Shown piece by piece: positions 1 to 32,523 of a stretch of DNA of 32,523 nt. Made by a program: the position numbers and the translations under genes. How positions within the stretch are numbered: position 1 is the first letter of the stretch; the number at the start of each line of letters is the position of its first letter. Below the pieces are notes generated by a model, which was not told the origin of the DNA, did not search any database, and worked only from the letters and a program-made list of their open reading frames with translations. The stretch is from a virus: IMG/VR virus record IMGVR_UViG_3300048446_000115, positions 1 through 32,523 of that record; one strand, given 5' to 3'.

Positions 1-1
1 A

Positions 2-43
2 GAACAAAAGACACCTACTACATCAACTGGCGTCCCTTGGTAG
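2..43 (+). CDS. 3' end of an upstream gene (frame uncertain)
   Basis: The window opens inside a gene. In frame 2 the last residues read EQKTPTTSTGVPW and stop with TAG at 41-43, directly before a promoter. In frame 1 an alternative tail, ...DTYYINWRPLVVDKLLK..., runs on to TAA at 85-87 and would cover the promoter. Both are open and neither can be confirmed without the upstream sequence. Given the downstream late genes, the missing gene is probably a tail or other virion gene; that is inference only. Confidence 0.3.
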   Translation, partial: EQKTPTTSTGVPW

Positions 44-72
44 TTGACAAACTACTAAAAATATGCTATAAT
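44..72 (+). promoter_or_regulatory. consensus sigma70 promoter with extended -10
   Basis: TTGACA at 44-49, a 17-bp spacer, then TATAAT at 67-72, preceded by TGC at 64-66, which forms an extended -10. Both hexamers match the Escherichia coli sigma70 consensus exactly and the spacing is ideal. It lies 19 bp upstream of the ATG at 91 and points into the late gene block. The 11-mer TATGCTATAAT recurs at the leftward promoter near 28146. A host RNA polymerase promoter inside the late region suggests that this phage does not rely only on its own polymerase. Confidence 0.82.
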
Positions 73-90
73 ATTTTAAAGGAGTAAACA

Positions 91-249
91 ATGGATATAG
101 TTACTATTATTAATACTGTTACAACTATTGTTACAGTAGCTTCTATTATTGCAGCTTCAACACCTACTCCTAAAGATGATGAGTGGATTGCAAAGCTTTA
201 TAAGTTTATTGACTTACTAGCCATTAATATTGGCAAAGCTAAACAGTAG
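91..249 (+). CDS. small single-TM membrane protein (52 aa)
   Basis: An ATG at 91 is preceded by a strong ribosome binding site (AAAGGAG at 78-84). The 52-aa product has an N-terminal hydrophobic segment of about 20 residues (IVTIINTVTTIVTVASIIAA), then a soluble tail STPTPKDDEWIAKLYKFIDL and a C-terminal LAINIGKAKQ. I recall the TPTPKDD...NIGKAK pattern from small proteins of many marine phages. Function is unknown; a pinholin-like or other membrane role is possible. It is the first gene after the consensus promoter and lies 14 nt before the next gene. Confidence 0.75.
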   Translation: MDIVTIINTVTTIVTVASIIAASTPTPKDDEWIAKLYKFIDLLAINIGKAKQ

Positions 250-263
250 AGGTGAAGATTAGC

Positions 264-485
264 ATGGCTGTTAAAAGTGAAATGGAAATAGCTCTAGAAG
301 CTTTAGATCGTATCGCACAGCATGAAAAAGAATGTGGTGAGCGTTGGGCTGAAGCTGTAGTAGAGCTTAGAGAACTCCGTAAGGTTACTGACAGTCATGC
401 TGCTCGTTGGGAAAAGGTTGCTTGGCTTGTTATTACGGTTGTCGTAACTGGTGCGGCTTCTGTTGTTGTGGCTAACTTAGGGTAG
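264..485 (+). CDS. small coiled-coil protein with C-terminal TM (73 aa)
   Basis: I chose the ATG at 264 because GAGGTG at 249-254 lies at proper spacing; a GTG at 252 is in frame but sits in that ribosome binding site. Residues 1-50 are charged and predicted helical (HEKECGERWAEAVVELRELRK), and residues 52-72 form one membrane helix (VAWLVITVVVTGAASVVVANL). This tail-anchored coiled-coil layout is common for small phage proteins encoded near lysis or ejection genes. It could be a spanin-like or holin-accessory protein, but no lipobox or signal peptide is visible. Function is unknown. Confidence 0.72.
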   Translation: MAVKSEMEIALEALDRIAQHEKECGERWAEAVVELRELRKVTDSHAARWEKVAWLVITVVVTGAASVVVANLG

Positions 486-487
486 AA

Positions 488-3436
488 ATGAGTAAGAAAA
501 GATCGAATAGAAATAATAAAAAGGTCTTGAAGGCACTTCGACAGAAGAGGGCTAATGGTGGGCGTTTAAATAGACGTACTGGTGGCCCTAGTGAAGAAGA
601 TATTGAACGCATGATAGCTGAACAAGCAGCACAAGCTCAACAACAGACCCCAGAGCCTGTAATGTCAGATGTCACAGGATCTGCGGAACTATCTCAATCT
701 AACACTACATCTACAGATCTTTCTTTTTATTCTGAAGGTGATCCAAAACCTGAACGATCTGATTATAGCTCTGGTAGTACACGAAAGCAGAACTCAGAAT
801 ATAAAGCAGATTTAGAATCTTGGCAGTCTAGACAAAATAATTCAGCACAATCACGTCCTGAATATGAAGAAGATTTTAATTTTTCTGTCCCAGATGGTGA
901 TACAGATGAAAATGGAGATGACATGGCAGACGAACCTACACCCGGAGAAATAAAACGTGATCGTCTAGCTGACACTGCTAAACGTACAGAACAAATAGCT
1001 ACTGGTGATCCTAATGCACCAAAACCTCCTATGGCTGATGTTGCAGAAACAGATTCTAGTATAAGAACGCCTGAAAGTGATATTGAAACAATAACTGATC
1101 GTAAAGCTACAAAAAAACCTGATGATATTGAAGCTGCTAAAATTACTGCTACAACAGTATCTACTACTGCTCAAGGAACGGCTCCTACTAAATTTGACGC
1201 TTCTACTTATACTGCTGATACTGTTGGAGATCTAGGAGCTACACAAGCTGCACAGGGAACAGTGACTAAGGAAGCAACAGCAACTGATGCAACTATGACT
1301 GCACCTGCTGTAGCTGCTGAGAGAGATGATGCACAAGAACAAAAAGCTTTAGCAGAAGAGCAAGACTTTACCATATCTGATGGTGCTTACGTAGATAAGG
1401 TAACAGGTAAAACTACTGAAGTAGCTCCTACACGCGAAGCAGAGGCTAAACAACGTGAAGCCATTACAGGTAAGCCAGCAGAAGATGGTCAAGCTGCACA
1501 GATCATAGGCACTGTGGGCTATGAAGCTGCACAAAGACGTACAGTAAGAGGTGAAGCTGCAAAAGGCGCAGCAGCCTCTATGGTTGCAGAAGTAGGTGAA
1601 TTACCTCCAGAGATTACAGCAGCCATTGTAGAAGACCCTGCAACTGTTGAAGCGCAGATTGATGATCAGCCCGTAGAAGTACGTGCAGCCGTTGCAGCGT
1701 TGCCTACAGAAGCCTTGGTATCTTCTCAGATGGAAACGCTACTAGCAGGTATGGAGGATGGAAAGACTCCTGCATGGGCTAGACCAGCCGTTGCAGCTAT
1801 TGAGGCTAACCTAGCCAAAAGGGGCCTCTCAGCCTCCACAGTGGGCCGTGACGCACTCTTTAATGCAATCATACAAAGTGCCCTACCTATGGCTCAAAGC
1901 AACGCACAGGCCCTCCAGCAACGTGCAGCACAGAACCTAAGTAATGAGCAACAGGCAAGCCTTGCACAGTCTACACAAGACATGCAGCGACGTATGGCTA
2001 ATCTTTCTAATAGGCAGACAGCAGCTTCACAGACTGCACAGTATGCACAGCAGATGTCTACGTTACAAAGTCAATTTAGTCAACAGGCTGTACTTACTAC
2101 TGCACAACAGCAACAGCAAACTCGTGTACAGAACTTACAGAATCAACAACAAGCTGCTGTACTTAATGCACAGATGCAGCAGGCTTCTAATGCTCAGAAC
2201 TTAGGTAATGATCAACAAATGGAGTTGGCTAATCTACAGATAGCTGATGCTACTCAACGTGAAAACATGACTGCTCAGAATCAAGAGCGTCTTGCAGAGA
2301 TGCAGGTTGCAGCCGACTTTTTAGCAAAGAATGCAGCCTTTAAGCAACAGATGGAACTAGCTAATCTAAGTAACGATCAACAGATGAGGCTTGCAAATCT
2401 TTCTGCTTTGAATCAGGCAGGCGCACAGAATCTTAATGCAGCACAACAGACTGAACTAGCTAATCTCAATACTCTTATGCAAACTAATATGTTGCAAGCT
2501 AACCTTGCTCAACAGATGAATGTTGCACAGCTTAATGTTGATCAGCAACGTGCAGTACAGAATGCAGCCATGGTTGCTAATGTAGACTTAACTAAGTTTA
2601 ATGCTGCACAACAAGTAGAACTAGCAAATAGCAAGTTCATGCAGTCTATGACTATGGCAGACTTTAATGCTAATCAACAAGCAGCTATGCAAAATGCTAC
2701 AGCGATGGCTGCTATGGATATGCAAAACGCTGATGCACGTACTAAAGTATCTATTCAGAATGCTCAAAACTTCTTAGCTATGGATATGGCTAATCTTAAT
2801 AATAGACAACAGGCTAATGTTCTTGATCAGCAGTTAAAGCAGCAACGTCTGCTTTCAGATCAAGCTGCTTCTAATGCTGCGAAACAGTTTAATGCTGCAT
2901 CAGAGAATCAGGTCAATCAGTTTCAAGAGAGTCTTGCTGCCAATATGAGTCAGTTTAACGCAGCCCAATCAAATCAAATGGCGCAGTTTAATGCCTCTGA
3001 AACTAATAGAGCAGCAGCTATAAATGCAGGAAATCAACTAGAAGCTGATAAGATTAATGCAGATATTGCAGCTAAGATAAATACGTTTGACGCAGAGCTA
3101 CAGTATAGAACTGAACAATGGAATGCTGCTAATGCACAAGCTGTAGAGCAGTCTAATGTTGAATGGAGAAGAAAATCTAATACGATTAACACAGCAGCAC
3201 AAAATGCAGCCAATCAACAAAATGCTCAGTTTGCTTTTAATATGAGTACGCAAGCACAGGCTCAGTTATGGCAAGAACTTAGAGATCAAGCTACATTTGA
3301 TTTTCAATCTTCACAATCCGATATAGACCGTAAGGTTAATATTGTTAACGCTGCACTGGGTAATGAACGACTGCTGACAGACTCAGGATTAAAAACTGAG
3401 AAGAATAAAATATTTAGATTACTTGACCAAATATAG
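488..3436 (+). CDS. giant Gln/Asn-rich repeat virion protein (982 aa)
   Basis: Residues 1-35 are very basic (KKRSNRNNKKVLKALRQKR). About 40-300 look disordered, with acidic and Thr/Ala-rich stretches. About 300-470 are predicted helical. From about 475 to 960 the protein consists of degenerate repeats rich in N, Q, A, M and L with recurring cores such as QQMELANL, NAAQ, QMRLANL and QFNA. The pattern suggests a long helical fibre or coiled coil. Position directly ahead of the ejection-type proteins suggests a virion or internal structural protein; I cannot assign an exact role. The gene follows the previous stop by 2 nt. Residues near 246-254 (GDLGATQAA) resemble a motif in the next gene product. 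Confidence 0.82.
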   Translation: MSKKRSNRNNKKVLKALRQKRANGGRLNRRTGGPSEEDIERMIAEQAAQAQQQTPEPVMSDVTGSAELSQSNTTSTDLSFYSEGDPKPERSDYSSGSTRKQNSEYKADLESWQSRQNNSAQSRPEYEEDFNFSVPDGDTDENGDDMADEPTPGEIKRDRLADTAKRTEQIATGDPNAPKPPMADVAETDSSIRTPESDIETITDRKATKKPDDIEAAKITATTVSTTAQGTAPTKFDASTYTADTVGDLGATQAAQGTVTKEATATDATMTAPAVAAERDDAQEQKALAEEQDFTISDGAYVDKVTGKTTEVAPTREAEAKQREAITGKPAEDGQAAQIIGTVGYEAAQRRTVRGEAAKGAAASMVAEVGELPPEITAAIVEDPATVEAQIDDQPVEVRAAVAALPTEALVSSQMETLLAGMEDGKTPAWARPAVAAIEANLAKRGLSASTVGRDALFNAIIQSALPMAQSNAQALQQRAAQNLSNEQQASLAQSTQDMQRRMANLSNRQTAASQTAQYAQQMSTLQSQFSQQAVLTTAQQQQQTRVQNLQNQQQAAVLNAQMQQASNAQNLGNDQQMELANLQIADATQRENMTAQNQERLAEMQVAADFLAKNAAFKQQMELANLSNDQQMRLANLSALNQAGAQNLNAAQQTELANLNTLMQTNMLQANLAQQMNVAQLNVDQQRAVQNAAMVANVDLTKFNAAQQVELANSKFMQSMTMADFNANQQAAMQNATAMAAMDMQNADARTKVSIQNAQNFLAMDMANLNNRQQANVLDQQLKQQRLLSDQAASNAAKQFNAASENQVNQFQESLAANMSQFNAAQSNQMAQFNASETNRAAAINAGNQLEADKINADIAAKINTFDAELQYRTEQWNAANAQAVEQSNVEWRRKSNTINTAAQNAANQQNAQFAFNMSTQAQAQLWQELRDQATFDFQSSQSDIDRKVNIVNAALGNERLLTDSGLKTEKNKIFRLLDQI
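1915..3290 (+). repeat. degenerate Q/N/A-rich coding repeats
   Basis: Within the 982-aa gene the DNA is built from many diverged copies of short blocks coding for xNLxxQQQxELANL-like units about 15-25 residues apart (for example near 2219, 2350, 2383, 2450 and 2610), then QFNAAxxNQ units near 2885-2990. The bases follow the protein (CARCAR, AATGCW), so this is an amplified protein repeat and not a DNA satellite. It could vary in copy number by slippage or recombination between relatives. Confidence 0.7.
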
Positions 3437-3445
3437 GAAACAGCT

Positions 3446-4555
3446 ATGGGATTTTTTAGTAAAATTTGGAAAGGTGTAAAGAAGACCTTCAAAAAGATTG
3501 GCAAGGGTATTAAGAAAGCCTTTAAGTCTGTAGGTAAGTTCATGGGCAAAATTGGTATCTTAGGCAATATAGCTCTTGTCTTGTTAACAGGTGGCTTAGG
3601 TATAGGAGGGATGTTTGGCGCTTTTGGCGCTAAGTTAGGTGCTTTATCTACTACTATGAGTGGCCCTTTAGCGGCTATTATGAAGGGTGCTTCTTGGACT
3701 ATTGGAAAGGCTGTACAATTTGGTAATGCTATTGGTAGCGGATTCAAGACTTTAACAAAAGGTGTTACTGAGTTCTTTGGACAGACTGCTAAATATGTCG
3801 GTAACAAACTAAACATTACAAACATTCAAGGAGCGCCTACTAATCTGGGAGAGGTTTGGAGTAATACTTCTAAAGCAGTTTCTGATCAGTTTGAAGTTTT
3901 TAGAGGTGATGTAGGAGATTTATTTAATACTACTTCACCTACGTTGGAGGCTGGTAAAGCTGGTTTGTCCTATAGTGATTATCAAGAATACATGAGTAAA
4001 CCTCAGACTTTGGATGAGTTTAAAGAAGCTAAAGGACTCACACCTCAATTAGATTTTCAACAAACCCCTGTTGAGCCTGTATCGTTAGACTTGCCACAGC
4101 AATCAACGGGGCCAAGTCTGTCAGGGCCGATGAGTCCAGTAGATGTAGGAGCTACTCAAGCAGCAGAAGCTAGTAGGGGTTCTTTTATGGATTCTATTCT
4201 TAATCCAACTAAGCCGCTTGAAGAACAAACATTTGTAGAAAGGCTAACAACTCCTGCTAACTATGGTAATGCTCTTGCTACTGGAGTGACACAGATGCCA
4301 GCAGCACTTGCTACTCAGAGTCTTCTTGGGGCTGTTCAAGATGATTCTCTATATGATGTTGGTGCTACTGGTGGATATGCTCCTCAGTTCCAATCACAAG
4401 ATTATGGTGCTGTAGCTCAAGGTCTAACACCTATGCAAGATCCTGTATGGAGTCAACAGTTATTCGACTATGATGCATTTGCTCAACAGTTTGGTGGAGG
4501 CTATGGTGCCTATCAAACTTATGGTCAAAGACTTAGAAACTTTGGAGGTGGTTAA
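3446..4555 (+). CDS. virion protein with cationic amphipathic N-terminus and glycine-rich membrane segment (369 aa)
   Basis: Residues 1-38 form Lys/Phe amphipathic repeats (KIWKGVKKTFKKIGKGIKKAF) that look like a membrane-active peptide. They lead into a Gly/Ala/Leu hydrophobic stretch at about 39-70 (ALVLLTGGLGIGGMFGAF). The middle is hydrophilic and Pro-rich, and the C-terminus is Gly/Tyr/Gln-rich (QQFGGGYGAYQTYGQ...NFGGG). A motif DVGATQAA near residue 233 matches GDLGATQAA of the preceding protein. Position between the Q/N-rich protein and the ejection proteins suggests a role in genome entry through the envelope. Function is inferred from composition and context only. GGAGGTG near its 3' end serves as the ribosome binding site of the next gene. 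Confidence 0.8.
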   Translation: MGFFSKIWKGVKKTFKKIGKGIKKAFKSVGKFMGKIGILGNIALVLLTGGLGIGGMFGAFGAKLGALSTTMSGPLAAIMKGASWTIGKAVQFGNAIGSGFKTLTKGVTEFFGQTAKYVGNKLNITNIQGAPTNLGEVWSNTSKAVSDQFEVFRGDVGDLFNTTSPTLEAGKAGLSYSDYQEYMSKPQTLDEFKEAKGLTPQLDFQQTPVEPVSLDLPQQSTGPSLSGPMSPVDVGATQAAEASRGSFMDSILNPTKPLEEQTFVERLTTPANYGNALATGVTQMPAALATQSLLGAVQDDSLYDVGATGGYAPQFQSQDYGAVAQGLTPMQDPVWSQQLFDYDAFAQQFGGGYGAYQTYGQRLRNFGGG

Positions 4556-4557
4556 TC

Positions 4558-5076
4558 GTGGCTGAAGTGCAATATGACAATGATGAGATTGATCAGGTTT
4601 ATAGGGAGAAAGCAGGACAGTTAGCTCGTCCTGTTCCGGGAGAGTCTCTTACCAATGATCCTGAAAATCCTATGCCTTTTGAACAGGCTCCAGAGTACAC
4701 AGACCTTACTACGGCTTTAGAGTATTACTTTGCAACCTTTACAGAAGAAGGTACATACGAGAGCCTTCTAGAGACTATAGCTGGTGGTACTCCTATAATG
4801 GATATTGTACAGCTTATACTTTATCAAGGCTTTCAGGATGGTTTGTTTAATCCTGATCTGATGATGATGCTTGCAGAGCCTCTGGCTTATATGTTAGCTG
4901 CTTTCTGTGAGCAAGAAAATATTGAGTTTGTCATACAAGGTGATGATGAAGAGGATATGGAAGAAGAGCAAAGTCTGCCTATGATGAAACAAGCTTTAGG
5001 ACAGATACAAGAACCGTCACCTGAAGCAGTACCTGAACAAGTACAGTCGCTGCTATCAGCTAGAGGAGATCAGTAA
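4558..5076 (+). CDS. conserved acidic phage protein (172 aa)
   Basis: The start is GTG at 4558 (MAEVQYDNDE), with GGAGGTG at 4544-4550 lying in the end of the previous gene, so translation is probably coupled. The core at residues 50-120 is helical and hydrophobic (YYFATFTEEGTYESLLETI, DIVQLILYQGFQDGLFNPD, MMMLAEPLAYMLAAF). It is followed by a very acidic linker (GDDEEDMEEEQ) and a polar C-terminus. I do not recognise a named family. It is encoded among virion proteins and could be a chaperone or connector of the ejection proteins. The stop codon overlaps the next start (TAATG). Confidence 0.78.
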   Translation: MAEVQYDNDEIDQVYREKAGQLARPVPGESLTNDPENPMPFEQAPEYTDLTTALEYYFATFTEEGTYESLLETIAGGTPIMDIVQLILYQGFQDGLFNPDLMMMLAEPLAYMLAAFCEQENIEFVIQGDDEEDMEEEQSLPMMKQALGQIQEPSPEAVPEQVQSLLSARGDQ

Positions 5077-7829
5077 TGGTTACACTTGGAGAAGGGTATC
5101 GCGCACTAGGAGCAGGAATGTCAAGCTCTTATAGAAGCCGTGCTAAAGAACTTAAAGATCTTCAGCGTCAGCAACTTCTTATGGCTGCTTTGACTCCTGT
5201 TGCTCAAGGTGTAGGTCAATTTGCGACTGATCTTATTTCAGCGCCTTTTAAAGAGCCAGTAAAACAGTTTATGAACACTGCGGAAGGAAGACAACTAAGA
5301 ACTATTAAAGCTGCACGTAGAGCAGATCAACAGCGTGTTGCTGCAAGACAAAAAGTTATATCTGAATCTGGCCTTGATGATGAAAGTTTTATTCGGCAAG
5401 AAGTAGCAACCAATGTTGATGCACAGATGACGGCTGATTTAGGGGATGAATTCACTAACAACGGCTATTTATTTGCTAAAGAACGTTCTCAACGTATTAA
5501 TGACAACACAGCCGCAAGGTTAGCGTCTTGGCAGGATGCACAGAAAAAGGTAGCTACTGTGTACACTGATGATGAGTGGAGGGACATCATTAGTGAATAT
5601 AATCCAGAGCCTGCTAATTTAGGACAAGGACTGTGGCAAGGCGGTAAAAGACTTTTAGGCTTTGGTAAAAGTAGAGAAGAGTCTCGTAGGGATGCTTTTG
5701 ATGAAATTCTTACTTATTTTGAATTAGATCCTGCTAACTACTCTACACCAGAGTCAACTAAAAAGACACTGAATGAAATACGTTCAGGTATTGTACAAGG
5801 TGTGAGGCCGTTTAATCCACAAGAAATAGATCAACAGCTTCAAGGTGACTTTAAAAACAACATGGCATTTCAAAGCGTCCTGACGAGAAGAGAAAGGGCT
5901 AAAGCTGAGTATAAATATTTCTCTGAAAACCACTCTGATTTGTTTCTCAACGCTTATGATGAGGCTGGTCAAGATGTTCAAAAGGCGTTGCGTATTGTAG
6001 ATAAAACTCTTGCTAAGAACGCTGAGTTGCTTGATCCTACTGAAGCTTCTAATGTTGCTAGTTTTGTTAGAGACTATAGTGGAGATGAAATTTCAGCAGA
6101 GGTACAGATTAAGTTACGGGATTCTTTTTATAGAAGCATGTATCCTGAAACAGCTTTTGAGGATCTCAGTGATAAGCAAAAAGAAGATTATGCTACAACG
6201 GCTAAAGCCAGAATGGAATCTACTATAGCTACGGCTTATAGTTACGGTACTAGGGCGGCAGCTAGACAAATAGAAGAGTTAAAGAAAAGCAATCCTACAA
6301 TGTACGCTGAAAAGTTTGCGGGTACTGCTACTGCTGACACAAATAAGACACAGCTTGTTTTAAACAATATGCACAATCTTCTTGAAAACCACTTAGCTGA
6401 AATAGAGATAGTCACTAGTGAAAGGATGTTCTCTGCTGATGAAACTATGAGTATCTTCAGTGGTCAGTTGAGTATTCCTAAAGAAGGTCTTCCTTTTGAA
6501 GAACGTACCACGGTAGTAGCTGAACCTGCTGGAGGGGCTACTGCTACTGATCCTAATGCTACTGCTGTTCCTGTTGCTGCCCCTACAGACAAGGAGACAT
6601 TTGAACTCCCAAGAGGTGAAGCTATAGTAGCTCAGTATGAGGCAGGAGATACCGCACAAGCCTTTAAAACAATACGCTCTACTATTAAACAAGATATTAA
6701 AAATAGAAAGTTTTCTAGTGCAGAAGAAGCTGTTTCCTATGGATTACAGGCTTCTCAAGATATTGCTGATAGTTTTGGTCTTCCTAATCCTTTAACAACT
6801 GGTACGGGCAGACCCGCTGTTAAGAACTCTGTGTTTGCACAGGATGGCGATACTCAAGAGTTTTCTATTGAAGGCGGTTCTAAGTCTTTGCTAGGGAGAG
6901 ATGTAGATGTTAGAGACGCTACATACACACTATCGCTGGATGGTGGTCAAGTTAATGTGTCTATAAGTCAGCCGGGAGAAAGAAGTAAAAGACCTCTTAC
7001 TCTAGAAGAAATACCTGAAGGCAACATAAAAAATCATCTTACTTACCTAAAGATGACCTATCAAGGTAACATAGAAGAGTTGCAATCTCTAGGTGTAGAT
7101 GAGCCACAATCAAGAAGTTTGAGTGGTTTAAATGGCAGAGCTTTGGAGCTAAAGAAGATTAATAACGAACTTCTAGGCGCTATAGATCTTCCGGGGCTTG
7201 GTGACAGAGGTGATGTCATATCTTTTTTGACAGCTACACCCTACAACGAACCAGAGAAATCTGAATCTTTACTGAGCGATCCTACTGAAGAAGCTCCAGC
7301 AGTATCAGACTTTGAAGCTCCTGATGCTTCTACAGTAGAGCAGGTGGCTGCTGAAGTTTCTAAGTTGTTCAATGATGGAAAGGCTGCTACAGCGTTGCTT
7401 AGAGAGACTGCTATTCAAGAGTCTAATATGGGCCAGACAACTGGCACGTATGATATGGTTGATGACCCTAAGTTCGGTAGAGGCAGCTTTGGAGTAGGTC
7501 AGGTAGATGAACGAAACTTTGAAGATACAATGTCTCGTCTGCGAGGAGATAAAGGTCAACCTAGAAACCTTGTTAAATATGTACAGCGTTTCAAGGATGA
7601 ACTGGGTATTGACTTGACTGAAGTTGAATACGAAGATCTGGCTGATCCTAAATTAGGTTTAATCTTTACAAGGCTTCACTACTTGAAGAATCCAGACCCT
7701 GTTCCACCTACAGTACAGGGGCGCTCTAAGTATTGGAAGAAGTTTTATAACACCAGTGCAGGTGCTGGTACGGCTGCGGAGTACTTAGCTAATCAAGAAG
7801 CTTATGCTGATATATATGGGGATGATTAA
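5076..7829 (+). CDS. large virion/ejection protein with C-terminal lytic transglycosylase-like domain (917 aa)
   Basis: The ATG at 5076 overlaps the previous stop, with AGAGGAG just upstream. Most of the protein is helical and hydrophilic with no TM segment, as in ejected core proteins. An Ala/Thr/Pro linker (GGATATDPNATAVPVAAP) lies near residue 488. The last ~170 residues resemble a lysozyme/SLT-type fold: ALLRETAIQESNMG with Glu782 in the place of the catalytic acid, then GRGSFGVGQVDERNFEDT, the usual G-xx-Q-V segment after the catalytic Glu. In T7 the transglycosylase of gp16 is at the N-terminus; here it is C-terminal. It would open peptidoglycan during DNA entry. Enzyme activity is inferred from the motif. 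Confidence 0.82.
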   Translation: MVTLGEGYRALGAGMSSSYRSRAKELKDLQRQQLLMAALTPVAQGVGQFATDLISAPFKEPVKQFMNTAEGRQLRTIKAARRADQQRVAARQKVISESGLDDESFIRQEVATNVDAQMTADLGDEFTNNGYLFAKERSQRINDNTAARLASWQDAQKKVATVYTDDEWRDIISEYNPEPANLGQGLWQGGKRLLGFGKSREESRRDAFDEILTYFELDPANYSTPESTKKTLNEIRSGIVQGVRPFNPQEIDQQLQGDFKNNMAFQSVLTRRERAKAEYKYFSENHSDLFLNAYDEAGQDVQKALRIVDKTLAKNAELLDPTEASNVASFVRDYSGDEISAEVQIKLRDSFYRSMYPETAFEDLSDKQKEDYATTAKARMESTIATAYSYGTRAAARQIEELKKSNPTMYAEKFAGTATADTNKTQLVLNNMHNLLENHLAEIEIVTSERMFSADETMSIFSGQLSIPKEGLPFEERTTVVAEPAGGATATDPNATAVPVAAPTDKETFELPRGEAIVAQYEAGDTAQAFKTIRSTIKQDIKNRKFSSAEEAVSYGLQASQDIADSFGLPNPLTTGTGRPAVKNSVFAQDGDTQEFSIEGGSKSLLGRDVDVRDATYTLSLDGGQVNVSISQPGERSKRPLTLEEIPEGNIKNHLTYLKMTYQGNIEELQSLGVDEPQSRSLSGLNGRALELKKINNELLGAIDLPGLGDRGDVISFLTATPYNEPEKSESLLSDPTEEAPAVSDFEAPDASTVEQVAAEVSKLFNDGKAATALLRETAIQESNMGQTTGTYDMVDDPKFGRGSFGVGQVDERNFEDTMSRLRGDKGQPRNLVKYVQRFKDELGIDLTEVEYEDLADPKLGLIFTRLHYLKNPDPVPPTVQGRSKYWKKFYNTSAGAGTAAEYLANQEAYADIYGDD

Positions 7830-10800
7830 TGGCTGAACCTCAAGACGATTATTTTGACAGAGTATACGCTGAGTCTTCCGAAGAAGACAGGAAAGCTTTA
7901 GATCAAGGTACTCCAGATTTCTTTAGAGAGTTAAAGTACGGTTTTGAACGTGCTACTTTCATGGGCGCAGATGTAGCTAGATTAGCAGAAGCAGGTACTT
8001 CGGGAAAGACCATACAAGAAATAGAGGCTGAAAGGCTTGGGCGTATTGAGGCCAGATATTCTGATCTACCTAAAGCGTCTAAAGAATCTTACACTGCACT
8101 GGGCGGTGAAATCCTTGGAGAGGTTTTAGATCCTACATTAATAGGTCTAGGGCCTTTAGGGTTTGCGGCTAAGGGTACTAAGCTTGGGAAGCTAGGGCAG
8201 CGGGTTTACTCTTCTGTATATGGAGGGGGCTTGTACGGCTCTGACGCTGCTATAGATATGGCTGCTAGAGGTGAAGATATAAGTGCCACAGGGGTAACTA
8301 TAGGCGCTTTAGCAGGTACTTTAGGTGGTGCGTTTATAAAACCTGTAGTAAAGAAAAGCACTCCAGAAGCACCAGCAACTATAAAGCTTGAGACAGCTAC
8401 TGATGATGCTATTAGTTTACCTATTGCATCAGTTTCAGATGAACAGGAAGTAGCAATTAAGAAAGTATTTGCAGATGTGGATGCTTCTAATCCTTCGTTG
8501 ATGGATTCACTTGCTGACTTACCTAACATGGGTGCTAAAGTGGCTAAGGCTAGAGAAACTAGAATTAGGTACAAAGAAGAGTATGCCAAAAGAAAAGCTA
8601 AACGAGCAGGTGCTTTAAGTAAAGATGAGTTAGCGAAGCTGCGTAAAGAACGTGACGCTGCTAGAGAAGAGATGCGTACCTTGCCTACTGAGATGATGCG
8701 TAACTCAGAAATAATATCTGATGCCTTCTTAGAAAGTGCTACAAGGCTTGATAAGCAGGGTCTTCTTAATGAAAATACTATAGGTAGGATTGTAACAAGA
8801 CCCTTAATAGGTGCTGGTATTGGCTATGGTTTAGGAGTTACTAACCAAGCTATCACTGGTGAAGAAGACTCTTTAAGTCCTATGTGGTTTGTTACGGCTG
8901 GTCTTATTGGTGGTCAACTGTCTAAAAAGATAATGAACTCAAAGTTTTCTACCAGTGTAAAAGAAGAAGGCTTGAAGTCTTTAGAAGAGTTAAATAACAG
9001 ATCACTGGCGGCACAGGCTAATCTTTTATTTTCAGGAACTACTGCTGCTAGGTTGAACACATTAGGTGATGATGTTTCAGCTTTTGGAAGAACTCTTCTA
9101 GCTCAAAGAGGAGCAGATCTTAAAGGTGCAGCTACTGTATCTGTAGAGGAAGCTAAAGATATAGCTGCTCAAGAGTTAAACAATGTTTTTTCTAAAAGCA
9201 TGATGAATCTTGGAGTGCTGGGTAAGGATAACGACAGGATAAGAAAGGCAGCTTGGCAATACAGTGAAGGTTTTGCTGATGAATCTACTTTACTTGGTAG
9301 AGGTTTTAGTGCAGCAGAAGTAGATGTAGTAAAGCAACTTAGTGACGAGGCAAAAGCTATTGTGTCCTCTGTTACTAATGAAGCAGAAAGTGTAGGCTTA
9401 CAATTTTTAAAGCTTGAAGATTACGCACTACCACAACTTCACGACTTCGCTAAGATAGGTGCTGATCTTGATGCAGCAAAATCTGCGTATCGTAGAGCTT
9501 TCATAAAACAGGCTAGAGCAGATCGTGTTTCTGCTGCCCTTTTAAAAGATCCTAACGCAGATGTATCTAAAATAAATCTTAGCGAAAAGCAGATTCAATC
9601 AGCTTCAGACGCTGCTGATAAGTGGGTCATGGATGCTTCTACTCTGGGACTTCCCGGTGGTAGGGTTAAGAGTGCGTGGCAAGCAAAAACCCCTGCTGAA
9701 AGAGAAATGTTCAACACAAGACTCACTCCCTTAGCCGATCACTTTGAAAAAGATAGGGTTATAAAAGACCTAGAAGCTAGGAGAGAGATACAAGACTTTC
9801 TGGTACAGGATGTTGCTGAGATTATACCTCAGTATGTGGACAATAGTATGCCGATCATTGAGTTTGGTAGGGCCTTTGGAAGCCGTGGTGAAGTTATATT
9901 TGAACTGAAAAGAGCCATAAACGCAGAAGCAGAGGCGGCTAAGAGGGCCGCTAAAGGCGATAAGAGGCTTTATACCTTAGCAGACAAGGTACGTAGAAAC
10001 AAAATAAAAGCGATTCACGATTCTGTAGAAATGTACTTCGGAACATATCAGGCGGCTAACAGGCTTGCTTCAAGCGGTGCAGCGACAAATGCCTTGGGAT
10101 TACTTACAACGCTAGGCAACACCACAATGTTAACCAAGGTTACGCTTGATAGCATGGGCGATATGGTTCAGCCGTTTGTTAACAGCGGCTTTTGGAACTC
10201 TATTAAGGGTATGAAGCGTACCAATTCAAAAGAGATGACAGACTTTGCAGAAAGCACCGGCTTTGCTCAAAGGGATGTACTGTCACAAGAACTTAGATCT
10301 TTGATGTTAGATAGGAATAATGCTCTGTCTGTTACTCAGCGTGGTATAGCAAAGAGCAACGAAATTTTCTTTAAGGCTATCGGCCTTGCAAAACTTACAT
10401 CATACGCTAGGCGCTTTGCTTACAATACAGGTATTGAAGACGCTTTCAATATCGCACAAGATGTTGCAAAGAAGGGTATGACTAAAACAAACTTAAACAA
10501 AGCTAAGGCTTTGGGACTTTCTGACGATGCTATTACTACGTTACAGAAGTTCAAAAATGTAGATGAAGCATTTGACGATGTTGACGGTAAAAAGATTTTA
10601 AATATCGCAGGTATTAAGACTGCTGATAGAGATGTTCTTATACCTCAAGTAGGGAACAGGTTAGGATTTACACAGTCTAAAGACCCTCTTATAAGATCTT
10701 TGGGTCAGTTCTTGTCTTGGGCGCAAGCTAAGACTACCCAAACTAATGCTATTGTACAACGTATAGAAGATGGTGATGTTGCACTAGGTGTACGAGCTTT

Positions 10801-12787
10801 GGGTTCATTGGTTATATATGATGGCATCATGACCTTCAAGCAGTACTTGAATGATCCTACAGGTAAGTATCTTCCAGATGAAGTTGATTCGTATGTAGAG
10901 AAATTGATCACCCCTGAGCAGCTTGGATCGTCTGTTATACAGGGTGGCTTTTCTCCTTTCTATGCTCAGAAAGCAGCTTCTTTGATATTCACTCCTTACG
11001 GGTCTACTGTCACAAGTAATATTTCTCCTACGATAAGTTTGATGGAAGATTTGGGTGAACTTGTTTTTGAATCTACTCCTAGAAACTTAGAGCAAGAAGA
11101 CTATGAGGGATTGGCTCTTCAATATTTAAGAAGGGTTCCTTTCGGAAAAGAAGTAGAAGACGTGCTGGCTGTGACAGGGAACGAGCTTGAAGATGTTGGT
11201 AAGAAGTCCAAAGGCAAGGGCGTAGAGAGCAGTTTTGTACCTCTTTACAACAAAGGCGGTGAAGTACTTGACGTACCTAACGTACCTACAGAGCCTGATG
11301 AGCGTATTGACAAGATGACAGGTCTACCTTATGACCAACAGGCTGGTACAGCTTTTGTGGACGAGGAAGACCCTCTACGTAGGCTAGGCTTCAAGGGAGG
11401 TGGTGAGGTAGATCCTCTGGCTCGTCTTGGGTTTGGTATAGGTAGTTTAGTATCTAAAGGTTTTGCAAAGCTTACTGGCGATGCTGCTGATGTTAGCGAA
11501 GAAGCATTCAAGAAAGAGATGGATGACCTTGCAGGAGCTATTGACAAGGGCGAGACACCTAAGATGTTTGAAGAGCCTTTAGAACCTGAAAAATCTGAAG
11601 ACTATCTAGCTGCTATAAACATGAAAGAAGAAGACATAACTGCTTGGCAAGCAGCTAATAAACTTCCAGAAAGTAAGAGACAGAAGCAAAGACCAGAAAT
11701 TATTCAATCCTTACAGCAAGTCCTATCAGGTAAAAAAGCTATAGAAGAACATAATAAACTGGTTGATGAGGTGTTCCCTCCATTCCTTTACACAAAAGAA
11801 AATGCACCTGAGTTTCCTACTCTAGTAGAGGTTAGGGGAGCCGTAGGTAAGAAAACTTTAACAGGCGGTAGAGGTATTATAGATGCCGACGTTTCTGTAG
11901 AAGAAGGACGCAGAGTTTCTTCTAGGTTAGATATACCAGCGTATGACCAAAGAGGTGTCTGGGCTGTAACTTTACATGAGCCGGGGAAAAGTGGTAAGGC
12001 TTTTGCTTACGGACAATCTGCTATATTGAAAAATGTAGAGTTCACCACCAATCCAAAAGATGCTTTGGATATTGCAATGGGACAAGCCAAGGGTACTATT
12101 GCTCGTATTGAGGGAGATTGGGTCAACCACGATTCTAGAAAAACTTATACAGAAGCTTTGGATCTACTAAATAGTGATGAGTGGGTTCAAGTGGGGATGA
12201 ATCCTTACAAGCATTCATATTTTTATGATAAAGCAACCATGAAGCCGTTAAAGTCTGCATCAGAAGTTATACAGGTAGGCCCTTTAGTTCTAGCTAAGAA
12301 AGACAACAAGTTGATCTATGCAGAAGCTGATGATTTTAAAGTTGATTTGAGTCCTGAAAGTATTAAAGGTAAGAAGAAGTTGAGGGATCAGGAAATAAAT
12401 GTAGACAGTGTTTCTTTTATGGAAGGAGGCAAGGTACTTAAAGCCCTGTCAAGAGGCAGATACGCAATGGGCAGGGAAGTACGTGCCGATATGCGTAGGG
12501 CTGATGGGTCTGTTAAGTCAGTACGGGGTTACTTAGGGCCTGTTGAGAACACAGTACAGGGTGGAACCATGACTGAGGTTTCTATAGGGACAGAAATTAA
12601 TGGAAAGAAAATGGAAATACCTACAATGGTTCCTACACTTACAGAGGATGAGGTTAAGGCGCTATCATCTATGAAGCTTGAGGGTAATGCTAAGAGCATT
12701 CCTAAGTCTATTATTATGAAGGCCAAGGAACATGCTCGTATGCGCTTAGAGCAGGGTAAGAGTCCATTTTATCAGGACGGTGAATGA
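7829..12787 (+). CDS. giant ejection-type internal virion protein with extra C-terminal domains (1652 aa)
   Basis: Residues 1-1150 match the style of large podovirus internal core proteins: hydrophilic helices plus Gly-rich hydrophobic patches (ATGVTIGALAGTLGGAFI near 155; PLIGAGIGYGLGVT near 330) that could cross membranes. Near 1140-1200 is a linker with KGGEV and two copies of DPLxRLGF around KGGGEV. Residues about 1325-1510 form a separate domain with LDIPAYDQRGVWAVTLHE, GTIARIEGDWV, WVQVGMNPYKHSYFYD and VIQVGPLVLAKK. I recall this pattern from very large 'polyvalent' proteins of phages and mobile elements. Residues 1570-1652 carry another recurrent phage tail domain (VSIGTEINGKKMEIPTMVPTL...HARMRLEQGKSPF). 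It is probably injected with the genome and may carry an effector. The precise roles are unknown. Confidence 0.8.
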   Translation: MAEPQDDYFDRVYAESSEEDRKALDQGTPDFFRELKYGFERATFMGADVARLAEAGTSGKTIQEIEAERLGRIEARYSDLPKASKESYTALGGEILGEVLDPTLIGLGPLGFAAKGTKLGKLGQRVYSSVYGGGLYGSDAAIDMAARGEDISATGVTIGALAGTLGGAFIKPVVKKSTPEAPATIKLETATDDAISLPIASVSDEQEVAIKKVFADVDASNPSLMDSLADLPNMGAKVAKARETRIRYKEEYAKRKAKRAGALSKDELAKLRKERDAAREEMRTLPTEMMRNSEIISDAFLESATRLDKQGLLNENTIGRIVTRPLIGAGIGYGLGVTNQAITGEEDSLSPMWFVTAGLIGGQLSKKIMNSKFSTSVKEEGLKSLEELNNRSLAAQANLLFSGTTAARLNTLGDDVSAFGRTLLAQRGADLKGAATVSVEEAKDIAAQELNNVFSKSMMNLGVLGKDNDRIRKAAWQYSEGFADESTLLGRGFSAAEVDVVKQLSDEAKAIVSSVTNEAESVGLQFLKLEDYALPQLHDFAKIGADLDAAKSAYRRAFIKQARADRVSAALLKDPNADVSKINLSEKQIQSASDAADKWVMDASTLGLPGGRVKSAWQAKTPAEREMFNTRLTPLADHFEKDRVIKDLEARREIQDFLVQDVAEIIPQYVDNSMPIIEFGRAFGSRGEVIFELKRAINAEAEAAKRAAKGDKRLYTLADKVRRNKIKAIHDSVEMYFGTYQAANRLASSGAATNALGLLTTLGNTTMLTKVTLDSMGDMVQPFVNSGFWNSIKGMKRTNSKEMTDFAESTGFAQRDVLSQELRSLMLDRNNALSVTQRGIAKSNEIFFKAIGLAKLTSYARRFAYNTGIEDAFNIAQDVAKKGMTKTNLNKAKALGLSDDAITTLQKFKNVDEAFDDVDGKKILNIAGIKTADRDVLIPQVGNRLGFTQSKDPLIRSLGQFLSWAQAKTTQTNAIVQRIEDGDVALGVRALGSLVIYDGIMTFKQYLNDPTGKYLPDEVDSYVEKLITPEQLGSSVIQGGFSPFYAQKAASLIFTPYGSTVTSNISPTISLMEDLGELVFESTPRNLEQEDYEGLALQYLRRVPFGKEVEDVLAVTGNELEDVGKKSKGKGVESSFVPLYNKGGEVLDVPNVPTEPDERIDKMTGLPYDQQAGTAFVDEEDPLRRLGFKGGGEVDPLARLGFGIGSLVSKGFAKLTGDAADVSEEAFKKEMDDLAGAIDKGETPKMFEEPLEPEKSEDYLAAINMKEEDITAWQAANKLPESKRQKQRPEIIQSLQQVLSGKKAIEEHNKLVDEVFPPFLYTKENAPEFPTLVEVRGAVGKKTLTGGRGIIDADVSVEEGRRVSSRLDIPAYDQRGVWAVTLHEPGKSGKAFAYGQSAILKNVEFTTNPKDALDIAMGQAKGTIARIEGDWVNHDSRKTYTEALDLLNSDEWVQVGMNPYKHSYFYDKATMKPLKSASEVIQVGPLVLAKKDNKLIYAEADDFKVDLSPESIKGKKKLRDQEINVDSVSFMEGGKVLKALSRGRYAMGREVRADMRRADGSVKSVRGYLGPVENTVQGGTMTEVSIGTEINGKKMEIPTMVPTLTEDEVKALSSMKLEGNAKSIPKSIIMKAKEHARMRLEQGKSPFYQDGE

Positions 12788-13155
12788 TGTATAAATACTT
12801 CACAGAAGAAGAACTGGTATGCCGACACTGCAATGAATCTGGCATGGACTCTGCGTTTATGCAGAAGGTAGATTGTCTACGTGAGAAGATGGGATTTAGC
12901 TTCCCTGTCAACTCTGCCTACCGTTGCCCTGACCATCCCATAGAGGCCCGTAAAGACTCTCCCGGCGCTCATGCGTCAGGTAGGGCCATAGACATAGGGG
13001 TACGTGGTCAAGCCGCTTACAAGCTCTTACAGGGCGCTCTAGAGGCAGGTTTTACAGGTATTGGTGTCAGTCAGAGGAGAGGTGTAAGGTTTATACACCT
13101 TGATGACCTTGAAGACTCTGAAGGCCGTCCAAGACCACACATTTGGAGTTATTAA
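12784..13155 (+). CDS. endolysin, peptidase M15-type (123 aa)
   Basis: A compact D-Ala-D-Ala carboxypeptidase/L-Ala-D-Glu peptidase-like protein of the M15_3 type. SAYRCPDHP at residues 44-52, GAHASGRAIDI with His63 and Asp70, and FIHLDD with His105 fit the zinc-binding H-x6-D...H pattern. It lacks a signal peptide, so it should need a holin, and a holin-like gene follows directly. The start ATG overlaps the previous stop (ATGA); the next codon is also ATG and could be used. It would cut peptide bonds of peptidoglycan at lysis. Confidence 0.9.
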   Translation: MMYKYFTEEELVCRHCNESGMDSAFMQKVDCLREKMGFSFPVNSAYRCPDHPIEARKDSPGAHASGRAIDIGVRGQAAYKLLQGALEAGFTGIGVSQRRGVRFIHLDDLEDSEGRPRPHIWSY

Positions 13156-13156
13156 T

Positions 13157-13546
13157 ATGAGTATTGTAGCACAGCTAGTAGGGCCTGTAACGGGCTTGCT
13201 AGACAAGTTCATTGAAGACAAAGACCAGAAGGCTATGCTGGCCCATAAGATTGCTACGATGTCAGAAGAACATCATCAGGATCTTATGAAGGCCCAGATA
13301 GAAGTCAACAAAGTTGAAGCAGCTAGTTCTAATTTGTTTGTATCTGGGTGGCGTCCCTTTATTGGTTGGACATGTGGGCTGGGTATGTTTGGTAACTTCA
13401 TCACAATACCCTTTGCTAACTTTGTACTAGCCCTAGTGGGTATGGATATTGTTATACCTCTAGTTCCGCTAGAAACTATGATGCCTGTTCTCATGGGCAT
13501 GTTAGGTCTAGGTGCAATGAGGAGCTTCGAGAAGACCAGAAAATGA
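13157..13546 (+). CDS. holin of the three-TM (GTA-type) family (129 aa)
   Basis: The ATG at 13157 has GGAG at 13145-13148. N-terminal residues 1-50 are amphipathic and charged (LLDKFIEDKDQKAMLAHKI...HQDLMKAQIEVNKVEA). SSNLFVSGWRPFIGWTCGLGM follows, the W-R-P-x-x-x-W signature of the three-TM holin superfamily (Pfam GTA_holin_3TM). Three hydrophobic stretches lie at about 63-80, 82-100 and 102-122. It sits 1 nt after the M15 endolysin. It would form the membrane lesion that releases the endolysin. A longer reading from 13100 would overlap the endolysin and is not needed. Confidence 0.88.
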   Translation: MSIVAQLVGPVTGLLDKFIEDKDQKAMLAHKIATMSEEHHQDLMKAQIEVNKVEAASSNLFVSGWRPFIGWTCGLGMFGNFITIPFANFVLALVGMDIVIPLVPLETMMPVLMGMLGLGAMRSFEKTRK

Positions 13547-14010
13547 TTATAGAGAGTGTTGCAGCCGCTTCAGCCATCTTGTCGAGCCTTAACGGACTGA
13601 TAAAGACAGCCAATGAATCTGGGCAGGGTATCCAGCAGCTTATGGGTACTATTAGTGACTTTGGTGAAGCTTTAACAAACTTTGAAGTAGAGCGTAAGTC
13701 TAGTACATTCAAGCCTCTTAGTCAAAGCGAGATCTTGAAGCTAACCCAGATTAAGAAAAGCTATGAGAGATACTGGAAGGATGTACACGATATACTTCTT
13801 GTGGCAGACCCAGAGACTTTAGAGGCTTTCAAAGCGGCAAAGAGAGAGCAGGAGAAAGCCAGACAGGAGCATTTACGCTTAATAGCCCGTAAGAAAAAAG
13901 AAAGAGAAATACTTATGCAACAGTTATTAGTGGGTGGCGCTACATTGTTCATAGGTGGTATAATTGCTATTGGATCAATATTTATAATAGTAAAAGTTTT
14001 CGGAGGATAA
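13543..14010 (+). CDS. tail-anchored coiled-coil protein in the lysis cassette (155 aa)
   Basis: The gene overlaps the holin by 4 nt (ATGA). Residues 1-45 form an amphipathic, weakly hydrophobic helix (SVAAASAILSSLNGLIKTAN). Residues about 60-125 are highly charged and helical (KKSYERYWKDVH, KAAKREQEKARQEHLRL, ARKKKEREILMQQ). Residues 128-152 are a clear TM helix (LLVGGATLFIGGIIAIGSIFIIVKVF). Similar layouts (helix, charged coil, C-terminal TM) occur in a conserved phage family of unknown function. Linkage to endolysin and holin suggests a lysis-timing or envelope role. It is not a typical spanin, since the TM is C-terminal and no lipobox is present. Confidence 0.8.
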   Translation: MIIESVAAASAILSSLNGLIKTANESGQGIQQLMGTISDFGEALTNFEVERKSSTFKPLSQSEILKLTQIKKSYERYWKDVHDILLVADPETLEAFKAAKREQEKARQEHLRLIARKKKEREILMQQLLVGGATLFIGGIIAIGSIFIIVKVFGG

Positions 14011-14011
14011 C

Positions 14012-14209
14012 ATGGCAGAAAAGAAGAAGCCAGCTAAAAAGAAGTCAAGAGTTAACGAGGCGGGTAACTACACCAAGCCTACTATGCGCAAGAATCTATT
14101 TAACAAGATTAAAGCAGGTTCAAAGGGTGGTAAGCCGGGGCAGTGGTCGGCGCGTAAAGCCCAGATGCTCGCTAAGGAATATAAGGCTAAAGGGGGCGGT
14201 TACAAGTAA
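14012..14209 (+). CDS. small basic protein, DUF5872-like (65 aa)
   Basis: A perfect GGAGG at 14002-14006 precedes the ATG at 14012. The protein is strongly basic with a Lys-rich N-terminus (KKKPAKKKSR) and the core TMRKNLFNKIKAGSKGG then KPGQWSARKAQMLAKEYKAKGGGY. I recall this KGGKPGQWSARKAQ core from small proteins in many marine phages and some giant viruses (DUF5872, named from memory). Function is unknown. The high positive charge and its place with two other basic proteins suggest binding to DNA or RNA, perhaps in virions. Confidence 0.78.
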   Translation: MAEKKKPAKKKSRVNEAGNYTKPTMRKNLFNKIKAGSKGGKPGQWSARKAQMLAKEYKAKGGGYK

Positions 14210-14463
14210 TGGCACTAAAGAAATCACAGAAATCCCTAAAGAAGTGGACTAAAGAAAAATGGGGAACTAAATCAGGTAAGCCATCAACACAAGGAGCAAA
14301 GGCAACAGGTGAAAGGTATCTCCCGAAGAAGGCTAGAGAGGCTCTATCAGACAAGGAGTACGCTGCCACTTCCCGAAAGAAACGTGAAGACACAAAGAAA
14401 GGAAAGCAGCACTCCAAGCAACCCAAAAAGATAGCTAAGAAAACAGCGAGGCATCGTAAATGA
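14209..14463 (+). CDS. small very basic protein (84 aa)
   Basis: The start overlaps the previous stop by 1 nt (TAATG). Residues 1-50 contain SLKKWTKEKWGTKSGKPSTQ and GAKATGERYLPKKAREALS, a pattern I recall from conserved small phage proteins. The C-terminus is a Lys/Arg tail (KQPKKIAKKTARHRK). About a third of residues are Lys or Arg, so it should bind nucleic acid. It is the middle gene of a three-gene cluster of basic proteins that follows the lysis genes. Biochemical function is unknown. Confidence 0.75.
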   Translation: MALKKSQKSLKKWTKEKWGTKSGKPSTQGAKATGERYLPKKAREALSDKEYAATSRKKREDTKKGKQHSKQPKKIAKKTARHRK

Positions 14464-14777
14464 GAGAAGAGTACAAGAAGGGCGGTAAGTCTAGGAAGAA
14501 AGACTCACGTTTAGAACGTGCAGGAGTTAGCGGCTATAACAAACCAAAGAGGACTCCGAAGCACCCTACAAAATCTCATGTTGTAGTGGCTAAAGAAGGC
14601 GATAAAGTTAAAACTATTCGCTTTGGTCAACAAGGTGCTAGTACGGCAGGTAAGCCGAAGGCAGGAGAGTCTGAGCGTATGAAGAAGAAACGTGCAAGCT
14701 TCAAGGCTCGACATCGTAAGAATATTGCGAAGGGTAAAATGAGCGCAGCATATTGGGCAGATAAAACGAAATGGTAG
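14460..14777 (+). CDS. small very basic conserved protein (105 aa)
   Basis: It overlaps the previous gene by ATGA. The N-terminus is KKGGKSRKKDSRLERAGV, then KPKRTPKHPTKSHVVVAKEG, DKVKTIRFGQQGASTAGK, and a C-terminal RRASF-like segment (KKKRASFKARHRKNIAKGKM) with SAAYWADKTKW. This order of blocks recurs in marine phages as far as I recall; no function is known. The IRFGQQG block may form a small beta fold between basic arms. Probably expressed late with its two basic neighbours and perhaps packaged with DNA; that is inference. Confidence 0.77.
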   Translation: MREEYKKGGKSRKKDSRLERAGVSGYNKPKRTPKHPTKSHVVVAKEGDKVKTIRFGQQGASTAGKPKAGESERMKKKRASFKARHRKNIAKGKMSAAYWADKTKW

Positions 14778-14980
14778 GGCCTGTATCTGCTATATCAAGT
14801 ACGTTATTAAACAGCTATGTTGACACGCAAACAAGGCACAATGTTGTTACTGATCCTACTGGGGGTACTAATAGAATTGATACTACTGTTTTTAAAACTG
14901 TGTACTACCAGTATGATCATGGGACGATAAGTGTACGCAATGTATCCTCATCATCCCAGACCATAAATATATCAGTTTAA
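14771..14980 (+). CDS. small hypothetical protein at the end of the late arm (69 aa)
   Basis: ATG at 14771 lies in the last codons of the previous gene (7-nt overlap). The product has no charge bias and looks beta-rich: TDPTGGTNRIDTTVFKTVYY and GTISVRNVSSSSQTINISV. I do not recognise a family. It could be a small virion decoration or fibre-associated protein. Its stop at 14978-14980 overlaps the stop of the convergent leftward gene by 9 nt. No intrinsic terminator is visible between the two arms. Confidence 0.6.
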   Translation: MVGPVSAISSTLLNSYVDTQTRHNVVTDPTGGTNRIDTTVFKTVYYQYDHGTISVRNVSSSSQTINISV

Positions 14981-15178
14981 AGCTTCCAACTCTTTCTCAA
15001 GATGTTCGTGAAGGTTTCCTACTTTAACATCTACCTCATTTAGTATTTTTTTAATTAGAGGTACATCGTATTCATCAAATATAGTAATTAATTCCTTCAC
15101 AGGTATTTTACTATATTCACTCATGACTTGTCCCTTAGAGTTAATAAATACTTTAAAACTAATAATGTTCCCCTCCAT
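14972..15178 (-). CDS. small hypothetical protein, last gene of the leftward arm (68 aa)
   Basis: I chose the ATG at 15178, one base after the nrdB stop. The alternative ATG at 15124 (MSEYSKIPVKEL) has a better ribosome binding site (AAGGGA) and would give 50 aa. The protein is acidic and helical toward the C-terminus (VPLIKKILNEVDVKVGNLHE...LEKELEALN). Function unknown. It converges with the late arm; both stop codons overlap over 14972-14980. Confidence 0.6.
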   Translation of the reverse strand: MEGNIISFKVFINSKGQVMSEYSKIPVKELITIFDEYDVPLIKKILNEVDVKVGNLHEHLEKELEALN

Positions 15179-15179
15179 G

Positions 15180-16151
15180 CTAGGCAACCTTAGTAAAGGA
15201 AACTTTACCAACGTCACCGCGCAGCCCAGCCTTCATGTAGGTGGTGGCACGGCCTTCAAAGAAGTTCTGATGCTCTACACCTAGCACATCGTCAAGCCAG
15301 TTTAATGGGTTGTCCTTGACTCCATAGTTAGGTTTGAGTCCTAACTGTAACAACCTACGATCAGCAATGTACCTTATGTACTGCTGCATTTCCTGCTTAG
15401 TCAAGCCCGGTATGTCGCCTTGCTCAAACACAAGATCCAAGAACCTATCCTCTAGGTCAACCATTTCACGGCATGCCTGATAGATCTCCTTCTTGAAGTC
15501 ATCAGTCCATAGGTCAATGTTCTCCTGCATAAACTCCCTGAAGAGCTTTGTCATTGCCTCTACGTGCATGGACTCGTCACGTATGCTGTAGGTAATGATC
15601 TGTCCCATGCCCTTCATCTTACCAAAGCGCGGGAAGTTCAGTAGGATGATGAAGCTACTAAAGAGTTGCAGCCCTTCAGTGAATCCTGAGTATATCGCCA
15701 GTGCCTTAGCTATAGACTTCTTGTCGCCCTTAGTGACCTTCACAGCGTTGATGTACTCGTGCTTGTCAGCCATAGCCTCGTACTCTGCAAACGCCTTATA
15801 CTCCAACTCTGGCATCCCTACAGTGTCCAATAGTAAGCTATAGGCATGTTGGTGTATTGACTCCATGTTAGCGAAGCTAGACATCATCATACGTGCCTCT
15901 GGCTTCTTGAAGATACGCATGTAGCGGTCTACATAGCCAGCACCTACGTCTACGTCTGACTGTGTAAACAAGCGGAAGATCTGAGTCAGTAGGTTCTTCT
16001 CCTCGTCAGTCATCGTCTGCCAGTCTTTCACATCATTGTGCAGCGGTACGTCCTCTGGGAACCAGTGCATCTGGTTCTGCTGTGAGTAATAGTCGAACAT
16101 CCAAGGATGGTCAAATGGTTTGTAGTAGTCTCTAGTATCTAATAAGCTCAT
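15180..16151 (-). CDS. nrdB: ribonucleotide reductase class I, small (beta) subunit (323 aa)
   Basis: The di-iron radical-generating subunit. The expected ligands are visible: Asp66 (TQSDVD), Glu97 and His100 (NMESIHQHAY), Glu158 (GFTEGLQLF), Glu192 and His195 (RDESMHVE). Tyr104, seven residues after Glu97, matches the radical tyrosine of class Ia (E. coli Tyr122). The C-terminus (VSFTKVA) would dock on NrdA. It makes dNTPs for phage replication with the nrdA gene, although several small genes lie between the two. The start at 16151 overlaps the upstream gene by ATGA. Confidence 0.95.
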   Translation of the reverse strand: MSLLDTRDYYKPFDHPWMFDYYSQQNQMHWFPEDVPLHNDVKDWQTMTDEEKNLLTQIFRLFTQSDVDVGAGYVDRYMRIFKKPEARMMMSSFANMESIHQHAYSLLLDTVGMPELEYKAFAEYEAMADKHEYINAVKVTKGDKKSIAKALAIYSGFTEGLQLFSSFIILLNFPRFGKMKGMGQIITYSIRDESMHVEAMTKLFREFMQENIDLWTDDFKKEIYQACREMVDLEDRFLDLVFEQGDIPGLTKQEMQQYIRYIADRRLLQLGLKPNYGVKDNPLNWLDDVLGVEHQNFFEGRATTYMKAGLRGDVGKVSFTKVA

Positions 16152-16369
16152 TCAGCATCCTCCGCAAGTCCAGCCATTTCAAACTCATGCTCTTTCAGGT
16201 ATCTTTTACACGCTTTGTACATAAGAATATGTGAGTAACCCACAGCCTGTGTAAAGCAGCTAAAAAACTCCATAAGTTCATGTATGTCCACTCCGTTACT
16301 TATATTCATTTCTACAGAGTAATCATTTAAGAATCCAGAATTGTTTTCATTACTTGTAAATTTAATCAT
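16148..16369 (-). CDS. small phage protein (73 aa)
   Basis: Start ATG at 16369, four bases inside the upstream mazG-like gene; its stop overlaps the nrdB start (ATGA). The body contains VEMNISNGVDIHELMEFFS and CFTQAVGYSHILMYKACKRYL, probably a small helical domain. Similar short proteins (HEL(M/L)E-F...GY) appear in marine phages as I recall, without known function. Two cysteines are present but no metal motif is clear. Co-transcribed with the nucleotide metabolism genes. Confidence 0.7.
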   Translation of the reverse strand: MIKFTSNENNSGFLNDYSVEMNISNGVDIHELMEFFSCFTQAVGYSHILMYKACKRYLKEHEFEMAGLAEDAE

Positions 16370-16671
16370 CCTACGTCTCCTTCCTTAATAAAGACACCAT
16401 GAGTATTCATGTGTCCCTTCCTATCTTTAATATCATCATACGCTACCTTCAAACATTCCTCTAAGGTAGTTTCATTCATAATGGCTAGTGTGTTTAATAC
16501 CACCAAACAGTCACCAATATCATCAGTCACATCACGCTCCTTGGCTATATTATCTCCTAGCTCTCCTATTTCAGACACAAGCTTGGCAAACTGTGCCAGT
16601 GGTGTACTGTTATTTACTATACCACGATTCATAGCCCAAAGGCTTATGAGGTGTATTAGTTCATCACTCAT
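16366..16671 (-). CDS. MazG-like nucleotide pyrophosphohydrolase (101 aa)
   Basis: All-alpha NTP-PPase pattern: Glu34 and Glu37 (KLVSEIGELGDN), then Asp51 and Asp54 (TDDIGDCLVVL), the E-x-x-E...(E/D)-x-x-D metal motif of the MazG/dUTPase superfamily. Length fits a single-domain member. Likely hydrolyses (d)NTPs or alarmones. MazG-like genes are common in marine phages, where effects on dNTP pools or ppGpp have been suggested. Neighbouring nrdB and nrdA fit a role in nucleotide supply. The start region lies in copy 1 of the 29-bp direct repeat. Confidence 0.83.
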   Translation of the reverse strand: MSDELIHLISLWAMNRGIVNNSTPLAQFAKLVSEIGELGDNIAKERDVTDDIGDCLVVLNTLAIMNETTLEECLKVAYDDIKDRKGHMNTHGVFIKEGDVG

Positions 16672-16692
16672 CTTTTATGTTCTCCAAGTGTT
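16664..16692 (-). repeat. 29-bp direct repeat, copy 1 (gene junction)
   Basis: A perfect 29-bp match to 16884-16912, offset by 220 bp. On the minus strand it contains a Shine-Dalgarno (TTGGAGAA), the codons for HLENIKDE, the stop TGA and the overlapping start ATG of the following gene (here the mazG-like gene). Flanking bases differ on both sides, so the repeat is sharply bounded. Confidence 0.9.
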
Positions 16693-16891
16693 GACTTGTT
16701 TCAGATACATTTAAAACTATCTTTTCTGTTGTTATGGGCATACGAACTACATTACCGCACACACCTGCAACGAAACAATCCTCTAAGGCTTGTTGTTGCG
16801 CGTCTAGTTCGTCCTTAGCTTTTACTGATACCTCCACCAGCACAGTCTCTTCGATAGTCACATAGAACGGCTTTAATGATTGTTCACTCAT
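16664..16891 (-). CDS. small hypothetical protein between two 29-bp direct repeats (75 aa)
   Basis: Start ATG at 16891 and stop at 16664. The product contains KPFYVTIEETVLVEVSVKAK and DELDAQQQALEDCFVAGV, likely a mixed alpha/beta domain, then VRMPITTEKIVLNVSET. Its last residues, HLENIKDE, are identical to the end of the next upstream protein because both ends come from the same 29-bp repeat. Function unknown. Precise loss of the 220-bp unit would remove this gene and leave both neighbours intact. Confidence 0.72.
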   Translation of the reverse strand: MSEQSLKPFYVTIEETVLVEVSVKAKDELDAQQQALEDCFVAGVCGNVVRMPITTEKIVLNVSETSQHLENIKDE

Positions 16892-16912
16892 CTTTTATGT
16901 TCTCCAAGTGTT
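16884..16912 (-). repeat. 29-bp direct repeat, copy 2 (gene junction)
   Basis: Identical to 16664-16692. Here it forms the end of the 55-aa gene and the start of the 75-aa gene. The same codons are read in the same frame in both copies. Recombination between copies would excise one whole gene without breaking a frame. Confidence 0.9.
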
Positions 16913-17051
16913 CTCTTAGTAGTTGATTGAAACCTATATCAAGTATTAATTGAACGGCAGGCGGTTCTAAATGAAGCTCTACCTCTGCGGAACCATCTTC
17001 GTTTTCTTTTACTTCGCCTACAACTATCTTAGGCAGTGTTTCATCTATCAT
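16884..17051 (-). CDS. small conserved phage protein (55 aa)
   Basis: ATG at 17051 and TGA at 16884-16886. The product reads MIDETLPKIVVGEVKENEDG, then SAEVELHLEPPAVQLILDIG and FNQLLREHLENIKDE. The GEVxExEDGSAxVExxL...AVQLLxxxGFxxLLxEH pattern is one I recall from small marine phage proteins of unknown function. The stop of the upstream gene overlaps its start (ATGA), and its own end overlaps the next start through the 29-bp repeat. Confidence 0.78.
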   Translation of the reverse strand: MIDETLPKIVVGEVKENEDGSAEVELHLEPPAVQLILDIGFNQLLREHLENIKDE

Positions 17052-17263
17052 TCTACTTCATGTCCCGTTGTTATTATTACAGATTTGAATACTTCAATCA
17101 TATATATGATCTCTTTTATATCTAAGGAAGCTGTAGATTTAGCACTCATTAAGCCCTCTTCACTCCAACCAATAACCAGTAATTGCTCAAACTCATCTTT
17201 GCATTCATCCAGAACTTCATTAGCCGTAGCATTCTCAGGCATTAAACTTATTACATTACTCAC
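17048..17263 (-). CDS. small phage protein (71 aa), GTG start
   Basis: I chose GTG at 17263: TTGGAG lies 9 nt upstream and the protein then begins MSNVISLMPENATANEVLDE, a common beginning for this kind of protein. The ATG at 17284 would overlap the upstream gene further. The body, EQLLVIGWSEEGLMSAKSTA and IKEIIYMIEVFKS, suggests a small alpha/beta domain. Function unknown. It ends in an ATGA overlap with the next gene. Confidence 0.72.
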   Translation of the reverse strand: MSNVISLMPENATANEVLDECKDEFEQLLVIGWSEEGLMSAKSTASLDIKEIIYMIEVFKSVIITTGHEVE

Positions 17264-17459
17264 TGAAGTGTGTCTCCAATACAATTAGTTTATCTTCTGC
17301 TTCTGCAATTTTAGCAACAAGGTTATCCATAGTATCAACCAAGTTACCATGCTCTCCTACGCCCACAGGGTTGTCTAGATAGTTCTGCACCTCTGCCTTG
17401 TATATATCTATCTCAGCATTGTACAGCTTCTTCATGGCGCTAATCTTTTGGTCTATCAT
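17256..17459 (-). CDS. small coiled-coil phage protein (67 aa)
   Basis: Start ATG at 17459, 20 nt inside the preceding gene. Entirely helical and charged, with the block NPVGVGEHGNLVDTMDNLVA followed by KIAEAEDKLIVLETHF. The NPVGVGEH...KIAEAEDK pattern recurs in small marine phage proteins as I recall. No function is known; it may be a dimeric helical scaffold. It sits among genes between nrdA and nrdB. Confidence 0.74.
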   Translation of the reverse strand: MIDQKISAMKKLYNAEIDIYKAEVQNYLDNPVGVGEHGNLVDTMDNLVAKIAEAEDKLIVLETHFSE

Positions 17460-17703
17460 AGAATCCTTCCTCTAACAGTTTTGTGTACTTATCGACATAT
17501 TCTTTGTAGCTCAAGGGTGCTTCACGCCTTTTGCATTTGTCATCCATGTAGCTTGCCCACATCTGAGAGCAATAGTAGCTATACAGCCAAAATTGCTCAT
17601 CTAAGTCCCTATAGTAGTCTAGGTACTCTTTCCATGATACAGACTTTTTTAGCTCTGGTATATAAAATTTAGCCCTGTAGACAGGGTGTTCATCAGCCTT
17701 CAC
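17440..17703 (-). CDS. small hypothetical protein rich in Tyr and Lys (87 aa)
   Basis: Start ATG at 17703 lies 11 nt inside the end of nrdA. The sequence holds SVSWKEYLDYYRDLDEQFWL, YSYYCSQMWASYMDDKCKRR and SYKEYVDKYTKLLEEGFYD. It includes two similar short blocks, (S)xKEYLDYY and YKEYVDKY, which suggest an internal duplication of a helical unit. I do not recognise the family. Co-transcribed with nrdA. Confidence 0.68.
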   Translation of the reverse strand: MKADEHPVYRAKFYIPELKKSVSWKEYLDYYRDLDEQFWLYSYYCSQMWASYMDDKCKRREAPLSYKEYVDKYTKLLEEGFYDRPKD

Positions 17704-19582
17704 AGCTTAGACACTCCTCTTCTAAATTAATTCTTGGTATCTTGATGTTAACATTCTCTGTATTTCTAGCCGCTGTAGTTCGCAGGTAATACATAGATTT
17801 GAGTTTGTTAGCTCCTGTCCAATGTACGTGATTAACGTATGCCAAATACTCATCGTGTACCTCCTGTGGTGCTGTCGCTGGGGGCGGCTCAAAGAATAGG
17901 TTTACTGACTGCGCCTGACAGACGTACTTTTGTCTTTGGTAGGCGTGTTCAATGACCCAGATTTGGTTAAGTTCAGGCGCTGTTTTAAATACCTCCTTTT
18001 CTTCTTCTGTGAGTTTCTCCAAGTCTTTAACAGAGCCTTCAGCAGCAGCAATATCTTTCCACGTTTGTTCGTTGTTAATACCTTTCTTCTCAAGTAACTC
18101 CTCCAGATACTTATTCTTTACCTTGTATGAGCCTGTCAGCGTCTTGTGCGTAAATACGTTAGCCCTCGTTGGCTCAATTGAAGGACTCGTTCCACCGCAT
18201 ATAATGCTACTAGAGGCATTAGGAGCAATAGCAAGCAGGTGAGAATTACGAAGGTTCCTACCAACCATATCAGGTGCTTCAGTACGTTCAGATGCAAGAA
18301 CACTAGAAGCTGATGTGGCTCTATCTTTAATGTGCTTGAATGCTCTGTTATTGAAACTGGCAGCGTACATACCTTCAAAAGGTATATCATTGCGTTGTAG
18401 GTAGCTGTGAAAGCCCATCGCTCCAAGGCCAATTGCGCGTTCTCTATATGCACTATAAGCGGCTTTTGTAAAGCCTTTTTTATCTGGGTGAACATACTTG
18501 CTAAACTCCTCAAAGGTGTCATCAAAGTGCCACGCATGTTCTCCATGTGTAGCGTTGTCAATGAAGTGTTCTATCACGTTGTCAAGCATTGTGATTAGAT
18601 CACTGATGAATAACTCATTGTCCTTCCATTCGTCAAAGTACTCTAGGTTCACACTAGATAAACAACAGACTGCTGTACGTTGCTCGCTAGTCGCTAAGGT
18701 AATCTCAGAGCATAGGTTACTCTGGCGTACCTCTAGTCCCATGTCCTTCTGTGTCTCAGGTAGATCCTCGTTACAGCGGTCTAAGTTAACAATGTAGGGT
18801 TCCCCTGTCTCTGCCCTAGTGTGTATTAGCTGCCACCACAAGTCCCTTGCCGATACAGTCTTGATGGCCTGCTTAGACTTAGGATCAATCAGTCTCCACT
18901 GGTCATCGTTCCTGACTGATTCAAGGAACTCATCTGTTATTGTAATTCCGTTGTGTAAATTAAGACACTTACGGTTAAGATCACCGCCAGTAGTCTTTCG
19001 CATGGCAATAAACTCTTCAACTTCTGGGTGAGTAATATCCATGTACGCTGCATAAGATCCTCTTCGTGTGATACCTTGATTAAACGCCAGCATCTGACTA
19101 TCAACTACGTGCATGAAAGGAATGCTACCAGTAGACTGACTACCGTTAGAAGTTGAAACACCATTACTTCTAACAGCACCCCAATATCCACCCAAGCCTC
19201 CACCTCCACTTGCCAGCCATATGTTCTCATCATAGTGGTCAGATAAACCACGCCTTGAGTCAGGAACATAATTGAGAAAACAGCTAATAGGTAAACCACG
19301 AGTGGTTCCCCCGTTGCTAAGTATAGGAGTGCTAAAACCGAACCAGCCCTTGCTTGCGTAGTCGTAAAGTCGCTGTGCAAGATTGTAGTCAGTATGTCCT
19401 TGATAAGTTGCACTATAGACCGATGCTCTTGCGAAGGCTTCTTGTGCATGGGTTTCATCCTCCCAGAAATATCTATCTTTTAAAGTTTCTAGAGAAAAAT
19501 TATTTAATAGGCCATCACGATCATAGTCAATCTGAATCCCCAAATAATCCTGCTTGCCAATTTTGGATGTCGTACTCGTCAT
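17693..19582 (-). CDS. nrdA: ribonucleotide reductase class I, large (alpha) subunit without ATP cone (629 aa)
   Basis: The catalytic subunit that reduces ribonucleotides. Visible residues are Cys101 (LPISCFL, first redox Cys), Asn289/Cys291/Glu293 (SNLCSEITL, the N-C-E active site), Cys306 or Cys307 (AVCCLSSVN, second redox Cys), Tyr598/Tyr599 (KSMYYLRT, radical transfer) and the C-terminal Cys624/Cys627 pair (CLSC). It starts almost at the catalytic domain, so the ~90-residue N-terminal ATP-cone that confers overall dATP inhibition is missing, as in many phage enzymes. AGGGAG precedes the ATG. The partner NrdB is encoded downstream. Confidence 0.95.
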   Translation of the reverse strand: MTSTTSKIGKQDYLGIQIDYDRDGLLNNFSLETLKDRYFWEDETHAQEAFARASVYSATYQGHTDYNLAQRLYDYASKGWFGFSTPILSNGGTTRGLPISCFLNYVPDSRRGLSDHYDENIWLASGGGGLGGYWGAVRSNGVSTSNGSQSTGSIPFMHVVDSQMLAFNQGITRRGSYAAYMDITHPEVEEFIAMRKTTGGDLNRKCLNLHNGITITDEFLESVRNDDQWRLIDPKSKQAIKTVSARDLWWQLIHTRAETGEPYIVNLDRCNEDLPETQKDMGLEVRQSNLCSEITLATSEQRTAVCCLSSVNLEYFDEWKDNELFISDLITMLDNVIEHFIDNATHGEHAWHFDDTFEEFSKYVHPDKKGFTKAAYSAYRERAIGLGAMGFHSYLQRNDIPFEGMYAASFNNRAFKHIKDRATSASSVLASERTEAPDMVGRNLRNSHLLAIAPNASSSIICGGTSPSIEPTRANVFTHKTLTGSYKVKNKYLEELLEKKGINNEQTWKDIAAAEGSVKDLEKLTEEEKEVFKTAPELNQIWVIEHAYQRQKYVCQAQSVNLFFEPPPATAPQEVHDEYLAYVNHVHWTGANKLKSMYYLRTTAARNTENVNIKIPRINLEEECLSCEG

Positions 19583-19694
19583 CTTTCTCCCTTAACTGTT
19601 CTTTCCTGTACCCTCTGGTACGAGCTTTGTTTTTAGATTGTTTCTTTTTCTGAAACCTTTCAATACGTTCTGCTTTCCTATCGTAGATGCTCAC
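19527..19694 (-). CDS. small basic protein overlapping the nrdA start (55 aa)
   Basis: It is read from GTG at 19694, with GGAG 8 nt upstream. The product is SIYDRKAERIERFQKKKQSK, then NKARTRGYRKEQLREKDDEY and DIQNWQAGLFGDSD, ending at 19527. It fills the otherwise empty 95 nt between the DUF3310 gene and nrdA, overlaps the former by 17 nt and the nrdA start by 56 nt. The basic N-terminus with an acidic end looks like real coding, but no homologue is recalled. If nrdA used a later start, the overlap would shrink. Confidence 0.5.
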   Translation of the reverse strand: MSIYDRKAERIERFQKKKQSKNKARTRGYRKEQLREKDDEYDIQNWQAGLFGDSD

Positions 19695-20100
19695 TAGGAT
19701 GCTCCAGCAGATAAGTTATAAGACGCTCTTCGTACCAACGCGCCTTACGTAAATCTTCTATTGGCTTACCCTTGTAGCGGCATCGCCAGTTATACTTTAG
19801 TGCATTACCACGGAGATAACCAATGTATTCATCATGAGTCAACATGCCTCTGATTGCGTCTATACACTCCATACCACCGTTATTGTAATGTTCTGGTCTG
19901 TTGACATTATCAAACTTAGTGCTGTTATCAGGTATGTTTTCACCAAACACAGGGTTATCATTAGGTTCATTGTCCGGTTTATTGTCCGGTTTATCTCCAA
20001 AGAAAGGGTGGTCATTACTAACTTCATCCATCCACTCCCACTCTTTCTTCCTGTATACTTTGTTCCATTCTTCTGGGGTTGCGTCATCAATACTTTTCAT
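19678..20100 (-). CDS. DUF3310 protein, T7 gp1.7-like (140 aa)
   Basis: Residues about 67-131 match DUF3310: VNRPEHYNNGGMECIDAIRG, then YLRGNALKYNWRCRYKGKP and DLRKARWYEERLI. The same domain is found in T7 gp1.7, described as a nucleotide kinase acting on dTMP and dGMP. A role in dNTP supply beside the reductase genes fits, but kinase activity is inferred from the family. The N-terminal ~60 residues are acidic and hold short repeats (DKPDNKPDNEPND) from a 12-bp tandem duplication at about 19966-19993. Confidence 0.82.
   Translation of the reverse strand: MKSIDDATPEEWNKVYRKKEWEWMDEVSNDHPFFGDKPDNKPDNEPNDNPVFGENIPDNSTKFDNVNRPEHYNNGGMECIDAIRGMLTHDEYIGYLRGNALKYNWRCRYKGKPIEDLRKARWYEERLITYLLEHPSEHLR
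19966..19993 (-). repeat. 12-bp tandem repeat inside the DUF3310 gene
   Basis: On the plus strand TTCATTGTCCGG is followed by TTTATTGTCCGG and a partial third unit TTTATC. It codes for repeated Pro-Asp-Asn residues in the disordered N-terminus. The unit is a multiple of three, so copy number can change without a frameshift. Confidence 0.72.
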
Positions 20101-20630
20101 TGCATCTCCAAGTTAAGTTTGTCATTACGTTTTTTGTATTCCTCTGTATCCTTAGCTGCTACGTCGATCCAGCTATCAGGTATAGTATCCTCACTGAACC
20201 ACCTGAACCCATTAGCTGTTGCCCATTCTGCATGAGATCTCTTCGTACCATCTTTTCGTCTCTTGGCTCCCGGCATTGGAGCAGAAGGGTTGGCGAACAA
20301 GAATACTAGCTCAGTGTTTTTAGGTAAATGTTTTTTCACCCAAACATACTTGTTGTACTCTTGAAAATCCCAGAATCTACCCTTGGACTCAAGAAGAATC
20401 TTTTTCTTTCCTATCGTTCTAACAAAATCAGGCTCGTACTTATGTTCAACAACATAGGATACATAGTCTGTATGATGTTCCCAGTCTTTAAGTATAGACT
20501 CGTGTAACACGGCCTCCCAAATAGAATCATACTTGCTACCATCAGGCTTCAAATACTTCTTAGGTCTAGGTACTCTAGGCTTGCGCCAGCCACTAGAAGC
20601 TTTCTTTCTGGTACTAATAAGACACCCCAC
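20097..20630 (-). CDS. endonuclease I, Holliday-junction resolvase (177 aa)
   Basis: Related to T7 gp3. The active-site pattern is present: Glu in YDSIWEAVLHE, Asp in KYEPDF, and ESK (ILLESKGRF) giving the E-x-K pair. In T7 these are Glu20, Asp55, Glu65 and Lys67. The C-terminal half keeps the order of gp3 (LVFLFANPS, HAEWATANGFRW, IPDSWI). It would cut branched DNA and help break down host DNA or resolve concatemers. The start is unsure: GTG at 20630 is listed, TTG at 20651 is open, and both overlap the upstream gene. It ends in an ATGA overlap with the DUF3310 gene. Confidence 0.86.
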   Translation of the reverse strand: MGCLISTRKKASSGWRKPRVPRPKKYLKPDGSKYDSIWEAVLHESILKDWEHHTDYVSYVVEHKYEPDFVRTIGKKKILLESKGRFWDFQEYNKYVWVKKHLPKNTELVFLFANPSAPMPGAKRRKDGTKRSHAEWATANGFRWFSEDTIPDSWIDVAAKDTEEYKKRNDKLNLEMQ

Positions 20631-20907
20631 GATTCTTGGTGTAAGACTCAAGATCAGCCATAGTAATACTTTCTACTTCCCTTCCTAGTTTAACAAGTTT
20701 CTTTATGCACTTGCGCACCCACTTAGGGCTATAAAAGCTCAGTCTTATCTGGCGATTAACAAAGAAGTGCCTTGATTCTGGGAGATACTGGTATAGATTC
20801 TTTTCATCTATTTTATCATGATCACTCTCAGGCACAATAGTTCTGAACCATTCAAGAAGCAGTAAGTCTGTCTGCCTACTTATTCTTTTACATATCTTTG
20901 GATTCAC
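20614..20907 (-). CDS. small phage protein of the replication cluster (97 aa)
   Basis: GTG start at 20907 shares its G with the upstream TAG (TAGTG). It begins NPKICKRISRQTDLLLLEWF and contains LPESRHFFVNRQIRLSFYS and PKWVRKCIKKLVKLG. I recall similar proteins (KRISRQ...LLxEW...H(L/I)S-Y-PKWVRKxIK) between exonuclease and endonuclease genes of marine podoviruses, without known function. The basic, aromatic core suggests contact with DNA or with the nucleases. Confidence 0.75.
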   Translation of the reverse strand: MNPKICKRISRQTDLLLLEWFRTIVPESDHDKIDEKNLYQYLPESRHFFVNRQIRLSFYSPKWVRKCIKKLVKLGREVESITMADLESYTKNRGVSY

Positions 20908-21761
20908 TATAAGAATAACTCCTGTACGTTAGGGGTAGATGTGACTCTTGTAAAATACTTAATACCGTTGGAGTACTTGAAGGCTCTGAGTCCTCTACCG
21001 TTATTAGAGTCTGACCAGCACTGGTTCTTAAAACCACAATAAGAACAGCTAGATCCAAGGCGCATGTTACCTTTCTTTCCTTCAGGGATAGGTTCGTAGC
21101 ATCGTTCAGGAGGGGTGTCGGATTGTAGATTATTTTTGAGTACATCTATTCTAGGGCGTACATTAGGTTTTGTCAAGTCTCCCGGCTGAAATAATGCAAG
21201 TTCTCCTGTCTCTTTGTTGATGGCGAGAAAGCCTCCACCCTTGGTGCCTTCTGCTTCTTCGTATCCTGCAAGCTGATACATGTAGCCAAAAGGGTCATCA
21301 GTAATTAGACTTCCTTCCTTGAACTTTTTGAATCCGAAGTTGGATGCAGTCTTTATATCTACAACCTCTCCATCTATCTTGCAGTCCATGTGGCCTATTA
21401 TGTCATCCACTTCAACCTTCTTTTGTTCGTCTGATACCTCGTGCCCTGAGAGTTTTACCAGAAGAAGTAAGACTTCTTCAAGAAGATGACCATATAAAAA
21501 TTTAATTTGAGTTGATGCTTTGGGCGGGGAAGGAGGACTTTCACTGTTCTGTTCGTACCATAGCTGACGAGCAGGTCTACCTATGTTGCTCATGCGTAAG
21601 CCTTTGCTCTGCTTGTGAGGCTGTGCCCAGTGCAGAATGACATCCTTCATTCGCTCACCAAACTCGTCTACCATTTCAGAAGGTATGTCTAGCTCTTCTC
21701 CAGAAGACAAACAATCTAATATATCATAGATGTCCTCAACAACTGTGCTTACTTCTTTCAT
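20907..21761 (-). CDS. RecB/Cas4-like PD-(D/E)XK exonuclease (284 aa)
   Basis: Start ATG at 21761 overlaps the upstream stop (ATGA); a longer frame to 21824 lies inside that gene. Nuclease motifs are GHLLEE (Glu95/96), GHMDCKIDGEVVDIKTA (Asp126, Asp135, Lys137) and YQLAGYEEA (motif QxxxY). Near the C-terminus a Cys group (CYEPIP...CSYCGFKNQCW) resembles the four-Cys iron-sulphur site of Cas4/AddB-type nucleases. In the T7 plan this gene sits where the gp6 5'-3' exonuclease would be, so it probably degrades host DNA and removes primers. Family call firm; polarity inferred. Confidence 0.86.
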   Translation of the reverse strand: MKEVSTVVEDIYDILDCLSSGEELDIPSEMVDEFGERMKDVILHWAQPHKQSKGLRMSNIGRPARQLWYEQNSESPPSPPKASTQIKFLYGHLLEEVLLLLVKLSGHEVSDEQKKVEVDDIIGHMDCKIDGEVVDIKTASNFGFKKFKEGSLITDDPFGYMYQLAGYEEAEGTKGGGFLAINKETGELALFQPGDLTKPNVRPRIDVLKNNLQSDTPPERCYEPIPEGKKGNMRLGSSCSYCGFKNQCWSDSNNGRGLRAFKYSNGIKYFTRVTSTPNVQELFL

Positions 21762-22282
21762 TGAAACTTTCTCATTGGTAGTTCTAATATAGATGTGGCT
21801 ACAGGATGCTGTATGTAGAACCACTCGCCCTTACGACCATGCCGCTTAGATAGAAGCTCATGCGCAAACCTCTCAGCCTCACGCCTATCAAGTACATCAT
21901 ATACTTTAATTAACTTATAATCTCTATGCGGGGAGCTAGTCTGATACTGCTTGAGCCTGTCCTCTGCGTCCACAGCCATTCCCACTTTACACCATCCGGG
22001 GTAGGCAGGGCTTACTATTATGTAGACCTGTCCTTCTTTGGACTGCTCGTAGTTTTTTAAGGAGCTAAAGGCTGCGTCAGTGAAGCCTTTGTATCTTCCG
22101 GGTTTGTGTAGAGGATGTGTTTTAGGAATATACTTTCCATTAACAAACATTCTAGTTTTGTTTTTCTTTGTGTGAGACTCTAAGGATCTTTTGGCCCCAT
22201 CGTTACACCCAATGTACCACCATCGCCCATCCTCAAAGTATATGTTCTTATTAGTGGGTTTCTGACCAGTTACTTCCGACAT
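21758..22282 (-). CDS. GIY-YIG (T5orf172/MUG113-like) protein (174 aa)
   Basis: GGAG lies 7-8 nt before the ATG at 22282. Residues about 90-165 match a GIY-YIG-type fold: GQVYIIVSPAYPGWCKVGMA (Y-I-I...KVG), DAEDRLKQYQTSSP, and RREAERFAHELLSKR with the catalytic-region Glu. The first ~80 residues form a separate part (DGRWWYIGCNDGAKRSLESH, GKYIPKTHPLHKPGRYKGF) that may bind DNA. It is encoded between DNA polymerase and exonuclease, overlapping both. It could be a repair or host-DNA nuclease, or a domesticated free-standing homing endonuclease. Confidence 0.82.
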   Translation of the reverse strand: MSEVTGQKPTNKNIYFEDGRWWYIGCNDGAKRSLESHTKKNKTRMFVNGKYIPKTHPLHKPGRYKGFTDAAFSSLKNYEQSKEGQVYIIVSPAYPGWCKVGMAVDAEDRLKQYQTSSPHRDYKLIKVYDVLDRREAERFAHELLSKRHGRKGEWFYIQHPVATSILELPMRKFQ

Positions 22283-24047
22283 TATATTCTCCGTCTAGTG
22301 GACAGTTGAGCGAAAAGTGTCTACCTGCTTCTCGTATTGCTTCAACACCTAAGTTACCTATAGAATCGGCTATGGTTTCTTCTGATTCAATCTGCCATTC
22401 ATCATGGACATTAGCAACAAAGTGAGCATCAAGGTTTTGTTCTTTAATCTTTCTATCTAGAAGTATCAGCGCCTTCTTCATGACGATAGCTCCTGCACTC
22501 TGCAAGAGAGTATTGAGAGCAGCATGCTGACTTCTTACGAACAGCTTGCGACCATCTATACCTTTCACGTACCCGTCTTCTGCCGCTCTTGCAACTCTAT
22601 TTTTAAGAGATTTAAATGATGGTAGATTATCGAAGAAAGATTGTCTAAGTCTTGAACCAAGCTGCTTACCTCCTCCAGCCACGCTTCCAAGCTTTTCATC
22701 TCCTGCTCCGTATAAGAGGGCATAGATGAAAGTTTTTGCCTGAGATCTTGATTCAAGTCCCGCAAGTCTTTGGTTAGCTGTGTGGATGTCTCCGTTAACG
22801 ATTTCATTTGTATAGTCCTCATCGTTCATATAGTGGGCAAGCATTCTTAGCTCAAGACCACTAGCATCTATACCTACAAGTTTATATCCTTCTGGCACAA
22901 TCCACAAGGCCCTGCATTTGCCTCCGAATGGAGAGTTGGAAGAAGGAACCTGAGCCATGTTAGGCTCCCTGTGTGTCATGCGACCAGTAATAGCGCCGTT
23001 GGGTATAACGAAACCGTGTACCCTACCATCATCTTGCATGGCCTCTCCCCAAGAAACTATCTGAGATACTCTCTTTTGGTACATAAGGTATGCATTGATA
23101 AGGTCTGCTTCAGGTATACCTTTCACTTGAGAAAGTGTCTTTTCATTTACTATTGGTCTTCCATGTGCAGTGAATTCAGTAGGCTTCCAACCAAAGTCCT
23201 GAAGGTACTCACCAACCTGCTGTCTAGAAGATAGGTTGAAATCTTTTGCTCTGCTTCTAACTATAGGATCACAAACATCAATACTACCATCAACTTTATC
23301 AAGTTTTAGGGTTAATAGATCATGCTCTGCTTTAGTAAGCCTAACACCTTTTCCACTCCCTAGTAAACAGGAATCCGCAGTTTTACTAAGCTTGCCTTGT
23401 CCTGTAATTCTGGGAAAGAGTTTTGTTTTTGTGACTTTAGGCTTGAAGACATGCTTGACTTTCGCCTCTGTCTTAGCAACCACCTCGCGCAACTCAGCAA
23501 GAAGTAGCTCTGCTCCCATGAAATCAAATAAAAAACCATGACGTTCCTGCTCCTTTAGGATGTCTGCAACCTCGTGTTCTATCTCTAGGGACTCTTTACT
23601 GAATCCACGAGATTCCTCTCGCAAGGCGTAGTACACTTTTAAGTTTAGGTTAACATCTTGAATACAGTACTCTAGCATTTTAGTTGAGAATCCTTCACCG
23701 AAAGAATCAAACTCAATCTTACCTGATTCAAGCTTGTATCCCCAAGCTTTCAAACCATGCCCTGCTTCTCTCACTGGATCAAACAACCTTGAGAGTACAA
23801 GAGTGTCTACAATCTTTTGACCAGCACCTAGAGTCCTAAACCTAGTTAGATCTCGCAACACAGGAAGATCGAACCCTATTATGTTATGACCGATTAGCTC
23901 ATCTGCGCTACAAAGAAGCTCACATCCCTCTTCAATCTGATCAGGGCCAAATGTGTACACTTGTTCTGTGTCAACATCCTTAGCAACGATACACCAGATT
24001 CGTGTAGCGTTTAAGTCATCTGTCTCTATGTCAAAAACTAATTTCAT
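22251..24047 (-). CDS. DNA polymerase, family A with 3'-5' exonuclease (598 aa)
   Basis: Replicative polymerase of the T7 gp5 kind. Exo I has Asp6 and Glu8 (LVFDIETDD), Exo II Asp60 (IGHNIIGFDLP), Exo III YCIQDVNLN. Polymerase motif A is GIDASGLELRML with Asp394, motif B RSQAKTFIYALLYGAG with Arg434, Lys438 and Tyr442, motif C NVHDEWQ with Asp549. Tyr442 aligns with E. coli Pol I position 762 and T7 Tyr526. At 598 aa it is about 100 shorter than T7 gp5 (704 aa), so a thioredoxin-binding insertion is probably absent or reduced. It overlaps the primase-helicase gene by ATGA. Confidence 0.95.
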   Translation of the reverse strand: MKLVFDIETDDLNATRIWCIVAKDVDTEQVYTFGPDQIEEGCELLCSADELIGHNIIGFDLPVLRDLTRFRTLGAGQKIVDTLVLSRLFDPVREAGHGLKAWGYKLESGKIEFDSFGEGFSTKMLEYCIQDVNLNLKVYYALREESRGFSKESLEIEHEVADILKEQERHGFLFDFMGAELLLAELREVVAKTEAKVKHVFKPKVTKTKLFPRITGQGKLSKTADSCLLGSGKGVRLTKAEHDLLTLKLDKVDGSIDVCDPIVRSRAKDFNLSSRQQVGEYLQDFGWKPTEFTAHGRPIVNEKTLSQVKGIPEADLINAYLMYQKRVSQIVSWGEAMQDDGRVHGFVIPNGAITGRMTHREPNMAQVPSSNSPFGGKCRALWIVPEGYKLVGIDASGLELRMLAHYMNDEDYTNEIVNGDIHTANQRLAGLESRSQAKTFIYALLYGAGDEKLGSVAGGGKQLGSRLRQSFFDNLPSFKSLKNRVARAAEDGYVKGIDGRKLFVRSQHAALNTLLQSAGAIVMKKALILLDRKIKEQNLDAHFVANVHDEWQIESEETIADSIGNLGVEAIREAGRHFSLNCPLDGEYNVGSNWSETH

Positions 24048-25747
24048 TCACCAAACTCCAGTGCTATTTCTTTGTCCTCAGATGAAGAGTTAGTAAGTTC
24101 ATCTGTTGCGACCTCGCTCAGTCTACCTGTTTCGTTATCGAACACAAGTTGAGTGGCTAACCCTACGTCACCAGTGTACCTACTCTTCAGGATACGTACC
24201 CTAGTGGTTGAGGCTTCTAGTGGATCATCAGATTGCTGGTTACGCTCCAGAGAGATCACACAATCAGATAGCTGTGCAATTGACTGACTTCCTCTGAGGT
24301 GGCTCAAGCCTGTCTCAATGCCGTTCTCGTGCCCCTTGTTACCGTCTACCCTGCGCAAGTGAGACACGAGTATCAGACCAACACCCGTCTCCTCTACAAG
24401 AGTTCTTAGTCGGTGCATGATTGCGTCAATAGATCGCCGCTCATCACCTTCAATGGTGGTGGATACAAGCATGTGCAAGTGGTCAATCACTACCCACTTA
24501 CAGTTACATCCGATGATCATAAACCTAAGCTTACTGAATATAGATTCAATATCGTTAGCTCCGAAGTGAGCGTGAATCCACACACGATTGTTGTTGTCAC
24601 CATCATACATCACATCAAAGAATTTATCTAACTCTTCTTCAGTATACTGCTCACGTATGCGATCAATGTGTAGCTTTGCATTTGCTTCTATAGATAGTAT
24701 ACCATCAACTGTCCTGTTGAACGATTCCTCTAGCGCAATGATTCCTACGTTATCGTTAGTTGTTTTGATTAGGTGATGCTCTATCTCGCGTGTGACACTG
24801 GACTTCCCAAGACCTGTACCACCAGTAAGAGTTATCAGTTCACCATGTCGCATTCCCTCTAGCTTCTCATTCAAACCTTCCCAAGGGTAGGGAAAGGACT
24901 GCTTCTTCTCTCTGTTTTTGTACTTGTCCCTGTTCTCTGAAACACTAAGGACTCCAGAGGGTGTGTAGGTTTTAGATGCCCACCAAGCCTGAACATAATT
25001 AGTATGATCATGCTTTCTCAGCATGTCATTGGCATCCTTGAAACCTTCAGGCATACGCATTATCTTTGCTTTGCTTGGACGAAGAAGTCGAGCCACTCTT
25101 TTAGCTGCTTCTATCCCTGCCTTGTCTTCATCGAAATTTACGATGACCGTATCGAAACTCTCTAGGTATTCTAGTGAAGCTTTTACATCACGCTCTGCTC
25201 CGTTTGCTCCAGACCTGATGCTAACCACAGGCCACTTAGAGCCTAGTAGTTCATAAGCAGCCATAGCGTCACACTCTCCCTCAACCAAGGTTATGTACTT
25301 ACCACCCTCTTGGAAGATGTGCTGACCAAACAAACCTGCATCACGAATAGATCCTCTTGAATAGAAGTTCTCTTTTCCAGTAGAACCAAGAACCCTTTCT
25401 TTAAAAGCAACGAGTTCTTTTTCTTTGTAGTAGGGATAGAGGTGTTTCTTAATTGAACCATCGCTACCCATAATACATCGAACCCCGTATCGCTTTGCTG
25501 TTTCCTCTGATATACCTCTGTCATTTAGAGCAACGTACTCACCCTCTTCTGAGAAAGTCAAAGGCTCTGTATTAATTACGTTAATGTTGGATTCTCCCAT
25601 CGGTTGTTCACCCGTTAAGTTAGTGTACCTTCTTTGACTGAACCTGTCATTACATGAAAAACAAAATGCGCTACCATCCTCATTGATAGATAGGGCATCA
25701 CTTGACCCGCACTCTGGGCAGGGTTGGTGTAGTTTTACAAAAGCCAT
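24044..25747 (-). CDS. primase-helicase, T7 gp4-like (567 aa)
   Basis: Domain order as in T7 gp4 (566 aa). Numbers count from the GTG at 25750; subtract one for the chosen ATG. Zinc-binding primase head with Cys11, Cys14, Cys30 and Cys33 (CPEC...CFSC), TOPRIM fold with Glu157 (LVEGECDA) and Asp207/Asp209 (NFDEDKAG), then a RecA-like DnaB-type helicase with Walker A GGTGLGKSS (310-318), Walker B VVIDHL (Asp423) and a later SHLRGSQSIAQLSD segment. It unwinds the fork and makes RNA primers for the polymerase encoded next. GGAGG precedes the ATG at 25747. A terminator-like hairpin lies just upstream. Confidence 0.95.
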   Translation of the reverse strand: MAFVKLHQPCPECGSSDALSINEDGSAFCFSCNDRFSQRRYTNLTGEQPMGESNINVINTEPLTFSEEGEYVALNDRGISEETAKRYGVRCIMGSDGSIKKHLYPYYKEKELVAFKERVLGSTGKENFYSRGSIRDAGLFGQHIFQEGGKYITLVEGECDAMAAYELLGSKWPVVSIRSGANGAERDVKASLEYLESFDTVIVNFDEDKAGIEAAKRVARLLRPSKAKIMRMPEGFKDANDMLRKHDHTNYVQAWWASKTYTPSGVLSVSENRDKYKNREKKQSFPYPWEGLNEKLEGMRHGELITLTGGTGLGKSSVTREIEHHLIKTTNDNVGIIALEESFNRTVDGILSIEANAKLHIDRIREQYTEEELDKFFDVMYDGDNNNRVWIHAHFGANDIESIFSKLRFMIIGCNCKWVVIDHLHMLVSTTIEGDERRSIDAIMHRLRTLVEETGVGLILVSHLRRVDGNKGHENGIETGLSHLRGSQSIAQLSDCVISLERNQQSDDPLEASTTRVRILKSRYTGDVGLATQLVFDNETGRLSEVATDELTNSSSEDKEIALEFGE

Positions 25748-25759
25748 CACGCCTCCATA

Positions 25760-25784
25760 AAAGAAGGGGCCGAAGCCCCTCTTG
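25760..25784 (-). terminator. UUCG-capped hairpin with U-rich tail between two replication genes
   Basis: On the minus strand GGGGC, TTCG, GCCCC forms a 5-bp GC stem capped by a C(UUCG)G tetraloop, followed by TTCTTTTAT. Flanking AAGA and TCTT can extend the stem with one bulge. It starts just after the stop of the 82-aa gene and its tail runs into the ribosome binding site of the primase-helicase gene. It looks like an intrinsic terminator or attenuator that lowers downstream expression, or an RNA end-protecting hairpin. Confidence 0.72.
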
Positions 25785-25785
25785 T

Positions 25786-26034
25786 TTAGTCAAGACCAGA
25801 GAGTTCTAGCTCCATTTGAGCGTCAGGTTCGTCAGCCATGCTGTCAAACTCTCCTTCCAGTTCCTCAGAGAACTTTACTTCAGCGCCTTGAAGGATAGCT
25901 AGTCGGGCCTGTAGACCACCAGCTTCTTCACGCACCATCTGTACAAGACCTACAAGTTGCTGGGCACGATCAGATAAATCCGACACGTTGTACTCAACGT
26001 CTTTATAGGTCACTGTGTTCTTTGATTCGGTCAT
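25786..26034 (-). CDS. small acidic helical protein next to SSB (82 aa)
   Basis: It begins NTVTYKDVEYNVSDLSDRAQ, then QLVGLVQMVREEAGGLQARL and AILQGAEVKFSEELEGEFD, ending in the acidic tail PDAQMELELSGLD. The layout (short beta strand 'xVxYKDVEYNVxDLSD', then one long helix) resembles DUF6447-type proteins as I recall. The acidic end resembles tails through which SSBs contact replication proteins, but that is only a resemblance. Encoded 11 nt after the SSB-like gene and followed by a hairpin terminator. Confidence 0.7.
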   Translation of the reverse strand: MTESKNTVTYKDVEYNVSDLSDRAQQLVGLVQMVREEAGGLQARLAILQGAEVKFSEELEGEFDSMADEPDAQMELELSGLD

Positions 26035-26045
26035 ACTTCCTCCTT

Positions 26046-26504
26046 CTAAAATGCTAATGATTCTAAACTTACAGGCCCAGCCGATGGCACATCTCCGCGC
26101 TCAATCAGGTCTAGGATCTGCACTGCCTGAAGCTGTGGACGAACAATCTTCTTTGGCTTTCCGTACTCTTTACGTGCCCACTGTACTGCGACTGTTGAAC
26201 CGTTACCGATTCCAACATCTGTTCGGTTCTTATCCTTATCTACTACGATAGGGGGAGTAACCTGAGAGCCGTCTGAGTTGTGTGCCCATGTTGCAAACTT
26301 AATAACAGGGTCTGGCGTGAAAGACTTTCCACCAGCGGGAATCAGAAATGCTTCTGAGAATCCTGCGTCAGTGAACATGTCAAAGACATCATCTGAAACA
26401 GCTAAGAAAAGCTCGTACCAAGATTTAGTCTTGTTGTAGTCAAGGTTAGGAACAACCAAGTGTGGAAAGTAAATCTGTCCTTCTACAATGTTGGGTGGGT
26501 TCAT
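26046..26504 (-). CDS. putative single-stranded DNA-binding protein (152 aa)
   Basis: AGGAG lies six bases before the ATG at 26504. The likely beta-rich core (GQIYFPHLVVPNLDYNKTKS, NRTDVGIGNGSTVAVQWAR, KKIVRPQLQAVQILDL) fits an OB-fold SSB as found beside primase-helicase in T7-like phages (gp2.5). The GNGSxVxVxxxxxEY...LQAVQILDL pattern is one I associate with phage SSBs. The last residue is Phe (SLESLAF), as in T7 gp2.5, although the end is not strongly acidic. Gene position supports the call; sequence identity to gp2.5 is not evident. Confidence 0.7.
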   Translation of the reverse strand: MNPPNIVEGQIYFPHLVVPNLDYNKTKSWYELFLAVSDDVFDMFTDAGFSEAFLIPAGGKSFTPDPVIKFATWAHNSDGSQVTPPIVVDKDKNRTDVGIGNGSTVAVQWARKEYGKPKKIVRPQLQAVQILDLIERGDVPSAGPVSLESLAF

Positions 26505-26513
26505 CTAAAACTC

Positions 26514-26750
26514 CTATGTTTTATTTAAGGTTCCTGAATTGTACTCCCTAATGAAAGGAATGTACACATCTTTTTCAATGTCAATGTCAATTGGTTCACT
26601 GAACTCGACGATCAAATTGTTACCGCTAAATTGTTTAGTACACGAAAGAATTGAACACTTATTTTCGTACAATAATCCCATATACTTTGAGGTAGTGAAA
26701 GTAGAGTACTCTTGTTCTGTCATGAATATTTTAGTCACAGTATAGTTCAT
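26514..26750 (-). CDS. small hypothetical protein (78 aa)
   Basis: I chose the ATG at 26750, inside the end of the upstream gene; GTG at 26738 and ATG at 26723 are alternatives. The product contains TKIFMTEQEYSTFTTSKYMG, LLYENKCSILSCTKQFSGNN and LIVEFSEPIDIDIEKDVYIP, a beta-rich small domain. No family is recognised. It lies 9 nt upstream of the SSB-like gene. Confidence 0.62.
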   Translation of the reverse strand: MNYTVTKIFMTEQEYSTFTTSKYMGLLYENKCSILSCTKQFSGNNLIVEFSEPIDIDIEKDVYIPFIREYNSGTLNKT

Positions 26751-26955
26751 CCAAAAAGTCACTGAACAATCTTCCCAAGTCATCATCCATGATACGCCAG
26801 CATCCTACTTCAGCGCACCTGTCTCTGACAAAATCAAAGAACTTCATCTTGACTCTTGATGATGGGGTAACTGTGGTTATTCGTAGTGCCCATAACTGTG
26901 CCCACCAATCGTCCAGTGCGGAGTAGAACTCTGCCTCTGTGTCATTCGCACTCAT
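26731..26955 (-). CDS. small acidic aromatic protein (74 aa)
   Basis: A strong GGAGG precedes the ATG at 26955. The sequence contains AEFYSALDDWWAQLWALRIT, SRVKMKFFDFVRDRCAEVGC and DDDLGRLFSDFLDELYCD. Acidic, Trp-rich and helical, it looks like an inhibitor or adaptor-type small phage protein, but there is no recognised family. It overlaps the upstream gene by 14 nt. Confidence 0.68.
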   Translation of the reverse strand: MSANDTEAEFYSALDDWWAQLWALRITTVTPSSRVKMKFFDFVRDRCAEVGCWRIMDDDLGRLFSDFLDELYCD

Positions 26956-27127
26956 GTGTTTCCTCCAGTGTTAAGTAGTTTTCAATATAGTTTATCACAA
27001 ACTCCTCGCCATGCACAAGACATAACTGAAGTGCCTCCTCACGCACAAGATCAGTCACTGGAGCCTGTAGTGTATAGACTTGTGAATACTTGAGAATATG
27101 ATTCGACACATCAATTACGTTCTTCAT
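26942..27127 (-). CDS. small hypothetical protein (61 aa)
   Basis: Start ATG at 27127 with AAGGTAG upstream. It reads NVIDVSNHILKYSQVYTLQA, PVTDLVREEALQLCLVHGEE and FVINYIENYLTLEETHECE, predicted helical and acidic. No recognised family. Encoded 9 nt after the DUF932 gene, in the same transcript. Confidence 0.66.
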   Translation of the reverse strand: MKNVIDVSNHILKYSQVYTLQAPVTDLVREEALQLCLVHGEEFVINYIENYLTLEETHECE

Positions 27128-27136
27128 GTTACTACC

Positions 27137-28087
27137 TTACGCTGCAAGTGACTTGGATGCAAGTCGAACAGAGTCGGTACGCTTGGCCTTGATTGCTAGG
27201 ATGCTACCTTCAACAGTCTTTCTAGCAGCAGGGGCGTGTGTACTCCAGTGAGTCATAGCATTGTACGCTGCCCAGTGAGTAGATCCAAGTGTCTTCTGCT
27301 CATCAGTAGTGTACTGGTTCCACATGTACTGTAGCGCACGATTGCGGTACACCTCTGGCTCCTCCATCAACTCAGTGACAGACATGTTAGGCTTGGACAG
27401 CACAAACTTACACTTAGCTGCGATAGCGAACACGTTGAATGCCTCACGGTTAGTGATGCTGTTCTGAGTCCAGTACTTCCAACGATCAGCCTCATGCTGG
27501 TAACTATTGAGAGCAGCAGCAAGCTTACGCTGGGCATGTTCAGTACTCATACTGATAGTGTGCTTCGCCTTGTACATGCTGAAGTTATCCACAAAGACCT
27601 GACCATTAGTGCATACCATACGAACCGCGCCTATCTGTAGAGTGACTGCCCAACCACCATCAAAGGATGTCCTACCATTGATCTGGAATCGGCTCTCGTC
27701 ACCCTTTGCAGTCTCTATGGTATACTCAGGAAGAGTGATTGTAATAGTACCCTTGCCTCCTTCTGGTGTCATCATAGAGTCAACATAGGCACCCTTACAG
27801 TTGATGCCTGATGCCTTGCAGATGTTAACCATAGCCCTGTATAAGTCACCATACTGTGCGCCCTTGAAGTTGTAACTAGGCTTAACCACATTAATTGGTG
27901 GCTCATCAGTACCTGCTACATGTAAACCTCTACGGTTAGGATCAGCAACATTAAAGCCATCACTGTTAGTATATAACATAGGTCTTGACTCTATTATAGT
28001 ATCAACAATACTAGGTGGAACTAAGTTATCAAGAGGATGAGACTCAGTAACTGTATTGTTAAATATGTTAAATACATTTGTATTCAT
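27137..28087 (-). CDS. DUF932 (phage/plasmid-like, YfjQ-type) protein (316 aa)
   Basis: The central part matches DUF932: FQINGRTSFDGGWAVTLQIG, then AVRMVCTNGQVF, a block typical of this family (the 'VCTNG' segment), followed by a helical C-terminal half (AALNSYQHEADRWKYWTQ...). DUF932 proteins are widespread in phages, plasmids and genomic islands; their role is not settled. It is the first gene after the leftward promoter near 28146, so it is probably expressed strongly and early, ahead of the replication genes. The ~60-nt leader is AT-rich. Confidence 0.82.
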   Translation of the reverse strand: MNTNVFNIFNNTVTESHPLDNLVPPSIVDTIIESRPMLYTNSDGFNVADPNRRGLHVAGTDEPPINVVKPSYNFKGAQYGDLYRAMVNICKASGINCKGAYVDSMMTPEGGKGTITITLPEYTIETAKGDESRFQINGRTSFDGGWAVTLQIGAVRMVCTNGQVFVDNFSMYKAKHTISMSTEHAQRKLAAALNSYQHEADRWKYWTQNSITNREAFNVFAIAAKCKFVLSKPNMSVTELMEEPEVYRNRALQYMWNQYTTDEQKTLGSTHWAAYNAMTHWSTHAPAARKTVEGSILAIKAKRTDSVRLASKSLAA

Positions 28088-28145
28088 TATTTTCCCTTGG
28101 TTATAAAAATATATAGTAAACTAGCTGTTTCAATATGTTAAATAG

Positions 28146-28156
28146 ATTATAGCATA
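28146..28156 (-). promoter_or_regulatory. leftward extended -10 promoter upstream of DUF932 and replication genes
   Basis: On the minus strand TATGCTATAAT is at 28156-28146, identical to the 11-mer of the late promoter at 62-72. The -35 position is poor (GCAACA with an 18-bp spacer), so recognition would depend on the extended -10. It lies in the 111-bp gap between the HTH gene and the DUF932 gene and points to the replication block. AT-rich DNA (TTACAATTTAAT) lies upstream. Confidence 0.66.
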
Positions 28157-28198
28157 CAACCTTGGTAGGTGTTGCTGATTAAATTGTAACAAATTGTT

Positions 28199-28432
28199 TC
28201 ATTTTTCTGAGTATCTTCGACACCTCCTTATCACAGACATCACACTAACCCTAGATACATTAAGTTCTAACATGATGTCGGTTATGGCTGATCCAGTGCC
28301 ATACATGGTTGCTATCTTGATTGTTCTTTCAGATGGTTTTTCTCTCCAACCAATAGGCCAGTATCTGTCAGGATACAGTTTGTTTATGTTGTCTTGAGAC
28401 TTGATTGCTTTGTAGAATTTGTCATTAGTCAT
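28199..28432 (-). CDS. small helix-turn-helix protein (77 aa)
   Basis: Residues about 40-74 read IKIATMYGTGSAITDIMLEL and NVSRVSVMSVIRRCRRYSEK. This fits a helix-turn-helix: helix, turn, then a recognition helix starting at VSRVSVMSVIRR, in the manner of Trp-repressor or sigma-region-4-like phage proteins. The N-terminal part (NKLYPDRYWPIGWREKPSER) is polar. Placed directly upstream of the promoter at 28146, it may regulate that promoter; this is inference. It overlaps the preceding gene by ATGA. Confidence 0.72.
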   Translation of the reverse strand: MTNDKFYKAIKSQDNINKLYPDRYWPIGWREKPSERTIKIATMYGTGSAITDIMLELNVSRVSVMSVIRRCRRYSEK

Positions 28433-28884
28433 TTATCTTTCCACCTCATCTCCATCATTGTTGGTTTGTAATTGAAATAATATTCAGTGTAACCAGCCAA
28501 TGCAGTCTCACGTTTACACTCATCAGGCATGCACTGGGGAGGATCTGACCAATCAGTATCAGGCATACCGCTAGGAGCGCACAGGAGGAGCTTAGAACAC
28601 TTTTCCCATGACATGTGTACCTTACCATACCTCTTGGTATACTCCTCTGAGAGGCCGTGAAAATGCCTGTACAGCCAGTAGTAGTGCTTAGTATTAGACC
28701 GCACCCATACAGTGCTTGGGTGATTCTTATGTGCCAGACGGTAAGGAACAGGCGCACCACCTTCGACCACATGATGTGCAGCACACAGCATTTGCGCTGA
28801 CTCCAGTACCATCTTGACCACATGCTTATCACACTGCATGGACGCAGCCTTCAAAGGGCATGGGTCTATGTAGAATATGTTCAT
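28429..28884 (-). CDS. conserved phage protein with CDKHVVKM motif (151 aa)
   Basis: It starts MNIFYIDPCPLKAASMQCDK, then HVVKMVLESAQMLCAAHHVV, later YRLAHKNHPSTVWVRSNTKH, YYWLYRHFHGLSEEYTKRYG and PPQCMPDECK. The block 'MNIFxxDxxPxxxAxxxCDKHVVKMxxExAQ' with 'NHPxxxWVRxxxxxYxWL' and 'MPDE' is one I recall as a conserved but unnamed family in T4-like and T7-like phages. Many His, Cys and Asp residues are invariant, which suggests an enzyme or metal site. No function is claimed. Confidence 0.8.
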   Translation of the reverse strand: MNIFYIDPCPLKAASMQCDKHVVKMVLESAQMLCAAHHVVEGGAPVPYRLAHKNHPSTVWVRSNTKHYYWLYRHFHGLSEEYTKRYGKVHMSWEKCSKLLLCAPSGMPDTDWSDPPQCMPDECKRETALAGYTEYYFNYKPTMMEMRWKDK

Positions 28885-29192
28885 GCTTGCTCTCTCATGC
28901 GGTCTTGATAGTCATGGTACTCTTCTCCCCAAAACTCCAGATCATCGTGCAAATCTTTCAGAGCATCACGGGCATCAGTGAGTCGATCATATCTCTTAAG
29001 GCCAGCGTTAGGAAACTTCTCCCTCTGTCTTTCATAGTGTCTAACACGTTCCATTAGAGTATCTTTAATTTCCATTAACACAAGCTCACGCAATCTACTT
29101 TCAAATTGCTCCTTGTTACCATTAAGTATTAGAGCCTCTCGACTCTCAGAGTAAATTACAAAATGATCCACAAATAAATCTATATTATCCAT
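28881..29192 (-). CDS. small charged helical protein (103 aa)
   Basis: I chose the ATG at 29192, the third of three ATG codons, because AAGGA lies 8 nt upstream; the longer reading begins with TTG. The sequence holds NKEQFESRLRELVLMEIKDT, LMERVRHYERQREKFPNAGL and LKDLHDDLEFWGEEYHDYQD, mostly charged helices. No family is recognised. It overlaps both neighbours, so it is part of the early operon. Confidence 0.65.
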   Translation of the reverse strand: MDNIDLFVDHFVIYSESREALILNGNKEQFESRLRELVLMEIKDTLMERVRHYERQREKFPNAGLKRYDRLTDARDALKDLHDDLEFWGEEYHDYQDRMREQA

Positions 29193-29349
29193 CATCATTA
29201 TCCTTTTCAAAAATAGTAACGCTTATAGACCAAGAAAAACTTTCAGAGTTGTACCCCCTATCAATTAGTTCAGCCTGAATACACTCACTAATGTAGTCAC
29301 TGTCCTGATTATCATGGAACTCATTGATTAAAATATCTATAGTTTTCAT
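29185..29349 (-). CDS. small hypothetical protein downstream of pseudoknot element A (54 aa)
   Basis: The ATG at 29349 has only a weak purine stretch (AAGAAA) upstream. It reads KTIDILINEFHDNQDSDYIS, ECIQAELIDRGYNSESFSWS and ISVTIFEKDNDDG, an acidic small domain. A longer open frame to 29394 would start inside the pseudoknot element and is less likely. The weak ribosome binding site plus the structured element 28 nt upstream make translational control plausible. Confidence 0.6.
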   Translation of the reverse strand: MKTIDILINEFHDNQDSDYISECIQAELIDRGYNSESFSWSISVTIFEKDNDDG

Positions 29350-29376
29350 AAAATTTCTTATCTGTACTAGTAAAGG

Positions 29377-29404
29377 TGAGCAGTTTATCCACATACTCAG
29401 GTGG
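29377..29404 (-). ncRNA. pseudoknot element A (upstream of gene at 29349)
   Basis: Minus strand: stem CCAC/GTGG (4 bp), loop CTGAGTAT, linker ATAAAC, then TGCTCA. Loop TGAGTA pairs with TGCTCA with one G-U wobble (six pairs), forming an H-type pseudoknot with a 1-nt loop 1 (C) and an A-rich 6-nt loop 3. It lies between the 85-aa gene (stop 10 nt away) and the 54-aa gene. Family of six; see the findings. Confidence 0.72.
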
Positions 29405-29414
29405 CAGGAGTAAC

Positions 29415-29672
29415 CTATTCAACAGCGATACCGAAGTCGCTGCCATCCTCATGAAACACAGTGATCTCATGATCTGAGGTGCCATACTTGTAGTTAATCA
29501 GGTGTAGTATCTCACGTATCTGACTATTGCTAGCATTCACCTTCTCTGCAATGGTCATCACATGCTCATCTGTAAGATGCACAGGGTCTGACTTCCTGCA
29601 AACTTTAATATCAGTCCAGCCCTTATCTGAGTCACGGCTGATCACCGCCTTTCTTGCTCTGTGGATATTCAT
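29415..29672 (-). CDS. small hypothetical early protein (85 aa)
   Basis: The ATG at 29672 overlaps the upstream stop (TAATG), with AGGA about 11 nt before it. Sequence: NIHRARKAVISRDSDKGWTD, KVCRKSDPVHLTDEHVMTIA, EKVNASNSQIREILHLINYK and ITVFHEDGSDFGIAVE. The middle (LTDEHVMTIAEKVNASNSQIREIL) could be a small helical domain and the end a beta hairpin. I do not recognise it. Confidence 0.64.
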   Translation of the reverse strand: MNIHRARKAVISRDSDKGWTDIKVCRKSDPVHLTDEHVMTIAEKVNASNSQIREILHLINYKYGTSDHEITVFHEDGSDFGIAVE

Positions 29673-29896
29673 TATTTAATGTCCTTGATTACTTGAATGC
29701 ATACACCATCGGCAACACTGTACGACTTGTACGTACCCTTGCCTAGATAGATATGCGCTGATGCTCTTGCTCTAACTGCATGTTCTTTAGGAACAATGAA
29801 CCAATCACCTTGCTTCATGCCAGAGAAGAGTCCCTTCCAGCGTGAACGTCCAGTGGTAGGAGCAGGAGCAGATTGCACTTTATAATACGTAGCCAT
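29672..29896 (-). CDS. small early protein downstream of pseudoknot element B (74 aa)
   Basis: The ATG at 29896 is preceded by GAGGAAG. The protein starts MATYYKVQSAPAPTTGRSRW, then KGLFSGMKQGDWFIVPKEHA and RARASAHIYLGKGTYKSYS, ending in CIQVIKDIK. The block GDWFxVPxxxxxRxRxSAxxxGK is seen in small phage proteins I recall, perhaps DNA-mimic or DNA-binding folds; function unknown. The pseudoknot ends only a few bases before the ribosome binding site. Confidence 0.7.
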   Translation of the reverse strand: MATYYKVQSAPAPTTGRSRWKGLFSGMKQGDWFIVPKEHAVRARASAHIYLGKGTYKSYSVADGVCIQVIKDIK

Positions 29897-29911
29897 ATTT
29901 TTCTTCCTCGT

Positions 29912-29939
29912 TGAGCAGTTTTTCATCATGCTCAGGATG
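29912..29939 (-). ncRNA. pseudoknot element B (adjacent to the ribosome binding site of gene at 29896)
   Basis: Minus strand: stem CATC/GATG, loop CTGAGCAT, linker AAAAAC, then TGCTCA. TGAGCA and TGCTCA are perfectly complementary (six Watson-Crick pairs). The Shine-Dalgarno GAGGAAG starts two to three bases after TGCTCA, so folding could hide the ribosome site. Confidence 0.76.
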
Positions 29940-29953
29940 CGAGGGGTTTTGGT

Positions 29954-29986
29954 CATCAGCACAGGCCCTCGTTACCTATGCTGATG
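29954..29986 (-). other. 8-bp inverted repeat between two early genes
   Basis: CATCAGCA (29954-29961) and TGCTGATG (29979-29986) are perfectly complementary, with 17 nt between. It follows the stop of the 230-aa gene and precedes pseudoknot element B. It has no T-run on the minus strand, so it is more likely an RNA processing or stabilising hairpin than a terminator. Confidence 0.6.
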
Positions 29987-29994
29987 TTTGTAAT

Positions 29995-30687
29995 CTATCC
30001 GACTGCAATTAGGTCTGTGTCTACAACAAAGTTGCCTTTGTCTTTCTTAGCCTTAGCCTTAGCAATCAATCCGACAATAACCTTACCAGCCTTGACGTTC
30101 ACAAGGTCTGAGGCATCGCCATCTATCACCCTGCGACCTTTGTAATACTTGGGCATACCATTGCGGAACACCACAGACATAGGCACATTAGACTTGAGTG
30201 CCTTGACCACATGTTTTTGGTATGCAGGTTCGTTACTGTAGGAGTACATCAACTCGTAGTTGGGTGGAGTCTTACCCAGCCTTGACGCATTCTTCGTATA
30301 GTCATAGAAGAAAATATCGGGAAACTCCTGCGGTATCCCATGCTTCTCCCACGGTATGTCTGACAATACATTAAGACGCACTGCCGCCTTGACACCCTGA
30401 CGCTTGCAAAGCTTGTCGAAGTTAGTCAATTCCTTGCGAAGCTTGTCAAGGAAACCAGCCCTGTCGCTATGCCACCAATCAGACTTGCGTTGCCTACCTG
30501 CCTTGACGTTTGAGAATACGCCCATACCTGCCGACTCAAGGCAAGACTCTGCACATCCTGCTACATGCCGGTAAGGACAGAGAACATCATCAGGCATGAG
30601 AGACAGACCCGCCAGCCGATACTCTTGGCTGCTATTGTCACTTTTCTTTAGCTTGGTGTTACCGCCTGTTGTATCAAGTAGTTTCAT
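29995..30687 (-). CDS. GP88/DUF7227-like conserved phage protein (230 aa)
   Basis: It begins MKLLDTTGGNTKLKKSDNSS, then LAGLSLMPDDVLCPYRHVAG, CAESCLESAGMGVFSNVKAG and AVRLNVLSDIPWEKHGIP, DIFFYDYTKNASRLGK, NYELMYSYS. The early CP...GC...CL..AG cysteine group with 'R...N..SDI.W' and 'F.DYTK' is a pattern I recall from proteins of phages and plasmids related to mycobacteriophage gp88; the family name is from memory. The fold looks like a TIM-type beta/alpha series; no enzyme activity is known to me. Its GC content and codon use appear somewhat higher than its neighbours. Confidence 0.76.
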   Translation of the reverse strand: MKLLDTTGGNTKLKKSDNSSQEYRLAGLSLMPDDVLCPYRHVAGCAESCLESAGMGVFSNVKAGRQRKSDWWHSDRAGFLDKLRKELTNFDKLCKRQGVKAAVRLNVLSDIPWEKHGIPQEFPDIFFYDYTKNASRLGKTPPNYELMYSYSNEPAYQKHVVKALKSNVPMSVVFRNGMPKYYKGRRVIDGDASDLVNVKAGKVIVGLIAKAKAKKDKGNFVVDTDLIAVG

Positions 30688-30875
30688 TCTTCCTCCATCA
30701 TTGCCCTGTCTGCTTGGAATCTTTCAATCGTTGTCTCAATTGAATTGATCTTCTCGCACTCAGCCTGAATCACTGGATGCCATAGTTCATCAATGACATC
30801 CCCCGGCTTATAGAAATCCCATGCCCATTCTTTGAAACTTTTGATCTCAGTTGGATCTAATTCTTTAAATATCAA
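30684..30875 (-). CDS. small early protein with TTG start (63 aa)
   Basis: I chose TTG at 30875: a strong GGAGGAAGG sits just upstream and the TTGA overlaps the upstream TGA stop in the same way as the ATGA junctions elsewhere. The longer open frame to 30920 also starts with TTG but lacks a ribosome site. Sequence: IFKELDPTEIKSFKEWAWDF, YKPGDVIDELWHPVIQAECE and KINSIETTIERFQADRAMME. Helical and acidic, unknown function. Confidence 0.66.
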   Translation of the reverse strand: MIFKELDPTEIKSFKEWAWDFYKPGDVIDELWHPVIQAECEKINSIETTIERFQADRAMMEEE

Positions 30876-31039
30876 CTCGCCTTCCTCCACTTTGCTCTGC
30901 GTTCTAATTCTAGTTGGCAAGCCATGCCCTGCCTAATGAAATGCTCCGCGTCAATACTGCCATAAGCTTTGCTAGCCTTAGCCCAGTAGCGCAACCCAAT
31001 CTCATTGATCTGCTTATCCGATAATCTTTTGAGATTCAT
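30872..31039 (-). CDS. small early protein downstream of pseudoknot element C (55 aa)
   Basis: The ATG at 31039 has CGAGGGTAAGTGT upstream, similar to the leader of the 160-aa gene (CGAGGGTAACACT). The product is MNLKRLSDKQINEIGLRYWA, KASKAYGSIDAEHFIRQGMA and CQLELERRAKWRKAS, a helical basic protein. An open frame to 31174 exists but would read through the pseudoknot and the stem-closed unit. Function unknown. Confidence 0.7.
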   Translation of the reverse strand: MNLKRLSDKQINEIGLRYWAKASKAYGSIDAEHFIRQGMACQLELERRAKWRKAS

Positions 31040-31068
31040 ACACTTACCCTCGTTTATTAAACAAAAAA

Positions 31069-31097
31069 TGAGCAGTTTAACGCCATACTCAGGGCGT
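31069..31097 (-). ncRNA. pseudoknot element C (leader of gene at 31039)
   Basis: Minus strand: stem ACGCC/GGCGT (5 bp), loop CTGAGTAT, linker ending AAAC, then TGCTCA. TGAGTA pairs with TGCTCA with one G-U wobble. It abuts the closing stem of the next structured unit at 31098. A T6 stretch follows TGCTCA, so it could also act as a short terminator-like element before the 55-aa gene. Confidence 0.74.
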
Positions 31098-31211
31098 GTA
31101 GCAGTTATGGTTATGTACACCCTTGCGAGGCATACATAGAGCCAAGGCAAACGAGCTTGAGAGGCCATAGGCACCCCGACTGGTTACGGTGGTTCCGTCC
31201 CGCCCTGCTAC
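31098..31211. ncRNA. stem-closed structured unit U1 (tRNA-like geometry)
   Basis: Ends GTAGCAG (31098-31104) and CTGCTAC (31205-31211) form a perfect 7-bp stem. Directly inside the 3' half is a 5-bp hairpin GGTGG/CCGCC with a 7-nt loop TTCCGTC, the same geometry as a tRNA acceptor and T-arm. Other internal stems are TATGTA/TACATA around CCT/AGG. It contains no convincing gene. The loop lacks the conserved R57-A58 and the length is too great for an ordinary tRNA. Confidence 0.5.
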
Positions 31212-31221
31212 GAAATACTGT

Positions 31222-31249
31222 GGGGCAGTTTATAGTCATGCTCAGGACT
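31222..31249 (-). ncRNA. pseudoknot element D (non-coding stretch)
   Basis: Minus strand: stem AGTC/GACT, loop CTGAGCAT, linker ATAAAC, then TGCCCC. The second pairing is the weakest of the set (GAGCA against TGCCC with one A-C mismatch), though the stem and conserved loop are intact. The following ACAGTATTT is shared with element F. Confidence 0.64.
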
Positions 31250-31262
31250 CCGCGACTGTTAG

Positions 31263-31307
31263 TATCCTATCTGCAATTCGCCACGGCTCCACTAGGCAGA
31301 TAAGATA
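31263..31307. ncRNA. stem-closed structured unit U2
   Basis: TATC-C-TATCTGC (31263-31274) pairs with GCAGATA-A-GATA (31296-31307): 11 pairs with one internal mismatch. The 21-nt loop includes GCC and GGC, which can pair weakly. No gene. Its outer pairs share two bases with the tail of pseudoknot element E, so the two structures compete at the edge. Confidence 0.58.
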
Positions 31308-31333
31308 GACAGTTTAACGCCATGTCTAGGGCG
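31306..31333 (-). ncRNA. pseudoknot element E (non-coding stretch)
   Basis: Minus strand: stem CGCC/GGCG, loop CTAGACAT, linker TTAAAC, then TGTCTA. Here the loop has changed from TGAGCA to TAGACA and the tail from TGCTCA to TGTCTA, so all six pairs are kept by compensatory change. This is the clearest evidence for the second pseudoknot stem. Confidence 0.76.
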
Positions 31334-31334
31334 A

Positions 31335-31451
31335 TTGTGTGTGACGCTTACGGTTATCCATCCTCCAATTAGTCAAGTAGGGCCGTCAGTCTGGACTATT
31401 CCAGCCGGAGGCTACGCCATATCAATGGCGCATACCAGACGAATCACACAA
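31335..31451. ncRNA. stem-closed structured unit U3
   Basis: TTGTGTG (31335-31341) pairs with CACACAA (31445-31451). Inside, GTCTGG (31389-31394) pairs with CCAGAC (31435-31440), enclosing two hairpins: AGCC/GGCT with a 3-nt loop and CGCCAT/ATGGCG with a 4-nt loop. CTGGA/TCCAG is an alternative hairpin. No gene is visible on either strand. This is a branched fold typical of structured RNA. Confidence 0.6.
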
Positions 31452-31458
31452 ATACTGT

Positions 31459-31488
31459 AGGGCAGTTTTACATCGTACCCATAGGATG
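31459..31488 (-). ncRNA. pseudoknot element F (longer loop variant)
   Basis: Minus strand: stem CATC/GATG, 10-nt loop CTATGGGTAC, linker TAAAAC, then TGCCCT. GGGTA pairs with TGCCC (five pairs, one G-U); the loop and tail have again changed together. It is followed by ACAGTATTT as in element D. Confidence 0.68.
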
Positions 31489-31492
31489 GTTC

Positions 31493-31515
31493 CCAGCGCC
31501 GGAGAGAAACGCTGG
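31493..31515. other. 6-bp hairpin downstream of the 160-aa early gene
   Basis: CCAGCG (31493-31498) pairs with CGCTGG (31510-31515) around an 11-nt purine-rich loop. It lies between the stop of the 160-aa gene (31560) and pseudoknot F. It has no T-run on the minus strand, so it is probably part of the structured RNA stretch and not a terminator. Confidence 0.55.
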
Positions 31516-31559
31516 TATTGAAAGTTTACCCTTTACAATGCCACGTTGGATTTTGGTTG

Positions 31560-32042
31560 TTATTGAGCCTGTAAGTCTGCCAGCGTGGAGCGTAGTACCG
31601 CCTCTAACCTATCATTGGCAGATGATACCTTGGCCCGTCCCTCCTCTTTGGCTTTGTCCAGAGAAGAAAGCAGCGCCTTGGCTTTTAGGATCAAGTCTAG
31701 ATCTGGCTTGGCTATGCCTTCCCTACTGAATTCGTACCAGTTCGATTCTATTGGCTTGACCTCTATGCTTTCGCCTTTGATCTTTTTAACAACAAAACCG
31801 TCCTGATCTTTTGCCGCTAAAAACTTCACATTGGCATGAGCTTTAATAAAGTTTTTAAGGTCAGCACTGCGAATGCTTTTCATCGTAACACTAGCATTCA
31901 CTAGCATTTCGATCCGCGACGTGTCGCCATGTTGCGCGTAGGTATCGACAGCCGATACTGTTAGCAATTGGATATTGTCGCGTAATGTTGACTCTGATTT
32001 CTTAGCCGCTTTAATTTTTGCGGCGAATGTTTTTGTGTCCAT
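31560..32042 (-). CDS. early phage protein (160 aa)
   Basis: The first gene of the leftward early arm in this window. The ATG at 32042 follows CGAGGGTAACACT. Sequence blocks: KTFAAKIKAAKKSESTLRDN, IQLLTVSAVDTYAQHGDTSR, IEMLVNASVTMKSIRSADLK, NFIKAHANVKFLAAKDQDGF, then a C-terminal coil DLDLILKAKALLSSLDKAKE. Proteins with this kind of N-terminal helical repeat followed by 'R..(A/D)L..(F/W)(I/L)...' are common as first early genes of podoviruses; no function is known to me. A hairpin with a U-rich tail lies in its leader. Confidence 0.78.
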   Translation of the reverse strand: MDTKTFAAKIKAAKKSESTLRDNIQLLTVSAVDTYAQHGDTSRIEMLVNASVTMKSIRSADLKNFIKAHANVKFLAAKDQDGFVVKKIKGESIEVKPIESNWYEFSREGIAKPDLDLILKAKALLSSLDKAKEEGRAKVSSANDRLEAVLRSTLADLQAQ

Positions 32043-32085
32043 AGTGTTACCCTCGAAAGTAAAAAATAAATTAACGTGACATTGT

Positions 32086-32166
32086 AAAAAGCAAACAAAA
32101 AGCCAACGCTAACAGTACCGATTGACCACCAAAAATGACGATCAATCAACCCACTAGACGTTGGCT
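32086..32166 (-). terminator. leader attenuator/terminator-like structure before the 160-aa gene
   Basis: CGTTGGCT (32159-32166) and AGCCAACG (32101-32108) form a perfect 8-bp stem that encloses a second stem GATTGA/TCAATC (32120-32125, 32142-32147). On the minus strand it is followed by TTTTGTTTGCTTTTT, a U-rich tail. It ends 44 nt before the ATG of the early gene, so it could stop upstream transcripts or attenuate the early operon. The large loop makes it weaker than a textbook terminator. Confidence 0.6.
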
Positions 32167-32523
32167 AACGTTCACTATTTATTTTTGCTAGGTGGCCACC
32201 CCAAAGGGTTCCTCACTTCACATAACCAAGCGTTTAAGCAATGGCTCCCTCTAATGCTTTCGCATGGGGCATTTAATCGTGCCGCTTTAAGGGTACCCAA
32301 CCTATCCCGAAAGATAGCACCTGCAATTTAAATCGCAGGTTTTGGTGTTTCTTCGCTGCCCCATAAGGGTCTATTGATCGCATAGCATTGGGCCTACACT
32401 CGCGTACTGTTATCCGTACCCCCACCATTTTTGCCTTTTACGAGTGTAGCAGGTTGGTGCGCTTTTCCTCGACCGCCGTTGAAGCGATGGGAGTAGATTA
32501 ATCAATTGGGTAGGCATTGCAAC
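32167..32523. other. non-coding, hairpin-rich control region at the window end
   Basis: No open frame of useful length on either strand. Inverted repeats are dense: GGTGGCCACC palindrome (32191-32200), ATGC/GCAT (near 32254), CTATC/GATAG (32302-32317), ACCTGC/GCAGGT followed by TTTTGG (32319-32344), CTACACTCG/CGAGTGTAG (32394-32402, 32441-32449). No clear -35/-10 pair is seen. It probably holds the start of early transcription, an untranslated leader or a genome end, but I cannot tell which. Confidence 0.55.

Follow-up and report, generated by a model that had tools for sequence, protein, structure and literature searches.

The DNA analysed in this study, called the window below, is a 32.5-kb virus record by itself (IMG/VR record IMGVR_UViG_3300048446_000115, 32,523 nucleotides). 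It carries a gene for a long protein with a repeat region rich in Ala, Gln and Asn. The open reading frame (488..3436, + strand) begins with ATG, is free of internal stops and codes for 982 aa. No family in Pfam, PHROG, NCBIfam or PDB was found to cover the protein, which is labelled hypothetical in nearly all records carrying it. The segment of aa 446-930 contains 20.2 % A, 19.4 % Q, 13.2 % N, 1.0 % G and 0.2 % P, and Q+N make up about one third of its residues. The sequence-only reading of this locus described the repeats as having almost no charge, which was overstated, since D+E+K+R amount to 12.6 % of the same segment and occupy fixed positions of the repeat. The parts of the protein and its neighbours are listed in Table 1. 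The start of the N-terminal arm is basic (14 K+R versus 6 D+E in aa 1-60), and the length of the acidic linker differs greatly among relatives. The head segment holds an invariant P-x-W-A and an RGLSAS motif, the distance between the two anchors by which rods were counted is 423 residues, and in the tail the register can be traced for about four further units, beyond which the sequence is variable.

Table 1. Features of the rod gene and of the genes downstream of it in the window.
Feature	Position	Strand	Remark
N-terminal arm, aa 1-390	488..1657	+	basic start, then acidic linker
Conserved head segment ahead of rod, aa 391-465	1658..1882	+	
Hendecad rod, aa 466-894	1883..3169	+	39 consecutive 11-residue units, single register
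C-terminal tail, aa 895-982, and stop	3170..3436	+	
369-aa protein	3446..4555	+	three cationic 11-residue units, then hydrophobic segment (KD 1.92, aa 42)
172-aa acidic partner	4558..5076	+	most constant neighbour
917-aa medium protein	5076..7829	+	resembles T7 gp15 in size and place only
1652-aa large protein	7829..12787	+	resembles T7 gp16 in size and place only

Autocorrelation of aa 446-930 (2000 shuffles) gave identity z values of 7.6, 9.7, 5.5, 8.2 and 8.3 at lags 11, 22, 33, 44 and 55, and all other lags within 1-60 stayed at z <=2.4. The repeat proposed by the sequence-only reading is thus real (z 5.5-9.7 at lags 11-55), but its description as degenerate, with two cores, has to be replaced: the QxxLANL and QFNAAxxNQ parts belong to one array with a unit of exactly 11 residues, as in QQMELANLSND and NQMAQFNASET. 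A lag-7 (heptad) signal is missing from the rod (z -1.1). Seven other window proteins were without such a lag series, and only the 369-aa neighbour had a single lag-11 signal (z 4.5). No tandem array matching the repeat was found in the window DNA, which indicates that the repeat exists at the protein level. Fourier analysis of the hydrophobic residues at 3.6-3.67 residues gave no signal because two hydrophobic faces cancel, as the position profile revealed. By its primary structure, the region comprises about 39 hendecads, nominally three helical turns each, in unbroken register, and it is nearly certain that the protein contains a hendecad rod.

A tblastn search against 50,697 phage records matched 27 records, with a few duplicates among them. 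Occurrence in marine phages, stated in the sequence-only reading, was confirmed for phages of the HMO-2011 type (pelagiphages HTVC033P/103P/104P/115P, Roseobacter CRP phages and SAR116 phage HMO-2011). The range also takes in Vibrio CHOED, Aeromonas MQM1 and 1233, Pseudoalteromonas Slicky01, the rhizobial phages (Sinorhizobium phiM6 and Rhizobium RHph phages) and one uncultured podovirus. The matched region was annotated as "hypothetical protein" except in the uncultured podovirus ("huntingtin") and Aeromonas 1233 (none). In IMG/VR, a single-sequence search returned 30 loci, and an alignment search confirmed at least 507 stretches among its first 600 candidates, from which 78 loci were kept. 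Nine loci sit in bacterial genome records, all metagenome-assembled, and were left out of the analyses. In total, 110 distinct proteins were extracted, the window protein included; the loci are related to each other and were chosen by similarity.

Rod length was measurable between anchors in 83 of the 110 proteins, the remaining 27 being fragments or without a recognisable anchor, and the anchors were relaxed once steps of 11 had already been seen in an initial pass. The rods ranged from 148 to 863 residues in 17 distinct lengths, and every one of the 83 was 5 mod 11. Comparison of repeat number among relatives, proposed by the sequence-only reading as a check, hence showed that all 83 rods differ by whole units. 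The lengths of the N-terminal arms were scattered over all residues mod 11, and rod length and arm length were correlated (rho 0.61). Moreover, the register was tracked with a position profile in the 110 proteins; 109 were measurable, with at least four confident windows each, and all 109 kept to a single phase, meaning >=90 % of windows. The profile came from 83 of these proteins; among the 27 outside it, 26 were measurable and all 26 were single-phase. The family spans 13 to 78 units per rod, and the frequent lengths of 313, 423, 533, 643 and 863 residues are separated by multiples of 110, or ten units. A supra-repeat at lags 55 and 110 is seen in long rods.

The gene of the 172-aa neighbour served for a quick tree (76 rows, SH-aLRT only, 21 of 73 inner branches open), on which rod length changes at least 30 times, a count that would be inflated by recombination between genes. 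Close pairs differed by clean rod inserts of 66, 110, 121 and 330 residues, mostly in the N-terminal part of the rod, and the indels outside the rod in such pairs (1, 2, 14, 19 and 30) were not multiples of 11. In some pairwise alignments, a single length difference appears as several gaps that singly are not multiples of 11 but together add up to one. In the pair L002 and L080, the rods differ in length by 440 residues and the partners are nearly identical, with a ragged alignment of the insert. Judged from these sequences, relatives alter rod length by whole hendecads only.

The AlphaFold2 model of aa 380-982 (39 sequences) was all helix with zero strand. Its confidence in the rod was low (mean pLDDT 59.6, pTM 0.24), and the rod was broken into many helices, the longest of 112 residues (window aa 806-917); such low confidence is expected of a rod needing partners and is not evidence for partners. 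A Foldseek search with the rod model returned no PDB match at E <= 0.001. Among 30,720 rod residues of the family there are 1 P and 364 G, and the rod is very probably alpha-helical. A beta-solenoid, which the pentapeptide-like "ANL" might bring to mind, was rejected as the model is without strand and the rod is poor in V/I/T/G/P. On a wheel of 11 residues per 3 turns, positions 4 and 7 (33 and 327 degrees) and positions 2, 5 and 9 (196, 131 and 164 degrees) are hydrophobic or Ala. Positions 1 and 8 (98 and 65 degrees) are 1 % hydrophobic and mostly Q/N/S/T, and positions 3 and 10 (295 and 262 degrees) are 41-45 % charged. In 83 of 83 proteins, charge was higher at 3/10 than at 1/8 and Q/N/S/T was higher at 1/8 than at 3/10. 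The first and second hydrophobic harmonics were 0.03 and 0.93, and the first was 0.13 with Ala counted; permutation of the two-face harmonic gave p 0.12 for hydrophobics and 0.04 for charges, which is only suggestive with 11 pooled positions. Two opposite hydrophobic seams, an uncharged Gln/Ser/Asn face and a charged face are supported by these data. With two opposite seams, a helix is able to pack against a neighbour on either side, as in a helical barrel or sheet. The face pattern would suit a helical barrel and would speak against a single-seam coiled coil or a membrane-surface helix.

A tube with a related pattern has been described for the pilot protein H of phiX174, in which residues 151-271 form a decameric, DNA-conducting tube 170 A long, 18 of 23 inward residues are N/Q/R, and residues 151-183 are three hendecads, with Q151 opening crystallographic hendecad 1 (Table 1 of PMC7354561). 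When scored against the family profile, H 151-183 reached +12.75 bits in the sole frame that sets Q151 at position 1; the ten other frames gave -17 to -60, and 3 of 20,000 shuffles reached +12.75. The best H window scored 22.9 bits, equalled by 0 of 1000 shuffles, and among 986 other ORFs H came seventh, the six above it being QN-like proteins from loci with weak matches. H (PDB 4JPP/4JPN) and the rod have in common helical 11/3 hendecads with Q at 1 and 8 and, in the same register, L/I/M at 4 and 7 and mostly acidic residues at 3 and 10. Q at positions 1 and 8 would presumably point into the H tube. H and the rod differ in that the 121 residues of H consist of three hendecads, a kink and eleven heptads, and the window rod consists of about 39 hendecads without heptads. 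Furthermore, H belongs to an ssDNA microvirus and the rod protein to a dsDNA podophage, without a family-level sequence match. Profile-profile comparison of the family with H by hhalign was not significant (probability 1.3 %), and the microvirus pilot family was missing among the Pfam hits of 34 rod-family members. Because hhalign does not support homology, it is suggested by analogy that the rod protein may work like H, and the claim that it is an H is not made. In literature searched for hendecads with phages or ejection proteins, the H paper was the sole relevant one under the terms used.

HMO-2011-type podophages share a conserved late cassette that opens with the rod gene. Across 15 annotated phage records, the rod gene lies downstream of tail and fibre genes, sometimes with lysis genes between. 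The usual order after it is at least one small or variable gene, a gene for a protein of about 165-190 aa, and then the genes for the medium and the large protein, beyond which come non-structural genes, often on the opposite strand. T7 (gp14-gp15-gp16) and P22 (gp7-gp20-gp16) have a similar small-medium-large late series behind the tail genes; compared with that series, the rod gene is an extra at the front. The medium protein was smaller than the large one in 34 of 34 loci with both downstream ORFs complete and adjacent (62 loci). Over these 34 loci, rod length did not correlate with the size of the medium protein (rho 0.19, p 0.29) and correlated weakly with that of the large protein (rho 0.39, p 0.024, kinship ignored). 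The 172-aa partner was present at 97 of 109 loci, and 11 of the 12 misses had <1 kb or zero sequence past the rod gene; its model (pLDDT 79.5) had no PDB fold match at E <= 0.001. The 369-aa protein is a candidate membrane-active partner. With regard to a peptidoglycan hydrolase in the cassette, the C-terminal domain of the 917-aa protein matches phrog_3108, a family with no assigned function, and contains an E-S-x-x-G / G-x-G-Q pattern that may be lysozyme-like; a search for copies of this domain returned one near-identical contig. The gene that follows the rod gene in CRP-603 has a SleB match with a score under the cut-off. Over aa 258-618, the relative of the rod protein from CRP-3 has a match to phrog_6121, annotated as "virion structural protein".

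No match was found between the rod protein or its neighbours and the named ejection-protein families. The ejection proteins of T7 and P22 have no sequence match to the rod and are without comparable hendecads: in T7 gp14/15/16, P22 gp7/20/16 and DEV gp72/73, 0 of 3,990 windows reached 12.75 bits, with T7 gp14 and P22 gp20 marginal against shuffles (45/1000 and 34/1000). A review has noted that most gp15 homologs are assigned by size and synteny, not by sequence (PMC8954989), and the genome-map legend for the Roseobacter RCA phages (CRP group) includes an "internal virion protein D" (PMC6918029). The gp72:gp73 proteins of Pseudomonas phage DEV (Schitoviridae) were reported as a nonamer ejection channel of about 300 A (PMC10925440). 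They are helical ejection proteins with a long channel, like the proposed rod tube; unlike the rod, gp72 has a weak lag-7 signal (z 2.3) and lag-11 is absent. In the accessible parts of the literature on phiGT1, MQM1, phiM6 (PMC6256558) and HMO-2011-type phages, no virion proteomics of the rod protein was seen. We infer an ejection role, and the protein likely belongs to an ejection cassette.

The following mode of action is proposed. Several rod copies would align side by side through their two seams into a helical barrel like the phiX174 H tube, the Gln/Asn face lining the inside and the charged face turned outward. Once the phage has adsorbed, the subunits would exit the capsid together with other cassette proteins and build a conduit across the envelope through which the DNA would pass. 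The number of hendecads would set the length of the conduit, and any change other than by whole hendecads would disrupt the lateral packing. An internal ejected (pilot) protein of an HMO-2011-type podophage whose rods form an envelope DNA conduit is, by a narrow balance, the favoured reading, and for the hypothesised tube a lining of DNA is about evenly poised. The broader proposal is rather less likely than not, namely that a dsDNA phage conduit may be a purely hendecad barrel with a Gln/Asn lumen and 13-78 units, its length set by whole units and often altered among close relatives, with a repeat grammar in common with phiX174 by convergence on, or descent from, a general code for DNA tubes. 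As a straight helix of 1.5 A per residue, 423 residues would extend for about 63 nm and the longest rod for about 129 nm. The Gram-negative periplasm is narrower than 63 nm, and only the shortest rods (22-27 nm) fit comfortably. Long rods may therefore fold back or reach further, or they may indicate a fibre or ruler.

A fibre would be the shaft of a trimeric tail fibre, spike or needle, a coiled-coil rod in which length variation tunes reach. The rod gene lies directly downstream of tail-fibre genes, and the CRP-3 relative has a C-terminal Peptidase_S74 chaperone, a domain usual in trimeric fibres, in whose shafts stepwise length change is common. Against such a shaft, the hydrophobic residues form two opposite faces where a dimer or trimer would have one seam, the gene opens a cassette with the small, medium and large series, and the proteins of Salmonella 7-11-like phages that have only the S74 domain in common are annotated as DNA ejection or injection; we regard it as rather unlikely. 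Siphophage tail tape-measure proteins are long helical rulers, and the rod could in a similar way fix an assembly length or scaffold an internal core without lining a DNA channel. Quantised rod length and the weak PHROG tape-measure matches of the 369-aa neighbour (best E 4.4e-5) agree with this. These matches, however, belong to the neighbour and not to the rod protein, rod length follows the medium protein not at all and the large one weakly, and podophage tails are short: the MQM1 tail was given as 9.2 nm (PMC10410586), versus about 27 nm for a rod of 181 residues, MQM1 being the only phage compared. A ruler or core scaffold is improbable on these grounds.

Apolipoprotein and alpha-synuclein helices also have an 11-residue repeat, and the cassette holds a membrane-active-looking neighbour, so that the rod might be thought to coat or perforate the host membrane as a surface helix. 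Such a helix needs one hydrophobic face, but the first harmonic is near zero even when Ala is counted, and a strongly hydrophobic segment was found in only 2 of 110 homologs, which makes this very unlikely. It is extremely unlikely that the region is a low-complexity, prion-like or disordered Q/N stretch with no fixed fold. The Q+N content and the low confidence of much of the AlphaFold2 model would fit disorder; the single register of up to 78 units in 109 proteins, the helix-only model, the near absence of P with few G, and the position-specific hydrophobic and charged sites do not, and the prion-like label was unsupported. Among the roles named in the sequence-only reading, an extendable trans-envelope tube is the best surviving idea, and fibre and scaffold are less favoured, because an ejection-type tube accords better with the cassette position, the whole-unit lengths and the resemblance to the phiX174 H pattern.

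If the conduit reading is true, the phiX174 H tube would no longer be a lone case, and DNA tubes of unrelated phages would follow one simple 11-residue code, Q-x-x-L-x-x-L/A-Q/S, the charges lying on the outside. Long helical barrels with a polar lumen would also become available for nanopore work. What fixes the length of such a conduit could be studied on an existing natural series of rod lengths, which have changed many times in whole units. HMO-2011-type phages have been counted among the most abundant viral groups of the sea (PMC9038755), and the way in which they cross the envelope would become testable.

The 369-aa protein encoded next after the gene of the rod protein (the 982-aa protein with the 11-residue, or hendecad, helical repeat array) begins with three cationic 11-residue units of the pattern F-x-x-I/V-x-K-x-V/I/M-x-K-x, which are followed by a hydrophobic segment with a KD peak of 1.92 at aa 42. 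Autocorrelation gave a lag-11 z (self-identity at an 11-residue offset relative to shuffles) of 4.5 for this protein. Its hendecads differ in kind from those of the rod and look, from their sequence, to be of a membrane-active type. A few hendecads in the same register as the rod's were also found in a 440-550-aa protein of a different phage group (loci L025, L023 and L027-L031); in L025, this protein has Gly-rich hydrophobic flanks, and large proteins come next.

Features of the window and of locus L025
Feature	Location	Strand	Remark
369-aa protein	3446-4555	+	N-terminal hendecads, then hydrophobic segment
phrog_3108 domain, medium cassette protein	aa 750-910 of 5076-7829
Domain and separate C-terminal stretch, large cassette protein	aa 1375-1482 and 1557-1652 of 7829-12787
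Product taken as class I small subunit of ribonucleotide reductase	15180-16151	-
Ribonucleotide reductase large subunit	17693-19582	-
Hendecad-bearing protein	L025:8906-10540

The 863-residue rods of loci L080 and L097 exhibited a supra-repeat at lags of 55, 110, 220 and 330 residues, and the rods of L080 and L002 differed by 440 residues despite near-identical partners (counterparts of the 172-aa cassette protein). In the Roseobacter phage CRP-3, the C-terminus of the rod protein is fused to a Gly-rich hydrophobic stretch and a Peptidase_S74 chaperone; related S74 ends are present in Salmonella 7-11-like phage proteins annotated as DNA ejection proteins.

The annotation of several named relatives lists a B12-dependent enzyme, whereas the window encodes a ribonucleotide reductase large subunit and a putative class I small subunit.

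Among the late genes of the proposed ejection-type cassette, the medium (917-aa) protein harbors a phrog_3108 domain common to Klebsiella, Vibrio and Shewanella phages. Judged by its sequence, the large (1652-aa) protein is a mosaic, in which a Phage_L5_gp82 domain is accompanied by a distinct C-terminal segment common to Acinetobacter and Pseudomonas phages.
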